A stretch of 64,000 nt of DNA from Anaerolineales bacterium (GTDB taxonomy: Bacteria; Chloroflexota; Anaerolineae; Anaerolineales; UBA11579). Positions 1 through 64,000 of the stretch are shown here, piece after piece. The notes beneath the pieces are model-generated. The model was not told where the DNA came from. It worked only from the letters and a program-made list of their open reading frames with translations, and did no database searches. Position numbers and translations under genes: made by a program. The DNA lies in NCBI GenBank assembly GCA_026129305.1, contig JAHCII010000003.1:1-64000 (forward strand). The letters run 5' to 3'. The first letter of the stretch is position 1. Each line of letters starts with the position of its first letter.

Positions 1-1
1 A

Positions 2-547
2 GCGCAGAGCGTAGGCGCCCGGCTGCCCTTCCCCAGTGGACATTTCCGCTCGGCGCTAAGCAACTCCGTGCTGGAGCACATTCCCGACCTGCAGCCGGTG
101 CTGAACGAAACCGCCCGGGTGCTGGCGCCGGGCAGCTTGTTCCTGTTCTGCGTGCCCAACCAGCGCTGGCCGCACAAGCTGTGGCTCTCCGGCTGGCTGG
201 CGCGCCTGGGGCTGAGGGGGTTGGCGGCGGCCTATGTGCGCTTGTTCACGCGCATCTCCCGGCACATCAACATGCTTTCGCCGGAGGAGTGGCAGCAGCG
301 CTTGCAGACGGCGGGCTTCGCCCTGGAGCGCTACTGGCATTATTTTCCGCCGGCGGCCTTGGGAGCGCTGGAGCGCGGCCACTACTGGGGCTTGCCCAGT
401 TGGCTGCTGCACCTGCTGACCGGCCGCTGGGTGCTGGCGTCGGGGCGCTGGAACCTGGCGCTGACCCAAGCGGCCATCCGCCGCCATGCGGTGGCCCAGG
501 CAGACGAAGCCGGCACGTACACCTGGTACGTGGCGCGGCGCAAATAG
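2..547 (+). CDS. SAM-dependent methyltransferase, C-terminal part (5' end outside window)
   Basis: The reading frame is open from the first bases of the window, so the N-terminus lies upstream. The visible part begins just before the LPF...F....S..VLEHIPD stretch, which matches the end of the SAM-binding core of class I type-11 methyltransferases (acidic loop, then the 'VLEHI D' strand). It continues with ARVLAPGS (the 'lkPGG' turn). About 180 residues remain. No membrane segment is clear. It ends 73 nt before a glycosyltransferase-like membrane protein on the same strand, which suggests a role in surface glycan or lipid-linked sugar modification. The substrate cannot be told. Confidence 0.75.
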   Translation, partial: AQSVGARLPFPSGHFRSALSNSVLEHIPDLQPVLNETARVLAPGSLFLFCVPNQRWPHKLWLSGWLARLGLRGLAAAYVRLFTRISRHINMLSPEEWQQRLQTAGFALERYWHYFPPAALGALERGHYWGLPSWLLHLLTGRWVLASGRWNLALTQAAIRRHAVAQADEAGTYTWYVARRK

Positions 548-584
548 CCCACCCCGGGCGGATGGCGGCCCAAGCCGCCTACGA

Positions 585-590
585 TACAAT
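585..590 (+). promoter_or_regulatory. Putative -10 box for the first membrane glycosyltransferase gene
   Basis: TACAAT lies 30 nt before the ATG at 621. Transcription would start near 597 and give a short leader that carries the AAGGA ribosome site at about 613-617. No good -35 is visible. Confidence 0.35.
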
Positions 591-620
591 CATCCTTGGG
601 ACAGGCAAGCCCAAGGATCT

Positions 621-2732
621 ATGCGAGAACCCAGCCTACTTGATTATCTAAAAGCCTTATTGGCCGGCCAGCCAATGGAGATTCCCAGCGACGCGGTGCA
701 GCCCAAGGCCGCTCGCAAGCCAGCGGTGCGGCGTCCGGCTCGGGCGGCCGCAACGCGCCGCCCAGCGCTGGCCTTGGGCCGCTGGCCCTGGAAAAGCGCC
801 CTGGCCGTGACGCTGTTCCTGTTAGCCCAGGCCCTGTGGGCGCCGCCAGCAGGCAACTGGCCGGCCGGCGTGCTGGCCGCCCTGGCCGGGGCGGGGCTGG
901 CCCTGGCCGCGCTGCGCAGCGGCGAGTGGCAGCAAGCCAGGCTCGCCGGCGCCAGCACACAGCGTAAGGTGTTGCGCTACCAGCGCCGGCCGCTGATCGC
1001 TGGCTTGGCGCTGTTCGTGCTGACCTTCCTGTTTTCCGGCGGCAACCAATTCCAGCTGATCAACGTGACCAGCTGGCTGGCCAGCCTGGGGCTGGTGCTG
1101 TACGCCTTCTGGCAATTCGAGGACAGCCCGCGGGCAGCTTGGGAAGGCTGGAAGCAGAGGCTGAGGCGCGGCGAGTGGACCGTGCGCATCACCCCCTGGG
1201 CACTGGTGCTGCTGGTGGCCCTGGCCGCCATCGCCTTTACGCGTTTCTCGCAGTTGGGCAGCCTGCCCAGCGAGATGATCAGCGACCAGGCGGAGAAGCT
1301 GCTGGATGTGCAGACCATCCTAGAGGGCGAGTACCCGATCTTCTTTGAGCGCAATACCGGGCGCGAGCCGCTGCAGTTCTACCTGGCGGCCGCTGTGGCC
1401 AAGCTGTTCGGCACCGGGCTGAGCTTCACCACTCTCAAGCTGAGCACGACCCTGCTCAGCTTTGCCAGCCTGGCCTACATGTACTTATTGGGCAAGGAAC
1501 TGGGCGGCCGCTGGCTGGGCCTGTTCGCCCTGCTGCTGGCCGGGCTGGGATTCTGGCCCAATTTGCTGCCGCGAGTGGGGCTGCGCTTTGCGCTCTACCC
1601 CGCCTTTGCCGCGCCGGTGCTCTTCCATCTCATTTACGGCCTGCGGCGCGGCCAGTTGAACCACCTGCTGCTGTGCGGCCTGTTCCTGGGGATTGGGTTG
1701 AACGGCTACTCCGCTTTTCGCATCATGCCGCTGGTAGTGGCGCTGGGCGTGCTGCTCTATTGGCTGAACACCCGCCAGCCGGCCCAGCGGCAGCGCGCCT
1801 TGATCGGCCTGGCACTGCTGGCCCTGGTGGCGCTGGTGGTGTGCGCCCCGCTGCTGCGCTACGCCGTGGAGCACCCGGCGAATTTTGCTTTCCGCATGTC
1901 CAGCCGTCTGCTGGAAACCGAGCGGGCCTACCCGGAACCGGTGGCGCTGATCGCGGTCAAGAACTTCTGGAACGCCATACGCATGTTCAACATCTCCGGG
2001 GGCGGCATTTGGGTGGTGGGCATCAAAGACCGGCCGGCCTTCGACCTGTTCTCCGCCGGCCTGTGGCTGCTGGGAGCGCTGCTGGCGGCTTACCGTTACC
2101 GGCACAGCCGCTCCTGGGTGGATCTGTTCATCCTACTGTGCGTGCCGCTGATGCTGCTGCCCTCGATGCTCTCGCTGGCCTTTCCCGAAGAAAACCCGGC
2201 GATGAACCGGGCCAGCGGCGCCTGGGTGCCGGCCTTCCTGCTGGCGGCCCTGGCGCTGGACGGCTTGCTGCGCACCCTGCGGGCCCGCGCCGGCCGCTGG
2301 CCGGCGGCCCTGGCGGGCGGGCTGCTGCTGTCTGGGTTGGCGGCGCTGAACGCCAGCCTGCTTTTCGGCGACTACCGGACGCAGTATGACCAGGCCGCCT
2401 GGAACAATGCTGAGCTGGGCGGCGTGATCGCCAACTACGCCGGCAGCTTCGGCAGCCTGGAGAGCGCCTGGGTGGTGGCCTACCCGCACTGGGTGGACAC
2501 GCGCCTGGTGGCCCTGGGAGCCGGTAACCCTGGTCACGACTACGGCATTTGGCCCGACCAACTGAGCAATTCATTGGAAACCCCGGCACCCAAGCTGTTC
2601 CTGCTCAAGCCAGAAGATGAGGAAGGGCTAAATGCCCTGCAATCGCTGTACCCGCATGGACTGCTAAGCTATTATCAAAGCAGTGTCCCCGGCAAAGACT
2701 TTATGAGCTTTTTTGTGCCCACTGAACCCTGA
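621..2732 (+). CDS. GT39/PMT-like polytopic membrane glycosyltransferase
   Basis: 704 residues with about 12 hydrophobic segments after a basic, cytoplasmic N-terminus of about 60 residues. Near residue 222 an acidic loop (SDQAEK) follows a hydrophobic segment. It is followed by FFERNTGREPLQFY, which is where C-type glycosyltransferases (GT39/GT83, PMT, ArnT) carry the catalytic acidic residues and the E-P-L/P substrate loop. Such enzymes transfer sugar from a polyprenyl-phosphate donor on the outer face of the membrane. ATG 621 was chosen over upstream starts because of the AAGGA site before it. The stop lies one base before the next gene's ATG, so the two are translationally linked. Acceptor and sugar are unknown. 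Confidence 0.7.
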   Translation: MREPSLLDYLKALLAGQPMEIPSDAVQPKAARKPAVRRPARAAATRRPALALGRWPWKSALAVTLFLLAQALWAPPAGNWPAGVLAALAGAGLALAALRSGEWQQARLAGASTQRKVLRYQRRPLIAGLALFVLTFLFSGGNQFQLINVTSWLASLGLVLYAFWQFEDSPRAAWEGWKQRLRRGEWTVRITPWALVLLVALAAIAFTRFSQLGSLPSEMISDQAEKLLDVQTILEGEYPIFFERNTGREPLQFYLAAAVAKLFGTGLSFTTLKLSTTLLSFASLAYMYLLGKELGGRWLGLFALLLAGLGFWPNLLPRVGLRFALYPAFAAPVLFHLIYGLRRGQLNHLLLCGLFLGIGLNGYSAFRIMPLVVALGVLLYWLNTRQPAQRQRALIGLALLALVALVVCAPLLRYAVEHPANFAFRMSSRLLETERAYPEPVALIAVKNFWNAIRMFNISGGGIWVVGIKDRPAFDLFSAGLWLLGALLAAYRYRHSRSWVDLFILLCVPLMLLPSMLSLAFPEENPAMNRASGAWVPAFLLAALALDGLLRTLRARAGRWPAALAGGLLLSGLAALNASLLFGDYRTQYDQAAWNNAELGGVIANYAGSFGSLESAWVVAYPHWVDTRLVALGAGNPGHDYGIWPDQLSNSLETPAPKLFLLKPEDEEGLNALQSLYPHGLLSYYQSSVPGKDFMSFFVPTEP

Positions 2733-2733
2733 T

Positions 2734-5700
2734 ATGTCCACACCTCGCCAACGTTTCAGTCCTCTATTCGACGTGCTCTTTATCCTGATCCTGCTGATGG
2801 CGGCGCTTTTCCGCTTTAGCGGCCTGGATTGGGGCAACAATATGCACCTGCATCCGGACGAGCGCTTCATGAACCAGGTGGTGGCGGCCCTGCAGCCGGC
2901 GGAAAACCTCCAGCAATATTTCGATACGCAAAACTCCCCGCTCAACCCGAACAACCGCGGCTTCAGCTTCTTCGTGTACGGCAATCTGCCGGTGACCCTG
3001 GTGCGCTACGCAGCAGAAGCGGTCAGCCTGACCGGCTATGACCAGGTACACACGGTCGGTCGGGTGCTTTCCGCCCTGGCCGATCTGGGCGTGGTGCTGC
3101 TGGTCTACCTGATCGGCACGCGCCTGTTCGACCGGCGGGTGGGCTTGCTGGCCATGGCCTTTTCGGCCGTGGCGGTGATGCAGATCCAGCAGTCGCACTT
3201 CTGGACGGTGGACAACTTCGTCAACTTCTTCAGCCTGCTAGCGGTGTACTTTTCGGTTCGGATCGCCACCGCCGCAGGCGAGTTCAAACGCGCGGACTTC
3301 ATTGGCTTTGGCCTGGCCTTTGGCATGGCGCTGGCCTGCAAGGTCAGTCTGGCGCCGCTGGCGCTGGCCCTGCCGGCGGCGGCCGCCCTGCGCGTGCTGG
3401 CCCGGCCGGCCAAAGAGCAGGAAGAAGCCGGCTGGCGGGCCTTCGGCCTGCTGGTGCTGGCCGGCGTGCTGAGTTTTGTGGCGTTCCGCGTTTTTCAGCC
3501 CTATGCCTTCCAGGGCTTGGGCGTGGCGGGTTGGCTGGCCAACATCGGCACCGCAGTGGGCGCCGCCGAGGGCCTGCTGGACAAGGCCAGCGCTGGGCTG
3601 ACCGCCCTGCTGGGCCTCAACCCGCACTGGCTGGAGACGATGCACACCCTGGCAGGCCAGGTGAACGGCGATGCCGATTGGCCGCCTTCGATGCAGTGGG
3701 CGCGCCGCCCGATCTGGTTCGGCCTGCGCAATATCGTGGGCTGGGGCCTGGGGCCAGCGCTGGCCCTGGTGTGTCTGGGCGGCTTGGCCTGGGCGGGCTG
3801 GAAGATCGCCAAGGGTGACTGGCGCCGGCCGCCGGCCCTGCTGTGGGCCTGGGGCTTACTGTATTTCGCCTGGCAGTCCAGCGCCTTCAACCCGACGATG
3901 CGCTACTTCCTGCCCTTTTACCCGGTGCTGGTCATCTTCGGCGCCTGGGGCCTGCTGCAACTATGGGACAGCAGGCGCATCTGGGGCCGCCCGGCGGCCA
4001 TCGGTCTGGGAGCCATAGCGCTGCTGGCCGGCGCCGGCTGGGCCTTTGCCTTTTCGCAGGTGTACCAGCAAGACATTTCACGCCTGCAGGCCAGCCGCTG
4101 GATCTACCAGAATCTGCCCGGCCCCTTAACCCTGACCTACGAGCAGGACGGGCAGCAGCTCAACCAGCCGCTGCCCGCCAGCTACGATTTCAGCTATACA
4201 CCTGACCTACCGCTGCATACCGTCTTTGTTCCGCAGCATGAAGGCGTTCTGAACCAGATCAGCTTTAAATATGTGCTGGCGCCAGTACTTATCGAAGTGC
4301 GCGGCGGCCCCGAAGGCGAAGCGCTGCTGGCGCGGTACAACCAGGTGGTGGACCTGCTGGGCCTGGCGCCCGGCGAGAACACCCTGCTGGAAGTGGAACT
4401 GCCGCTGGAATTGCTGGCGGATCTGAACGCCGACTACCAGCTGCGCGTGCAGCTGCCAGCCGGCCAGGGCCAGGTGGCTGTTCAGGCTGTCGAGCTGTAC
4501 AGCACGCAGTTGATCGACTTGCCGCGCCGTCAGGCGCTGGAGATGCCGGTGAACCTGGAGTTGGGCAGCGAACTGACGCTCAACCTGCCAAGGCCACAAC
4601 TGCAGGCGCCAGACCGGCTGGCGCTGTGGCTCGGCCCCACCGAGCCGTTGAGCCTGGCTCCGCTGCAGGCGACTTTGCAGATCCTCTCACAGGGAGATGG
4701 CAGTGTGCTCCTGGAACAGGCGCTGAGCCTGCCAATGGGCACCAGTCGCAGCGCACTGGGCACGCAGCAAAACATCCGCCTGGAGCAGCCGCTGAGCCTG
4801 CCGGCCGGCCAAACCGTGGGGTTGCAGCTCAGCCTGCAGTCCGGCGCGGCGCAGTTCTGGGGTACCGCGGTGGCCAATGAGACCAGCTGGGATGACGGCC
4901 AGCCGCACCCGGTGGACGGGTACAACGGCTACGGCGGTCTGTACCAGGGCGACCACAATTTTGAGATCTATTGGAATGAGGATGCGGTCAAACTCCAGCG
5001 CTTCCTGACCATTCTGGACGAAAGCGAATACCTCTTCATTACTTCCAACCGCCAATGGGGCAGCCTGCCGCGCCTGCCGGAGCGCTTCCCGCTGGCGGTG
5101 GCGTATTACCGTGCCCTGCTGGGCTGCCCGGAAGAGCAGAGCATTGACAGCTGCTATACCAACGCCCAGCCGGAGACGGCCACCAACGCCTTCGGCTTTG
5201 AACTGGTGCAAGTCTTTGAGAACGGCCCGCGGATTGGCGACTGGGAAATTAACGATCAGGCTGCCGAAGAAGCCTTCACCGTCTACGACCATCCCAAGGT
5301 GTTCATCTTCCAAAAGACGGCGGACTACGATCCGCAGCAATGGGCCGCACACCTGGGCCAGGTGGACTTGGGCAGCGTAGTGCATGTGACCCCAAAGCAG
5401 GCCGGGGGGCGTCTGCTGCCTGACCTGCAGCTGAGCGGCGAACGGCTGGAGCAGCAGCGCGCCGGCGGCACCTGGGCCGATCTGTTCGATACCGAAGGCA
5501 TCCTGAACCGCTGGCCCTGGCTGGCCGCCGCGGCCTGGTATCTGGCCCTGGCCGCCCTGGGGCTGGCAGCCTACCCAATCCTGCGCTGGACGCTGCCAGG
5601 GCTGGCAGACGGCGGCTACGCCTTCGCCCGGCTTGGCGGCCTGCTGCTGCTGAGCTACGCCGGCTGGCTGGCCAGCTCGCTGGGGCTGGAACACAACCGC

Positions 5701-7914
5701 GGGTTGCTGGCCGCCTTTGCGGCCGGCCTGCTCCTGCTGGGCGGCCTGGCGGCCTGGCCCCAGCGCGAGGCGTTGCGCCGGGAATGGACAGCGCGCAAAG
5801 GCGATTTCCTGCGCGTCGAAGCGCTTTTCCTGTTGTTCTTCCTGCTCTTGCTCTTGGCCCGCTTCATGAACCCAGACCTGTGGCACCCCGGCTTCGGCGG
5901 CGAAAAACCGATGGATTTCGCCTATTTCAATGCGGTGCTCAAGAGCAGCAGCTTCCCGCCCTATGACCCCTGGTTTGCCGGCGGCTACATTAACTATTAC
6001 TACTGGGGTTTCGTGCTGGTGGGTTCGTTGGTCAAACTGCTGGGCATCGTGCCGGCGGTGGCCTACAACCTGGTGCTGCCCAGCCTGTTTGCCATGCTGG
6101 CCCTGGGCGCCTACGGCCTGGCCTGGAACCTGTGGACTGCCTGGTCTGCCGGGCGGCGCGCCAGCCTCTCGCCGGTGGCCGTGGGCGTTGCCGCGGCGGT
6201 GGCGGTGGTGCTGCTGGGTAACCTGGCCAGCTTTGGCACCTTCTTCACCGCCTACGCCCGCCTGGGCAGCGAGGGCGCCTTCACCGCGGAAAGCGGCCTG
6301 CTAAGCCAGATCGGCTGGATGTTACGCGGTCTGTGGATGGGCATTGGTGGCCAGTCGCCGCCGATCAGCCTGGGCGATTGGTATTGGACCCCCACGCGCA
6401 TCATCCGTCCACTGAACGGCGAAGTCGGTCCGATCTCGGAGTTTCCGCTGTTCACCTTCACCTATGCAGACCTGCACGCCCACATGATCGCCCTGCCGGT
6501 GACCCTGCTGGGTCTGGCCTGGGCCGCCTCAGCAGTGTTGAGCAAGGCCTGGAACGGCCTGCGCAACCCCTGGCAGGCGGCCGCCTCGCTGCTGCTGGGC
6601 GCGTTGGTGCTGGGCAGCCTGCGGCCGATCAACACCTGGGACCTGCCGACCTACCTGGCGATCGGCGTGCTGGCGCTGGGCTACGCCCTGTGGCGCTATG
6701 GGCGCCTTGGCAAGCTGGCGCCCTGGTGGCTGGCCGGCGCTGGAGCGGCGGCGCTGGTGGCCCTGAGCGTGCTGGCCTACCAGCCTTTCATGGACTGGTA
6801 CCGCCAGGGCTATGCCTCGCTGGAACTGTGGAGCGGATCGCATACGCCTAGCGCGGCGTATCTAAACCACTGGGGCATCTTCCTGTTCTTCATCGTGGCC
6901 TGGCTTGCCTGGGAGACGCGCCAGTGGCTGGCCAGCACGCCCCTATCTGCGCTGCGCAAATTAGAACCTTATGCGAACTGGTTGATGATTGCGCTCGCCG
7001 CGCTGCTGTTTGCCTTTATTACCCTGGTCATTCTGAACGTGCACATCGCCTGGCTGGTCCTGCCACTGCTGGTATGGGTCGGACTACTGTTCCTGCGCCG
7101 CGACCTGCCTGAGGTCAAGCGCATGATCCTCTTTCTGGTCGGCACCGGCTTGTTCCTGACGCTGATGGTCGAGGTCATCCGCCTGCAGGGCGACATCTCA
7201 CGCATGAACACCGTCTTCAAGTTCTACCTGCAGGCCTGGGTGTTGCTGGGCAGCAGCGCGGCCCTGGCGCTGGCCTGGACGCTGGAGGATATGCCCAAGT
7301 GGAGCGCCGGGTGGCGCAGCTTCTGGCAGAGCGCCGCAGCGCTGCTGCTGTTGTGCGGCTCGCTGTTCATGATCCAGGGCGTGACGGCCAAGATGGTCGA
7401 CCGCATGGCGCAAGAGGCGCCGCGCGGCCTGGACGGCATGGCCTACATGCAGCACGCCGTGTATTACGACCGAGAGCAGCGCCTGGAACTCTCGCAGGAT
7501 CACGCCGCCATCCGTTGGCTGCAAGAGAATGTGGCCGGTTCGCCGGTGATCGTGGAAGGCTATGCCGGTGAGTACCGCTGGGGCGGGCGTATCAGCATCT
7601 ATACCGGCCTGCCCAGCGTGCTGGGTTGGAATTGGCACCAACGCCAGCAGCGCGAGTTTGTGCCGGGCAACGACGTATTTGGCCGCATGGCCCAGGTGGA
7701 TGAGTTCTACACCACCACCGATTTGGTGATTGCTCAGGCTTTATTGGACCGGTATCAAGTGCAATACATCATCCTGGGCCAGATGGAACGCGCCTATTAC
7801 CCGGGCGATGGCCTGCTTAAGTTCGAGGAGCAGGATGGCCGCTTATGGCGGGCCGTCTTCCGTCTGAATGACACTGTGATCTACGAAGTGCTCCCGCGGA
7901 GCAGCGCCCCATGA
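2734..7914 (+). CDS. Giant fusion: PMT-like N-terminal half plus DUF2298 (Chlor_Arch_YYY) C-terminal half
   Basis: 1726 residues. Residues 1-450 look like a GT39/PMT glycosyltransferase: a first TM segment, then HPDE at 40-43 (the usual catalytic acidic loop) and several TM helices. Residues of about 450-920 are mostly soluble with beta-rich spacing. From about 930 a second TM block begins. It carries YYYWG at 1088-1092, a DLHAH motif at 1246-1250 and RMNTVFKFY at about 1490, the marks of the DUF2298/Chlor_Arch_YYY family, whose function is unknown. The stop overlaps the next start by ATGA. Start ATG 2734 is one base after the upstream stop; the TTG at 2713 lies inside the upstream gene and is less likely. 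A role in surface glycosylation is inferred from the N-terminal half and the neighbours. Confidence 0.8.
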   Translation: MSTPRQRFSPLFDVLFILILLMAALFRFSGLDWGNNMHLHPDERFMNQVVAALQPAENLQQYFDTQNSPLNPNNRGFSFFVYGNLPVTLVRYAAEAVSLTGYDQVHTVGRVLSALADLGVVLLVYLIGTRLFDRRVGLLAMAFSAVAVMQIQQSHFWTVDNFVNFFSLLAVYFSVRIATAAGEFKRADFIGFGLAFGMALACKVSLAPLALALPAAAALRVLARPAKEQEEAGWRAFGLLVLAGVLSFVAFRVFQPYAFQGLGVAGWLANIGTAVGAAEGLLDKASAGLTALLGLNPHWLETMHTLAGQVNGDADWPPSMQWARRPIWFGLRNIVGWGLGPALALVCLGGLAWAGWKIAKGDWRRPPALLWAWGLLYFAWQSSAFNPTMRYFLPFYPVLVIFGAWGLLQLWDSRRIWGRPAAIGLGAIALLAGAGWAFAFSQVYQQDISRLQASRWIYQNLPGPLTLTYEQDGQQLNQPLPASYDFSYTPDLPLHTVFVPQHEGVLNQISFKYVLAPVLIEVRGGPEGEALLARYNQVVDLLGLAPGENTLLEVELPLELLADLNADYQLRVQLPAGQGQVAVQAVELYSTQLIDLPRRQALEMPVNLELGSELTLNLPRPQLQAPDRLALWLGPTEPLSLAPLQATLQILSQGDGSVLLEQALSLPMGTSRSALGTQQNIRLEQPLSLPAGQTVGLQLSLQSGAAQFWGTAVANETSWDDGQPHPVDGYNGYGGLYQGDHNFEIYWNEDAVKLQRFLTILDESEYLFITSNRQWGSLPRLPERFPLAVAYYRALLGCPEEQSIDSCYTNAQPETATNAFGFELVQVFENGPRIGDWEINDQAAEEAFTVYDHPKVFIFQKTADYDPQQWAAHLGQVDLGSVVHVTPKQAGGRLLPDLQLSGERLEQQRAGGTWADLFDTEGILNRWPWLAAAAWYLALAALGLAAYPILRWTLPGLADGGYAFARLGGLLLLSYAGWLASSLGLEHNRGLLAAFAAGLLLLGGLAAWPQREALRREWTARKGDFLRVEALFLLFFLLLLLARFMNPDLWHPGFGGEKPMDFAYFNAVLKSSSFPPYDPWFAGGYINYYYWGFVLVGSLVKLLGIVPAVAYNLVLPSLFAMLALGAYGLAWNLWTAWSAGRRASLSPVAVGVAAAVAVVLLGNLASFGTFFTAYARLGSEGAFTAESGLLSQIGWMLRGLWMGIGGQSPPISLGDWYWTPTRIIRPLNGEVGPISEFPLFTFTYADLHAHMIALPVTLLGLAWAASAVLSKAWNGLRNPWQAAASLLLGALVLGSLRPINTWDLPTYLAIGVLALGYALWRYGRLGKLAPWWLAGAGAAALVALSVLAYQPFMDWYRQGYASLELWSGSHTPSAAYLNHWGIFLFFIVAWLAWETRQWLASTPLSALRKLEPYANWLMIALAALLFAFITLVILNVHIAWLVLPLLVWVGLLFLRRDLPEVKRMILFLVGTGLFLTLMVEVIRLQGDISRMNTVFKFYLQAWVLLGSSAALALAWTLEDMPKWSAGWRSFWQSAAALLLLCGSLFMIQGVTAKMVDRMAQEAPRGLDGMAYMQHAVYYDREQRLELSQDHAAIRWLQENVAGSPVIVEGYAGEYRWGGRISIYTGLPSVLGWNWHQRQQREFVPGNDVFGRMAQVDEFYTTTDLVIAQALLDRYQVQYIILGQMERAYYPGDGLLKFEEQDGRLWRAVFRLNDTVIYEVLPRSSAP

Positions 7915-10337
7915 GTGAAGTGCTGAGCGTCTTGGGCTGGTATCTGCTGCTGGCCGGGTTGGGCTGGCTGACCCTGCCGCTGGGCTATCGCTTTTTTGGC
8001 GCGCTGGCGGACAAAGGCTACGCCTTCCTGCGCCCGCTGAGCCTGCTGTTGTGGGGCTTTCTCTGCTGGTTGTTGGGCAGCTATGGACTGCTGCCCAACA
8101 ACCCGGCCGGCATCCTCAGCGCCACGCTGCTGCTGGGCGGCCTGAGCTGGTGGGCGGCCCGCGGCCTGCAGCCGGGCGAGCTGCGCGACTGGCTACGCAG
8201 CCAACGCGGCACGCTGCTGGCAATGGAAACCCTCTTCTTGCTGGCCTTTGTTTTCATGGCCTGGGTGCGCAGCGCCAGCCCGCAGATCTACCATACCGAG
8301 CAGCCGATGGAACTGGCCTTCATCAACGCCATCTTGCGCTCGCCGGCCATGCCGCCGCACGACCCCTGGATGTCAGGGTTTTCCATCTCGTATTATTACT
8401 TCGGCTACCTGATGGTGGCGATGCTGGCCCAGCTGTTGAAACTGAGCGGCTCGCTGGCCTTCAACCTCGGCTTTGTCAGCATCTTCGCCTGCGCCGCCCT
8501 GGCGGCCTATGGCCTGGCCTACAACCTGCTGATGGTCTACAAGCCGCGCCTGCAGCGCAGCCTGCTGTGGCTGGCCAGCCTGGCGCCGCTGCTGGTGCTG
8601 TTGCTGGGCAACGGCGGCGCGCTGTTGGAGTTGGCCCACGCGCGCCACGCCTTGTGGGCGCCAGACGCCGAGGGTGCACTGCAATCGCGCTTCTGGATCT
8701 GGTTGGACGTGGACGAACTGTCCAGCCCGCCAGTAGGCGAGCCGTCCTGGGCGCCGCGCCATTACGACACGGATTTCTGGTGGTGGTGGCGCTCCTCGCG
8801 TATCATCAACGACCGCGACCTGAGTGGCAATGATCAGGAGGTCATTGATGAGTTCCCGGCCTTCTCGTTCACGCTGGGCGACCTGCACCCGCATGTGCTT
8901 TCGATGCCTTTTGTGCTGCTGGCCACAGGCTTGGCACTGAACCTATACCTGGGCGGCGGCGTGCGCCGCCAGCCGCTGCCCACCCTGGGGTTCAAGATCC
9001 AGGCCGAGGACCTGGCATTTGCGATCGTGCTGCTGGGTGGATTGGCCTTTCTCAACATTTGGGATTTTCCCATCTACGCAGCCCTGTACGGCTTGGCCTA
9101 CCTGCTGCGCCAGGGGCGCCGCGAGGGCTGGCGCTGGGAGCACTTCATTGACTTGCTGGCATTGGGAATGGTGCTGTTGGTGGGCGGCGTGGCAGCTTAC
9201 CTGCCTTTCTACCTGGGGTTCACCTCACAGGCAGGCGGCATTCTGCCCAACCTGATCAACCCCTCGCGTGGGGCGCATTTGTGGATCATGTTCGGCTGGC
9301 TGTGGCTGCCGCTGCTGGCCTACCTGCTGTGGCTGTGGAAGGGCGCCCGCTGGCAAGGCTTGGGGCGCGGCCTGCTGTACGGGCTGGCCTTGGCCGCCGG
9401 GTTGTGGCTGCTGTCTGTGGGGCTTGCCGGGCTGTACGCCGGGCTGCTGCCTGACAGCGCGTTGGGACAGGCCGTAGCCGCACTGGGGGGCGGCAGTTTG
9501 GGTGAGATTCTGGTGGCTGGCCTGCAGCGCCGGGCGGCGGCGATTGGCGGCAGCCTGTCTCTGGCGGCCTTGCTGGGCCTGTGCCTGGGCCTGTTAAGCC
9601 AGAAGCCCCCAGCCAAGAAGATCGAACCGCAACATAGCCCGATGCACGCTTTCGTGCTGTTGATGGTCTTCATGGGCGCCCTGTTGGTCACCGCGCCGGA
9701 GTTCATCTATTTGCGTGACCAATTCGGCACGCGCATGAACACCGTGTTCAAGTTCTACTTCCAGGCCTGGCAGCTGTGGGCCGTGGCGGCCGCAGTGGGC
9801 GCAGTGGTGCTTCTGAGTGAATTGCGCCGCGTCTGGCGGGCGGCCTTTGCCGGCTTGATGACGCTGGTGCTGGCGGCTGGGCTGCTGTTCCCGCTCTATT
9901 CTTTTTCGCAGATCACGCGCAACCCGGTAGGCAGCCTGGACGGCAGCGCCCACCTGCCCGCCGACACCCAGGCCGCCATCGCCTGGCTGCAGGCGGCCCC
10001 ATTGGGCGTGTTGGCCGAGGCGGTGGGGGCCAGCTATGACAGTTCCACTTCACGTTTCTCGGCCTTCAGCGGGCAGCCGACCCTGATGGGCTGGCCGGGC
10101 CACGAAGGGCAATGGCGCGGCGGGAATGTGGACTGGACGCGCATGGACCAGCTGCGCACCCTGTACAGCACGTCGGATTGGCGCAGCGCCCAGCTGATCC
10201 TGGAAGAGTACAACATCCAATACGTGGTGGTCGGCCCCTCAGAGCGCGCTAGTTACCCAGTCAACGAAGAGAAGTTCGCCCAAAACCTGCGCATCGCTTT
10301 CCAAAGCGAAAGCATCACCATCTATCAAGCCCCGTAA
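7911..10337 (+). CDS. DUF2298 (Chlor_Arch_YYY) integral membrane protein, stand-alone copy
   Basis: 808 residues, strongly hydrophobic. It repeats the marks of the C-terminal half of its upstream neighbour: YYYFG at 161-165, a DLHPH motif at 324-328 and RMNTVFKFYFQAW near 608. It shares the order and spacing of the loops, and a soluble C-terminal tail with a conserved 'Y.VVG..ER..YP' element that the upstream protein also has. The two are therefore tandem paralogues. The ATGA overlap shows tight co-translation. The family is known mainly from Chloroflexi and Archaea and has no proven function. A polyprenyl-sugar or glycan enzyme is a reasonable guess from the context. Confidence 0.8.
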   Translation: MSEVLSVLGWYLLLAGLGWLTLPLGYRFFGALADKGYAFLRPLSLLLWGFLCWLLGSYGLLPNNPAGILSATLLLGGLSWWAARGLQPGELRDWLRSQRGTLLAMETLFLLAFVFMAWVRSASPQIYHTEQPMELAFINAILRSPAMPPHDPWMSGFSISYYYFGYLMVAMLAQLLKLSGSLAFNLGFVSIFACAALAAYGLAYNLLMVYKPRLQRSLLWLASLAPLLVLLLGNGGALLELAHARHALWAPDAEGALQSRFWIWLDVDELSSPPVGEPSWAPRHYDTDFWWWWRSSRIINDRDLSGNDQEVIDEFPAFSFTLGDLHPHVLSMPFVLLATGLALNLYLGGGVRRQPLPTLGFKIQAEDLAFAIVLLGGLAFLNIWDFPIYAALYGLAYLLRQGRREGWRWEHFIDLLALGMVLLVGGVAAYLPFYLGFTSQAGGILPNLINPSRGAHLWIMFGWLWLPLLAYLLWLWKGARWQGLGRGLLYGLALAAGLWLLSVGLAGLYAGLLPDSALGQAVAALGGGSLGEILVAGLQRRAAAIGGSLSLAALLGLCLGLLSQKPPAKKIEPQHSPMHAFVLLMVFMGALLVTAPEFIYLRDQFGTRMNTVFKFYFQAWQLWAVAAAVGAVVLLSELRRVWRAAFAGLMTLVLAAGLLFPLYSFSQITRNPVGSLDGSAHLPADTQAAIAWLQAAPLGVLAEAVGASYDSSTSRFSAFSGQPTLMGWPGHEGQWRGGNVDWTRMDQLRTLYSTSDWRSAQLILEEYNIQYVVVGPSERASYPVNEEKFAQNLRIAFQSESITIYQAP

Positions 10338-10345
10338 TTCAAGCC

Positions 10346-10382
10346 GGCATGGATGGCTCGGCTATAATGAGCCATCCATGCC
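10346..10382 (+). promoter_or_regulatory. Perfect inverted repeat enclosing a TATAAT box and the start codon of the next gene
   Basis: Two 14-nt arms (10346-10359 and 10369-10382) pair perfectly around a 9-nt loop. The loop holds TATAAT at 10363-10368, and the 3' arm contains the ATG at 10378. No U-tract follows, so it is a poor terminator. The -10 box is 9 nt from the ATG, so the mRNA would start inside the 3' arm and be almost leaderless. Confidence 0.6.
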
Positions 10383-12063
10383 TAAAGCCCCCTTCCCCAG
10401 CCGGGGACAATTCTTTTTTCTGCTGATTCTGCTGCTGGCAGCCGGGCTGCGCTTTGTGCACTTGGGCGCGGCGCCTTTGAGCGAATTTGAAGCCGGCGCG
10501 GCGCTGGCGGCAAAGGCCCTGGCCCAGGGCCAGCCTGCTGACCTCGGCGCGCAGCCCGGCTATGTGCTGCTGACCAGCCTGCTCTTTGGCCTGCTTGGCA
10601 CGGGCAACGCCTTGGCGCGCCTTTGGCCGGCCCTGGCCGGCCTGGCGCTGGTGGCACTGCCCTACTATTGGCGCAAAACCCTGGGGCAGACGGTGGCGCT
10701 GGTGCTGAGCCTGTTTCTGGCGCTGGACCCCGGCCTGGTGGCCTTGGCGCGCCTGGCGGGGGGGCCAAGCCTGAGCCTGGCAGCGGGCCTGTGGGCGGCC
10801 AGCCTGCTGCTGCGCGGTCGGCCGGTGCCGGCCGGGGGGCTGGCCGCCGTTGCCCTGCTGGCTGGGCCAGGCGTGTATTTGGGCTTGGCCGCCGCAGCGC
10901 TGACCTGGCGGCTGGCGCGCCCCAAGCTGCTCGGCCTTCCATGGCAGGCGGCCCTGCCCGCCTTCTTCGCCACGCTGGTTCTCGGCGGGACGCTGCTCTT
11001 CAGCACACCGCAAGGCCTCTCCGGCCTGGGCCAGGGCCTGGCAGCCTTCTTACTGGGCCACGGGTATCCGGCCGGGGTGAGCATCGGCGAAACGCTCTTC
11101 GCCCTGTTCGGCTACGGGCTGCCGGCCCTGCTGCTGGGCCTGCCGCACCTGCTGCGGGCGGAACCGGCGCCGGGGACACGCCCGGCGGCGATCTTCGCCG
11201 GGCTGGCCCTGCTGCTGGCGCTGCTGCACCCCGGCCGCCAGGTGGCGCACTTGGCCTGGGTTCTGCTACCCCTGTATTGGCCGGCGGCGGCCGAGGTCAG
11301 CCTTTTCCTGCAACGCCCGCAGGAGGAGCCCAGAGCGACTTACGGCGAATTTGCGCTGATCAGCCTGTTGATGCCCTTTTTTGCCTTCACCCTGGCGCGC
11401 GCCAGTGGTGAGGACTATCTGCTGTACTTTGAACCCGGCCGGCTGATGCCGGTGGTCAACCCGCAAGTGCTGCTGCCCCTGGTGGTGGTGCTGATCGCGG
11501 GAGCGGCCAGCCTGCTGGTGGCTCTGGGCTGGTCGCCGCGTGCCGCGCGCCAGGGTCTGGTGTGGGCGCTGAGCCTGACCGCCTGCCTGGGCCTGCTGGG
11601 CGCCAGCGCCCGCTACGGGCGCCAAACCGCGGCGCTGACGCACGACTTATGGCAGCCAGGGGCGGCTACGGCCAACCTGCGCCCCTTATTGGAGAGCGTA
11701 GATGACCTCTCATTCTGGGGAGCCAACCAGCCCGGCGCCCTGGCGATCCAGAGGCGCAGCCCAAGTGACGCTCTGGATTGGGCGCTGCTCGAGTACCCGG
11801 CGGCCCGTGGCCAGGCAGCGCCGGCCCTGGCCATCACCCCCGCCGACCAGCTGCCGGTGGAGTTCGCCGCCTACCGCGGGCAAAGCTTTGCCTGGCAAAC
11901 CCGCCGGGACTGGGATGCCTGGCCGCCCAACATTTTCGCCTGGCTGCTGTTCCGCCAGGGCAGCCAGGCCGATCAGCACATCATCCTGTGGGCGCGCACC
12001 GACCTGTTCGCGGACGGCGACGCAAGCTTGCAAAACTTCGACGAGGCAATTCCCAACCCATGA
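10378..12063 (+). CDS. GT39-like membrane protein
   Basis: 561 residues. An N-terminal TM helix is followed by an acidic loop (LSEFEAG) in the place where PMT/ArnT-type glycosyltransferases carry their catalytic acidic pair. About ten further TM segments and a soluble C-terminal domain of about 150 residues follow. The usual aspartate is replaced (E-F-E rather than D-E), so activity is uncertain. It is the fourth large membrane protein in the cluster. Its stop overlaps the start of the Cmk-PlsC gene (ATGA). The start is set by the -10/ATG arrangement in the inverted repeat just upstream; there is no Shine-Dalgarno site. Confidence 0.6.
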   Translation: MPKAPFPSRGQFFFLLILLLAAGLRFVHLGAAPLSEFEAGAALAAKALAQGQPADLGAQPGYVLLTSLLFGLLGTGNALARLWPALAGLALVALPYYWRKTLGQTVALVLSLFLALDPGLVALARLAGGPSLSLAAGLWAASLLLRGRPVPAGGLAAVALLAGPGVYLGLAAAALTWRLARPKLLGLPWQAALPAFFATLVLGGTLLFSTPQGLSGLGQGLAAFLLGHGYPAGVSIGETLFALFGYGLPALLLGLPHLLRAEPAPGTRPAAIFAGLALLLALLHPGRQVAHLAWVLLPLYWPAAAEVSLFLQRPQEEPRATYGEFALISLLMPFFAFTLARASGEDYLLYFEPGRLMPVVNPQVLLPLVVVLIAGAASLLVALGWSPRAARQGLVWALSLTACLGLLGASARYGRQTAALTHDLWQPGAATANLRPLLESVDDLSFWGANQPGALAIQRRSPSDALDWALLEYPAARGQAAPALAITPADQLPVEFAAYRGQSFAWQTRRDWDAWPPNIFAWLLFRQGSQADQHIILWARTDLFADGDASLQNFDEAIPNP

Positions 12064-13439
12064 CGCGTAAACTCAGCATCGCCATCGACGGCCCGGCCGC
12101 ATCCGGAAAATCCACCCTGGCAGAAGCCCTGGCCAAAAAATTAGGCTACCTGTACTTCGACACGGGGGCCATGTACCGCGCCGTGACCCTGGCCGCCCTG
12201 CGCCAGGGAATTGACACCCAAGACCAGCAGGCTCTGGCGGAATTGGCTGAGCAGGCGGACATTGATCTGCGCCCTCCCAGCAAGGCCGACGGCCGCCTGA
12301 GCGACGTATTCCTGGATGGCGAAGACATCACTTGGGAGATCCGCACCAAGGCCGTGGACGTCAACGTCTCGGATGTGTCGGCGGTGCCCGCCGTGCGCCA
12401 GGCGCTCGGCGCCCAGCAGCGCCGCATTGGCCTGCGCGGCGGAGTGGTGATGGCCGGCCGTGACATCGGCACCGTGGTGCTACCCGAAGCCGAGCTAAAA
12501 GTTTATTTGGACGCCTCGCCGGAAGAACGCGCCCACCGCCGCCACAGCGAGCTGCTGGAGCAAGGGAAGGAAGCCAATTACGAGAAGGTGCTGGCGGCGC
12601 TGATCGAGCGCGACAAGATCGACTCCAGTCGGGCGGTGGCGCCACTGAAACCGGCGGAGGACGCGGTGATGCTGAAGAGCGACGGCATGCCGCGCGAAGA
12701 AGTGCTGGATTTGGTGCTGAAGCTGGTCGCTGAGCGCAGCCAGGCAGAAGACCCGCAAAGCAGCCCCAATTACCGGCTGCCGCTCAGCCATTGGATCTTC
12801 CGCCACATCTTTGGGCCGATCTTTCGCCTGCTGTTTCGGACCTTGTGCCGGGTTCGCCTTGAAGGGCTGGAAAATGTGCCTCGCAAGGGGCCTTATATCA
12901 TTGCCTATAACCACGTCTCCAACTTCGAGCCGCCTTTTGTGCTGGCGTTCTGGCCGTATTTCCCCGAGGCCGTAGCCGGCGCCGATGTGTTCCAGCGCAA
13001 AGCGATCAGCCTGTTCGTCGGCGGCTACGGGGCCATCCCGGTGCGGCGCGGCGAGTATGACCGTAAAGTGATCGACACCATGCTGGGGGTGCTGGCCTCC
13101 GGCCGGCCACTGGCCATCGCCCCGGAGGGCGGTCGCAGCCACGACCCCGGCCTGCGCCCCGCTCGGGCCGGCGTGGCTTACCTGATGGACCGCGCCGGCG
13201 TGCCGGTAGTGCCAGTCGGCATCAGCGGCACCAGCGACGAAGTGCTGAGGCTGGCAGTGCGCGGCAAACGCCCACAGCTGACCATGCGGGTCGGACCGGC
13301 TTTTAACCTGCCGCCCATCGCAGGACGCGGCGAAGAGCGCCGGGCGGCGCGCCAAGCCAACGCCGACCTGGTGATGAGACACATCGCCAGCCTGCTGGCG
13401 CCGGAGCACTGGGGCGTGTATAAACCTTTGGAGAAATGA
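12060..13439 (+). CDS. cmk: Cytidylate kinase fused to 1-acyl-glycerol-3-phosphate acyltransferase (Cmk-PlsC)
   Basis: 460 residues. Residues 1-230 are a cytidylate kinase: the P-loop is DGPAASGKST, followed by YFDTGAMYRA, an RDIGTVV element and an R-A-H-R-R lid. It phosphorylates CMP/dCMP for nucleotide recycling. Residues of about 240-460 are a PlsC-type acyltransferase: YNHVSNFE stands where NHxxxxD is expected, and APEGGRS stands for the EGTRS block. The catalytic aspartate of the HX4D box is therefore a glutamate here, while the histidine is kept. CMP is released in phospholipid synthesis, so the fusion links two steps of lipid metabolism. Both junctions are ATGA overlaps (12060 and 13436). 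Cmk is clear; PlsC activity is likely but unproven. Confidence 0.88.
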   Translation: MTRKLSIAIDGPAASGKSTLAEALAKKLGYLYFDTGAMYRAVTLAALRQGIDTQDQQALAELAEQADIDLRPPSKADGRLSDVFLDGEDITWEIRTKAVDVNVSDVSAVPAVRQALGAQQRRIGLRGGVVMAGRDIGTVVLPEAELKVYLDASPEERAHRRHSELLEQGKEANYEKVLAALIERDKIDSSRAVAPLKPAEDAVMLKSDGMPREEVLDLVLKLVAERSQAEDPQSSPNYRLPLSHWIFRHIFGPIFRLLFRTLCRVRLEGLENVPRKGPYIIAYNHVSNFEPPFVLAFWPYFPEAVAGADVFQRKAISLFVGGYGAIPVRRGEYDRKVIDTMLGVLASGRPLAIAPEGGRSHDPGLRPARAGVAYLMDRAGVPVVPVGISGTSDEVLRLAVRGKRPQLTMRVGPAFNLPPIAGRGEERRAARQANADLVMRHIASLLAPEHWGVYKPLEK

Positions 13440-16400
13440 TCACCTACTTTTTGGCCGGCTTCCCCTTCCAGCGTTTGCTGCCGCCTAACGGCCCCCTGGC
13501 CTGGTTGGCCGGGCTGCTGTTGGGCGGCCTGCTGCTGCGCTGGCTGTGGCGGCAGCCGCGCCGCGCCGCCTGGGGCCGGGCGGAGTGGCTTTGGCTGCTG
13601 GGCCTGCTGCTGCTGACCCCGCTATCGATCCTCCTGGTTGGCCTGCGCTTGTCCAGTGCCGGCTTGCTGCCCATTCCTGCCCTGGGGCCGCCGCCGATGG
13701 CCCCGCTGCTGCCCCTGCTGGCCGCCCTGCCCTGGGTGTTGGCGGTTGCCCGTCTGGGCAGCCTGCCCGGCGCGGCGCTGGCCGGGCTCTCCGGGTTGCT
13801 GCTGGCTTTCTGGGGCACGCGCAGCCCCTTCACCGCCCTGGAACACGCCTGGGTGGCGGCTATATTTGCCGCCGCAATCAGCCAGACCTATAGCAGCCGC
13901 TTGTTCAGCTGGCTGCGCCAGCCGCTGGTGGCGGCCGCTGCCCTGGCCCTGCTCTACCCGCTGTTCTATCTCCTGACCGCCACTTTCTGGGCCTCGGCAG
14001 ACCTGGTGACCGCATTGGATTTCGCCCTGGTGTCTTTGGCGCCTGTGACCCTGGCGGCCGGGCTGCCGCTGCTGGTGGCTGGGTTGGCGCTGCAGCTTGC
14101 GCAAGCCCGCGGGCTGTTGGCCCCGACACCGGCCGCCCCACAGGCGGCGCCCAACCAGCGCAGCCTGGAGGGCCGCCTGCTCTTCACGCTGGGCCCGGTG
14201 GTGCTGCTGGCCTTCGCCGCACTAGCGGCGCTGTCCTGGTGGTCGGCCAGCCGGGCCGCCGAACGCCTGCTCAACGAGCGCGTGCAGTCGGCCGTGCAGG
14301 TCACGGCCGGCAGCGTACCCTTCCTGTTGGAAACCGGGCAAAACCTGATCGCCCAGTTGGCGGGCAACCCCGGCCTGCCAGACGCCTCGTCCGCGGCAGC
14401 GCAGGAGATCCTGCAAAACCACCTGCGGGCTGTGCCGTATTTTGAGCAACTCTTTTACCTGGACACCGGCGGCAATAGCGTGGCCGGGCTGCCGCAGGCT
14501 GATCTGCTGCAGCTGCCGCCCAGCCAGGCCGAGCTGGAGGCGGTAAGCTTGGCGATCCAAGGCCTGGGCTTCCAGGTGGTCAGCGCGCCTGCCAGCAGCC
14601 CGCAAAGCAATGCCGCCCAATTGGCCTTCGTGGCCGCGGTGCGCAACGCCAACGGGCAGGTGCGCGGCGTGCTGTTGGGCCGCACCAGCCTGGCCTCCAA
14701 CCCCTTCGCTCAGCCCGCAGTGCAAAGCTTGCGCAGCCTGTCCAGCCTGGGCGGGCAAGGTTTCCTGCTGGACGGCGATGGGCGCATTGTGCTGGCCGCC
14801 GATCCCGGCGCCCTGTTGCAGCCTTACAACAACCGGCGCGGCCCTGCGGCCCTGAACTATAGCGACGCCGCCCCGGACGGTTCGCGCCGGTTCATCAGCT
14901 ATTTGCCGGTGACCGGCAGCAACTGGGCGGTGGCGGCCCACTGGCCCGCGCGCCTCAGCCAGCAGCTGGCCCTGGAGCTGGTGCTGCCGATCGGCCTGGT
15001 GTTGCTGGCTCTGGCTGGGTTGGCCTACGGGCTGCTGCGCAGCAGCCTGCGCTCCGTGACCGGTTCGCTGCACACACTGATGGGCGAAGCCAAGCGCCTG
15101 GCCACAGGTGACCTGCAGGCGCCCCTGGCGGTTACCGGCCCAGATGAGGTGGGGCGCCTGGCGGATGCGTTTGAAAGCATGCGCCTGGCGCTGAAGGACC
15201 GCGTAGATGAAAGCCAACGGCTGCTCTCGGTCAGCCAGGGGCTTAGCGCCAGCCTGGACGCCAGCACCCACGTCGACCCGATATTGAACGCGGCCCTGGC
15301 CAGCGGTGCTGCCGCGGCGCGCCTGGTGCTGCGCAGCGACAGCGGTGAGGTCTCGGGTTACGGCCTGGGGCCGGCCGCCCGCAGCAGCCAGGGGCTGGAC
15401 AAACATATCTTTGACCTGTCGGCCAAGCAAGACCGCATCCTGCTGACCAACCCGGCCCGGGCGCGCTTGAAGGCGGCGCCGGGGACCGGCCTGCCGCAAG
15501 CCATCGCCGCGTTCGCCCTACGCCAGAAAGAGCAATACTTGGGCGTGCTGTGGCTGGCCTATGACCAGCCCCAAACCTTTGACCCGAATACGGTGCAATA
15601 CCTGGAAGCCCTGGCAGACCAGGCCGGCCAGGCCGGGCTGAATGCCTACCAATACGCCAGCGCCCAACAAGGCCGCCAGCGTTTCGAAGCCGCCTGGAAT
15701 GCGGTGCCCGAGCCGGTGCTGCTGACCGACGCCGGCGACAAAGTGCTGTTCGCCAACCCTGCCGCCCTGCAGGCGCTGGACAAGCCGCCCGAGGCGGTAT
15801 TGGGGGCGGCGCTGCCAAGCTTGCTGGCTTTGCCGCAGGGCGAGCAGGCTTCCGCTGGCTTTGAGGTCGAGCTGGGCAGCCAAGTGTACCTGGCCACAGT
15901 GTCTGAACTGCAAGACGGCCGGCAGAGCGTGGGCAAGGTGCTGTACCTGCGTGATCTGAGCAGCCTGCGCCGGGCAGAAAATGCGCGCAGCGACTTCCTG
16001 GCCACCCTAAGCCACGACCTGCATGAACCGCTGGACCAGACCCAAGGCTATGTGCAAATGCTGGCGGCCCAGGGCCAGCTTAATGAGCAGCAGAGTAGCT
16101 ACCTGCGCAAGATCGAGCACAACCTGGAGAACATCGCCCGCCTCTCCAGCAACTTGACCGATATTGAACGCGTCTCCGGCCTGAAAAGCCTGGAGCTGCA
16201 AACTTTCCCGATCGCCACCCTGATCCAGGACGTGCTGAGCGAGCTGACCCCACGCGCCCGCCAAAAGAACTTGGATCTGGTGCAGCACACGGCCGGCACG
16301 GCCCAGCCGCTGCGGGCAGACCGCACGCTGCTGCAGCGCGCCTTGCACAATCTACTGGACAACGCCATCAAGTTCAGCCCGCGAGAGAGCGTGATCCAGA

Positions 16401-16648
16401 TCAGCAGCGTGTATGCCGGCGACCGGCTGACTTTGGCGATCACCGACCACGGGTCCGGGATCGCGCCGCTGGACCTGCCGCAGATCTTCCAGGCCAAGCC
16501 GGGCGCCGAGCGCAAGTCCTCCGGCCTGGTGATCGTGCGCTCCGTAGTGGAGCGGCACGGTGGCCGTGTATGGGCCGAAAGCGAACTAGGCTCCGGCAGC
16601 ACCTTCTTTATGGAACTGCCGCTGGCGCCCTACCATGCGGCGGGCTAG
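13436..16648 (+). CDS. Large membrane hybrid sensor histidine kinase (MASE-like TMs, dCache, HAMP, GAF, PAS, HisKA, HATPase)
   Basis: 1070 residues. About eight TM helices fill residues 1-250. A further TM, a probable Cache-type extracellular sensor (about 270-510) and a TM follow. A HAMP region comes at about 530-590 and a GAF-like region at about 600-740. A PAS-like region lies at about 745-850, then HisKA with the phospho-accepting His860 in LSHDLHEPL, and a HATPase domain with LLDNAIKFSP (N box) and DHGSGIAP (G1). The second glycine box is degenerate: SSGLVIVR replaces GTGLGLAI. No response regulator is adjacent; the closest is at 42058-42810. It overlaps the upstream gene by ATGA. The signal sensed is unknown. 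Confidence 0.85.
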   Translation: MITYFLAGFPFQRLLPPNGPLAWLAGLLLGGLLLRWLWRQPRRAAWGRAEWLWLLGLLLLTPLSILLVGLRLSSAGLLPIPALGPPPMAPLLPLLAALPWVLAVARLGSLPGAALAGLSGLLLAFWGTRSPFTALEHAWVAAIFAAAISQTYSSRLFSWLRQPLVAAAALALLYPLFYLLTATFWASADLVTALDFALVSLAPVTLAAGLPLLVAGLALQLAQARGLLAPTPAAPQAAPNQRSLEGRLLFTLGPVVLLAFAALAALSWWSASRAAERLLNERVQSAVQVTAGSVPFLLETGQNLIAQLAGNPGLPDASSAAAQEILQNHLRAVPYFEQLFYLDTGGNSVAGLPQADLLQLPPSQAELEAVSLAIQGLGFQVVSAPASSPQSNAAQLAFVAAVRNANGQVRGVLLGRTSLASNPFAQPAVQSLRSLSSLGGQGFLLDGDGRIVLAADPGALLQPYNNRRGPAALNYSDAAPDGSRRFISYLPVTGSNWAVAAHWPARLSQQLALELVLPIGLVLLALAGLAYGLLRSSLRSVTGSLHTLMGEAKRLATGDLQAPLAVTGPDEVGRLADAFESMRLALKDRVDESQRLLSVSQGLSASLDASTHVDPILNAALASGAAAARLVLRSDSGEVSGYGLGPAARSSQGLDKHIFDLSAKQDRILLTNPARARLKAAPGTGLPQAIAAFALRQKEQYLGVLWLAYDQPQTFDPNTVQYLEALADQAGQAGLNAYQYASAQQGRQRFEAAWNAVPEPVLLTDAGDKVLFANPAALQALDKPPEAVLGAALPSLLALPQGEQASAGFEVELGSQVYLATVSELQDGRQSVGKVLYLRDLSSLRRAENARSDFLATLSHDLHEPLDQTQGYVQMLAAQGQLNEQQSSYLRKIEHNLENIARLSSNLTDIERVSGLKSLELQTFPIATLIQDVLSELTPRARQKNLDLVQHTAGTAQPLRADRTLLQRALHNLLDNAIKFSPRESVIQISSVYAGDRLTLAITDHGSGIAPLDLPQIFQAKPGAERKSSGLVIVRSVVERHGGRVWAESELGSGSTFFMELPLAPYHAAG

Positions 16649-16658
16649 GCTTCGCAGC

Positions 16659-16686
16659 TTGACAGGCTTGACAGCCAAGATATAAT
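16659..16686 (+). promoter_or_regulatory. Sigma-70 type promoter of rpoC
   Basis: TTGACA (16659-16664), a 16-nt spacer and TATAAT (16681-16686) match the consensus in both hexamers. A second TTGACA lies at 16668-16673, too close to the -10 to act with it. Transcription should begin near 16693, which leaves a leader of about 240 nt before rpoC. Confidence 0.8.
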
Positions 16687-16727
16687 TATTGCATCAATCG
16701 AATAGCTTGCTTTGCCAACTAAAGCGA

Positions 16728-16753
16728 GCGCTTAGGAGAAACTTCCTAAGTGC
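16728..16753 (+). promoter_or_regulatory. Hairpin in the rpoC leader, possible attenuator
   Basis: Ten-base-pair arms (16728-16737 with 16744-16753, one G-U pair) close a 6-nt loop and are followed by a T-rich run (TTGTTTTGTTTG). It stands about 35 nt after the predicted start of transcription, so it could be a weak intrinsic terminator or attenuator, or a stabilising stem. The structure is seen; the function is inferred. Confidence 0.45.
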
Positions 16754-16817
16754 TTGTTTTGTTTGTGTGTACTCGTAGCACGTTTGTTCGGAAATCTTGT
16801 CTTTGCCTGGTGGTGTT

Positions 16818-16931
16818 ATGACCATTCGCCGAAAACTCAATGCAGCCCAAGGGGTCAAACAGTTTTCCGCGGCACATGCCCAGCAGTCATCACAACCGCA
16901 TTCTCGCAATCAATATAAGGAGGCCACCTAA
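16818..16931 (+). CDS. Possible 37-residue leader peptide upstream of rpoC
   Basis: ATG 16818 opens a 37-codon frame that runs through the rpoC ribosome-binding site and stops (TAA 16929-16931) two bases before the rpoC ATG. The product is basic and rich in Gln, Ser and His, with no known motif. A weak GGTGG lies before it. Its stop position would suit translational coupling to rpoC, but a frame of this length can arise by chance. Confidence 0.25.
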
Positions 16932-16933
16932 TT

Positions 16934-21223
<4,290 letters not shown>

Positions 21224-21237
21224 CCGACAAAAATCAA

Positions 21238-21266
21238 AGCCCCGCACAATGTGCGGGGCTTTTTTG
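21238..21266 (+). terminator. Intrinsic terminator of rpoC
   Basis: The ten-base arms AGCCCCGCAC and GTGCGGGGCT enclose a 3-nt loop and are followed by a T run. It lies 15 nt after the rpoC stop. Confidence 0.92.
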
Positions 21267-21274
21267 TTGAATGC

Positions 21275-22387
21275 TTAGGGTTTCTGCACGGTGAAATAGG
21301 TGTAGTGATAGGCAATGTGGTCGTTCTGCAAGCCGAGTGAGTCTTTGCCGTCCAGCACGCGGCCGTTGCTGGATTGGGCGGACCAGGTGATGGTGCGCAG
21401 ATTGCCATTCTGCGACTGGCCGGTGATCTCAAAGCGCCCGCCCGGCAGCGTCTCGCGCAGCAGGGCGTTGTACCAGCGCAAGATGCTCTCCGGCCCCTGG
21501 CGGGTGTGCTGCGCGCTGACATGCACGCCCTCGGTATCGTAGAGCGCCGCCACCTTGACCGGGTCATTGGAATTCATGGCGTTAATATAGCGAATGGCGA
21601 TATCCGGCTTCTCTTCCACCGCCGGGGCCTCCCAGCGATAGTCCTTGACCGCATTCCACAGCAGCGAATTATCCCAGCGGGCGTAATACCATTCCCAGAA
21701 GTTAACGCCCGGCAGCTCAAGCTCACGCGCCTTGTCCATAAAGGCCTCGATCTGCTTGGGGGTCGGCTTCCAGGTACCCTCGGGATACACGCAGCCGGTA
21801 GGGATAATGGGGCGCCAGACGCGCAAGGCCTGGTGCTCACGTACCGTGCGCAGCAGCTGCTCGGCAGGGTTGTAGGATTTGATCCAATAGACCTGGGGCA
21901 TATTCAAGTCGCAAAAATCCAAAAAGGTCTCGTAAGGGAAGGGCCGGTGCATGGTGGGAAAGCGAAAGCTGCTCAGGGCTATCGGCGTGCTGGGCAGGCC
22001 TTTGCGCAATTCCTGCATATAGCGCCCGGCGACCGCATCCATGCCAGGCTGCTTGAACTCTATCTCTGCATTGACTACGAAGCCGGGCAGGTTAAACTGC
22101 TGCACGCGCTGGATGGCCATCTGGGCCTCTTTGACCGGGTTGCGGCCATAGACGTACTGCCAGCCCCAGGGCTGGATGCCGCGCTGCCGCAGCGCGGTCA
22201 CCAACTCCGGAACGCGGTCGTACTGAGTGTCACGGTCTACGTTGTAGGTGTATTCACCGTCGGTGATCTTGATCAGCACATGGCTCATCCCCGCCTGGCG
22301 CGCCAATTCCGCGATCGCATTCGGATCGCCGCGCTCCACGCGCTGGATGATCCACAGGTACATTCCTTTGCCGTATAGCATCTGCAT
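21275..22387 (-). CDS. TIM-barrel (glycoside-hydrolase-like) protein with C-terminal SnoaL/NTF2-like domain
   Basis: 370 residues from ATG 22387, chosen because GGAG stands about 7 nt before it; a TTG at 22411 is also possible. The N-terminal 250 residues have the pattern of a (beta/alpha)8 barrel: GMYLWIIQR, HVLIKITDG, PWGWQYVYG, GFVVNAEIEF, NMPQVYWIKS and GVNFWEWYYA. These resemble GH25-type lysozymes and related domains. The last 115 residues (DIAIRYINAMNSNDPVKVAALYD onward) look like a SnoaL/NTF2 fold. There is no signal peptide. E in VNAEIEF could be catalytic. It lies downstream of an HD protein on the same strand. Substrate unknown. Confidence 0.55.
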   Translation of the reverse strand: MQMLYGKGMYLWIIQRVERGDPNAIAELARQAGMSHVLIKITDGEYTYNVDRDTQYDRVPELVTALRQRGIQPWGWQYVYGRNPVKEAQMAIQRVQQFNLPGFVVNAEIEFKQPGMDAVAGRYMQELRKGLPSTPIALSSFRFPTMHRPFPYETFLDFCDLNMPQVYWIKSYNPAEQLLRTVREHQALRVWRPIIPTGCVYPEGTWKPTPKQIEAFMDKARELELPGVNFWEWYYARWDNSLLWNAVKDYRWEAPAVEEKPDIAIRYINAMNSNDPVKVAALYDTEGVHVSAQHTRQGPESILRWYNALLRETLPGGRFEITGQSQNGNLRTITWSAQSSNGRVLDGKDSLGLQNDHIAYHYTYFTVQKP

Positions 22388-22529
22388 TGGCTCCAATCCC
22401 CCTTGTAGCAAGTTCTGTGCCGAAAGTGGTCGGCGACCCCCTTGTTAGGCTGCCATTTCTGTCAAGAAGATATATTAATCGCCCGCGGGGCGGGGGTTTT
22501 AATCAAACTTGACAGCATTGGCAGATCCA

Positions 22530-23099
22530 TCAGGCAGGTTGGCCCTCCAGGCCCAGTTCGACGGCATTGGCCTGCATGGCAGCCAACACATTGCCGGCAT
22601 GCTCCCAAAGCTCCACGCCAAACTCACGGGCGCCGTCCTCGATCTCTTCGCGGTTGGCCCCCGCAGCAAAGGCGCGGTCTTTCCATTTGTTTTTGATGGA
22701 CTTGACCTTGACGTCAGCAATCGCCTTGGAAGGCCGCACCAGAGTGACGGCGGTGATCAACCCGGTAATCTCGTCGCAGGCATACAGCGCTTTTTGCATG
22801 CGCGTGGCACGCGGCACACCCGTGTGGTTGGCATGGCTGAGCACGGCCTGCACCACCTCCTCCGGGACGCCGCGTGCCCGCAAGATCGGCGCGCCGGCCT
22901 GGGGGTGCTGTTCCAGCGTGGGGTGCACCTCCCAGTCAAAGTCGTGCAGCAGGCCCGCCAGCCCCCAGGTCTCCACATCTTCGCCGTACAGGGCGGCGTA
23001 ATGGCGCATGGCGGTTTCCACGGCCAACATGTGGCGCACCAAAGCCTCGTTTTTGACGAACTCGTGCACGATGTCCAAAGCTTCCTGGCGAGAGGTCAT
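22530..23099 (-). CDS. HD-domain hydrolase
   Basis: 189 residues. The HD signature is complete enough to read: His23 (VRHMLAVE), the LLHDFDWE pair near residue 52, HANHTG near 89 and a later Asp in ACDEITG. HD proteins of this kind are metal-dependent phosphohydrolases, often on nucleotides. ATG 23099 has an AAGGAAG ribosome site. A TAGAAT -10 box at 23127-23132 follows the hairpin at 23134-23159, which separates it from phnE. Substrate unknown. Confidence 0.8.
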   Translation of the reverse strand: MTSRQEALDIVHEFVKNEALVRHMLAVETAMRHYAALYGEDVETWGLAGLLHDFDWEVHPTLEQHPQAGAPILRARGVPEEVVQAVLSHANHTGVPRATRMQKALYACDEITGLITAVTLVRPSKAIADVKVKSIKNKWKDRAFAAGANREEIEDGAREFGVELWEHAGNVLAAMQANAVELGLEGQPA

Positions 23100-23126
23100 G
23101 GCAGTCTTCCTTTGCGAACGGTGGGG

Positions 23127-23132
23127 ATTCTA
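23127..23132 (-). promoter_or_regulatory. -10 box of the HD-domain gene
   Basis: TAGAAT on the minus strand, 27 nt before ATG 23099, directly downstream of the phnE hairpin. Confidence 0.4.
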
Positions 23133-23133
23133 A

Positions 23134-23159
23134 CATCCCGCCCCTTGCGGGGCGGGATG
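23134..23159 (-). terminator. Hairpin after phnE
   Basis: Perfect 11-nt GC-rich arms (23134-23144, 23149-23159) around TTGC, 35 nt after the phnE stop. There is no T run, so it may be a weak terminator or a 3'-end stabiliser. Confidence 0.5.
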
Positions 23160-23193
23160 CTTTAGGTGTACGTCAAGCCAAACTCAGCCGCGG

Positions 23194-25026
23194 CTAGGTA
23201 TAGCGCTCACGCACCACCGAGCTGATGTAGTCCAGCGTGGCCACCACGATGGCGATGGCCACCATCTGCGTGCTGGCGCCGCGGTAGTTAAGCAAGTTGA
23301 TGTTCTGCTGCAGCAGGAAACCAATGCCGCCACCGCCCACAAAACCGATGATGGTGGACATGCGCACATTGATGTCCCAACGGTAGAGCGTGTAAGCGAT
23401 GTAGGGCGGAATGATCTGCGGGACGACGGCGTAGATGATGGTCTGCAGGCGATTGGCACCCGTGGCCTGCACAGCCTCCATGGGGCCATCAGCAATGCTC
23501 TCGACCTGTTCAGAGTAGAGCTTGGCCAGGCTGACCACGGTATGCAGAGCCAGCGCCATCATGCCAGCGAATGGGCCAATGCCGACGGCGATCACAAACA
23601 CGATCGCCATCACCAGCGCCTCGATGGAGCGCAGGGCGTTGAGGATCGTGCGGATCACGAAGTACAGGGCGGTTCCAACCGGCAGGGTGTCCTTTGGCTG
23701 CGTAAGCAAAGCCAGCAACACACCGCCGGCAGCGCCGACGGCGGCCGGGATCCACAGCGTGCTGACCGGATTGCCGATTTGATACAGCCACTCCGCCGCG
23801 GAGCCCAACAAGCCAAAGATCACGGCGCCGACCAGACCGCCCAGCACCAGGTTCATGGTCTTGACCGCCCCATTCGGCAGGCGTTCGGTGGCTTGCTGAC
23901 CAATACGGGCCAGCATGCCGCCCAGCGCCCCACCGCCCAACAGAGCGGCGATGGTGGGCACCAGCAGGGTCAGGATCTGACCCATGCGGAACAGGAAATT
24001 GCCCAGGAAGGCCACACCAGAGAAGCGAGCTGCCAGCTGGGGACCCAAGCTGCTCATCGCCCCGGCCAGCGCATAGAAGGCGTAAATGCCCAGGACGATC
24101 ACGGCAAAAATGACCGCACCGCGGGTGACACGCAAAGCCAGTGGCGGATTGACCTCGTCTTCCACCGGGATGGCCCAGCGGATGGCGAGGTTGGCGATGA
24201 TCGGGATGAGCACGGCGCTGGCCAGGGCCAGCGGCAGGACAGTCACATACGAACGGGTGAAGTCACCGATCCATAAGGTGAGCTGGTAAGCGAGATAGAT
24301 GCCGGCGGCCCAGCCCAGGATGTTAAGCGCAATGCTGGCGATCGGGCTGCGCACCGGCCGCATCAGGTTGCGGGCAGCGGTAAAGCTGATCGGAATGGCC
24401 AGGATGGTACCAATCGTGGTGGCGAGCAAGGCCATAAAGACCGTCTCAACGATGCGATCCCAAGTGTCACGCGCGTTTTGGGTGAAGTAAGGCAGGCCTT
24501 CATTCTGGCGCATGGTGACACGGATGTATTGGACATCTTCACTCTCACGGTTAGGCAAGGTGAAGTCCATGGAAAAATTGCCCTGAGCATCTGTATTCGC
24601 AATGAGCTGGCCCAATGCAACCGGGTTCTCGGGGTCGCTGCCGGGGACAAAGCGCAGCGGTCCTTCCACGTTGGGGGCAAAGTTGAAGCCCTGGACGTGG
24701 ACCACGTCACCAGGCGCGCCGCAGGCCGGCGTGACAGTGATGTGACTGCCATCCTGCGAGACACTCATATCCCCAGGGAGGCCCCCGGCCGGGCAGGGCA
24801 CGTAGATGGGCGCCACACGCGGCTCCAAGACCTGGTCATATTCGATCAAGTCAGGGCGGAAGATGGCGCGCAGCACGCGCACCAAACTTTCCTGGCGGCG
24901 TTCGCTTTGCAGCTCGCTCAGGTTAACCCGGGTGACTTCTGCGCCGTAGGCATAAACCAGCACACCCAGCAGGACAGCCACGCCGAGCGTGACCGACTTC
25001 CAAACGTTCGGTTTCTTCTCTTGCAT
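23194..25026 (-). CDS. phnE: Phosphonate/phosphate ABC transporter permease, enlarged PhnE
   Basis: 610 residues; usual PhnE permeases have about 260-300. A first TM (about 8-30) is followed by about 150 extracytoplasmic residues with a beta-sandwich look (VTPACGAPGDVVHVQGFNF and NFSMDFTLP), then the MetI-like membrane domain. The typical PhnE loop EALVMAIVFVIAVGIGPFAG and the coupling EAA-like region (EQVESIADGPMEAVQATGA) are near the C-terminus. The membrane domain also has a long insertion between early and late helices. It is 4 nt downstream of phnC in the same operon. Substrate could be phosphonate, phosphite or phosphate; no C-P lyase gene is in the window. Confidence 0.85.
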   Translation of the reverse strand: MQEKKPNVWKSVTLGVAVLLGVLVYAYGAEVTRVNLSELQSERRQESLVRVLRAIFRPDLIEYDQVLEPRVAPIYVPCPAGGLPGDMSVSQDGSHITVTPACGAPGDVVHVQGFNFAPNVEGPLRFVPGSDPENPVALGQLIANTDAQGNFSMDFTLPNRESEDVQYIRVTMRQNEGLPYFTQNARDTWDRIVETVFMALLATTIGTILAIPISFTAARNLMRPVRSPIASIALNILGWAAGIYLAYQLTLWIGDFTRSYVTVLPLALASAVLIPIIANLAIRWAIPVEDEVNPPLALRVTRGAVIFAVIVLGIYAFYALAGAMSSLGPQLAARFSGVAFLGNFLFRMGQILTLLVPTIAALLGGGALGGMLARIGQQATERLPNGAVKTMNLVLGGLVGAVIFGLLGSAAEWLYQIGNPVSTLWIPAAVGAAGGVLLALLTQPKDTLPVGTALYFVIRTILNALRSIEALVMAIVFVIAVGIGPFAGMMALALHTVVSLAKLYSEQVESIADGPMEAVQATGANRLQTIIYAVVPQIIPPYIAYTLYRWDINVRMSTIIGFVGGGGIGFLLQQNINLLNYRGASTQMVAIAIVVATLDYISSVVRERYT

Positions 25027-25030
25027 GGCC

Positions 25031-25783
25031 TTAACCTACCCGCTCGGCGTCTTTGCCGTAAATTTCTTTGAACTTGGCGTCGTTGATCTTTTTGGGTCCA
25101 CCTTCAAAGACCAGCTTGCCCTGGTTAAGCGCCACGACATAATCTGAATAACGGTGCACCAGATCCAAAAAGTGCAGTGAGCAGATCACGGTGACTTTGT
25201 CTTCCTGGTTGATCAATTCCAGATATTTCATGATGCTGTGCGCCAGCACCGGGTCCAGGCTGGCCACGGGCTCATCAGCCAGCAGGATGCTGGGGTCTTG
25301 CATCAAAGCCCGGGCGATGCCGACCCGCTGCTGCTGGCCGCCGGAGAGCTCGTCGGCGCGCACGTTGGCCTTGTCAGCAATGCCAACGCGTTCGAGTTGC
25401 AGAATGGCTTTTTGGATGTCTTCTTTGGGGAAATGATTGATCAAACTGAAGGCCGGGTTGAGATAGCCCAAGCGCCCCGCCAATACATTGGTCAGCACGC
25501 GAGAGCGATTGACGAGATTAAAGTGCTGGAAGATCATGCCGATCTTGCGGCGCATGCGGCGCATCTCTTCAGGGGAAAGCGAAACAAGGTCGACACCATC
25601 CCAAAGGATCTGGCCGCTGGTCGGCTCGATCAGCCGGTTGATGCAACGCAGCAGCGTCGATTTACCGGAACCACTGAGGCCGATGACCGCCAGGAACTGG
25701 CCGTCGGGGATGTCAAAGCTTACATCGTCGAGGGCAACCACCCCGCTGTCGTAGACCTTGGTCAGGTTTCGAATTTGTAGCAT
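25031..25783 (-). CDS. phnC: Phosphonate/phosphate ABC transporter ATP-binding protein
   Basis: 250 residues, the usual PhnC length. Walker A is GLSGSGKST (35-43), the ABC signature is LSGGQQQRVGIARAL and Walker B is ILLADEPVASLDP. It powers import with PhnE and receives substrate from PhnD. It lies 128 nt after phnD, beyond a strong hairpin, so it is probably made at a lower level than the binding protein. Confidence 0.93.
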   Translation of the reverse strand: MLQIRNLTKVYDSGVVALDDVSFDIPDGQFLAVIGLSGSGKSTLLRCINRLIEPTSGQILWDGVDLVSLSPEEMRRMRRKIGMIFQHFNLVNRSRVLTNVLAGRLGYLNPAFSLINHFPKEDIQKAILQLERVGIADKANVRADELSGGQQQRVGIARALMQDPSILLADEPVASLDPVLAHSIMKYLELINQEDKVTVICSLHFLDLVHRYSDYVVALNQGKLVFEGGPKKINDAKFKEIYGKDAERVG

Positions 25784-25860
25784 GGCACTCCTGTCTTCAG
25801 GCTTGGGCTGTGGCGATCCTGAGGAATGAAATTATAAAAGGAAAATGAAGGGCGATGGAT

Positions 25861-25897
25861 AACAAAAAGAGCAGGGCAATGCCCTGCTCTTTTTGTT
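25861..25897 (-). terminator. Strong hairpin between phnD and phnC
   Basis: Perfect 17-nt arms around a 3-nt loop; on the minus strand the stem ends in CTCTTTTTGTT. It is an intrinsic terminator by form. Because phnC and phnE follow, it probably acts as a partial terminator that favours the phnD message. Confidence 0.85.
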
Positions 25898-25911
25898 ATT
25901 TGCGATTCGGT

Positions 25912-27039
25912 TTAGCGGAAATCGTCCAGGGTCTGGCCAGTCACAGCCAGCAGACCACGGATGATGTCGTAGGTCGCGTCGCTGGCCGGGAAGATGCCGG
26001 ACCAATCGTAGAAGTCGGGGTTACCGATCGATTCAGCCCAAGCGTCGGTCTCAGCGAAGGCCAGCAGAGCGGCTTCGATCTGAGCACGCAGGTCAGCCGG
26101 GAATTCCGGACCGAAGGACAGCGTGTCGTTGGGGATCTCATCCGAGAGGGCCAAGATGCGCACCTGCTGGGCCACGTCAGGGGCCTCAGTGCGGATGTTG
26201 GCGCGAGCGTCAGCGACGCGCCAGCCTTCGCAGAGCAGGCGGCTGCCGTCTTCGTTCGGGGCGCAGGCATCCAGCACGTCAGCCGGGACATCATACATGT
26301 CCGGGGTCACGCGGCCAGCCTGCCAGTCCTCATAGCTCCAGGCGGGGTTGCCATCCGGATCCAGCGGCACAGAGTAGAAGGTGGTGCCGAAGTCGACCGA
26401 GCCGTTGTACACAGCCTGAGCCGCCTGGTTGTGGCCGCCGGTTTCGGTCAGTTCACCCGGGGTCACACCCAAGTTGTTCAGGGTGACCAGGGGGAAGAGG
26501 TAACCGGAGGTGGAGGTCAGGGTGCCGTAGCCCCAAGAGGCGCCTTCCAGGTCTTCCAGAGTCTGGTATTCGCTGTCGCGGGCCACAATGAACTGGGCCC
26601 AGTAAACCGGGAAGCCGAAGCGGATGGCCATAAAGGCCACGTCCACGCCGCACAGGTCATTGGCGATGACATAGCCCAGGGCGGGGATGAAGCCCATGGT
26701 GTTGTCCGGGGAAGCGCACATCTCTTCGATGGTGGCTGCATAAGAGGTGGGAACAGACGCCTCAAAGTGCAGGCCAGTGGCCTCTTCCAGAGCCGCAGCC
26801 ATCACCTCACCGCCGGTGATGATCACGGTGGTGTCCACAGACGGCACAAACAACACCTTGATCGGGTTGTCTTCGGTACCAATGTTGTGGGTGGGTTCAG
26901 CAGGGACTTCTTCTACCGGGGCTTCTTCAACAGGTTCTTCGGGTGCGGGGGTTTCCGCAACAGGGGCGGGACCGCATGCGCTCAGCAAAATGGCCGCCAA
27001 GGCCAGCAAGCTAAGCAAAAGGGTGAGGCGATTGCGCAT
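25912..27039 (-). CDS. phnD: Phosphonate/phosphate-binding lipoprotein
   Basis: 375 residues. A lipoprotein signal peptide ends in the lipobox LLSAC (Cys22), followed by a Pro/Glu-rich linker of about 30 residues. The mature domain has the PhnD/PhnD-like fold marks: VLFVPSVDTTVI, GFIPALGYVIAND, a YWAQFIVARDS strand and WGYGTLTSTSGYLFP, the T/S-S-G loop that binds the oxyanion. AAGGAG stands 8 nt before the ATG. It is the first gene of the phn operon, divergent from folC. Confidence 0.92.
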   Translation of the reverse strand: MRNRLTLLLSLLALAAILLSACGPAPVAETPAPEEPVEEAPVEEVPAEPTHNIGTEDNPIKVLFVPSVDTTVIITGGEVMAAALEEATGLHFEASVPTSYAATIEEMCASPDNTMGFIPALGYVIANDLCGVDVAFMAIRFGFPVYWAQFIVARDSEYQTLEDLEGASWGYGTLTSTSGYLFPLVTLNNLGVTPGELTETGGHNQAAQAVYNGSVDFGTTFYSVPLDPDGNPAWSYEDWQAGRVTPDMYDVPADVLDACAPNEDGSRLLCEGWRVADARANIRTEAPDVAQQVRILALSDEIPNDTLSFGPEFPADLRAQIEAALLAFAETDAWAESIGNPDFYDWSGIFPASDATYDIIRGLLAVTGQTLDDFR

Positions 27040-27161
27040 AGGAGCTTCTCCTTTGGATTATTTGGTGCTGGGAGCCCAACACTAATTGAAATGATACTTG
27101 ATATTCGTCCTACGAGTACCTTAAAAACTTGTTTGCCCAGGGCAAAGCGGGGTTTTCTCCG

Positions 27162-27167
27162 TACAAT
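27162..27167 (+). promoter_or_regulatory. -10 box of folC (leaderless)
   Basis: TACAAT lies 6 nt before the GTG at 27174. There is no ribosome site in between. The mRNA would begin at or within a base or two of the start codon. Confidence 0.55.
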
Positions 27168-27173
27168 CAGGGC

Positions 27174-28487
27174 GTGTTAACCGCTTTTCTGGAGCGTTTG
27201 CCGGATATGGCCGCAAGAAACCAGGCCGGCATGCGCTCCAGCGACTTCACCCTGGAGCGCATGCATGCGCTGCTGGCCGCCCTGGGCAACCCTGAGCTGA
27301 GGCTGCGCGGCATCCACATCGCTGGCACGCACGGCAAGGGGTCCGTGGTGGCGCTGTGTGCGGCGGCGCTGCAAGCAGCCGGCTACCGTGTGGGGTGGTT
27401 CACTTCGCCCCATGCGGCGGGCGCGCTGGCGGGCATTCAACTGAACGGCACAGCGGTGACCCTGCCCGAACTGGAAGCCAGCTTCGCCGGGATGCAATCC
27501 GCCCTGGCCAACCGGGCGGACTGGACCCACTTCGAGGTGGTGACTGCCCTGGCCTACACACACTTCGCCCGCCAGGAAGTCGATGTGGCGGTGATTGAAG
27601 CCGGTCTGGGCGGGCGGCTGGACGCCACCAATGCCTGGACGCCCAGCGTAAGCGTGATCACCCCGGTGGACTACGACCACACCAGTATTCTGGGGGGCCA
27701 GTTGGCGCAGATCGCGGCGGAGAAGGCCGGCATCATCAAGCCGGGTGTGCCGGTGGTGCTGGCCGGGCAGGCGGCCGAGGCGCGGCGCGTGCTGCACCAG
27801 GCCGCGGCAGAGCAGGCCGCGCCGCTGGTGGAAGTTGGCGAGCAATGGGGCTACCGCACTGGGGAGCACAGCCTGGCCGGCCAACAGTTGTGGGTCTGGT
27901 CACAAGAGCAGCCCGAAGAGCCCATCCCGCTGCAGATCGGCCTGCTGGGCCGCCACCAGGCCGGCAATGCGGCCACGGCCTACGCCGCGCTGCACACGCT
28001 GCAGGCCGCCAGCGGCCTGAGCATACCGCGGGCGGCGGTGCAGGCCGGCTTTGCCGCAGCACGCTGGCCGGGTCGCTTCGAGCTATTGCAGGATGCGCCC
28101 GCCGTGGTGCTGGACGCGGCCCACTCCCCCGGGGCCGCCCAGGCGCTGCGCCAGGCGTTGGACGATTACTTCCCCGGGCAGGAGTTGGTGCTGGTGCTGG
28201 GGGTCTCGGCAGACAAGGACCTGGCCGGGCTGCTGGCCCCACTGCAAGAGCGCATTGCGGCGGCCATCGCCACACAGTCTGGACATGCCCGCGCCATGCC
28301 GACCGGGACGCTGGCCGCCCGCTTGCAGCAAGCCGGGCTGACCACCTGGGCCGAGCCGGACCCGCAGCAAGCCCTGCGCGCCGCGCTGAGCGCTGTGCGG
28401 CCGGGGCAGCTGGTGCTGGTCTGCGGCTCCGTCTTCCTGGTGGACCAAATCCGGCAGCTGCACCGCGCCGCAAAATGCACGGCATAG
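27174..28487 (+). CDS. folC: Folylpolyglutamate synthase / dihydrofolate synthase
   Basis: 437 residues. It adds glutamate to folates (and to dihydropteroate in bifunctional forms). The Mur-ligase family P-loop is AGTHGKGSV, and GLGGRLDATN is the folC signature; VITPVDYDHTSILG and EKAGIIK are the metal and carbamylated-lysine regions. GTG 27174 was chosen over TTG 27129 because it gives the usual N-terminus and follows a -10 box by 6 nt. With folD at 62675 it is one of two folate genes in the window. Confidence 0.95.
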   Translation: MLTAFLERLPDMAARNQAGMRSSDFTLERMHALLAALGNPELRLRGIHIAGTHGKGSVVALCAAALQAAGYRVGWFTSPHAAGALAGIQLNGTAVTLPELEASFAGMQSALANRADWTHFEVVTALAYTHFARQEVDVAVIEAGLGGRLDATNAWTPSVSVITPVDYDHTSILGGQLAQIAAEKAGIIKPGVPVVLAGQAAEARRVLHQAAAEQAAPLVEVGEQWGYRTGEHSLAGQQLWVWSQEQPEEPIPLQIGLLGRHQAGNAATAYAALHTLQAASGLSIPRAAVQAGFAAARWPGRFELLQDAPAVVLDAAHSPGAAQALRQALDDYFPGQELVLVLGVSADKDLAGLLAPLQERIAAAIATQSGHARAMPTGTLAARLQQAGLTTWAEPDPQQALRAALSAVRPGQLVLVCGSVFLVDQIRQLHRAAKCTA

Positions 28488-28489
28488 GT

Positions 28490-28495
28490 CATAAT
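28490..28495 (+). promoter_or_regulatory. -10 box of the Gmad2 lipoprotein gene (leaderless)
   Basis: CATAAT stands 6 nt before ATG 28502, just past the folC stop. No ribosome site is visible. Confidence 0.35.
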
Positions 28496-28501
28496 TTTGG
28501 C

Positions 28502-29368
28502 ATGATCAAAGCCCTTTCAGTTTCCGCCTTGCTCTTCCTTCTATTGGCAGCTTGCGCCCCGGCGCCAACCATCCCGCCCACCAGCACAGACATAGCGCTG
28601 CCGCCCCTGCCCACGCTGGACGGCACCATCCCGCCGGTGGAGCCCAGCGCGGTGCCCACCGGGCCGGAAAGCGCCCTGGAGGCCATATTGCTGGCGCTGC
28701 CCGGCGCCGGTTCACGGCTGACCTCGCCGGTCAGCGTGCAGGGCCAGTCCCGCCCGACTTTCGAGCAAAATTTGGTGATCGCTATTTACGGACAGGAAGG
28801 CGAAGAGTTGGCCCTGCAGCCCACCACGATCCAGGCGCCAATGGGCGAGCCGGGCGGCTTCAGTGCCGAAATCGCCTTTGTGGTGACCAGCGAGCAACCC
28901 GGCCGCATCTCAGTCTTTGAAACCAGCGCGCTGGACGGCGGCATTGTCCACCTGTCCAGCGCTGAAGTGACCCTGCTGCCCGGCGGCGAAGCCCAGGTGA
29001 TCCCGGCGGAATTCCACTTCGAGGTGATCAACATCACCGCGCCGGCCGCACTGGCGCAGGTCAGCGGCGGGCAGATCGAAGTCAGCGGTTTCTCGGACTA
29101 TTTCTTTGAATCCAACCTGGGCCTGGCGCTGTGCGGCCCGGGTGGCGAGGGTGCGCCGCATGAGTTGTGCGGCACGGAAGATAATGTGCTGGCGCTGAGT
29201 TTCGCCACGATCCAGTCGCCGGATATTGGCCAGCCCGGTCCGTTCAGCGGACAGTTAAGCTATACCGTGAGCGAGCCTGGGCCGGCCCGGATCGTAGTGT
29301 ATGCTCAGTCGGCGCGCGACGGCGGCCTGCTGCATCTGAGCAGCATTCCGATCACGCTGGCGCCGTAG
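28502..29368 (+). CDS. Lipoprotein with two Gmad2-like immunoglobulin-type domains
   Basis: 288 residues. The signal peptide ends in LLAAC (lipobox Cys18) and a Pro/Thr-rich linker follows. Two copies of a beta-sandwich unit come next, each beginning '(T)SPVSVQG...FEQNLVIAIYG' or 'VSGGQIEVSGFSDYFFESNLGLAL' and ending '(L)LHLSS..I/VTL(L/A)P'. This is the Gmad2 pattern, first named from spore-germination contexts but common in lipoproteins of non-sporing bacteria. It is probably anchored outside the membrane. Binding partner unknown. It lies 14 nt after folC. Confidence 0.75.
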   Translation: MIKALSVSALLFLLLAACAPAPTIPPTSTDIALPPLPTLDGTIPPVEPSAVPTGPESALEAILLALPGAGSRLTSPVSVQGQSRPTFEQNLVIAIYGQEGEELALQPTTIQAPMGEPGGFSAEIAFVVTSEQPGRISVFETSALDGGIVHLSSAEVTLLPGGEAQVIPAEFHFEVINITAPAALAQVSGGQIEVSGFSDYFFESNLGLALCGPGGEGAPHELCGTEDNVLALSFATIQSPDIGQPGPFSGQLSYTVSEPGPARIVVYAQSARDGGLLHLSSIPITLAP

Positions 29369-29391
29369 GCAGTTGTTAGCAATTAGGGGTT

Positions 29392-29409
29392 AGCTTACAG
29401 CTGTAAGCT
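29392..29409 (+). terminator. Palindrome after the Gmad2 lipoprotein gene
   Basis: A perfect 18-nt palindrome 23 nt after the stop, followed by TTAAG. It is a weak terminator candidate. The rest of 29369-29614 holds only the repeat at 29519-29563 and the opposite-strand terminator; I see no gene there. Confidence 0.35.
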
Positions 29410-29518
29410 TTAAGCGAAGAACCTGGCGCACAAACCACCAGGCATGGAAAATCCTTTTTCGTGATTGGCAAAATCAAGGTGAGCTAACAACCAAGCGGCA
29501 GGCAAGCCGAGGTTAAGG

Positions 29519-29563
29519 TTGCTTCGTCGGCCCTGGCGTTGCCGGGCCTCCTCGCAATGACGA
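29519..29563. repeat. Small dispersed palindromic repeat of the TTGCTTCG...CGCAATGACG type
   Basis: TTGC-TTCGTC-GGCCC and GGGCC-TCCTC-GCAA form imperfect inverted arms about a 10-nt centre. Short elements with 'TTGCTTCGTC ... CCTCGCAATGACG' ends are known in many bacterial genomes as intergenic palindromes. A related scrap is at about 40614-40645. Confidence 0.5.
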
Positions 29564-29576
29564 TTTGTGAAACAAA

Positions 29577-29604
29577 AAAGCGGCGGGCTTGTGCCCGCCG
29601 CTTC
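29577..29604 (-). terminator. Intrinsic terminator of the recG-coaD-side operon
   Basis: Eleven-nt arms (29578-29588, 29593-29603) around TTGT. On the minus strand a run of six T follows. It lies 11 nt after the stop of the coiled-coil gene. Confidence 0.9.
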
Positions 29605-29614
29605 GGCTTGTATA

Positions 29615-30139
29615 TCAGCCTGCAAAGTCCTGCCCTTCAGGCGGTTCAAGGCCATCCGGCCCCGCCGCTGGAGCGGCCTGGCCGCGGCGCTCTTCCTGCT
29701 GGTGGATTACGGCGCGGATACCGTTGCGCACCTGGTTGAGCACGCGCTCCAGTTCCATTTCCAGGTTGGTGAGCACTTCGACCACGTAGTCGTCAGCCTC
29801 CTGGCGGGTGGCCTCGGCGTCCAGCTGGGCCTGGTGCAAGACCTCACGGGCGCGGCCTTCCGCGGTGGCCACGATCGAGTCGCGCTCCACCAGGCCCTGG
29901 CTCTTCTCCTTGGCCAGCTGCAGGGTGCGCTGGGCTTCTTCGGCGGCCTGGGCCAGGGTGCGGTCGCGTTCGGCGATCAGCTTCTGGGCTTTCTTGACCT
30001 CATCCGGGATGGCCACGCGCATCTGGTCGATCAGATCGAGCATTTTGTCCTCATCCACCACCACGTTGTTGGTCAGTGGAATCGGACGGCTCTGGTTAAA
30101 GAGCTCCTCGAGACGGTCTACTAGCTGTAGGATATCCAT
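29615..30139 (-). CDS. Coiled-coil protein of unknown function downstream of coaD
   Basis: 174 residues, highly charged and helical, with heptad-like spacing from about 45 to 150. It recalls ATP-synthase subunit-b or DivIVA-like coiled coils, but has no membrane anchor. The N-terminal part (MDILQLVDRLEEL) is short and amphipathic; the tail is Pro/Gly-rich. It is 106 nt after coaD on the same strand and ends at a strong terminator. Function not recognised; a structural or cell-division role is only a guess. Confidence 0.65.
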   Translation of the reverse strand: MDILQLVDRLEELFNQSRPIPLTNNVVVDEDKMLDLIDQMRVAIPDEVKKAQKLIAERDRTLAQAAEEAQRTLQLAKEKSQGLVERDSIVATAEGRAREVLHQAQLDAEATRQEADDYVVEVLTNLEMELERVLNQVRNGIRAVIHQQEERRGQAAPAAGPDGLEPPEGQDFAG

Positions 30140-30245
30140 AATCTAACGTCTTTCAGTGCAAGAAAAATACCAGGTAGGTAGATTTCCAACAGTTACAAAG
30201 CTTATACACAAACCGCCCCACAGTCAACTGGCTGCACGGGCCAAT

Positions 30246-30773
30246 CTAATCGCGCGGCGGGCTGGCCTCGAACTCGGCTTCACCGTTCTTTTTGATGTCA
30301 GCGAAACGCTGGTTCAGTGCTTTCTTGACATGGGCAGGCACCATGCTGCTGACATCACCGCCCAGCGAGGCGATCTCGCGCACGGTGGTGGAAGATAGGA
30401 AGGAGTGCTCCTTGCTGGTGATCAGCGAGACGGTCTCAATACGGGGGGCCAGCTGGCGGTTGGCCAGGGCCATGCGGAACTCGTATTCGAAGTCCGAGAG
30501 CGCCCGCAGGCCGCGCACGATCACCTGGGCATCGATCTGGCGCGCAAATTCCACGGTCAGCCCGTGGTAAGTGACCACTTGAATCTTGGGCTCCGCTTTG
30601 AAGGCGCCTTGCACCAATTCAACGCGGGTTTCGGTGGGGAAAAGCAGATTCTTCTGCGGGGTGGAGTAGACCGCCACCACAACCTGATCAAAGATCTGGG
30701 CGGCGCGCAGGGCAATATCGATGTGGCCATTGTGAATCGGGTCGAAACTGGCCGGGAACAAGGCTCGGATCAT
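30246..30773 (-). CDS. coaD: Phosphopantetheine adenylyltransferase
   Basis: 175 residues. It makes dephospho-CoA from 4'-phosphopantetheine and ATP, the fourth step of CoA synthesis. The nucleotidyltransferase motif FDPIHNGHID is at 10-19, RGLRALSDFEYE marks the substrate loop, and the ISSxxVR-type motif appears as FLSSTTVREI. The start overlaps the recG stop by one base (TAATG). Confidence 0.96.
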   Translation of the reverse strand: MIRALFPASFDPIHNGHIDIALRAAQIFDQVVVAVYSTPQKNLLFPTETRVELVQGAFKAEPKIQVVTYHGLTVEFARQIDAQVIVRGLRALSDFEYEFRMALANRQLAPRIETVSLITSKEHSFLSSTTVREIASLGGDVSSMVPAHVKKALNQRFADIKKNGEAEFEASPPRD

Positions 30774-33250
30774 TAACTAAGGTCTCCCTTGCCGTCACTA
30801 AGGTAATGGTGCACTGCCGCAGCCAGGGCCTGGTGGACCGGCTGGCTCAGGTGTGGGTCGGCCGCCAGCAGTTCTTCAGCGTGGCGGCGGGCCTTGTCGA
30901 TCAGCCGGGCGTCGCTCAGCGAGGCCAGGCGGAAATCCCAAAAGCCGGACTGCTGCTTGCCCAGGAACTGGCCCGGGCCACGCTGCTCCAGATCCTTCTG
31001 TGCAAGCATAAAGCCGTCATTGCTTTCCAGCAAGGCCTTGAGGCGCTCATTTTCGGCGCCGTTGTTCCCCGTGGGCACCAGGATGCAATAGGACTGCTCG
31101 CCGCCGCGGCCCACCCGGCCGCGCAGCTGGTGCAGCTGGGCCAGACCGAAGCGGTCGGCGCCTTCGATCAGCATCACGGTGGCATTGGGTACATCGACGC
31201 CGACCTCGACCACGGTGGTGCTGACCAGGATCTGGACCCGGCCATCGCGCAGGGCGCTCATGGCCTTGTCCTTCTCCTCGGCGGACATGCGCCCATGCAG
31301 CAGGCCCAGTTTGAGGTCCGGGAAGACTTCGGCTTGCAGGCGTTTTTGCTCTTCGACGGCGGCTTTGCGCTCGTCGGTTTCACCGTCTTCACCCTCCTCG
31401 CCGTCGATCAATGGGTAGACGATGAAAGCCTGACGCCCGGCGGCCACCTCGCGGCGAATGAGTTCGTAGGCCCGGCGGCGCTCGCCCGGCAGCATCAGCT
31501 GGGTGTTGACCTCGCGGCGGCCGGGCGGCAGCTCGGCGATAACGCTGAGGTCCAGATCCCCGTAGAGGGTCAGTGAGAGCGAACGCGGGATGGGCGTGGC
31601 GGTCATCACCAGCAGATGCGGGTTGTCGCCCTTGGCGCGCAGCTTGGCGCGCTGGCCCACGCCGAAGCGGTGCTGCTCGTCGATCACGATCAGCTCGAGT
31701 TCGGCGAACAGGATCGGGTCCTGGATCAAGGCCTGGGTGCCGACGACTAGCTTGATGCTGCCGTCCTGCAGGCCCTCCCGGATCTGCTGCTTTTCGCTCT
31801 CCGGGGTGGCGCCGATGATCAGGCGCACTTCCCCCGAGGCCAGGCCGCCCTCGCGCACCAACAGGCGCTGCAGGGTCAGATAATGCTGCTCGGCGAGGAT
31901 GCTGGTGGGGGCCATGATGGCCGCCTGGGCACCCTCGGCGGCCACCAGGGCCATGCACAGGGCGGCCACTACGGTCTTGCCTGAGCCGACATCGCCTTGC
32001 AGCAGGCGGTTCATCGGCCGGCCGGAGTCCAGGTCTTTGAGCAGGTCGTCCAGGGCGGCTTGCTGGGCGGCGGTGAGGGCGAAGGGCAGCCCGGCGGTTT
32101 GGGCCTGCAGCCAACCCGCCGGGGGCGGGAAGCGCCGGGCGCTTTGGCCCTGCCAGGCAGCTTTCTGCAGCAGCACGGCCAGCTGCATCAGCAGCAGTTC
32201 ATCGAAGGCAAGCCGGGTGCGGGCGGCGCGCAGCTGCTCCGGTGCGTCGGGGAAGTGGACCTGGAGCAGCGCTTCGGGCAGGGGGCGCACCCCGGCAGCC
32301 GCCATCAGGTCCGGCGGCAGCGGATCAGGCAGGCGCGGGGCCCAGTAGCTGACCACGCGCTTCATCACCCCGCGCAGCCAGCGCTGCCCCAGGTCGGCGG
32401 CCAGCGGGTAGACCGGCACGATGCGGTTGGTGTGCAGCTGCTCCTTGTCGGCCAGTTCCCACTCCGGGTTGCTCATCGTCAGGCGGCCCAGGTACTGGTC
32501 GACCTGGCCGGAGAGCACCACCTGGCTGCCCACGCTGAGGTTGCGCTGCATCCACGGCTGGTTGAACCAGCTGACGCGCAGGGCGGCGGTGCCATCGTCC
32601 ACCAGGGCCTCAACAATCGAGCGCCGCCCACCCTTGACCGGACGATTGGCGATCGATCTGACCGTGCCCATCACAGTGACGTGCTGGCCGTAGAGCAGGC
32701 TGACCATGTCGCTGAGCTGGCTGTAATCGTCATAACGGCGGGGGAAGTGATAGAGCATATCGCCCAGGGTGTACAGGCCCAGCTTCTCCAGACGCTGGGC
32801 ATTGACCGCCCCCACCCCGTAGAGCACGGTGGTGGGGGCATCCAGCGCGGCGGGCTCACCCTGGGTGCGGGTGCGGGCTGGCGCCGGGCGGCGGCGCGGC
32901 GCAGTGGGGGTCTTGGGGGCCGCTTCGGGTTTGGCGGGCTTCTCGACCGGTGGGTTGGCCGCCCGCCGGACCGGGGTGCGTGGCGGGCTGGGCGGCAAGC
33001 CCAACTCAGCCTCCACGCGGCGCCAGGTGTCGATCAGTGCCGCCTGGCGCTCTTGCGGGCTGTACTGGGCGTAATTGTGCAGGCGAGTTTGAATGGCCTC
33101 CAGCAGGGCATCGCCGATGCCTTCGGCGCGCGCCTCGGCCTGCCAGGCGTGCAGCATGGTGCCGAGGCCGCCCATTACGGCGCGGTTGTCGTAGCCACGC
33201 TCCGCTTCAAGCCGGAAGAACTTCTTCAGCTTGAGGATCGATGCCTTCAT
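30773..33250 (-). CDS. recG: ATP-dependent DNA helicase RecG
   Basis: 825 residues; E. coli RecG has 693. The extra length is an N-terminal region of about 135 residues with a helical part and a Pro/Lys/Arg-rich linker. The wedge/OB domain follows (VTVMGTVRSIANR). Walker A is QGDVGSGKTVV, the DEXH box is VIDEQHRFGV, and motif III is LLVMTATPIPRSL. It remodels stalled replication forks. TACAAT stands 6 nt before the ATG, so the start is probably leaderless. It heads the coaD transcript; degV ends 55 nt upstream. Confidence 0.95.
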   Translation of the reverse strand: MKASILKLKKFFRLEAERGYDNRAVMGGLGTMLHAWQAEARAEGIGDALLEAIQTRLHNYAQYSPQERQAALIDTWRRVEAELGLPPSPPRTPVRRAANPPVEKPAKPEAAPKTPTAPRRRPAPARTRTQGEPAALDAPTTVLYGVGAVNAQRLEKLGLYTLGDMLYHFPRRYDDYSQLSDMVSLLYGQHVTVMGTVRSIANRPVKGGRRSIVEALVDDGTAALRVSWFNQPWMQRNLSVGSQVVLSGQVDQYLGRLTMSNPEWELADKEQLHTNRIVPVYPLAADLGQRWLRGVMKRVVSYWAPRLPDPLPPDLMAAAGVRPLPEALLQVHFPDAPEQLRAARTRLAFDELLLMQLAVLLQKAAWQGQSARRFPPPAGWLQAQTAGLPFALTAAQQAALDDLLKDLDSGRPMNRLLQGDVGSGKTVVAALCMALVAAEGAQAAIMAPTSILAEQHYLTLQRLLVREGGLASGEVRLIIGATPESEKQQIREGLQDGSIKLVVGTQALIQDPILFAELELIVIDEQHRFGVGQRAKLRAKGDNPHLLVMTATPIPRSLSLTLYGDLDLSVIAELPPGRREVNTQLMLPGERRRAYELIRREVAAGRQAFIVYPLIDGEEGEDGETDERKAAVEEQKRLQAEVFPDLKLGLLHGRMSAEEKDKAMSALRDGRVQILVSTTVVEVGVDVPNATVMLIEGADRFGLAQLHQLRGRVGRGGEQSYCILVPTGNNGAENERLKALLESNDGFMLAQKDLEQRGPGQFLGKQQSGFWDFRLASLSDARLIDKARRHAEELLAADPHLSQPVHQALAAAVHHYLSDGKGDLS

Positions 33251-33256
33251 CCAACG

Positions 33257-33262
33257 ATTGTA
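33257..33262 (-). promoter_or_regulatory. -10 box of recG (leaderless)
   Basis: TACAAT on the minus strand ends 6 nt before ATG 33250; a weak TTTTTG lies 17 nt further up. Confidence 0.5.
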
Positions 33263-33304
33263 TCAAGGGGTGCTGTCGGCAAAAACTGACCTAGCCAGCT
33301 CTGG

Positions 33305-34138
33305 CTAGCGTTCCAGGGCGAAAATGCCCAGGCTGTGCGGGCCAACAAAGCTGGCCACGGGGGCATTCACGGTTTGCTCGCTGATCGAGAGCGCGCCGCG
33401 CTCTTCCAGCAGCCGTTCGCGCAGGGCGCGGGTTTCCTGGTCAAAGGCGGGCACGCCCTGCATGATGGCGACATGCTCCAGGTCGTCAAACTCCGAGAGA
33501 AATTCGTGCAGCGCATCCACCAGGTGGCGGGCGTTGCGCGTTTTCTGCGAGGGCATCAGCTCGCCCTCCTCCAGCGTGTAGACCTGGGTGATCTTCAAGT
33601 ATTCGCCCACCATGGCCTGCGAAGGGTTGACCAGACCGCTGCGCTGCAGATAGCTCAGGCCGGGGATGCACAGCAAGCCGTAGATGCGGGCCGACAGGTT
33701 GCGGGTGTGCAGGTCCAAGTCGGCCAGGCTGAGGCCACCCTCGGCAGCCTCGGCGGCGGCCTGCACCAGCAGGCCCAGGCCCAGGCCCAGCGTGCCGCTG
33801 TCGATCACGCGCACCGGCAGACTGCCGTGCAGGCTGGCCGCGGCCCGGGCCGCTACGGGGGCCAGGCCGCCAAAGCGCTCGGCATGCACGATCATCAGGA
33901 CGCCGTCGTAATGCGCGCCCAGCTTACGGAAGAACGCTTCGAGCTCTGCGGCGCTGGGCGTAGCCAACTGCAGGGCCGCCTGGCTCTTGAGCGAAAGAGG
34001 GAAGTCGCTGGCCTTGAGCCGCTCTGCACCGTTCTCGCCCTGCCAGGCGGCGGGCAGGAGATGCACACGGTTGCGACCCGCGAAGACTGGGTTGGGGAAC
34101 AGGGTTGTGCTGTCGCTAACTACACAGACCGAACTCAT
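33305..34138 (-). CDS. DegV family fatty-acid-binding protein
   Basis: 277 residues. The N-terminal VVSDSTT strand-turn and the late SFVGPHSLGIFALER element match the DegV family (FakB). FakB holds a fatty acid for phosphorylation by FakA. The protein sits directly after a FakA/YloV-like DAK2 gene (TAG followed at once by ATG), the natural partner. The fatty acid chain preference cannot be read from sequence. Confidence 0.85.
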   Translation of the reverse strand: MSSVCVVSDSTTLFPNPVFAGRNRVHLLPAAWQGENGAERLKASDFPLSLKSQAALQLATPSAAELEAFFRKLGAHYDGVLMIVHAERFGGLAPVAARAAASLHGSLPVRVIDSGTLGLGLGLLVQAAAEAAEGGLSLADLDLHTRNLSARIYGLLCIPGLSYLQRSGLVNPSQAMVGEYLKITQVYTLEEGELMPSQKTRNARHLVDALHEFLSEFDDLEHVAIMQGVPAFDQETRALRERLLEERGALSISEQTVNAPVASFVGPHSLGIFALER

Positions 34139-35818
34139 CTATTCCAGCGAGAAGATGAACTGGTAATGTGGTTGGCCGCCGGCCTGCACGTCCACTTCCA
34201 AGTCCGGGTAGGTGGTGCGGATCTTGTCCGCCATGCTCTCGGCGTCGGCCAGGCTCAAGTCCTCGCCGTAATACATGACCAGGATCTCAGCGGTGTCAGC
34301 TTGCATCTTGCCCAGCAACTGCAGGCAGGCCGTGTCCAGGTCGCCAGCCGAAATGGCCAGCTTGCCGTTGTGCAGGCCAATGATCTCCCCGATGCGCACC
34401 TTCACGCCGTCGATCTCGGCGTCGCGGCTGGCGGTGGTGATCTCGCCGGTCTGCACCTCGGCCATGGCGCTCTGCATCTGCTTGACCACCGCATCCAGCT
34501 CGCCGTCAGGGTTGTGGCGCAGCACGGCAGCCAGGCCTTCCGGCAGGCTGCGGCTGGGCACCACCACCGCCTGTTTGACGGTGACCTCGGTGGCGGCTTT
34601 GGCCGCCATCAGAATATTTTTGTTGTTGGGCAGAATGATGACCTTGTCGCCGGGCAGGTTCTCGAAGGCGGCCAGCAGGTCAGCCGTGCTGGGGTTCATG
34701 GTCTGCCCACCTTGCACAATCGCAGAGGCGCCCAGCTCGGCAAACTGCTGGGCAAAGCCGGCGCCGGGAGCCACAACCACCAGGGCGATCTGCCCGGGCT
34801 GTACCGGGGTGAGCTTAAGGCCGGCTTTGCCGGTGATTTCGTCCATCTGCGCCATCAGGTTCTCGATGGCAACATTGGTGACGGTGCCGAGGCCTAGCGT
34901 ATAGTTGATCGGGTCGTAGAGCTTGTCGGTGGGGACGTGGATGTGCATGCGGTACATGCCCTCGCCCTCCCCGACCTGGATGGAAGTGCCCATCTTCTCC
35001 AGTTCGCCATAAAAGGAGGGTAGATCCAGCTCGCCGTTGGGGCGGAAGTCCACCACCACTTCGTAGTCCTGGCCCTCTTCCACAGCTTCCAGGCTGCTTT
35101 CCAGGTTCATGGCCGAGATGGGCGCCACATGCGTCTCAGCCGTGTGCAGCTGCTGGCCTTCCACCCAGCGCAGCATGCCTTCCATCAGCAAGCTGAGGCC
35201 CTTGCCGCCAGAATCGACCACGCCGGCTTCCTTGAGGATGGGCAGGAACTCCGGCGTGCGCTGCACAGATACTTTGGAAGCCTCGAGCACGCGGCGCAGC
35301 AGCATGATCGGGTCGTCGCCCGCCGCGGCGCCTTCTTCAGCCGACACAGCCATGTCTTTGATCACGGTCAGGATGGTACCTTCCACCGGGCGCACCACGC
35401 CTTTGTAAGCCGTGTCGCGGGCGGAGACGAAGGCCGCCGCCAGGTCTTGCGAAGTCAGGTGGGTCTTGCCCTGCACCGAGCGGGCGAAGCCGCGCCAAAT
35501 CTGCGAAAGGATCACGCCGGAGTTGCCGCGGGCGCCCATCAGGGCGCCTTGCGCCAAGGCATTAAGCATCTCATCCGCCTGGTCCACGTGGGTCTTGTCC
35601 ATCTCCTCCACGGCGGACTTCATGGTCAGCGTCATGTTGGTGCCGGTGTCGCCATCCGGCACCGGGAAGACGTTGAGGGCATTGACGGTTTGCTTGTTGG
35701 CCTCCAGCCAGGAATAGCCGGCCTGGGCCAAGCGCTTGACGGCCGTGCCGTTGACGGGGAACTGCTGCAGGGCAACAATCCGGGTTTCGCGAACTTGGGT
35801 TTTTTCAGCTGAGGTCAT
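34139..35818 (-). CDS. DAK2-domain protein, FakA/YloV-like fatty acid kinase
   Basis: 559 residues, the usual length. The DAK2 nucleotide-binding domain has NVFPVPDGDTGTNM (metal-binding aspartates), ALMGARGNSGVILSQ and GDDPIMLLRR. The middle and C-terminal parts (EGMYRMHIHVPTD, ILPNNKNI, GLAAVL) match YloV/FakA. In Firmicutes FakA phosphorylates acyl groups carried by FakB (DegV), which are then used for phospholipid. The neighbours degV and Asp23 support this. The lipid product and use in a Chloroflexota membrane are inferred. Confidence 0.88.
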   Translation of the reverse strand: MTSAEKTQVRETRIVALQQFPVNGTAVKRLAQAGYSWLEANKQTVNALNVFPVPDGDTGTNMTLTMKSAVEEMDKTHVDQADEMLNALAQGALMGARGNSGVILSQIWRGFARSVQGKTHLTSQDLAAAFVSARDTAYKGVVRPVEGTILTVIKDMAVSAEEGAAAGDDPIMLLRRVLEASKVSVQRTPEFLPILKEAGVVDSGGKGLSLLMEGMLRWVEGQQLHTAETHVAPISAMNLESSLEAVEEGQDYEVVVDFRPNGELDLPSFYGELEKMGTSIQVGEGEGMYRMHIHVPTDKLYDPINYTLGLGTVTNVAIENLMAQMDEITGKAGLKLTPVQPGQIALVVVAPGAGFAQQFAELGASAIVQGGQTMNPSTADLLAAFENLPGDKVIILPNNKNILMAAKAATEVTVKQAVVVPSRSLPEGLAAVLRHNPDGELDAVVKQMQSAMAEVQTGEITTASRDAEIDGVKVRIGEIIGLHNGKLAISAGDLDTACLQLLGKMQADTAEILVMYYGEDLSLADAESMADKIRTTYPDLEVDVQAGGQPHYQFIFSLE

Positions 35819-35840
35819 ATCTCACCATTGAACGATTTTT

Positions 35841-36191
35841 TTAGCTTACGCGCAGCCCACGCACATGCACATTGGCTTCGCGGATAGGCAAACCCAGGGC
35901 GCGCTCTACCTGAAAGCGCACGGTCTTGGCCACACTGTCGGCGACCACTTTGACATTGGTGCCATATTCTACGACGATATAAATATCAATCAGGATGGCG
36001 TCGTCCTGGTAGCGCACTTCGACCCCGTGGGTGGGGTCTTTGACGATCAGGTGGCTCAGACCGTCCAGGAAGTTCCTGGAGGCCAGGCCGACCACGCCAT
36101 AGGACTGGACGGCCGCCTGATAAGCGATCGTGGCGATCGCCCGAGGGGTGATGTGAATACTGCCTTGAGGGGGATGTGTGGATTTGGGCAT
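35841..36191 (-). CDS. Asp23/Gls24 family envelope stress protein
   Basis: 116 residues. GSIHITPRAIATIA, GVVGLA and the hydrophobic IDIYIVVEYG followed by a C-terminal VNVHVRGLRV match Asp23/YloU proteins. They are small, cytoplasmic or membrane-associated proteins next to fakA in many genomes. It lies 22 nt before the DAK2 gene and 18 nt after rpe. Confidence 0.87.
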   Translation of the reverse strand: MPKSTHPPQGSIHITPRAIATIAYQAAVQSYGVVGLASRNFLDGLSHLIVKDPTHGVEVRYQDDAILIDIYIVVEYGTNVKVVADSVAKTVRFQVERALGLPIREANVHVRGLRVS

Positions 36192-36209
36192 GGGTTTCGT
36201 GAGAATCCG

Positions 36210-36875
36210 CTACGTGGTGACCTGCTGCAGGGCGGCCAGGCCAGCGGCCGGGCCGTCTGCATGGCCGAAGACCGCGCTGCCGGCCACGAAGACCTGGACG
36301 CCGGCCGCCAGGGCAGCGGGGATGGTCTGGGGGTCGACGCCGCCGTCGATCTCAATCAGCGCCTGGCTGCCCAGGGCGTTGAGCATTTGGCGCAGGGCGA
36401 CCACCTTGGGCAGCACCTCGGGGATGAAGGCCTGGCCGGCGTAGCCCGGGTTGACCGACATGACCAGCACCACGTCCACCAGCGGCAGCAACTCGCTGAG
36501 CGCGCCGGCCGGGGTGCCGGGGTTGAGCGCCACGCCAGCCTTACAGCCCAGTTGGCGAATGGTTTGCAGGCTGCGGTGGATGTGCCGGCAGGCCTCGACA
36601 TGGATGGTGATCTGGTCAGCCCCTGCCTCGGCAAAGGAGGCCAGCATGGGCGCTGGATCTTGCACCATCAGGTGCACATCCAGCGGCAGCTGGGTGACCG
36701 GGCGGCAAGCCGCCACGATCACCTGGCCAAAGCTGATCGGCGGGACGAAATGCCCGTCCATGACGTCCACATGAATCCAACCAGCGCCGGCCTGTTCGAC
36801 CTCAGTGATCTGCTCTCCGAGGCGGGTGAAATCAGCGCTGAGAATGGAGGGGGCGATGATTGGCTGAGAAGCCAT
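36210..36875 (-). CDS. rpe: Ribulose-phosphate 3-epimerase
   Basis: 221 residues. It interconverts ribulose-5-P and xylulose-5-P in the pentose phosphate path. APSILSADFTRLGEQ, HVDVMDGHFVP (metal His and Asp), DVHLMV, MSVNPGYAGQ and EIDGGV are all present. ATG 36875 gives the family N-terminus and lies 6 nt after a TATAAT box; the frame is open further upstream but that part is not like Rpe. Confidence 0.96.
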   Translation of the reverse strand: MASQPIIAPSILSADFTRLGEQITEVEQAGAGWIHVDVMDGHFVPPISFGQVIVAACRPVTQLPLDVHLMVQDPAPMLASFAEAGADQITIHVEACRHIHRSLQTIRQLGCKAGVALNPGTPAGALSELLPLVDVVLVMSVNPGYAGQAFIPEVLPKVVALRQMLNALGSQALIEIDGGVDPQTIPAALAAGVQVFVAGSAVFGHADGPAAGLAALQQVTT

Positions 36876-36881
36876 TGAGCG

Positions 36882-36887
36882 ATTATA
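36882..36887 (-). promoter_or_regulatory. -10 box of rpe operon (leaderless)
   Basis: TATAAT on the minus strand, 6 nt before ATG 36875, with no ribosome site. Confidence 0.6.
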
Positions 36888-36966
36888 ACGGATGCAGGGG
36901 GAGGGCCTATGACCATAGCAGGTTCTCAAAGGCGCGAACGGGTAGTCCGCTGATAGCAGCTCCCGT

Positions 36967-36990
36967 AAGGGCGCACGGCCGTGCGCCCTT
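36967..36990. repeat. Perfect 24-nt palindrome, copy 1 of an intergenic repeat
   Basis: The arm AAGGGCGCACGG and its complement. The sequence recurs (23 of 24 with flank, inverted) at 54009-54033. The gap 36876-37014 holds no gene. Confidence 0.6.
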
Positions 36991-37014
36991 AACAACATGT
37001 CTTTTACGGTGAGA

Positions 37015-38046
37015 TCAGCGAATGGGAGGATTGAAAACCAAGTAGACCCACATCCAGAAGGGCAGCAGCCCGCCCACCAGCAGGGCGGCCAGCAAGCCCA
37101 GGCCCACGGCAGCCCAATCCATTTCACCCGTGGCGGCCGGGCTGCGGCGCTCACGACGGGCGGCGGCCGGCGGGATGGGCGGGGCCGCTTGCGGCAGGGA
37201 CACCGGCGCCGGGACTGGAGCGACCAGGTTGAGCAGCACCCGGCCCAGTTGGTCGGCGGTGCGGTAACGTCCGGCCGGCTCCTTGGCCAGCACCTTGAGC
37301 ATGATCTCGTTGAGCGTCGGCGAGATCAGCGGGTTAAGCTGGTTGGGCGGCTGGACCGGGGCGATCTGGTGGTCACGCGCCAGCTGGGCCGGGTCGCTGG
37401 CCGTAAAAGGCAGGCGACCGGTGAACATCTGGTACATGATCACGCCCAGCGAATAAACGTCCGAAGCCGGCGAGGGAGCGCCGCCCGCGGCCTGCTCCGG
37501 CGCGAAATATTGCGGAGAACCCCAGACCACCTCAGCCTCCTCATCAGGATGAATGGAGGCCAGGGCGCGGGCGATGCCGAAGTCGGCCACCTTGAGGCGG
37601 CCGTCCGGCGTGACCAGGAAGTTGTGCGGTTTGACGTCGCAGTGCACCAGGCCCGCCCGGTGGGCGTAGCCGATGCCTTTGCAGGCCTGGATCATCAGCG
37701 GCAGGCCTTCCTGCGGGTTGTAGCGGCCGCGCTGCTTGACCAGACTGTACAGGTCGGTGCCGGGCACATATTCCATGACAATAAAAAGCCGGTCTTCGTC
37801 GAAGCCGAAGTCGTAGACGGTGACGATGTTGCTGTGCGAGAGGTTGGCAGCCGCCTTGGCCTCCTGGCGGAAACGTTCACGGAAAGCGGGGTCTTTGGAG
37901 TAATCCTGGCGCAGGAGTTTGATAGCCACGTCACGCTCCAGCATCAGATCCCGGCCGCGGTAGACGGTAGCCATGCCGCCCTTGCCCAGGCTGCCTTCCA
38001 ACTGGTAGCGCTTATTGAGCAGCAGTTTTTCGCCGGAGGTGCTCAT
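37015..38046 (-). CDS. Membrane-anchored Ser/Thr protein kinase
   Basis: 343 residues. Glycine loop GKGGMATVY, VAIKLL lysine, catalytic loop VHCDVKPHNF (HCD in place of HRD), DFGIA and the APE-like FAPEQA. A Pro-rich linker follows the kinase domain, and one TM helix near the C-terminus (about 312-335) with almost no residues beyond it. There is therefore no large outer sensor such as PASTA. TACAAT 6 nt before the ATG suggests leaderless expression. Targets unknown; the FHA protein at 43061 is a possible reader. Confidence 0.9.
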   Translation of the reverse strand: MSTSGEKLLLNKRYQLEGSLGKGGMATVYRGRDLMLERDVAIKLLRQDYSKDPAFRERFRQEAKAAANLSHSNIVTVYDFGFDEDRLFIVMEYVPGTDLYSLVKQRGRYNPQEGLPLMIQACKGIGYAHRAGLVHCDVKPHNFLVTPDGRLKVADFGIARALASIHPDEEAEVVWGSPQYFAPEQAAGGAPSPASDVYSLGVIMYQMFTGRLPFTASDPAQLARDHQIAPVQPPNQLNPLISPTLNEIMLKVLAKEPAGRYRTADQLGRVLLNLVAPVPAPVSLPQAAPPIPPAAARRERRSPAATGEMDWAAVGLGLLAALLVGGLLPFWMWVYLVFNPPIR

Positions 38047-38052
38047 GGGGCG

Positions 38053-38058
38053 ATTGTA
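38053..38058 (-). promoter_or_regulatory. -10 box of the 343-residue kinase gene (leaderless)
   Basis: TACAAT on the minus strand, 6 nt before ATG 38046. Confidence 0.5.
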
Positions 38059-38084
38059 CCTGAGCGCGGCGCGGGGGTGGGCTG

Positions 38085-38115
38085 TGTAGGGGCCGGTCTA
38101 AGACCCGCCCCTACA
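38085..38115. repeat. Imperfect palindrome TGTAGGGGC...GCCCCTACA
   Basis: Inverted arms with one mismatch between two genes on the minus strand. Short intergenic palindromes with TGTAGGGGC ends are frequent in Chloroflexi by my recollection. It could also be the terminator of the XRE gene, but there is no T run. Confidence 0.45.
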
Positions 38116-38128
38116 GTCTGTGCCCTTT

Positions 38129-38479
38129 TTAGGGGTCGCGCTTGCGGATACGTTTTATCTCGAACTGGGCGACTTCCAGTAGCTGACGGCGCTCTTCATC
38201 GTCGCGTGCCTGGCTGAAGATATGCTGCCATTCCAGGGTCTGGCTGCCCGCTTCCTCGCGCACCGGCGGCAGCAGGCCTGCCTTCCTGAGGACAAGCTCC
38301 GGAGGCATCTCAAAGGCCTTGGCAATGCCCTTGCAGAATCCGATTTGCGGTCCGCGCCGTCCAGATAGCACATGCGAAATATGAGATTCAGATACTCTGG
38401 ATCGCCGAGACAACTCGGCTTGCGACCAAGATCGCGTCTCCATTTCCTGCAAAATCCAATCCACAAAAGCACTTTTCAT
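38129..38479 (-). CDS. XRE-family helix-turn-helix regulator
   Basis: 116 residues from ATG 38479; another ATG at 38515 would add 12. The HTH core is WSQAELSRRSRVSESHISHVLSG (written in parts: SQAELSRRS, turn, SESHISHVL). The tail of about 50 residues is charged. No membrane or sensor part is seen. The DNA is AT-richer than around it, as is the divergent gene at 38574, whose promoter it may control. Confidence 0.82.
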   Translation of the reverse strand: MKSAFVDWILQEMETRSWSQAELSRRSRVSESHISHVLSGRRGPQIGFCKGIAKAFEMPPELVLRKAGLLPPVREEAGSQTLEWQHIFSQARDDEERRQLLEVAQFEIKRIRKRDP

Positions 38480-38536
38480 ATGAAAAGATAAGGTTAGCAA
38501 TTGAGAAGAATACATTGGTAAAGTTTTTCTGTTCTA

Positions 38537-38565
38537 TTGACAAGTAATAGCGCCTTGCCTATACT
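38537..38565 (+). promoter_or_regulatory. Consensus promoter of the 134-residue gene, leaderless
   Basis: TTGACA (38537-38542), a 17-nt spacer and TATACT (38560-38565), which ends 8 nt before ATG 38574. It lies between the divergent XRE gene and its neighbour, so it may be the XRE target. Confidence 0.75.
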
Positions 38566-38573
38566 CCCGCCCA

Positions 38574-38978
38574 ATGAAAGGGACCATAAAATTCATACTG
38601 GCTATTGTTATCGTCTTGATAATGGTTGTTCTCAGCAACCATGTTGACATGACTGTTTGGGCTGGTAAAACAAACACACCGGAGTTACTTGGAGAAGCTC
38701 AAACCATATTTATACGATTCCCAGATCGCATCTATGGGCTAACGTGGAATTACTATGCCGGATTGCTGGTATATGGATATGGAGAACAGAGAATTCAGTG
38801 TTACTTCAGACAAGCCTGGGGAGGTGACATCAAAGATTTCAATGAAGGTTTCTCTTGTTTGATGGTCTGGCAAAATATAAACAAATTCCGCGGGTGGATT
38901 GATTTCCGCGGCCATGCAAGACCTTTTTGTGGAGCTTCATCCGGTTATGATTTGCCCGAATTGTGCATGTGGCGCTAG
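38574..38978 (+). CDS. Unknown membrane-anchored small protein in an AT-richer islet
   Basis: 134 residues. One TM or signal segment near the N-terminus (about 6-22) is followed by an outside domain rich in aromatic residues and four cysteines (CYF, FSCL, FCGAS, LCMW), which could form disulphides. No family recognised. Codon and base use are AT-richer than the neighbours, so transfer is possible. Promoter as above. It may also be a lipid-free secreted factor. Confidence 0.6.
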   Translation: MKGTIKFILAIVIVLIMVVLSNHVDMTVWAGKTNTPELLGEAQTIFIRFPDRIYGLTWNYYAGLLVYGYGEQRIQCYFRQAWGGDIKDFNEGFSCLMVWQNINKFRGWIDFRGHARPFCGASSGYDLPELCMWR

Positions 38979-39029
38979 CTTCAACTGATCTTGCCACTCA
39001 AGCATTGCCCCCAAATTTACATACGCGGT

Positions 39030-39035
39030 TATCCT
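39030..39035 (+). promoter_or_regulatory. -10 box of the SH3b gene (leaderless)
   Basis: TATCCT, 7 nt before GTG 39043, with no ribosome site. Confidence 0.35.
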
Positions 39036-39042
39036 TTAACGC

Positions 39043-39528
39043 GTGAAGCTCTCCCACCTGCGCCGTTACGCCACCCGCGGGGTGATCATCAGCGCCCTGG
39101 TGCTGGGCACGCTGCTGACCGCGGCGACGGCCTACGCCCTGCTGTGGTATCTGCCGCCCAGCGTCAGCGAGTCGCCCCTGACGGCGCTGACCTGGATCCC
39201 CGGCCCCACCAACACGGCGCGGCCGCCCACGGACACGCCGCCGCCCACCTCCACGCCCACGGCCACCTATGCGCCGCTGGCAGCGGGCGAGATGGGCGTG
39301 GGCAGCTATGTGCAGGTCGACACCGGCGGCAGCGGGCTGAACATCCGCAATGCGCCGGGGCTCAACACCAGCATTGAGTTCCTCGGCTTTGACGCCGAAG
39401 TCTTTGAGATCCGTGACGGCCCGCGCGAGGCGGATGGCTACACTTGGTGGTATCTAGTCACCCCGGTGGACTCCAGCCGAGCGGGCTGGGCCGCCGCCAG
39501 CTTCCTGGCGCTGGTGGCCAACCCCTGA
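39043..39528 (+). CDS. Membrane-anchored SH3b-domain protein
   Basis: 161 residues. A basic start, one TM segment (about 13-36), a Pro/Thr linker (PTDTPPPTSTPTAT), then a bacterial SH3 domain with the GLNIRNAPGLN signature and W-W-Y-L and GWAAASFL strands. SH3b domains often bind cell-wall or surface peptides. The GTG start follows a TATCCT box by 7 nt. The next gene begins 14 nt later. Confidence 0.8.
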   Translation: MKLSHLRRYATRGVIISALVLGTLLTAATAYALLWYLPPSVSESPLTALTWIPGPTNTARPPTDTPPPTSTPTATYAPLAAGEMGVGSYVQVDTGGSGLNIRNAPGLNTSIEFLGFDAEVFEIRDGPREADGYTWWYLVTPVDSSRAGWAAASFLALVANP

Positions 39529-39542
39529 GAAGGACAATAGAC

Positions 39543-39884
39543 GTGAGCGAAATTCTCCCCAAGAACATCACCGCCAACCGCAAGCAGGCGCGCCTGCTGA
39601 TCGAGTGGGCCGACGGTGTGCACAGCGCCCTGCCCTTCGACCTGCTGCGCAATGCCTGCCCCTGCGCCCAGTGTCGCGGCGGCCATGAGAACATGAAACC
39701 CGACCCGGACCCGGAGATGTTCATCATCCCATTAATGGACGCCAACACCTCGCGCCTGAAGGGCATCGAGATGGTGGGCAACTACGCCCTGAACATTGAG
39801 TGGGAGGACGGACACAAGTACGGCATTTACAACTGGCATTATTTGCGTGCGCTGCACAACGAAATGCAGGCGCGCAGCAGTTAG
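39543..39884 (+). CDS. DUF971 (GBBH-like N-terminal) domain protein
   Basis: 113 residues. LLIEWADGVHSALPFDLLRNACPCAQCRG and the late YALNIEWEDGHKYGIYNWHYLR match DUF971. The 'WxDGH' plus cysteine cluster (CPCAQC) is typical; such domains are found alone or at the start of gamma-butyrobetaine hydroxylases. The GTG start has AAGGA before it. Function of stand-alone copies is unclear; some sit with Fe-S assembly genes. Confidence 0.85.
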   Translation: MSEILPKNITANRKQARLLIEWADGVHSALPFDLLRNACPCAQCRGGHENMKPDPDPEMFIIPLMDANTSRLKGIEMVGNYALNIEWEDGHKYGIYNWHYLRALHNEMQARSS

Positions 39885-39896
39885 CAGGAGAAAACC

Positions 39897-39986
39897 GTGG
39901 GCATCTTCGAAGATATGTCGCTCATGGAGTGCCTGTGCTGGGCACCTATTTTCATCATCGGGCTGGTCGCGGCGATGAACAAGTAA
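39897..39986 (+). CDS. 29-residue single-pass membrane peptide
   Basis: GTG 39897 has AGGAG 7 nt upstream. The short product has one hydrophobic segment (APIFIIGLVAAM) preceded by a CLC pair and an acidic start. It lies 12 nt after DUF971 and 19 nt before the terminator, so it fits the operon. Small membrane proteins of this kind are easily missed; no family recognised. Confidence 0.5.
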   Translation: MGIFEDMSLMECLCWAPIFIIGLVAAMNK

Positions 39987-40005
39987 CGATCACCCTTTCG
40001 GAACT

Positions 40006-40033
40006 AAAAGAGCCCGCTGAAGCGGGCTCTTTT
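40006..40033. terminator. Bidirectional intrinsic terminator
   Basis: Thirteen-nt arms (40006-40018, 40021-40033) with A/T runs on both sides, between the convergent 39043-39986 genes and hsp20. Confidence 0.9.
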
Positions 40034-40049
40034 GCCTACACGGGCGAGT

Positions 40050-40508
40050 TTACTTGCCCGCCTTAACCGTGATGACTTTGGGCTTGGCCTCTTCGGCCTT
40101 GGGCAGCGTGACATGCAGGATGCCTTCGCTCACCTCGGCCCGAGCCTGGTCAACTTTGACCGGGACCGGCAGGCTGATGGCCCGCACGAAGGAGTGGGAG
40201 CGGCGCTCACGCACATGATAGGTGACGTCATTGCGCTCTTCCTCGGCCTGGGTTTCAGCCTTGATGGTCAGCAAGTCGCCGTTGATCTGGATCTCGACGT
40301 CCTCGGCCTTCACGCCGGGCATGGTGGCTTTAACGTGGATGTCATCGGCGGTCTGATACAGGTCCACGGCCGGGTAGCTGCGCGCACTGTCCGAGCGGCG
40401 ATTGTCGCTCCACATGGGACGGAAGAAGTTGTCGTCAAAGACCCGGTCCCAATCGCGACGCAGTTCCATGATCTCCCGCAAGGGTTCCCAACGAGTAATG
40501 TTTGCCAT
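40050..40508 (-). CDS. Hsp20/alpha-crystallin small heat-shock protein
   Basis: 152 residues. The alpha-crystallin domain begins at PAVDLYQTADDIHVKATMPGV and ends with the ILHVTLPK turn (the usual GVLxxxxPK form); a VITVKAGK tail follows. These chaperones hold unfolding proteins. ATG 40508 is preceded by GGAGG. The longer frame upstream (to 40553) lacks such a site. Confidence 0.94.
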   Translation of the reverse strand: MANITRWEPLREIMELRRDWDRVFDDNFFRPMWSDNRRSDSARSYPAVDLYQTADDIHVKATMPGVKAEDVEIQINGDLLTIKAETQAEEERNDVTYHVRERRSHSFVRAISLPVPVKVDQARAEVSEGILHVTLPKAEEAKPKVITVKAGK

Positions 40509-40553
40509 CTCAACCTCCAAGATATGTGTAAGAGTGTTGCTCCTGAAGAGCAT

Positions 40554-40657
40554 AGCTAAGATAGCGGGCGTGAGTTAAAAGAATGCAAACGCTTTATATG
40601 AGGAACGTTAAAGGCAATGCTGCGCAGCCTCTCGGAATGACAAGCAGGCAGCCGCTG
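40554..40657. other. Short intergenic stretch with a repeat scrap
   Basis: It lies between the MFS stop and the hsp20 start. It holds only a sequence (40614-40645) like the CAATGACG-type palindromes. No promoter of note was read. Confidence 0.3.
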
Positions 40658-41968
40658 TTATTCGGCTGCCGCGTAGCGCTGGGCCAGCACCTGATAGGGT
40701 TTGGAGCGCATGGCGATCAGCGTGACCGTCAGGCCGATCAGGCCGGTGACGATGAAGACCAGGGCGATGCCGCGGTCCGGCCCGGCGCCAAACCACTCGC
40801 CGATCAACTGCACCCCGGCGCCGGTGGTCATAAACGGAATGAAGATGAATTGGGCGATCGGCCCGATGAAGAAGGCGGTCAGCGGCGAGGCCAGCGACTC
40901 GATGCTTTGGGCGAAACCGAAGACCCGACCCTGGCGCCCCACCGGCACGACCTTCTGGATGATGGTGTGCTCGGCGGCTTCAATGAAGGGCACCACGCAC
41001 AGATAGATAAAGCAGCCCACGGCCAACAGCACGATGGACGGCTGGATGGTGAAGACCGAGCTGATCAGCCAGATGACGATGTTGGCAGTGAACATGGCCC
41101 GCAAGGGCTTGCCGCCCAGGCCGAAACGGGCGATCAACAGGCCGCCGATGATGAAGGCCGTGCTGAGCCCGCCCCACAGGAAGCCCCAGACTTCCACCGA
41201 GACCAGCGAAAGGCCGTAGGCGTCCATCAGGGCCATAAAAACGCCGCCGAGGAAATTGTTGAACGTGGTGAAGAGGATCAGCGCCAATAGCCCTGGCACG
41301 CCCTTGACCAGCTTGAAAGTGCCGCGCACGTCCACCTTGGCGGGCGGCGCATCCTCCAGATGGACGATCTCCTTCTCCGGCACCGAGATGGTCCACAGGT
41401 GCAGCATGGCGGCCAGGGTGATCAGCATGGCCAGGATGAGCACCAGATACATGCCGGAGTGGCCTACCAGCAGACCGCTGAAGACCGAGGTCATCAGAAA
41501 CGAAACGCCGAAGGCGGTGCCCACCAGGCCATTGGCGCGTTCGCGCTCCCTGGCCGGGAAGAGCATGCTCACCAGGGTCGGCATGGCGATGGAACGCACA
41601 TTGCCAGCGATCACGCCCGCCAACAGCAGCGGGGCCAACAGCCACAGGCGCGGGCTGGCCACGTTGGCCAGTTCGCCAGGCGCGGCGGTGATGTACACGC
41701 CGAAGCCCAGCGCGAAAATGACCACCGAGACTAAGCTGGAAACCAGCATCACATCCTTCTTCTTGTGATGGTCCACCACCGAACCAAACCAAAAAGCGGA
41801 GGCGGAAGTAAGCACCAGGTACAACCCGGAAATGATCGACGTGGCGAAGACCGATTGCGTTTCCAGAAAGACAAAAAACGTGAGGGCAAACCACACCGTG
41901 GAATTGGTGATCGAGACCAGAATATTGTTGCCCAGCAAGGCGTAAAACACTTTTGCGTGCTGTTTCAT
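40658..41968 (-). CDS. Major facilitator superfamily transporter
   Basis: 436 residues with about twelve TM segments. The loop between helices 2 and 3 (GSVVDHHKKKDVM) has the MFS motif A form. It resembles drug-efflux or enterobactin-exporter-like MFS proteins, but substrate is unknown. A charged central loop (PEKEIVHLEDAPPAKVD) joins the two halves. AGGA stands 7 nt before the ATG. Confidence 0.85.
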   Translation of the reverse strand: MKQHAKVFYALLGNNILVSITNSTVWFALTFFVFLETQSVFATSIISGLYLVLTSASAFWFGSVVDHHKKKDVMLVSSLVSVVIFALGFGVYITAAPGELANVASPRLWLLAPLLLAGVIAGNVRSIAMPTLVSMLFPARERERANGLVGTAFGVSFLMTSVFSGLLVGHSGMYLVLILAMLITLAAMLHLWTISVPEKEIVHLEDAPPAKVDVRGTFKLVKGVPGLLALILFTTFNNFLGGVFMALMDAYGLSLVSVEVWGFLWGGLSTAFIIGGLLIARFGLGGKPLRAMFTANIVIWLISSVFTIQPSIVLLAVGCFIYLCVVPFIEAAEHTIIQKVVPVGRQGRVFGFAQSIESLASPLTAFFIGPIAQFIFIPFMTTGAGVQLIGEWFGAGPDRGIALVFIVTGLIGLTVTLIAMRSKPYQVLAQRYAAAE

Positions 41969-42007
41969 GCGAAATTCCTAATTCTCCGTATTGGGCGAAA
42001 CACGGCG

Positions 42008-42030
42008 GGCTCAACGCAGGGCATTGAGCC
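42008..42030 (-). promoter_or_regulatory. Hairpin and -10 box between the response regulator and MFS genes
   Basis: Seven-nt arms (42008-42014, 42024-42030) after the regulator gene. On the minus strand TAGAAT (42036-42041) lies just before it and could serve the MFS gene. There is no T run, so termination is doubtful. Confidence 0.3.
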
Positions 42031-42057
42031 TCTCTATTCTAACCAGCGATGGAATCG

Positions 42058-42810
42058 CTAGCTCTTGCTCTTCTTGGGCTTGGCTTCTTCGGCGGGCTGC
42101 TGGCGTTTGTAATCCACAAAACGATAGCCCACCCCGCGCTCGGTCAGGATGTATTTGGGGTTGGCCGGGTCTTCTTCCAGCTTCTCACGCAGGTAGTTCA
42201 CATACAAACGCACATAGTGCGGCTCATCGCGATATTCGTAGCCCCAGACCTTGGCCAGGATCTGGTCATGGGTCACCACCCAGCCGGCGTTTTGCACCAG
42301 GTGGTACAGCAGGCGGTATTCCGTGGGGCGCAGCTTGACCAGCTTGCCCTCCAGCCAGACCTCGCGGCGGTCAAAGTCGATCTTAAGGCGCTGATCCACC
42401 TGGATGACGCCTTGGGCCTCGCGCCCTTCGGTGCGGCGCAGCACGGCCCGCACCCGGCTGACCAGCTCACGCGGGCTGAAGGGCTTGGTGACGTAGTCGT
42501 CGGCGCCCAGCTCCAGGCCGCGTACGCGGTCGTCCTCTTCAGTCTTGGCGGTCAGCATGATAATGGGCACGTCATGGTTCTCGCGCACCATGCGCAGCAC
42601 CTCAAAACCGTCCAGGTCGGGCAGCATCACATCCAGCAGCATCAGGTCCGGGAGCGACTGGCGCAGCTTGTCCAGCGCCTGGCGGCCGGTGTTGGCTTCC
42701 ACCACTTGGAAGCCGTCTTGCTCCAAGTTGAGGCGGATGAAGCGCACAATGCGCTCTTCATCGTCCACCACCAGGATGCGCTTGTTTTGAAACTGGTCGT
42801 TGGTGCTCAT
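42058..42810 (-). CDS. OmpR/PhoB-type response regulator
   Basis: 250 residues from ATG 42810; GTG 42819, which overlaps the upstream stop, is also possible. The receiver has VVDDEE, the phospho-accepting Asp in [10 protein letters not shown] and LTAK. The C-terminal half is a winged helix ([31 protein letters not shown]). The tail is lysine-rich. It has no histidine kinase beside it and is the last gene of the Ser/Thr phospho-signalling operon. The island may feed into it, or a distant kinase such as 13436-16648 may. Confidence 0.93.
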
Positions 42811-42815
42811 GTCAC

Positions 42816-43058
42816 TCACTCGCGCACAAAGCCAATGATCTCGTCTTCGCCGCCGCTGGGCAGCACTTCAATAAAGTTGATGCGCGACCAGGGATATAGC
42901 ACCGAAGTGACATCGCCCTGCAAATAAGGTAGATCCTTGCCGTCGCGCTTGCGCGGGTTTTGGATGCGCAGGCTGACATCTGCCGGCCCCGGCAAATCGT
43001 CGATCTCGCCCACAAAGGGTTCTTCGTTCAAAATGTGCACCAGAATCGTATAGGCCAT
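42816..43058 (-). CDS. Small conserved-type protein of unknown function in the signalling operon
   Basis: 80 residues, no TM. It begins [19 protein letters not shown] and ends [21 protein letters not shown], giving a pattern of five or six beta strands like a small barrel. It lies 2 nt from the FHA gene and overlaps the next gene's GTG. No family recognised; the position suggests an adaptor for the FHA/kinase system. Confidence 0.65.
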
Positions 43059-43060
43059 GC

Positions 43061-43558
43061 TTAATCCTGCCCGATGAGGGCTTGAACGCTGAAGTGCCCC
43101 AGCGAGACGATGTCCTTGTCGTGCAGAACGTGGCTTTGGTGCGGCAGGACCTTCTCCTCATTCACCAGGGTGCCGTTGGAAGAGCCCAAGTCGGTAATCA
43201 GGATCGCCTCGCGCGAGACGTTTATGCGGGCGTGTAGGCGCGAGACGCCTGCCTCGTAAGCGCTAAACGGCTCCAGATCGATGTCCGGCAGGACGGACTG
43301 CCCGCTGCTGACCCGGCCGATCACATACTCGCCCTCGCCGCCGACCGGGATGATCTCGCCGGTGCGCACGATGTGCAAGGCCAGGCGGGCAATGCGGCTG
43401 GCAGGCGGGCTGGTTTTGGAGCGCCGCGGGCGCAGCACCTCACCGCCGATGGCCATGGTAGGCACGCCGCTGTTCTCTTGCAGGGCGGCGCCGCACTGGC
43501 TGCAAAACAAGCTGCCGGTCTGCACTTTGGCCGCGCAATTCGAACAAGTGATCGTCAC
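43061..43558 (-). CDS. FHA-domain protein with N-terminal zinc ribbon
   Basis: 165 residues from GTG 43558 (GTGA overlap with the DnaJ-VWA gene). Residues 4-24 are a zinc ribbon (CSNC and CSQCG). The FHA domain is at about 65-160: YVIGRV, SRLHARI and LGSSNGTLVNEE with the phospho-Thr-binding Ser/His/Asn positions kept. FHA domains bind phosphothreonine peptides, so it probably reads phosphorylation by the operon's kinase. Confidence 0.92.
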   Translation of the reverse strand: MTITCSNCAAKVQTGSLFCSQCGAALQENSGVPTMAIGGEVLRPRRSKTSPPASRIARLALHIVRTGEIIPVGGEGEYVIGRVSSGQSVLPDIDLEPFSAYEAGVSRLHARINVSREAILITDLGSSNGTLVNEEKVLPHQSHVLHDKDIVSLGHFSVQALIGQD

Positions 43559-45054
43559 GTGGTTTCCTTTTCAGACATCGGCCCGCTGGCCGCGAAGTCG
43601 GCCACCAGGGCGCGCGTGCCGTATTTTATCTGTTTTCCGGTTTTGTCACCCAGGCTGCCGCCCTGCTTAATCTCGTCGGCGGCATTCAAGACCTGGCGGG
43701 CCAGGCCACGCTCGCCGCCAGAGAGCAGCCGGGTGGCCAGTATGCGCAGGCGCTTGGCGGCCGCCTGGGGGTCGCCGTTCTGCAGGTCGGCGCGGGCGCG
43801 CTCCTGCATGCGGTATAGCGAAAGCTTTCCAATCGCGCCGACCAGGGCGCGCGGCGGGGCTTCAGGCGCCGCGACACTTTTCACCGGGCGGGTCAGTTCG
43901 AAGCGGGTTTTGGTGGCGGGAATCACGCGGCTGGGCACATCCAGGCGCAAGTCACCCTCAGCCAGGGTGACATGGCCTTCCCGAAAAGTGCGGGCGTCCA
44001 CGCTGAACTCGAGCAGCACACTGAGGCTGCCATCCAGCGGGATGTCGCCAAGGAAAAGCGGCGAATCGCCCTGGAGCATGCCGCCCTCCGGCGCCAGGCG
44101 AAAGGCATAGTCCAGCCGGCAGCCAAGGCCGGCCTGGTAATGCAGCTTGACATTGCTGGCGTAGACCTGGTTGAGGCCGGTCAGGCGGCGCTGCACCAGT
44201 TGGGTGATCTGCGTGCTTTTGTCGGCATACAGGCTGGCGCCGCCGGCTGTGGCGGCCAGTTGGTCCACAAAGGCTTCGTTCCACTCCTCACCAATGCCGA
44301 TGACAGAGATGGGCACGCCCAGCTGGGCCGCCTGGGCCGCCAGCTGCAGGCAGCCGGCTTCGTCGCCGTAAGTGCGGCCGTCGGTAACCAGCAGCAGGTG
44401 ATTGACGGCATTGGGGCGCATGTTGCGGCGCACTTCCACCAGGCCGGCGCGCAGGCCCTGCAAGATCTCGGTGCCGCCGCGGGCCTGCAGGGCGCCTAGG
44501 CGAGCGCGCAGCAACTGGGGGTTGACCACGGGCTGGGCGGGCAAGACCAGCTCGGCATAGTCATTGAAAGCCACCACCGAAAGCGTGTCTTGCGGCTCCA
44601 GTTCTTCAATGAACTGCATGGCGGACTTGAGCACCTGGTTGAGTCGCGAGCCGGCCATGGAGGTGGAGGTGTCCAACACCAGCGAGACGTTCAGCGGCGG
44701 GCGGCGGCCGCGCAGCAGCTCGGCGGCCATCAGGTCGAGCATCACGTAGACCACTTGCTGGCCCTCGCCAGGGGTCACCTGGCTGCGGCTGTAGAGTGCA
44801 TTGACCATCAGGTCGGCCGGCGGGTTGATGTCCGGCGGCAGGGTCAGGTCGTACTCGGCCCGGCGAGACTGGTCGCCCAGCACTGAATAGGCTTCCTGCA
44901 CCAGCAAGAAGATCTCCTGCGCTCCGGCGCTGGGGTTGGCGTCTGGGTGGTACTTGCGCGCCGCGGCGCGATAGGCGCGCTGCACGTCTTGCAATGAAGC
45001 CGTTTGGGAGATCCCCAGGCGAGCATAGAAGTTGTCTAAATAGCTGGTGGTCAT
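43555..45054 (-). CDS. DnaJ (J) domain fused to von Willebrand factor A domain
   Basis: 499 residues. Residues 5-70 are a J domain with the HPD motif (YHPDANP) and the DRRAEYD-like end, which would stimulate an Hsp70. Residues of about 115-290 are a VWA domain with a complete MIDAS start DTSTSMAGS and later GGTEI and VTDGRT. A beta-rich region follows, with a helical tail of about 130 residues. VWA proteins next to kinase and PP2C genes recall TerY in TerY-P triads. J plus VWA in one chain is unusual. Confidence 0.85.
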   Translation of the reverse strand: MTTSYLDNFYARLGISQTASLQDVQRAYRAAARKYHPDANPSAGAQEIFLLVQEAYSVLGDQSRRAEYDLTLPPDINPPADLMVNALYSRSQVTPGEGQQVVYVMLDLMAAELLRGRRPPLNVSLVLDTSTSMAGSRLNQVLKSAMQFIEELEPQDTLSVVAFNDYAELVLPAQPVVNPQLLRARLGALQARGGTEILQGLRAGLVEVRRNMRPNAVNHLLLVTDGRTYGDEAGCLQLAAQAAQLGVPISVIGIGEEWNEAFVDQLAATAGGASLYADKSTQITQLVQRRLTGLNQVYASNVKLHYQAGLGCRLDYAFRLAPEGGMLQGDSPLFLGDIPLDGSLSVLLEFSVDARTFREGHVTLAEGDLRLDVPSRVIPATKTRFELTRPVKSVAAPEAPPRALVGAIGKLSLYRMQERARADLQNGDPQAAAKRLRILATRLLSGGERGLARQVLNAADEIKQGGSLGDKTGKQIKYGTRALVADFAASGPMSEKETT

Positions 45055-45059
45055 AACCC

Positions 45060-45947
45060 CTAGGCGGTGGCGCGCACCAAGATCACAGAAATATTGTCCG
45101 GTCCCCCGGCATGATTGGCAGCCTGCACCAACTTCTGGCAGGCCAGGTGCGGGTTGTCTGTCGAGTTGACGATGCGCTGGATCTCATCCTCGGAAACCAC
45201 GCCCCACAGGCCGTCCGAGCACAGCAGCAGGCTGCCCGGGTTGGGCAGGCTGCTGATGAAGATCTCCGGCCGGGCCGCCCCGCCCTGCCCCAGCGCCCGG
45301 TACAGGACTGACTTCTGCGGGTGGCTGGCGGCCTCTTCGGCACTGAGCTGGCCCATCTCCTGCAGGCGCTGCACCAGCGTATGGTCGCGGGTCAGCTGCT
45401 GCATGCGACCGTCACGGTGCACGGCATAGGCCCGGCTGTCGCCCAGGTGGGCCACAACCATTTGGTTGCCCACCACCAGGGCGGCGGTCAGCGTGCAGCC
45501 GCCGCCGGGGGCAGTTTTGGTCACGGCGCGGTGCGCTTCGCCGACGGCAGCTTCCATCAGCTCGCGCAGCGATTCCTCTGCGGCCTGCGGGTTGGGGCCA
45601 AACAGCAGCTTGTAGAGCTTACCCAGCAAGGCGCTGCCCCAGGCGCGCACGGCTGCTTCGCTGGCCAGCTCGCCATTGCGGTGGCCGCCCATGCCGTCGG
45701 CGATGGCGTAGAGGCCCAGCGGCTGGGCGGCCTGTTCGGCGCCCAGGGCGACGTTGATGCACAGCAGGGCATCTTCGTTGTTGTCCCGGCGGCGTCCAGT
45801 GTCCAAGCTGCTGCCCGAGATGAAATGATAAAAGCCCGAGCCGCGGCTTGGCGGAGCCAGCGCGTCGGCCTCGCCCAGCGGCAGCGTGGCGGCGCGGCTG
45901 GGGGGAGTCGGTTTGCGTCTAAAGATCCTGTCCAATAAGCGTTTCAC
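45060..45947 (-). CDS. PP2C-type Ser/Thr protein phosphatase
   Basis: 295 residues. The PPM motifs are all present: RRDNNEDALL, ADGMGGHRNGE, HLGDSRAYAV, LCSDGLWGVV and GGPDNISVIL, with the metal-binding aspartates. The N-terminal 40 residues are basic and Pro-rich. It should reverse the phosphorylation made by the kinase 9 nt upstream. GTG 45947 has AGGA before it. Cytoplasmic. Confidence 0.94.
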   Translation of the reverse strand: MKRLLDRIFRRKPTPPSRAATLPLGEADALAPPSRGSGFYHFISGSSLDTGRRRDNNEDALLCINVALGAEQAAQPLGLYAIADGMGGHRNGELASEAAVRAWGSALLGKLYKLLFGPNPQAAEESLRELMEAAVGEAHRAVTKTAPGGGCTLTAALVVGNQMVVAHLGDSRAYAVHRDGRMQQLTRDHTLVQRLQEMGQLSAEEAASHPQKSVLYRALGQGGAARPEIFISSLPNPGSLLLCSDGLWGVVSEDEIQRIVNSTDNPHLACQKLVQAANHAGGPDNISVILVRATA

Positions 45948-45956
45948 GATCTGTCC

Positions 45957-47846
45957 TTACGCGGAAAAGGCGTAAATATGCTTGTCGGTGGAGCCAATGA
46001 AGACCATGTCTTCATGCACGGTGGGCGTGGCGGTGATGGGCCCACCGGTCTGGAAGCGCCAGCGCAGCTGCCCAGTGGCGGCCTCCAGGCAATAGAAGCT
46101 GCCATCCACCGAGCCGCAGTACAGCGCGCCGCGGTGCAGCACCGGCGAGCCGGTGACCTGGTGCTCAGTGGTGAAGCGCCACAGCTCCTTGGCCGAGCGC
46201 ACGTCAATGCAGTAGATGTTCTGGTCCGCCGCGCCGGTATAAAGCAAGTGTCCGGCCAGGGCCGGGCTGGAGATGCTGCCTTTGCCCAGGCGGAAACGCC
46301 AGACCACCCAGCCCGAGCCGGCGTCCAGCGCGTAGAGCGTATTGTCCATCGATCCGAAATAGACCACTCCGTCGGCGGCCACCGGCGAAGAAGTGACCCC
46401 GCGCTTGGCCTTGAAACGCCAGCGGGCCTCGCCGCGGAAGTCCACGCAGGTGAAGTCACCCGCCTCAGAGCCAAAATAGACGTACTCGCTGCTGACGAAG
46501 GGTGTGGAGCGCACCGGCGAACCGGCCTCGGCCTTCCAAGCCAGGCGGCCGCTGGCGGTGTTGACCGCGTGTAAAAAGCCGTCGTCCGAGCCGATGAAGG
46601 CGTGGCCCTCGGCGATGCGCGGCGAGGAACGCACCGGCCCATCAGTGTAATGTGTCCAGACCACACGGCCGCTGCGGGCCGACACCACATGCAGGCGCTT
46701 ATCCTCAGAACCGAAATAGACATTGCCCTCGAACACGGCGGGCTTGCTGGCAATGCCGCCGTCGCTGGCGTATTTCCAGCTGAACTCGCCATTGGCCGCG
46801 TCCAGGGCATACAGGTTGTTGTCGTAGCAGCCTTGGTAGAGGACGCCGTCATGGAAGGTCGGCGAACTGCGCAGCTCATCCTCGCAGGCGAAAGCCCACA
46901 AGGGCTTGACGCCCATCGCCTGGGCGCGGGGGGCGGTCACGGCGGGGATGTTCAAGTTCAGCAGCGTGCCGGTCTTCTGGGCGACATTGAGCAGCGCTTC
47001 CTTCATCTCGGCGGCATTGGCGTAGCGGTCCTCTGGCTTGTACTCCAGGGCGCGCTCCACCACCGCGGCGAACTCGCGGCTCACCGCCGGGTTGACCTCG
47101 GTGATGGGCCGCTCGGAAAAGGAGAACGGCGCCTCCAACTGCGGGTCACGCAGGGTCAACAGGTGGTGCAGCGTAGCGCCCAAGGCGTAGATATCCACCT
47201 GCGGAGTGGCCTCGCCGCGGTACTGGTCGGGCGGGGAATAGCCCTGGGTGCCCACCATGGTGTTCTTTTGATTGCCTTCGAAAACTTTGGCGATGCCGAA
47301 ATCCACCAGAGCGATGTGGTTCTGCAGGGTGCACATGATGTTGGAGGGCTTGATGTCGCGGAAGATCACCGGCTCAGGCTTGTGGGCGTGCAAATACTCG
47401 AGCACGTCACACAGTTCCACCGCCCAGCCCAAGATCTGCTGTTCCGGGAAGAACCCTTTGGCGTCTGAGAGCAGCTGTTCCAAGTTCTTGCCATGGATGA
47501 ATTCCAAGACCAGGTAGGCGCGCTCGTCCACCGAGAAATAGTCGTAAATACGCGGAATGGTGGGGTGGCGCAGGGTGGCCAGAATATTGGCTTCGCGCTC
47601 AAAGATCTGGAAAATGTTCTTGCGCACCACCGAATCGGTCACCTGGCTGATCATTTCCTTGATGGCCACCAGGCGAATGGCTTTGAAGTTCTTGTCCCGG
47701 GCGCGGTAAACAGAACCCATGCCGCCCATGCCGACGATCTCTTGGATCTCGTAGCGATCAGCCAGCACGTGGCCCGGCTGCAGCTGGTTGTAGCGGACTT
47801 GGTCCTCTTGGAAGTCCAGCTTACGGGTGGATGGGTCTTCGCTCAG
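45957..47846 (-). CDS. Ser/Thr protein kinase with C-terminal eight-repeat PQQ-like beta-propeller
   Basis: 629 residues if the CTG at 47846 is the start; the first ATG/GTG-type start is GTG 47768, which would cut off the conserved lead-in LQPGHVLADRYEI. AGGAG stands 6 nt before the CTG. Kinase domain about 35-300: VGMGGMGSVY, VAIKEM, VIFRDIKPSNIM (FRD for HRD), DFGIA and SPPDQYRGE. Residues of about 320-629 hold eight PQQ-type repeats ('W...G.V.SSP...G.VYFGS.D..LYALDA'), enough for an eight-bladed propeller. No TM is present, so the propeller is cytoplasmic and may bind a ligand or partner. It heads the operon. Confidence 0.9.
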   Translation of the reverse strand: MSEDPSTRKLDFQEDQVRYNQLQPGHVLADRYEIQEIVGMGGMGSVYRARDKNFKAIRLVAIKEMISQVTDSVVRKNIFQIFEREANILATLRHPTIPRIYDYFSVDERAYLVLEFIHGKNLEQLLSDAKGFFPEQQILGWAVELCDVLEYLHAHKPEPVIFRDIKPSNIMCTLQNHIALVDFGIAKVFEGNQKNTMVGTQGYSPPDQYRGEATPQVDIYALGATLHHLLTLRDPQLEAPFSFSERPITEVNPAVSREFAAVVERALEYKPEDRYANAAEMKEALLNVAQKTGTLLNLNIPAVTAPRAQAMGVKPLWAFACEDELRSSPTFHDGVLYQGCYDNNLYALDAANGEFSWKYASDGGIASKPAVFEGNVYFGSEDKRLHVVSARSGRVVWTHYTDGPVRSSPRIAEGHAFIGSDDGFLHAVNTASGRLAWKAEAGSPVRSTPFVSSEYVYFGSEAGDFTCVDFRGEARWRFKAKRGVTSSPVAADGVVYFGSMDNTLYALDAGSGWVVWRFRLGKGSISSPALAGHLLYTGAADQNIYCIDVRSAKELWRFTTEHQVTGSPVLHRGALYCGSVDGSFYCLEAATGQLRWRFQTGGPITATPTVHEDMVFIGSTDKHIYAFSA

Positions 47847-47864
47847 GGTGCACTCCTAACAAAA

Positions 47865-47894
47865 AGCCTGGAAGCTGATTATAGCTTCCAGGCT
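47865..47894 (-). terminator. Terminator of the amidohydrolase operon, with a TATAAT box in its loop
   Basis: Perfect 12-nt arms (47865-47876, 47883-47894) and, on the minus strand, a following T run. The loop and first arm base spell TATAAT (47878-47883), which lies 31 nt before the CTG start at 47846. The hairpin may thus end one operon while holding the -10 box of the kinase operon. Confidence 0.8.
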
Positions 47895-47929
47895 GGGCTG
47901 GCGCATCAAAGGCTTCGCGTCAGTTGTGT

Positions 47930-49909
47930 TCAGCGGCTGTCCTCGGCGATGCGCACATATTCGCGGGCTTCGGTCTCGGCGGTGGAGATCCCCAGAGCTT
48001 TGACCAATTCCAGGACCAGAACGGACTTGTGCTCGGCGTCCTTGCGGCTCCAGGTGCGGCTCTTGACCTCCAGGTAAGTGCCCAGGTCAGGGCGGTCTAC
48101 GAAGTCGAGGTTGACGTAAAATTCGGTGTCTCGGAAGCGCACCAACCAGCGGCGGCGTTCCTTGACTACCTGGATCTCTCTGGCCGGCTTGAAGTACTCG
48201 CGGTAGAAGCGCAGGCTTTGATCCGCCGGGGCAATAAACCGGCTGCGGGAGAGCATCACATCGCTGGGGAATTCACGTTCGTGCGGCTCACCCATCAGGG
48301 TTAGGCGATAGCGCACATGGTCCACCTTGCCAAGCTCATCCAGGAATTCATCTTCCCGATAGCGCAGCACGCTGTCTTCGCCTTCGAACTTGAAGTAGGT
48401 GTCGAACTCGCGATAGTGGCGCGAATAGACCTTCTCGATCTCGGCGTTCTCCAGGGCTTTCAAGACCGCCTCGGCATCGTCCACCTTGACCTTGACCTGC
48501 ACCTCGAAGCTCTGCTCTTGACGGGCGCCGCCAATGGCGACCAGCTTGGAGTGCACCGAAGATTCGCGCCTGATCAGGAACTGGTCGATCTGCTTGGCCA
48601 GGTCTGCGGCCTGTTCCACCAGCTCGGTCTCGTTGAGGGTCAACAGTTGGTGGGCGCGCATCAGCCACTTGCCGTTGACCATCACATCGCTGACGTCGGT
48701 GGACTTGCTGGCATACACGATCTGGGCATAGACCCCGTTGGGGTCACGCGTGAAGTGCGGCGAATTGTGCAGTTTATGAATGTCCACCAGGATCAGGTCG
48801 GCGCGCTTGCCCGGCTCCAGCGAGCCGGTCAAGTGGCCGATGTGCATGGCCTGGGCGCCCAGACGAGTGGCCATCAGCAGCGCAGTCTGGGCGGGGAGCG
48901 ATGTGGGGTCATTGGTGCGGAACTTGGAGAGGAAGGCGGCCAGGCGCACTTCCTCGAACATGTCCAGGTCATTGTTGGAGGCGGGTCCATCCGTGCCAAT
49001 GCCGACATTCAGGCCAACCTTAAGCATCTCCGCCACCGGGGCGGCCCCGGAGGCCAGCTTGAGGTTGGACGAGGGGTTGTGCGAGACGCCAGCCCGGTGG
49101 TGCAACAGCGTGTTGATCTCGCCGCTGTCGATGTGCACACAGTGGGCCGCCAGCACCTTGGCGTCAAAGAGATTCTGCTTCTTGACGTACGGCACCACCG
49201 GCATACCCCAGTCACGGCGGGCGTTTTCCACTTCGAAGGCCGTCTCGGCGATGTGGGTATGCAGCGGCACGTCGTATTCCACGGCCAGGGCGGCGCAGGC
49301 CTGCAAGATCTCGGCGGTACAAGTATAGGGGGCATGCGGAGAGACAGCCGGCACCACCAGTGGGTGCCCCAGCCATTCTTCAATGAACTCACGGGTGTGC
49401 GCCAGCGAGTCTTCGTATGACTTGGCGTCTGGCGCAGGGAACTGCATCACGGTCTGGCCGAGCACGCCGCGCAGACCGGCCGCGGCGGTGGCTTCCGCCA
49501 CAGCGGATTCGAAATAATACATATCGGCAAAGCTGGTGACGCCGGAGCGGATGAATTCCGCCGCGCCGATCGAAGTGCCCAGCCGCACAAATTCCGGATT
49601 CACGAACTGGCGCTCCACCGGCATCATGTAGCCCAGCAGCCAGACATCCAGGCGGGTATCGTCTGCCAGGCCGCGCAGCAGGGTCATGGGCACATGCGTG
49701 TGGGCATTGACCAGCCCGGGCATCAGCACCTTGCCGCCGCAATCCACGATTTCGGCAGCCTGGTATTGGGCGGCCAGCTGCGCCTGCGGCCCGACGGCGA
49801 TAATGCTGTCACCTTTGACCGCCACGGCGCCTTCGGCATATTGGCTCAGCCCGGCGTCCATGGTGAGCACCAGGGCATTGGTGAATAAGTAATCGATTTT
49901 TTGGCTCAC
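47930..49909 (-). CDS. MTA/SAH-deaminase-like amidohydrolase fused to a CYTH domain
   Basis: 659 residues from GTG 49909, with GGGAGAG before it. Residues 1-445 are an amidohydrolase of the MtaD/SsnA (Atz/Trz) type: metal ligands HTH (70-72), H in LHTHIAET, H in AAHCVH and D in GIGTDGPASNNDLDM. Such enzymes deaminate methylthioadenosine, S-adenosylhomocysteine or related compounds. From about 468 a CYTH-like domain follows: EVQVKVKV (ExExK with the second Glu changed to Gln), FDTYFKF, LRYRED, VRYRLTL, YVNLDFVDRPDLGTYLEVKSR. CYTH enzymes act on triphosphates (class IV cyclase, thiamine triphosphatase, inorganic triphosphatase). Last gene of its operon. Confidence 0.82.
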   Translation of the reverse strand: MSQKIDYLFTNALVLTMDAGLSQYAEGAVAVKGDSIIAVGPQAQLAAQYQAAEIVDCGGKVLMPGLVNAHTHVPMTLLRGLADDTRLDVWLLGYMMPVERQFVNPEFVRLGTSIGAAEFIRSGVTSFADMYYFESAVAEATAAAGLRGVLGQTVMQFPAPDAKSYEDSLAHTREFIEEWLGHPLVVPAVSPHAPYTCTAEILQACAALAVEYDVPLHTHIAETAFEVENARRDWGMPVVPYVKKQNLFDAKVLAAHCVHIDSGEINTLLHHRAGVSHNPSSNLKLASGAAPVAEMLKVGLNVGIGTDGPASNNDLDMFEEVRLAAFLSKFRTNDPTSLPAQTALLMATRLGAQAMHIGHLTGSLEPGKRADLILVDIHKLHNSPHFTRDPNGVYAQIVYASKSTDVSDVMVNGKWLMRAHQLLTLNETELVEQAADLAKQIDQFLIRRESSVHSKLVAIGGARQEQSFEVQVKVKVDDAEAVLKALENAEIEKVYSRHYREFDTYFKFEGEDSVLRYREDEFLDELGKVDHVRYRLTLMGEPHEREFPSDVMLSRSRFIAPADQSLRFYREYFKPAREIQVVKERRRWLVRFRDTEFYVNLDFVDRPDLGTYLEVKSRTWSRKDAEHKSVLVLELVKALGISTAETEAREYVRIAEDSR

Positions 49910-49939
49910 TAGACTCTCCCGGTCTTATTAACACTGCAT

Positions 49940-51124
49940 CTAGGATTCATCTGGATCATCCAGCGTATCATGCTCTTTGATCAGCTTGGTGCGCAGCAAG
50001 CTAAGCGCCAGGTTGGCGGCCCACAGCTGCGCTTGGCGCGGGTGACCGCCATAAGAGAACTCGTAATCACGGTTGGGGCCCAGACCGCGCAGGGCGATCT
50101 GCAAATCGGCTTGCCCATCAGCCTGTCTGAGTTCCACACCCAACACGACCTCGGCGCGCACTTCTTTGGCGTATTGGTCGGTCAGCTCAGGCAGCGGCTT
50201 GCTTTTTATTTCTGTGCCCTGAATCTCGCCGCCGACAAAGGCATTGCCCTGGCCGGTCAGGCTGCGGATGACCACGCCGTCCAGGCCCTTCTCGATCACG
50301 GCCAGGCGCTTGTCCGTCGCGGCCAGCAAACCCAAGGCGGCGCGCGCCAGGCTCTCATCATCTGCGCCATAGACCCAGTGACCCAGGCGCCGGCGCGTTT
50401 CACTTTCCAGCTCGGCTAGCATGACTTCAGCTTCGGCGGCGGTCTGCGCTTTGGCGGTCAGACGCACATCCACAGAACCGGCGTGCGCCGCCAGGCCGAC
50501 GGTAGGGTTGGTCTGGCGCTCCAGGTCGTCCAGCTTCTCGTCGATCTGCGACTCAGGCACGCCCGCGGTGTGCAGCACGCGCGTGCGGATCACGGCGCCT
50601 TTGCCGTAGCGCTGCTCGAAATATGGCAGCACGCCGTGCTCCATGATGTAGTGCATTTCGCCCGGCACGCCGGGCATGGAAATAATGACTTGCTCGCCGC
50701 GCTCGATGAGGAAGCCCGGCGCGGTGCCCACTGCGTTCTCCAGGGCCTGCGCCCCGGCCGGCAGGTACGCCTGGCGTTTGTTGTTCTCGCTGGGTTTGCG
50801 TTTGAAGCGCGCAAAGCGCTCTTCCAACTTGAGCAAAAGCTCCTCCCGGAACTCCAACTCGACGCCCAGGGCCTGGGCAATGCCTTCGCGGGTCACGTCA
50901 TCGACGGTCGGCCCCAGGCCGCCGGTGCACAGCAGCACTTGTGAGCGGCCCAGCGCCAGCTGCACCGCCGCGGCAATGCGGGCCTGGTTGTCGCCCACAG
51001 TGCCGGTCCAATACAAATCGACCCCGGCGTCGCGCAGGAGGCGCGCCAGGGCCTGGGTGTTGGTGTCGACGATCTCGCCGAGCAGCAGCTCGGTGCCGAT
51101 GGTGAGGATTTCCGCGCTGGGCAT
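49940..51124 (-). CDS. cinA: CinA family protein with degenerate C-terminal domain
   Basis: 394 residues. The N-terminal MoCF-like domain is good: ILTIGTELLLGEIVDTN, CTGGLGPTVDDVT and MPGVPGEM. This part is the ADP-ribose pyrophosphatase-type half of CinA. In the C-terminal half the nicotinamide-mononucleotide amidase signature AESCTGG is replaced by IEKGLDG, and the usual GGVVAY element by GNAFVGGEI. The catalytic serine is therefore missing and deamidase activity is doubtful. The ATG overlaps the stop of the FAD gene. Confidence 0.88.
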   Translation of the reverse strand: MPSAEILTIGTELLLGEIVDTNTQALARLLRDAGVDLYWTGTVGDNQARIAAAVQLALGRSQVLLCTGGLGPTVDDVTREGIAQALGVELEFREELLLKLEERFARFKRKPSENNKRQAYLPAGAQALENAVGTAPGFLIERGEQVIISMPGVPGEMHYIMEHGVLPYFEQRYGKGAVIRTRVLHTAGVPESQIDEKLDDLERQTNPTVGLAAHAGSVDVRLTAKAQTAAEAEVMLAELESETRRRLGHWVYGADDESLARAALGLLAATDKRLAVIEKGLDGVVIRSLTGQGNAFVGGEIQGTEIKSKPLPELTDQYAKEVRAEVVLGVELRQADGQADLQIALRGLGPNRDYEFSYGGHPRQAQLWAANLALSLLRTKLIKEHDTLDDPDES

Positions 51125-52278
51125 CAGATCACATTGTATTCCACGATGGGCCGCTTCTCGGCGAAGCGGGCCAAGTCAAGCATGGAGACGTCGACTGTGC
51201 TGGCGGCCCCGTCCAGGATGATCTCGCTGATCAGCTTGCCGGAGACCGGGCCGTGCATGAAGCCGTGGCCGGAGAAGCCGGCCACGACGAAAAAGCCGTC
51301 CACCGACGTGGCGCCGAAGATGGGGTGCGCGTCAGGGGTGACTTCGTAGAGGCCGGCCCAATGCGAAACGATGCCGGCGCGCTCCAGCAGGGGCAAGCGC
51401 TGGATGGCGTGTTCCATGTGGACCAATTCCCAGTCCGGGTCGACGTTCTGGTCCAACCCAGGCGCCTGGCCGGGGTTGGACATGCCGGTCAGCAGTCCGT
51501 CGCCCTCGCGGTGAAAGTACAGTGATTTGGCGAAGTCAATCACGAAGGGAAAGTCGGCGGGCAGCTGCGGCAGGGCCGTGGTGGTCAGCATCTGGCGGCG
51601 CACGGGCGTGATCGGGATCTCGATGCCGGCCAGGCGGCCCAGTTGGCCCGCCCAGGGGCCGGCGGCATTGACCACCAGCGGGGTCTCAATGTCGCCCTGG
51701 TTGGTGTGCACGCCGAGGATTACGCCGTCTTGCACATCCAGCCCAGTGACCTCCACCTGGGTAAGGCACTGGGCGCCCAGGCGCGCGGCGGCATTGATGT
51801 AGCCCATCACCACGCCGTTGGGGTCACACAAGCCATCTTGGGCGTTAAAGGTCGCAGCCTGCACGTCATCCAGACGCATGTCGGGCAGGCGGCGGCGGAT
51901 CTCGTCGCCGTCCAGCCATTCGGTCTGCACGCCCAACTTGTGCTGCAGTTCCACGTTGTGGCGGAAGGTCTGGATGTCCTTGTCGTTGTCGAGCAGGAAG
52001 AGATAGCCGCACTGGCGGTAGTCCACCTCCTGCCCCAGTTCTTCGGCAAAGCGCTCCAGCATGGGCAGGCTGGCCTGCGAGAGCCGAATGTTAATCTCCG
52101 TGGCGAACTGATAACGCACCCCGCCGGCGCAGCGGCCGGTGGCGCCCTGACCGAAGAATTCTTCCTTTTCCAGCAGCAGCACATCTTTGATGCCGCGCTC
52201 GGCCAGGTGATAGGCCGTAGAGGCGCCCATTACGCCGCCGCCAATGACGACAACCGAAGCAGATTTTGGCAGATTCAC
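51124..52278 (-). CDS. FAD-dependent oxidoreductase of the DAO/sarcosine oxidase family
   Basis: 384 residues. The dinucleotide motif is VVVIGGGVMGASTAYHLAE, followed by the Glu of LLLEKE and a GATGRCAGGVR loop like those of sarcosine/dimethylglycine oxidases. The end PDAHPIFGATSVDGFFVVAGFSGHG is typical of the DAO family (FAD-binding C-terminal loop). It oxidises a secondary or primary amine of an amino acid; substrate unknown. Next to a mu-crystallin/ornithine cyclodeaminase-type gene, which could act on the imine product. Confidence 0.88.
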   Translation of the reverse strand: MNLPKSASVVVIGGGVMGASTAYHLAERGIKDVLLLEKEEFFGQGATGRCAGGVRYQFATEINIRLSQASLPMLERFAEELGQEVDYRQCGYLFLLDNDKDIQTFRHNVELQHKLGVQTEWLDGDEIRRRLPDMRLDDVQAATFNAQDGLCDPNGVVMGYINAAARLGAQCLTQVEVTGLDVQDGVILGVHTNQGDIETPLVVNAAGPWAGQLGRLAGIEIPITPVRRQMLTTTALPQLPADFPFVIDFAKSLYFHREGDGLLTGMSNPGQAPGLDQNVDPDWELVHMEHAIQRLPLLERAGIVSHWAGLYEVTPDAHPIFGATSVDGFFVVAGFSGHGFMHGPVSGKLISEIILDGAASTVDVSMLDLARFAEKRPIVEYNVI

Positions 52279-52796
52279 GCGTTCTTCCTTTGAATAAGTT
52301 GAGTTCCAGCGACCAGGTCAGGCAAGCCGCGCTGGTCTGAACGAAACAGGATCAGTGCGATGGTCAACCCACCAAGCAAGACAACCAGGGCAAAGGCCGG
52401 GCGAAAGCCCGGCTGTGGGTCATACCAAAGCGGGATGGGGAAATTATTGGCGATGTGGGCCAATTCCCAAGGCAGCAGTAACACCAGGCTGCGGATGAAC
52501 GCCTGGTTGAGCGAAACCGGCAAATTGCTGCGCAGATTATGCAGGCGCAAACCAAGTGTGCGCATACCCCAGGTGGCCTGCGCAGCAGACGCCTGCGTCA
52601 GGCTGAAATAGAGCCAAACGGGCAGCGAAGCGGTCAGCCAAGTGTAGAGCTGCGTGTTCCAACCAGAGTAAAACCAGGGTTCACTGATGCCCAACTTGGT
52701 ACGCAAGGGCACAAAGAGAGCCATCTGCAAACCAGCGAACAGGGCAAAACCGACCAGGGCATCCAATGAGTAAGCAACCCAGCGGCGCACAAGCAT
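52275..52796 (-). CDS. RDD family membrane protein
   Basis: 173 residues. The family start RRWVAYSLDALVGFAL (R and D positions), about three or four TM helices, and the late QRGLPDLVAGTQLI stretch match RDD. Function in this operon unknown; some RDD proteins are linked to Na+/H+ exchange. Start ATG 52796 overlaps the upstream stop and the end overlaps the FAD gene. Confidence 0.8.
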   Translation of the reverse strand: MLVRRWVAYSLDALVGFALFAGLQMALFVPLRTKLGISEPWFYSGWNTQLYTWLTASLPVWLYFSLTQASAAQATWGMRTLGLRLHNLRSNLPVSLNQAFIRSLVLLLPWELAHIANNFPIPLWYDPQPGFRPAFALVVLLGGLTIALILFRSDQRGLPDLVAGTQLIQRKNA

Positions 52797-53776
52797 CACC
52801 AGGTCACCTCGGTGCCCAGGCCGAGCTTGCGGGCATTCTGCAGAGCCAGTTGGGCGGCCAGGGCGTCTTGCACGGCGACGCCCACGGATTTAAAGAAGGT
52901 GACCTGCTCGGCGTCCTGGCGGCCGGGGCGGGTACCTGCGATGATCTCGCCGATCTCAGCGATCTCGGCTTCCTGCAGCAGGCCGGCGGCCAGCGGGCGC
53001 TGCAGGTCGCCGCTTTCGACCAAGGCCGCGCTGCGGCTGTCCACCGCAGCCAGGCCGGCGGCCACCGTCTCGGCCGGGATCTCCTGCATGTCGGGCGTGT
53101 ACGAGCCGGCGCCGTTGACGTGAGTACCCGGCCGCAGGTCGGCGTGGGCGAAGACGGGGGTGGCGCTGGTGGTGGCGGCGCTGACGATGTCGGCAGCGGC
53201 CAGCGCCTCCGCCGGGCTGCCGGCAGCCCGCAGGTCGGCCGGCACATCGCCCTGCCCGGCCATCTCGGCAATAAACGCCTCGACCCCGGCCGGTGCATAG
53301 ACCCAGGCGGTTTCTATGGGGCGCACGGCACACACTGCGGCCAGCTGAGTGCGAGCCTGCACCCCGGCGCCAAAAATGGCGACCGTGCGGGCATCCGTCC
53401 GGGCCAGCACGTCGGTGGCTGCCCCGCAGCCCGCGCCGGTGCGAATGGCGGTCAGGCTGCCGCCTTCCAGCAGCGCTTCCACCGCGCCGGTCTGCGGGTG
53501 GAGCACCAGCACCGCGGCGTGGATGAAGGGCAGGCCGCGGCCCGGGTTGTGGTCAAACAGCGAGACGATCTTGACCGCCAAGGCCTGGCTGGCAGGGTCG
53601 TCCACAAAGGCCGGCATGAAGAGGCTGAGGCCTTGATTGGGCGCCACGGGCAGGCGCAGGCGCAGCGGCACTTCGGCCTTGCCGGCGGAGAGCGCCGCGT
53701 AGGCACTTTTCATCGCCTGGACGCACTCCTTCATCGGCAGGGCTTGGCGGACCTCATTGGCGTTCAGCAGCAGCAT
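52796..53776 (-). CDS. Ornithine cyclodeaminase / mu-crystallin family protein
   Basis: 326 residues. The family's LALKIVSLF-type strand (ALAVKIVSLFDHNP), LTAIRTGAGCGAATDVLAR and the Rossmann loop VAIFGAGVQARTQ are plain. Members act as imine (ketimine) reductases, ornithine cyclodeaminases or alanine dehydrogenases. ATG 53776 was preferred because TAGAAT ends 6 nt before it. First gene of a five-gene operon. Confidence 0.92.
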   Translation of the reverse strand: MLLLNANEVRQALPMKECVQAMKSAYAALSAGKAEVPLRLRLPVAPNQGLSLFMPAFVDDPASQALAVKIVSLFDHNPGRGLPFIHAAVLVLHPQTGAVEALLEGGSLTAIRTGAGCGAATDVLARTDARTVAIFGAGVQARTQLAAVCAVRPIETAWVYAPAGVEAFIAEMAGQGDVPADLRAAGSPAEALAAADIVSAATTSATPVFAHADLRPGTHVNGAGSYTPDMQEIPAETVAAGLAAVDSRSAALVESGDLQRPLAAGLLQEAEIAEIGEIIAGTRPGRQDAEQVTFFKSVGVAVQDALAAQLALQNARKLGLGTEVTW

Positions 53777-53782
53777 AGACAA

Positions 53783-53788
53783 ATTCTA
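53783..53788 (-). promoter_or_regulatory. -10 box of the cyclodeaminase-family operon (leaderless)
   Basis: TAGAAT on the minus strand, 6 nt before ATG 53776; TTGCAC stands 19 nt further up. Confidence 0.5.
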
Positions 53789-54070
53789 ATCCCTTTGCGG
53801 AGCAGGCGTGCAAGGGTGGCATTTGGAATGCGCGCCGCGCGTCCTACGGCTGGGTGGCGGTTTGAGGTTCTCAGGTTATTCCGAAGACTGGGTTCTAAAA
53901 TTCTTCGCTGATCGGGTTCGGCGGTCAGGCGGCTCATTATTGATCCGCTCAGAATGATACGTTGTTTAGGGTGGGTACGCGTTCGGGGTGAATGGGTGAA
54001 ATTTTGGAGCGCACGGCCGTGTGCCCTTACGGCTGTCCGTCAGGTGATATTGGCGATGACGGTAATACAA
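53789..54070. other. Intergenic region without a gene
   Basis: About 280 nt between the cyclodeaminase operon and the liv terminator. No plausible frame with a start signal. It holds the second copy of the GCGCACGGCCGTG palindrome at 54009-54033. Confidence 0.6.
54009..54033. repeat. Copy 2 of the CGCACGGCCGTG intergenic palindrome
   Basis: In inverted orientation it matches 23 of 24 bases of CCGTAAGGG-CGCACGGCCGTGCGC at about 36963-36986. Confidence 0.5.
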
Positions 54071-54099
54071 AAAGAGCGCAGCCTTGGGCTGCGCTCTTT
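54071..54099 (-). terminator. Intrinsic terminator of the liv operon
   Basis: Thirteen-nt arms around a 3-nt loop; a T run (CTCTTTTTG) follows on the minus strand, 17 nt after the livF stop. Confidence 0.9.
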
Positions 54100-54115
54100 G
54101 GTCAGGACGTGGGAG

Positions 54116-54829
54116 TTAGTCGACGCCCAAGTAGGCTTTTTGGACGGTCTTGTTGTTGGCCAGCTTCTTAGCCGTGTCGCTCAAGACGATCTCGCCAGTC
54201 TGCAACACATAGCCGCGATGGGCGATGGACAGCGCCATCAGGGCGTTCTGCTCCACCAGCAGCACGGTGGTGCCCTGGGCGTTGATGTTCTTGATCGTGT
54301 CGAAGATGCCTTCAACCAGGATCGGCGCCAGGCCCATTGAGGGTTCATCCATCAGCAGCAGTTTGGGGCGCGCCATCATCGCCCGGCCGGTGGCCAGCAT
54401 CTGCTGTTCACCGCCGGAGAGGGTGCCGGCCACCTGGTTGCGGCGCTCTTTCAGCCGGGGAAAGAGGCTGAAAATGTGTTCCTTGTCCTCGGCGATCTCG
54501 GGCTTGTCATTGCGGCTGTAGGCGCCCAGCTCCAGGTTCTCTTCCACGGAGAGCTGGGCAAACACGCCACGACCCTCCGGCACCATGGCGACGCCTTTGT
54601 AGACCAACTGGTGGGCCGGGTACTTGGCCAGGTCCTCGCCATTCAGCTTGACGTGCCCTTCACGCGGGCGCAGCAAACCGCAGATGGTGCGCAGAGTAGT
54701 GGTTTTCCCGGCGCCATTGGCGCCGATCAAAGTCACGATCTCGCCTTCGTTGACTTCCAGCGAAATGCCTTTGAGGGCATGAATGTTGCCGTAGTAGGTG
54801 TGAATGTTATTGACTTCGAGCATTGCCAT
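54116..54829 (-). CDS. livF: Branched-chain amino acid-type ABC transporter ATP-binding protein LivF
   Basis: 237 residues, standard length. Walker A GANGAGKTT (36-44), ABC signature LSGGEQQMLATGRAM and Walker B LLLMDEPSMGLAP. The signature form LSGGEQQMLA and the 'PSMGL' loop separate LivF from LivG. Last gene of the operon, 11 nt after livG. Confidence 0.94.
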   Translation of the reverse strand: MAMLEVNNIHTYYGNIHALKGISLEVNEGEIVTLIGANGAGKTTTLRTICGLLRPREGHVKLNGEDLAKYPAHQLVYKGVAMVPEGRGVFAQLSVEENLELGAYSRNDKPEIAEDKEHIFSLFPRLKERRNQVAGTLSGGEQQMLATGRAMMARPKLLLMDEPSMGLAPILVEGIFDTIKNINAQGTTVLLVEQNALMALSIAHRGYVLQTGEIVLSDTAKKLANNKTVQKAYLGVD

Positions 54830-54840
54830 CTGGCTGCCTC

Positions 54841-55638
54841 CTAGTTTGCCTTGGCGTCTTTAAGGCCAGAGGCTGCGCCGCGGCCCAGGTAGGCTTCGAT
54901 CACACGAACATCGTTTTGGATGTCCTTGGGTCCGCCTTCGGCGATCTTCGAACCGTAGTCCAGCACGGTGATCTGGTCGCTAATGCCCATCACCACGCGC
55001 ATATCGTGTTCGATCAGCAGGATGGTGATGCCCAGTTTGTCGCGCAGGTCGAGGATGAAACGGGTCATCTCGGCGGTTTCGTTGGGGTTCATGCCGGCGG
55101 TGGGCTCGTCCAGCAGCAGCAGTTTGGGCTTGCTGGCCAGCGCCCGGGCAATCTCCAGCCGGCGCTGGGCGCCGTAGGAGAGATTGCTGGAGAGCTGATC
55201 GCCCAGGCCCTTGAGACCGACGAACTCCAGCAGACCGCGGGCCTCCTCCACCGAAGACTTCTCTTCTTCGTGGAAACGGCGGGTGCGCAGCACGGAGTCC
55301 AGCACGCTGGTCTCGAGGCGCGGTTCCAAACCCACCAGCACGTTCTCGATCGCCGTGGTGCTATTGAACAGGCGGATGTTCTGGTAGGTGCGCGAAATGC
55401 CGATGCGTGAGATCTGGTCCGTGCGGCGGTTCTGGATGTACTCACCGTCGAAGAGCACTTCTCCACTGTCCACCTTGTAGAAGCCAGTGATGCAGTTGAA
55501 GAAAGTGGTCTTGCCGGCGCCGTTGGGGCCGATCACCGCCGAAATGCTGTTACGCGGAATTTCGATGCTGAGGCCATTGACCGCCACCAGGCCGCCAAAG
55601 GTCTTCTTAATGTCGGTTGCTTTGAGAATGATAGGCAT
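54841..55638 (-). CDS. livG: Branched-chain amino acid-type ABC transporter ATP-binding protein LivG
   Basis: 265 residues. Walker A GPNGAGKTT, the LivG marks ISRTYQNIRLF and NLSYGAQRRLEIARAL (signature LSYGxQRRLE), Walker B LLLLDEPTAGMNPNET. Pairs with LivF. It starts 8 nt after livM. Confidence 0.95.
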   Translation of the reverse strand: MPIILKATDIKKTFGGLVAVNGLSIEIPRNSISAVIGPNGAGKTTFFNCITGFYKVDSGEVLFDGEYIQNRRTDQISRIGISRTYQNIRLFNSTTAIENVLVGLEPRLETSVLDSVLRTRRFHEEEKSSVEEARGLLEFVGLKGLGDQLSSNLSYGAQRRLEIARALASKPKLLLLDEPTAGMNPNETAEMTRFILDLRDKLGITILLIEHDMRVVMGISDQITVLDYGSKIAEGGPKDIQNDVRVIEAYLGRGAASGLKDAKAN

Positions 55639-55646
55639 GTCAGCTC

Positions 55647-57308
55647 CTAAACCTCTGCCCGGTGCTCGTCGCCGCTGTGCAGCTCACGACGGATGACGTC
55701 TGAGGGGATGAAGCCCTCCGGGCGGTTGAGCATCATGACCACCAGCAACAAGCCATACATCAGCCAGCGGAACTCGGCGAATTCACGCAGCAACTCCGGC
55801 AGGCCGACCAGCACCAGGGCGCCGACGATGGTGCCGGGGATGCTGCCCAGGCCGCCGACGATGATCAGGCTGAGGATGTTGATCGAGATCAGCAGGTTGA
55901 AACTGTGCGGGAAGATGGAGGTCAGTTTGGGCGAGAAGATGGCGCCTGCCAGGCCGGAGAAGCCCGCGCCGATGGCGAAGGCCAGCAGCTTGGTCCTGAC
56001 CAGGTTGATGCCCATCGCCTCGGCCACGTCTTCATCCTCACGCATGGCGATCCAGGTGCGACCCACGCGCGATTCGCGCAGGCGGTTGGAGATGAAGGCG
56101 GCCAGCAGGGCACCGCCCAGGATGACGTAATAGAGTTGCTCCGGTGAGATCAGCGTAATGCCGGCGATGGAGGGCTTGGGGATCTGCAGGATGCCCTGCG
56201 CGCCGCCGATGAACGGCTTGAGCAAGTCGGAGAGGGCCAGGATGCGGATGATCTCACCGAAGCCCAGGGTGACGATCGCCAGGTAGTCGCCGCGCATGCG
56301 CAGCACCGGGGTGCCCAGCAGCACGCCGGCCAACGCCGACACGGCCACACAGATCGGCAGGGCGGCCCAGAAAGACATCTGCGCCACGCCCAGCGGGCCC
56401 GTGGAGGTGAGCACGGCCATGGTGTAAGCACCAATGGCGAAGAAGGCCACATACCCCAGGTCCAACAGACCGGCCAGGCCGACCACGATGTTGAGACCCA
56501 AGCCCATTAGCAGGAAGATGCCCACATTGTTGGTGATCTCGGTCAGGTAGGAGCCCAGCAGCATCGGCAGGATCAGCAAGAAGATGGCCAGAGGGATCTG
56601 GCGCAACATCTTCTGGCGTGGGTTCAGCTTTTGCTCAGCCTTGGGCTTGCTGTTAAGCGCAGCCTTGCCGCGGAAGTAGAACAGCGCCGCCGAGGCAGCG
56701 AAGATGATGATGGCCGGCACCACCTGCAAAGCGCTGGAGGTGAAAACCAGCTGCGCCACAGACTGGCCGAAGAAGTTGCGGATGCGCTCAAACAGCAGCG
56801 GAGCCAGCAGGCCCACGCCCAGGGTGGTGATGATCGCAGAGAGCAGCGCCTGGCGGTACAGCCGGGGCACAAACTGCAGCAGGGCGCCAAAGACCGCGGT
56901 GGCTACAGAGACGCCAATCAGGATCAGGGCGCCTTCTGCCAAAGACCTATCGAAGGTCAGCAGGCCCATCAGCTTGGGGGAGAGATTGATGAGCACGGTG
57001 CGCAGCGGGAAGGTTTGGTTAGCCCAGACCAGCAAGGCCAGCATGGCGCCGCTGATCGCGCCAATCGCGGCAGCCTTGACGGTCACGATGCTGATGCCCT
57101 GGCTCTTAATCTTGCCCGCCAGTGAGAAAGCCAGTACGGCCGGCGGGGCGAAGAGCAGCAGCTGGCCCATGGTGAACAGCCCAGCGAGGAAATAGCGCGT
57201 GCCGAAAAGTTCCACCATGCCAATCGTGCTGGCGCTGACCGTGATGAGGCCGGCCACAAAGCCCTGCAGCAGGGCTTGTCTCCAACCGGAGGAAGTCAGG
57301 TTGTCCAT
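55647..57308 (-). CDS. livM: Branched-chain amino acid-type ABC permease LivM with N-terminal membrane extension
   Basis: 553 residues; usual LivM has about 300-430. Residues of about 245-553 are the conserved permease (NIVVGLAGLLDLGYVAFFAIGAYT, GDYLAIVTLGFGEI, IAMREDEDVAEAMGIN). The first 240 residues hold about six more TM helices and a Lys-rich loop. The extension has no clear match; a duplicated or unrelated membrane unit is possible. 12 nt after livH. Confidence 0.92.
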   Translation of the reverse strand: MDNLTSSGWRQALLQGFVAGLITVSASTIGMVELFGTRYFLAGLFTMGQLLLFAPPAVLAFSLAGKIKSQGISIVTVKAAAIGAISGAMLALLVWANQTFPLRTVLINLSPKLMGLLTFDRSLAEGALILIGVSVATAVFGALLQFVPRLYRQALLSAIITTLGVGLLAPLLFERIRNFFGQSVAQLVFTSSALQVVPAIIIFAASAALFYFRGKAALNSKPKAEQKLNPRQKMLRQIPLAIFLLILPMLLGSYLTEITNNVGIFLLMGLGLNIVVGLAGLLDLGYVAFFAIGAYTMAVLTSTGPLGVAQMSFWAALPICVAVSALAGVLLGTPVLRMRGDYLAIVTLGFGEIIRILALSDLLKPFIGGAQGILQIPKPSIAGITLISPEQLYYVILGGALLAAFISNRLRESRVGRTWIAMREDEDVAEAMGINLVRTKLLAFAIGAGFSGLAGAIFSPKLTSIFPHSFNLLISINILSLIIVGGLGSIPGTIVGALVLVGLPELLREFAEFRWLMYGLLLVVMMLNRPEGFIPSDVIRRELHSGDEHRAEV

Positions 57309-57320
57309 AATTGATTTACC

Positions 57321-58382
57321 TCAGGCCTTCTTCTCAGCCAGGCGCTCGCCCATAATGCCTTGCGGGCGGAAGATCAGCACCAGCACCAGCATGGTGAAGG
57401 CGATCACGTCCTTGAGCTGGTTGAAGGCGGGAATGCCCAGACCCTGCAGGAACAGGCTGGGGCCGACCGACTCGAACAAACCGAGCAGCAAGCCGCCCAC
57501 TGCAGCGCCGGGGATGTTGCCAATGCCGCCCAAGACGGCCGCGGTAAAGGCTTTGATGCCGGGGATGAAGCCCATAAAGAAGTGCACCTGGCCGTAGACC
57601 AGCGCATACAGCAAGCCGGCCAAACCGGCCATGGTGGCGCCGGTGGCGAAGGTCATGCTGATCGCCCGGTCGACATTGATGCCCATCAGGGCCGCCACGT
57701 CCTTGTTCTCCGAAACAGAGCGGATGGCCATGCCGGCCCGCGTCTTAGTAATGAAGAAGTTCAAGGCCACCAGGGCCAGCACCGTCACCACCACAACCAA
57801 AACGTGAGTCTTGAGTACGGTGGTGTTGAGGAAGGGAATGCTGCCCTGCAAGGCCGCTACGGTGGGGAAGGGGCGTACCTGCGAGCCGAACAAGCCGCGG
57901 AAATAGTACTGCCAGAAGAACGAAGCGCCGATGGCCGTGATCAACGGCATCAGGCGCGGGGCATGGCGCAATGGGCGATAAGCGATGCGCTCGGTGAGCA
58001 GGGCAATACCCACGGAGATCAGCATGGAGAGCAGGCCGATGGCCAGCAAGCTGAGCAAGGGGTGCTGGTCCATGAAGCCGGAGGCGGCCAGAGGAATGGC
58101 CAGGGCCGAAGTGGCAGTAAAGATGCCCGACATGAAGAACTCGCCATGGGCAAAGTTGATCATCTTGAGTACGCCGTACACCAGGGTGTAACCAATCGCG
58201 ATCAGCGCATACATGCTGCCCTGGGCAATGCCGAAAATAATGAAGTCCAACCAGTTGCGAGAGGTGTAGGGGTTGCTGAGCAAGGTCTTAAACGTGCCCC
58301 AGGCAACCACCAGAATAATTGCGGCCCGCAGCAACCACAAAAACGCTGTAATCAAATCAAGATTCTTAAGCCGGTCTTTCAT
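57321..58382 (-). CDS. livH: Branched-chain amino acid-type ABC permease LivH
   Basis: 353 residues from ATG 58382, with AGGAG before it; the open frame further up is inside a hairpin region. About eight TM helices, with LVYGVLKMINFAHGEFFM, RAGMAIRSVSENKDVAALMGINVD and GFIPGIKAFTAAVLGGIGN, all LivH hallmarks. Forms the channel with LivM. Confidence 0.95.
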   Translation of the reverse strand: MKDRLKNLDLITAFLWLLRAAIILVVAWGTFKTLLSNPYTSRNWLDFIIFGIAQGSMYALIAIGYTLVYGVLKMINFAHGEFFMSGIFTATSALAIPLAASGFMDQHPLLSLLAIGLLSMLISVGIALLTERIAYRPLRHAPRLMPLITAIGASFFWQYYFRGLFGSQVRPFPTVAALQGSIPFLNTTVLKTHVLVVVVTVLALVALNFFITKTRAGMAIRSVSENKDVAALMGINVDRAISMTFATGATMAGLAGLLYALVYGQVHFFMGFIPGIKAFTAAVLGGIGNIPGAAVGGLLLGLFESVGPSLFLQGLGIPAFNQLKDVIAFTMLVLVLIFRPQGIMGERLAEKKA

Positions 58383-58407
58383 ACAAAAGCTCCTGAGGAG
58401 GGCTTTA

Positions 58408-58439
58408 GATAGGCCCAGGGCAGTTGCCCTGGGCCTATC
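58408..58439 (-). promoter_or_regulatory. Intercistronic hairpin between the liv binding protein and livH
   Basis: Perfect 15-nt GC-rich arms around 2 nt. No T run on the minus strand. It probably protects the upstream binding-protein message from 3' decay and so gives it higher expression than the membrane genes. Confidence 0.65.
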
Positions 58440-58474
58440 CATTTTGCTAATCAGCCGTACGTATTCGTCAGGCT

Positions 58475-59698
58475 TTAGGGCCAGACAGACACGTACTCGC
58501 CATCCACGATCTCGTACACCGCGATCTTGGGATCAGCGCAGTCGCCGTATTCGTTGCAGGTCAACGAACCGGTGATGCCCTGGAAGCCAGAGGTGGCATA
58601 CAAGCAGTCACGCATGGCCTGGCGGTTGATCGTCAGGGAACCATCGGCACCCTCAACGGATACCTCTTCGATACAAGCAAACACCATGTTGGTGGCATCG
58701 AAAGCGTGGGCATGGAAGACGGAGATCGGAGCGGTACCGAAGTTGCTCTGGTAAGCCGCAGCGAACTGGTTGTACACATCACCGGAGAAGGACAGATCCG
58801 GGCCGGAGAAGTACATGCCAGGGGCGGCGTCACCGATGGCTTCAGCGGAAGCGGCGGAGAAGCAGCCGTCAGCCGCGCCACGCACCGTGTTCTCCAAGCC
58901 GGCAACTTCCAGCGCCTGGGTGGCCAGGTGGGCGCACTCAGCGGTGAAGACCGGGAAGAACAGGAAGGCAGGCGCGCCACCTTCAGAAGCGGCGATGGAA
59001 GTCAACACCGGGCGCATGTCGGTGTCACCAACATTCACCGCGGTGAAGGCCACCACACTACCACCCAGAGCCTCGAAGGACTCGCGGAAGGCGTTGGCCA
59101 GACCCTCAGTGTAGGGGTCGCCGTCATGGATGGCGGCCGCAGTGCTCAGACCCAGCACGCTGTAAGCGTACTCAGCCATGGCAGCACCCTGCACCTTGTC
59201 GTTGTGGGCAGTGCGCAGGTAACCGGGCTTCCAAGCCTGGGCGGGGTCGGTCAGGGACGGAGCGGTGTTGGACGGGGAAACCATCACATAACCGGCGTCA
59301 GAAACGACCTGAGCCATGGGCACACCAGAGCCGGAGCAGCTGGTGCCAATCACGGCCACAATGCTGGGGTCAGAAACGATCTTCTGACCAGCGGCCTGGC
59401 CGCCTTCAGCGGAACAGCCGTCATCTTCAGCCTGCAGCTCGATGGCATGACCCTTGATCTCGCCCTTGAACTCAATGGCGATTTCCACACCATGCTGGGA
59501 ATCCAGACCCAGGTCGGTGTTGGGGCCAGAGATCACCAGAGCGGACGCAATGCGGATGGGGTCGCCAGCGGCAACCACCACATCGCCCTCAGCAGCCGGG
59601 GCATCAGCGCCACCACTGGCAGCCGGAGCGCCGCAGGCAGCCAGCAACAGGCTGGTGACCACGAGCAGGGCCAAAATCGAAAATGCTTTTTTAGACAT
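58475..59698 (-). CDS. livJ: Branched-chain amino acid-type ABC substrate-binding lipoprotein
   Basis: 407 residues. The lipobox LLAAC (Cys21) follows a signal peptide. A Gly/Ala linker precedes the type I periplasmic fold: IRIASALVISGPNTDLG, DSQHGVEIAIEF, VIGTSCSGSGVPMAQV, VSPSNTAPSLTD, PGYLRTAHND and AAAIHDGDPYTEG. Six cysteines could form disulphides, unusual for the family. The ligand may be an amino acid, amide or other small compound. GGAGGAG ribosome site; first gene of the operon. Confidence 0.92.
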   Translation of the reverse strand: MSKKAFSILALLVVTSLLLAACGAPAASGGADAPAAEGDVVVAAGDPIRIASALVISGPNTDLGLDSQHGVEIAIEFKGEIKGHAIELQAEDDGCSAEGGQAAGQKIVSDPSIVAVIGTSCSGSGVPMAQVVSDAGYVMVSPSNTAPSLTDPAQAWKPGYLRTAHNDKVQGAAMAEYAYSVLGLSTAAAIHDGDPYTEGLANAFRESFEALGGSVVAFTAVNVGDTDMRPVLTSIAASEGGAPAFLFFPVFTAECAHLATQALEVAGLENTVRGAADGCFSAASAEAIGDAAPGMYFSGPDLSFSGDVYNQFAAAYQSNFGTAPISVFHAHAFDATNMVFACIEEVSVEGADGSLTINRQAMRDCLYATSGFQGITGSLTCNEYGDCADPKIAVYEIVDGEYVSVWP

Positions 59699-59874
59699 TC
59701 TTACTCCTCCAAAATACGTTCAGGTTAAGGTTTCTTCCTAGGAAGGAAAGGGTTGGCTGAATTGTCCTAAGCATCCACCTCCTCTCAGGTTTCCTTGCAC
59801 TAGAGGCCAAGCCTCTTGGGATTGCTTCTTGCTTCAAGGAATTTTTGCGCATAGCGCGCGGGTGTTAATGGCCC

Positions 59875-59903
59875 ATTGTACATATGTAGCCAAATCCGGT
59901 CAA
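59875..59903 (-). promoter_or_regulatory. Promoter of the liv operon
   Basis: On the minus strand TTGACC (59898-59903), a 17-nt spacer and TACAAT (59875-59880). The leader before livJ is then about 170 nt and contains a 6-nt-arm hairpin at 59802-59816. Confidence 0.65.
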
Positions 59904-60084
59904 GGAAACCGAGCGCTAGGGCGGCTACTTTGTGGCCGACGTGGTAAAATAGAACATCCACTCGAATTAGGCAGTGTGCTGGAAAGCAGTCCTCTGGTTC
60001 CCCAGCCAGCAAGCATTCAAATATTATAGAATCGGTTGGGCCTGGCCCAACTTTTACGCGTGAAACCCTTGCGGAGGTCCCTGC
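59904..60084 (+). promoter_or_regulatory. gyrB upstream region
   Basis: About 180 nt between the liv promoter and gyrB. TAAAAT (59945-59950) and TATAGA (about 60025-60030) are candidate -10 boxes. A hairpin with 8-nt arms (60035-60051) stands just before the ribosome site GGAGGT (60073-60078). I cannot decide which box is used. No gene is seen in the 386 nt between livJ and gyrB. Confidence 0.35.
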
Positions 60085-62004
60085 GTGGCAACTGAGCAAC
60101 CCCGTTCTTATCAAGCGGAGAATATTCAAGTCCTTGAAGGCTTGGAAGCGGTCCGCCGCCGCCCCGGCATGTATGTGGGCGGCACGGATATCAAAGCCCT
60201 GCACCACCTGATCTACGAGGTGGTGGACAACTCCATCGACGAAGCCCTGGCAGGCGCCTGTGACCGCATTGAGGTCACCATTCACAAAGACAGCAGCGTC
60301 AGCGTACAAGACAACGGCCGCGGCATCCCGGTGGATGAGCACCCCAGCGTAAAGAAGTCTGCGCTGGAGGTGGTGATGACCATCCTGCACGCCGGTGGCA
60401 AATTTGACGGCGGCAGCTACAAGGTCTCCGGCGGCCTGCACGGCGTGGGCGTTTCGGCGGTCAACGCCCTCTCGGAGTGGTGCGAGGTGGAGGTGGCGCG
60501 TGACGGTCAGGTCTACGGCCAGAACTACAAGCGCGGCATCCCACAAGGCCCGGTGAAAGCCCTGCGCAAGATGGCCAAGGGTCAAGGCACCGGCACGCGT
60601 ACCACCTTCAAATACGACAAAGAGATTTTCAAAGAAGAGATCGATTTCCGCTTCGAAACACTGCTGCAGCGCTTCCGCGAAATGGCCTTTGTGACCCGCG
60701 GCGTGACGATCAAGTTGCTGGACGAACGCGATGAGCGCGAAATGACCTTCTATTTTGAGGGCGGCATCACCTCCTTCGTGCGCTACCTGAACCGCAACCG
60801 TGTGGCGCTGCATCCCATTTTCCATCGCGAAGAAGAACTGGAAAGCACGGCGGTGGATGTGGCGGTGCAGTTCACCGACGCCTTCTCCGAATCGGTGCTA
60901 GCCTTCGCCAACACGATCAACACCCTGGACGGCGGCACACACCTCACCGGCCTGCGCTCGGCCCTGACGCGCACCATCAACGACTATGCGCGCAAAGCCG
61001 GCTTGCTCAAAGACTCTGACCCCAACTTCACCGGCGACGACACTCGCGAGGGCCTGACCGCCATCGTCAGCGTCAAAGTACCTGACCCGCAGTTTGAAAG
61101 CCAGACCAAGGTCAAGTTGATGAACCCTGAAGTGCAGACTTACGTGCAGCAGGTGGTCAACGAGCACTTCGCCGTCTTCCTGGAAGAGAACCCGGCCGCC
61201 GGCCGCGCCATCGTGGCCAAGTGCCTGACCTCGGCCCGGGCGCGCGACGCAGCCCGCAAAGCCCGCGATCTGGTGATCCGCAAGTCGGCTCTGGAAAGCC
61301 TGACCCTGCCGGGCAAGCTGGCCGACTGCTCCGATCGCAACGCCGAACGCAGCGAGCTGTACATCGTCGAGGGTGATTCGGCCGGTGGTTCGGCCAAGCA
61401 AGGGCGCGACCGCCACTTCCAGGCCATCTTGCCGCTGCGCGGCAAGATCCTCAACACCGAGCGTGCCCGGCTGGACAAGATCCTCTCCAATAATGAAGTC
61501 AAGGCGCTCATCTCGGCGCTGGGCACCGGCATTGGCGACAACTTCGACATCAGCGGCCTGCGCTACAAGCACATTATCATCATGACCGACGCTGACGTGG
61601 ACGGCAGCCATATTCGCACGCTACTGCTGACCTTCTTCTTCCGCTATATGCCGGAGTTGATCGAGGGCGGCTTCCTGTACATCGCCCAACCGCCGCTGTA
61701 CAGCGTGACCAAGGGCAAAACGGTGCAATGGGCCTTTTCGGACCGCGAGCGTGACGAAGTCGTCAAGCAGCTCGGCAAGAGTGACAAGCTCAACATCCAG
61801 CGCTACAAGGGCTTGGGTGAAATGAACCCGGACCAGTTGTGGGAGACCACCATGGACCCCGACCGCCGGGTGTTGCTGCAAGTGAACATCGAAGACGCCG
61901 CCGAAGCGGACCGCACTTTTGACATGCTGATGGGCGACTCGGTGCCACCGCGGCGCAAGTTCATCCAAACGCATGCCAAAGAAGTGCAGAACCTTGATGT
62001 TTAG
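60085..62004 (+). CDS. gyrB: DNA gyrase subunit B
   Basis: 639 residues, standard length. GHKL ATPase motifs: [23 protein letters not shown] and [38 protein letters not shown] and [20 protein letters not shown]-terminal [11 protein letters not shown]. Introduces negative supercoils with GyrA, which is not in the window. GTG 60085 has GGAGGT 7 nt before it. Confidence 0.97.
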
Positions 62005-62050
62005 TGGATAGCGATCAGCTGCTAGCTGTTAGCAAACCAACACATTATCA

Positions 62051-62076
62051 AAAACGCCGCGTATGCGGCGTTTTTT
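62051..62076 (+). terminator. Intrinsic terminator of gyrB
   Basis: Ten-nt arms AAAACGCCGC and GCGGCGTTTT around GTAT with a T run, 46 nt after the stop. Confidence 0.9.
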
Positions 62077-62102
62077 GATAGAGTCTCTGTGAGAGTCCAG
62101 CG

Positions 62103-62618
62103 ATGATTCTGCCCAAGAAACGTGACCCCAGGTTCATCACTGTGCGCCGCGGCGGCACCCTGCAAGATGCCGATCATCAGCTGCTAGCGATATGGGCAGC
62201 GGTTTGCGCGGAGCATGTGTTGCATCTCTTCGAGGAAATTCAGCCCCATGACGAACGCCCCCGGCAGGCGATTCAGTGGGCGCGGGCTTGGGCGCGCGGC
62301 CAAGTCAAGATGAGCGAAGCTCGCTCGGCGGCAGGCCATGCCAACGCGGCCGCCCGAGACCTGAGTGGGGCCGCCCGTTTCGCAGCCTTCGCAGCAGCTC
62401 AGGCCGCTGCGGTCGCCCATGTGGCGGCGCACGAGCTGGGCGCAGCGAGCTATGCGATCAAAGCCGCCCGTGCCGCGGCGCCAGACGGCCAGGCTGCAGA
62501 AGCCGGCCTCCTGGAATGCGAATGGCAGCGCGCCCAACTTCCTGGGCAGATCCGGGAGCTTGTGCTTGACGATCAGAAATTGCGTAATGAGATCTGTTGG
62601 TTCGTATTCGACTGCTGA
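62103..62618 (+). CDS. Imm5-like putative immunity protein
   Basis: 171 residues, alanine-rich and helical. The order LLAIWAAVCAEHVLHLFEE, DERPRQAIQWARAWARGQ, SEARSAAGHANAAAR, AVAHVAAHELGAASYAIKA is the pattern of the Imm5-like family, named from its presence near toxins. No toxin gene is close: gyrB is before it and folD after it. Many stand-alone copies exist in bacteria and their role is not known. Ribosome site is weak. Confidence 0.7.
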   Translation: MILPKKRDPRFITVRRGGTLQDADHQLLAIWAAVCAEHVLHLFEEIQPHDERPRQAIQWARAWARGQVKMSEARSAAGHANAAARDLSGAARFAAFAAAQAAAVAHVAAHELGAASYAIKAARAAAPDGQAAEAGLLECEWQRAQLPGQIRELVLDDQKLRNEICWFVFDC

Positions 62619-62661
62619 TCAGTCTCTGACTTCTGCCCAACAGGTATTTTTCCGAACCCTT

Positions 62662-62667
62662 TATAAT
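62662..62667 (+). promoter_or_regulatory. -10 box of folD (leaderless)
   Basis: TATAAT ends 7 nt before ATG 62675, with no ribosome site between. Confidence 0.6.
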
Positions 62668-62674
62668 TCTTCAC

Positions 62675-63553
62675 ATGACCGCCGAAATTCTGGATGGCAA
62701 GGCCCTGGCCACTGAACTCCGCGGCGTCCTGGCGCAGCGTGTGGCTGCCCGCGCCGCGGCCGGCAAGCCGGTGCCCGGCCTGGCCACCGTCATCGTCGGC
62801 GACGACCCGGCCTCGCAGGTCTATGTGCGCGGCAAGCACAAAGCCTGCCGAGAAGTGGGCATCACCCCCATTGGCTATGAGCTACCAGCCAGCACGTCAC
62901 AAGACGAGCTGCTCGCCCTGATCGCTGAGCTGAACGGGCGTGCCGATGTGCACGGCATTCTGGTGCAGTTGCCGCTGCCCGCCCACCTGGACGCCGCCGC
63001 GGTGCAAAGCGCCGTGGCCCTGGAAAAAGATGTAGACTGCCTGAACCCGGCCAACCTGGGCTTGCTGGCACAAAAGGACCGCGCGCCGCGCTTCACCCCC
63101 TGCACCCCGGCCGGCATCCTGCGGCTGATCGAAAAATCCGGCCTGGACTTGAGCGGCGCCAACGCGGTGGTGCTGGGGCGCTCCAACATCGTGGGCATGC
63201 CGGTGGCGCTGCTGCTGACCCAAGCCAATGCCACCGTGACCATCGCCCACTCGCACACGCGTGACCTGCCGGCCCTGTGCCGCACAGCAGACCTTCTCGT
63301 GGCGGCCGTGGGCCGCCCACAGCTGGTGCGCGGCGACTGGGTGCGGGAAGGCGCCGTAGTGATCGATGTGGGAGTCAACCAGATACAAGACCCGGCTGCC
63401 CGCCGCGGCCAGCGGCTGGTGGGCGACGTGGCTTTCGATGAAATCGTGGAGAAGGCGGCGGCGATCACGCCCGTGCCGGGCGGGGTCGGGCCGATGACGA
63501 TCGCCATGCTGTTGGAAAATACGCTGAAGGCCGCTGAACTGGCGGACGCTTAA
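62675..63553 (+). CDS. folD: Methylenetetrahydrofolate dehydrogenase / methenyl-THF cyclohydrolase
   Basis: 292 residues. It interconverts 5,10-methylene-, methenyl- and 10-formyl-THF. [18 protein letters not shown] holds the Tyr and Lys of the active site; [23 protein letters not shown] (NADP loop) and [19 protein letters not shown] are the family signatures. Start decided by the leaderless -10 and the family N-terminus. Confidence 0.97.
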
Positions 63554-63557
63554 ATGT

Positions 63558-63573
63558 GGCGAGGAGACTCGCC
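63558..63573. terminator. Small hairpin between convergent folD and mrpG
   Basis: Six-nt arms around GAGA in the 21-nt gap. No T run; a weak bidirectional stop at best. Confidence 0.3.
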
Positions 63574-63574
63574 G

Positions 63575-63937
63575 CTATCCTGTTCTCTTCGGTTTCCTGG
63601 GCTTCTTGATCATCCCGTCGTCTTGCATCTCATTGATGGTGAGATGCAGATGGTCTTCCGGCGTCGAGGCTTGCAAAGCCGCCCGGGCGATGGCCGTGGA
63701 GGCAATCGGACCGGTTAGAAAGAAGAGGCCCACCAAAACAACCATGCGCGCCAGATATTGAGGGTAGAAGATGCCGGCCGCAACAATCAAACAGCTGATG
63801 CCCAGTGTGCCAGCTTTGCCAAAGGCATGCATGCGCATGAAGACATCGGGGAAGCGTAACACACCATAGCTGCTGATCAGCATAATCAGCGTACCCGCTG
63901 CAGCAAGGATGATGGTGATGGCTTCTACAGTTGTCAT
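63575..63937 (-). CDS. mrpG: Na+/H+ antiporter subunit MrpG/MnhG
   Basis: 120 residues from ATG 63937; GTG 63949, which overlaps the mrpF stop, is also possible. Three TM helices and the MrpG signature YGVLRFPDVFMRMHAFGKAGTLG, then a charged cytoplasmic tail. Part of the multi-subunit Mrp antiporter that uses the proton gradient for Na+ expulsion; the rest of the operon lies beyond the window. Confidence 0.93.
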   Translation of the reverse strand: MTTVEAITIILAAAGTLIMLISSYGVLRFPDVFMRMHAFGKAGTLGISCLIVAAGIFYPQYLARMVVLVGLFFLTGPIASTAIARAALQASTPEDHLHLTINEMQDDGMIKKPRKPKRTG

Positions 63938-63945
63938 GGTCAGAC

Positions 63946-64000
63946 TCACTTCTCGTCGGATTCTTCAATATAACGTGCCAGCAGCATCGTCCCCAAGAAG
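63946..64000 (-). CDS. mrpF: MrpF/MnhF C-terminal end (partial)
   Basis: The last 17 codons are visible (FLGTMLLARYIEESDEK, stop TGA 63946-63948). A hydrophobic end and short charged tail just before mrpG fit MrpF. The rest is outside the window. Confidence 0.6.
   Translation of the reverse strand, partial: FLGTMLLARYIEESDEK

Follow-up and report, generated by a model that had tools for sequence, protein, structure and literature searches.

The bacterial MTA/adenosine deaminases of known structure (4f0r and 4f0s of C. violaceum, 4gbd and 4dyk of P. aeruginosa PAO1, 4dzh of X. campestris and TM0936, 1p1m) have chains that stop at the equivalent of residue ~445 of the protein described here, and none of them has a CYTH domain. 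The CYTH, or triphosphate-tunnel, fold is represented by the archaeal enzyme SaTTM. There, E7 and E135 hold metal 1, whereas the two metals of the calcium form are bound together by E5, E7 and E137, metal 2 activating water (PMC8233210). The phosphates are held by R56, R58, K69, K110 and R112, the water at the β-phosphate is placed by D38-x-Y40, and the plug is shaped by F133 and Y168 (PMC8233210). Mutants of AtTTM3 in the glutamates equivalent to E7 and E137 have strongly reduced hydrolysis, and ygiF is impaired by such mutations (PMC4641920). Class IV adenylate cyclases are recognized by the signature HFxxxxExExK together with ExA (PMC8233210).

Two kinds of proteins in which a CYTH domain is joined to a partner are comparable to the protein of this study. 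CYTH-CHAD proteins, like ygiF of E. coli, share the fixed two-domain build, but their CYTH domain is N-terminal to the CHAD partner, has unaltered motifs and works as a triphosphatase. In plant TTM1 and TTM2 (kinase-CYTH, 7z67), a type encountered in plants and Amoebozoa and placed in CYTH cluster 7, a CYTH domain without ExExK and ExE is joined to a nucleotide-related catalytic domain, as in the present protein (PMC8233210), but this partner is of the phosphoribulokinase type instead of a deaminase. No paper on a CYTH domain combined with an amidohydrolase, nor on such a CYTH protein in Chloroflexota, was found in the open-access literature. Within open-access papers, this agrees with the preliminary description of the locus, in which no described protein of this form was known.

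Domain Organization of the Fusion Protein

The gene is located in a window of 64,000 nucleotides, meaning the whole stretch of Anaerolineales DNA that was analysed. The fusion ORF is the complement of positions 47930..49909 (minus strand, stop codon included) and encodes, from a GTG start, a single polypeptide of 659 aa. This polypeptide is composed of an MTA/SAH/adenosine-deaminase-type amidohydrolase (residues 1 to ~426), a helical junction and a CYTH/triphosphate-tunnel domain (residues ~463 to 659). AlphaFold predicted the full-length protein with a pLDDT of 92.6 and a pTM of 0.84; the latter is probably higher than a random placement of the two domains would give, the deaminase making up about two-thirds of the chain. 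The presence of a deaminase-like amidohydrolase and a CYTH domain in one chain, proposed in the preliminary description, is backed by profile searches, the AlphaFold model and structural alignment.

An artefact of assembly or gene calling that merged two adjacent genes, for instance by a missed stop, is practically negligible as an explanation. No point supporting it was found, and it is contradicted by more than 150 sequences from elsewhere with the same uninterrupted ORF, among them those of isolates such as Longilinea arvoryzae, Ornatilinea apprima and Anaerolinea thermolimosa, as well as by the lack of any genuine standalone domain among our matches. The nearest records belong to uncultured Anaerolineales, at 74% identity.

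Distribution and Age of the Fusion

The CYTH-domain part of the fusion was detected in 182 of the 298 Anaerolineae genomes and, in a phylum-wide sample, in 89 of 400 Chloroflexota genomes. At nearly all listed places of this C-terminal domain, the ORF measures ~650 aa or more. In two genomes (G646 and G423), the halves are on separate contigs, and the short frames of G287 (203 aa) and G225 (538 aa) both come from fragmented genomes. The 400 Chloroflexota genomes contained no convincing standalone copy of the tunnel domain, and the plasmid collection contained no relative of it. Judged by their titles, the best 80 matches of the contig scan for the domain are all from Chloroflexota. Amidohydrolases matching the deaminase part alone are at most ~40% identical to the query, so that a single fusion event, long ago, is the simplest reading of these sequences.

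The Deaminase Domain

The amidohydrolase domain (residues 1-426; 48632..49909, minus strand) was recognized by Pfam as PF01979 (Amidohydro_1; residues 61-416, E 7.6e-73). Its best sequence relative in the PDB is the 5-methylthioadenosine/S-adenosylhomocysteine deaminase 4f0r (E 3.9e-94, residues 14-440). The preliminary description had noted that all amidohydrolase metal ligands are present; indeed, H70, H72, H219, H256 and D307 are found, and together with the catalytic E222 they are invariant in 157/157 homologues. The HxH metal motif is formed by residues 70-72 (49694..49702, minus strand; identical in 157/157), and W90, E99 and H192 are likewise conserved in all 157.

The known bacterial MTA/adenosine deaminases share a common fold with residues 1-447 (Z 52-59, 34-39% identity), as well as all metal ligands and the W/E/H residues on the substrate side. 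Superposition of the model gave Z scores of 59.2 to 4dzh and 58.2 to 4f0r. Of the superposed structures, 4f0r carries a bound 5'-methyl(thio) nucleoside, and 4gbd carries methylthio-coformycin. With all catalytic residues kept in 157/157 sequences and a model superposing at Z 58-59, the deaminase is expected to be active. Its candidate substrates are adenine nucleosides such as MTA, SAH, adenosine or 5'-deoxyadenosine. The NCBIfam models NF006549 (443 vs. a cut-off of 540 bits) and NF012037 (297 vs. 779 bits) were not reached. By these scores, the deaminase part is a divergent subfamily that falls below every NCBIfam equivalog cut-off listed, and its substrate is not assignable by those models.

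Beyond the window, ~20 kb from the fusion gene, the same contig encodes another amidohydrolase of this superfamily as a standalone protein (G000:C23:70194-71543, locus L002); the two are 33% identical.

The Tunnel Fold and the Junction

The two domains are connected by a two-helix junction (residues 427-459; 48533..48631, minus strand), modelled as helices 427-449 and 452-459. F444, R448 and E449 are near-invariant in this segment, and K455 is invariant. The CYTH domain follows (residues 463-659; 47933..48523, minus strand). Based on a 73-row alignment, AlphaFold predicted it with a pLDDT of 93.3 as eight strands followed by C-terminal helices. The eight-strand tunnel with its plug helix is seen both in the model and in the structural matches: the top Foldseek matches are SaTTM, PH1819 and a class IV adenylate cyclase (E 1e-8), and VIA-align gave Z 18.3 to 2een (169 residues, 2.3 Å), 17.1 to SaTTM 7ns9 and 16.6 to 3n0z. 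The C-terminal part is thus predicted to fold as a CYTH tunnel matching SaTTM and PH1819. The plant TTM 7z67 is more distant, with a Z of 14.7, below that to SaTTM.

At the sequence level, the domain is harder to recognize. The occurrence of PF01979 and PF01928 in one chain, suggested as a check in the preliminary description, holds for the family and not for the window protein itself: in the latter, PF01979 is present, PF01928 is without a match at E 1, and Pfam finds nothing significant in the last 200 residues. However, PF01928 matches 36 of 73 relatives (best E 1.7e-9), and the genome scans revealed nine fusion loci above the Pfam cut-off. A profile search with the C-terminal alignment against PDB sequences returned nothing; the solved CYTH proteins were reached by structure comparison only. 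The alignment with six canonical Chloroflexota CYTH proteins by hhalign is modest (E 0.0008, probability 25%) and serves for the motif register only; in it, ExQxK pairs with ExExK, and ExK with ExE.

With the SaTTM/PH1819-type archaeal enzymes (7ns9, 2een) and the class IV adenylate cyclase 3n0z (Z 16-18), the fusion has in common the tunnel of eight strands, the plug helix and tyrosine, DxY, RxR and KxR. It differs from the SaTTM/PH1819 type by ExQxK in place of ExExK, ExK in place of ExE, arginines in place of the strand-5 acids and a strongly basic tunnel.

Rewired Motifs of the Tunnel

Motif conservation was counted over 157 aligned sequences, 145 of them distinct, and over 73 sequences for strand 5. 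All motifs are on the minus strand. On strand 1, the ExExK motif is altered to E469-x-Q471-x-K473 (48491..48505; 157/157), as the preliminary description had read it, with glutamine in place of the metal-1 glutamate (E7 of SaTTM). A further change, absent from that description, affects the C-terminal ExE motif on strand 8: it has become E614-x-K616 (48062..48070; 157/157), with lysine in place of the metal-2 glutamate (E137 of SaTTM). Q471 and K616 co-occur in all 157 sequences. The remaining motifs include D503-x-Y505 (48395..48403; 157/157), the DxY that places the water at the β-phosphate (PMC8233210); the triphosphate-binding R516-x-R518 (48356..48364; 157/157); and K583-x-R585-x-R587 (48149..48163; 157/157), the triphosphate-binding KxR with an extra arginine. 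Strand 5 carries L-S-R555-x-R557 (48239..48253; R555 in 70/73, R557 in 71/73), where canonical relatives have the acidic RxExE ('REE'). E519-D520, D602, T619-W620 and D624-A625 are further invariant residues of the tunnel.

Equivalences to SaTTM were derived from hhalign and strand order: Q471 = E7, K616 = E137, E469 = E5, E614 = E135, R516/R518 = R56/R58, K583/R585 = K110/R112, D503/Y505 = D38/Y40 and F/Y612 = F133. Y651 most likely corresponds to Y168, and K69 of SaTTM is without a basic counterpart in the fusion. Read through these equivalences, each metal site has kept one protein ligand and lost one, that of metal 2 to lysine, and the triphosphate grip is retained. The net charge at the tunnel-facing positions, counted by strand alternation, is +6.2 (sd 0.7) in the fusion family vs. 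0 to -2 (~-1) in the six canonical Chloroflexota CYTH proteins.

The motifs that define CYTH classes were compared as well. The HF motif of class IV adenylate cyclases is absent, the window protein having R463-Q464 and the family M/Q/T followed by E/Q. The first position of the W/YxRxR motif of thiamine triphosphatase and plant TTM1-2 is V514 in the window protein; in the family, it is R in 100/157 and Y in 8/157. Both domains are members of known families, but their combination and the invariant Q and K rewiring fit none of the CYTH classes of PMC8233210. With both defining motifs rewired, the motif rules for CYTH function assign no known class.

Another, separate CYTH protein of the window genome is canonical, with both ExExK and ExE unaltered (G000:C24:4355-4819, locus L164), so that housekeeping tunnel chemistry is covered elsewhere. 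In L164, as in L163, L165 and L168, the canonical CYTH gene closely follows that of a biotinyl/lipoyl-type carrier (ESMKM motif), a pairing that is apparently recurrent.

Gene Neighbourhood and Salvage Context

The fusion gene sits between a CinA-like gene, directly upstream on the same strand (49940..51124, minus strand; PF00994 and PF18146), and a kinase, PP2C and J-VWA cluster. CinA occurs in the neighbour cluster of 59 of 111 related loci, most of which are close relatives. The CinA-like protein has the MoCF and KH parts; its residues after 253 are unmatched, and the usual C-terminal amidohydrolase domain is without a Pfam match. On the other side, a Ser/Thr kinase with a PQQ-type propeller (45957-47768) and a PP2C phosphatase (45060-45947) adjoin a 499-aa fusion of DnaJ (J) and von Willebrand A domains (43555-45054, minus strand; PF00226 7.8e-19, PF00092 4.8e-20). 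These genes are likely a signalling cluster. Upstream of CinA, a run on the minus strand (51124-53782) comprises a DAO-type FAD oxidoreductase, an RDD membrane protein and an ornithine cyclodeaminase/mu-crystallin, and ABC transporter ATPases like the branched-chain amino-acid ones are located further upstream. This neighbourhood suggests amino-acid catabolism and not nucleoside salvage.

A comparison of gene positions showed that the MTA phosphorylase gene and the fusion gene are tail-to-tail neighbours in five Anaerolineae families, with at least nine genomes concerned (G001, G040, G072, G049, G189, G016, G144, G018 and G054). The gaps measured in three loci are 81, 92 and 274 bp. The nine arrangements suggest common descent, so they do not count as independent events; their maintenance across families connects the fusion with MTA/adenosine salvage. 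The window genome has MTAP and the fusion gene on different contigs.

The neighbouring MTA phosphorylase carries TDYDVW, which we take to be the adenine-specific motif of MTAP; loci L123, L128 and L156 are examples of the tail-to-tail arrangement with such a gene. Since an adenine-type MTA phosphorylase has no need of prior deamination, MTA itself is not necessarily a substrate of the fusion. Its substrate may come from SAH hydrolase (adenosine), from radical-SAM enzymes (5'-deoxyadenosine) or from excess MTA. A route like that of Pseudomonas, from MTA to MTI with an MTI phosphorylase as neighbour, was set aside because of the TDYDVW motif. Salvage-gene content was also rejected as an explanation of the fusion: with or without the fusion, SAH hydrolase is present in 57/60 and MTAP in 58/60 Anaerolineae, and MTAN is sporadic.

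Possible Function of the Tunnel

The reading we favour, with some reserve, is that of a non-hydrolytic CYTH tunnel that binds a polyphosphate or nucleotide and regulates a working, metal-dependent adenine-nucleoside deaminase. The tunnel would then probably sense a phosphate-rich molecule without cutting it. K616 would be a built-in cation beside E469, supplying the charge that metal 2 brings to ordinary tunnels. An internal E469-K616 ion pair could form at the metal-2 position, and such a pair would account for the constant co-occurrence of Q471 and K616. With K616 and the added R555, R557, R587 and R618, a ligand bearing a polyphosphate (a nucleotide, a PRPP-like molecule or inorganic polyphosphate) would be held and not hydrolysed. 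Closure of the tunnel on its ligand would be relayed through the two-helix junction (427-459) to the deaminase, and the removal of adenine nucleosides would follow the phosphate or energy state of the cell. A more far-reaching form of the proposal, which we put forward tentatively, is that the invariant lysine and added arginines replace the catalytic metals. The result would be a metal-independent sensor of a nucleotide, PRPP-like molecule, alarmone or polyphosphate that gates deamination allosterically throughout the phylum. As E469 and E614, one ligand per metal, are kept, the tunnel may still take up one metal and have some activity left.

The preliminary description had left the choice between a two-step salvage enzyme and an allosteric sensor. 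The former is disfavoured, since Q471 and K616 replace metal ligands in every copy, and the putative sensor fits better. In our opinion, it is unlikely that the CYTH domain remains catalytic with a changed use of metals and works in series with the deaminase on some phosphorylated purine metabolite, for example as a nucleotide phosphatase or a pyrophosphatase. The invariance of E469, K473, RxR, KxR, DxY, D602 and E614 is more than simple binding might need, and plant TTM1/2 are reported to act on pyrophosphate despite the missing ExExK and ExE (PMC8233210). However, a ligand of each metal is gone in all copies of the fusion, one of them to lysine, mutants of the equivalent glutamates in AtTTM3 and ygiF lose much of their hydrolysis or are impaired in it (PMC4641920), and the strongly basic tunnel suits binding over metal-bound hydrolysis.

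That basic tunnel would also bind polyphosphate in a scaffold or targeting module, which, without regulating catalysis, would tether the enzyme to RNA, a protein partner or inorganic polyphosphate, or would promote oligomerisation. Non-catalytic CYTH-like structural parts do exist, Mediator Med18/20 being among our structural matches, and CHAD proteins, a frequent partner of CYTH, are reported to attach to polyphosphate granules (PMC10892726). We nonetheless regard this role as doubtful, as the geometry of the triphosphate grip, DxY included, is fully conserved and a defined small ligand fits it better. A class IV adenylate cyclase fused to the deaminase is highly improbable. TIGR00318 (cyaB) is the closest named NCBIfam model (57/73 members, best 2.1e-7), and AC-IV structures rank high in the fold comparisons, but the window protein scores only 24.3 bits vs. 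the curated cut-off of 57.95 and has R463-Q464 instead of HF. Moreover, it retains the first R of RxR, where AC-IVs have a small residue, and its last motif is ExK vs. their ExA (PMC8233210).

Significance

The fusion fixes a CYTH domain in an undescribed partnership, with a phylum-wide rewiring of two family-defining motifs. An automatic annotation that called these proteins plain amidohydrolases, or labelled their tails adenylate cyclases, would be incomplete or wrong. A metal-independent sensor gating the deaminase would be a first case of a CYTH fold serving a metabolic enzyme as its allosteric receptor. If the tunnel is a receptor, metal-free sensing would join hydrolysis, cyclisation and scaffolding among the roles of this fold, and the signals that adenine-nucleoside salvage follows in Chloroflexota could be approached directly.
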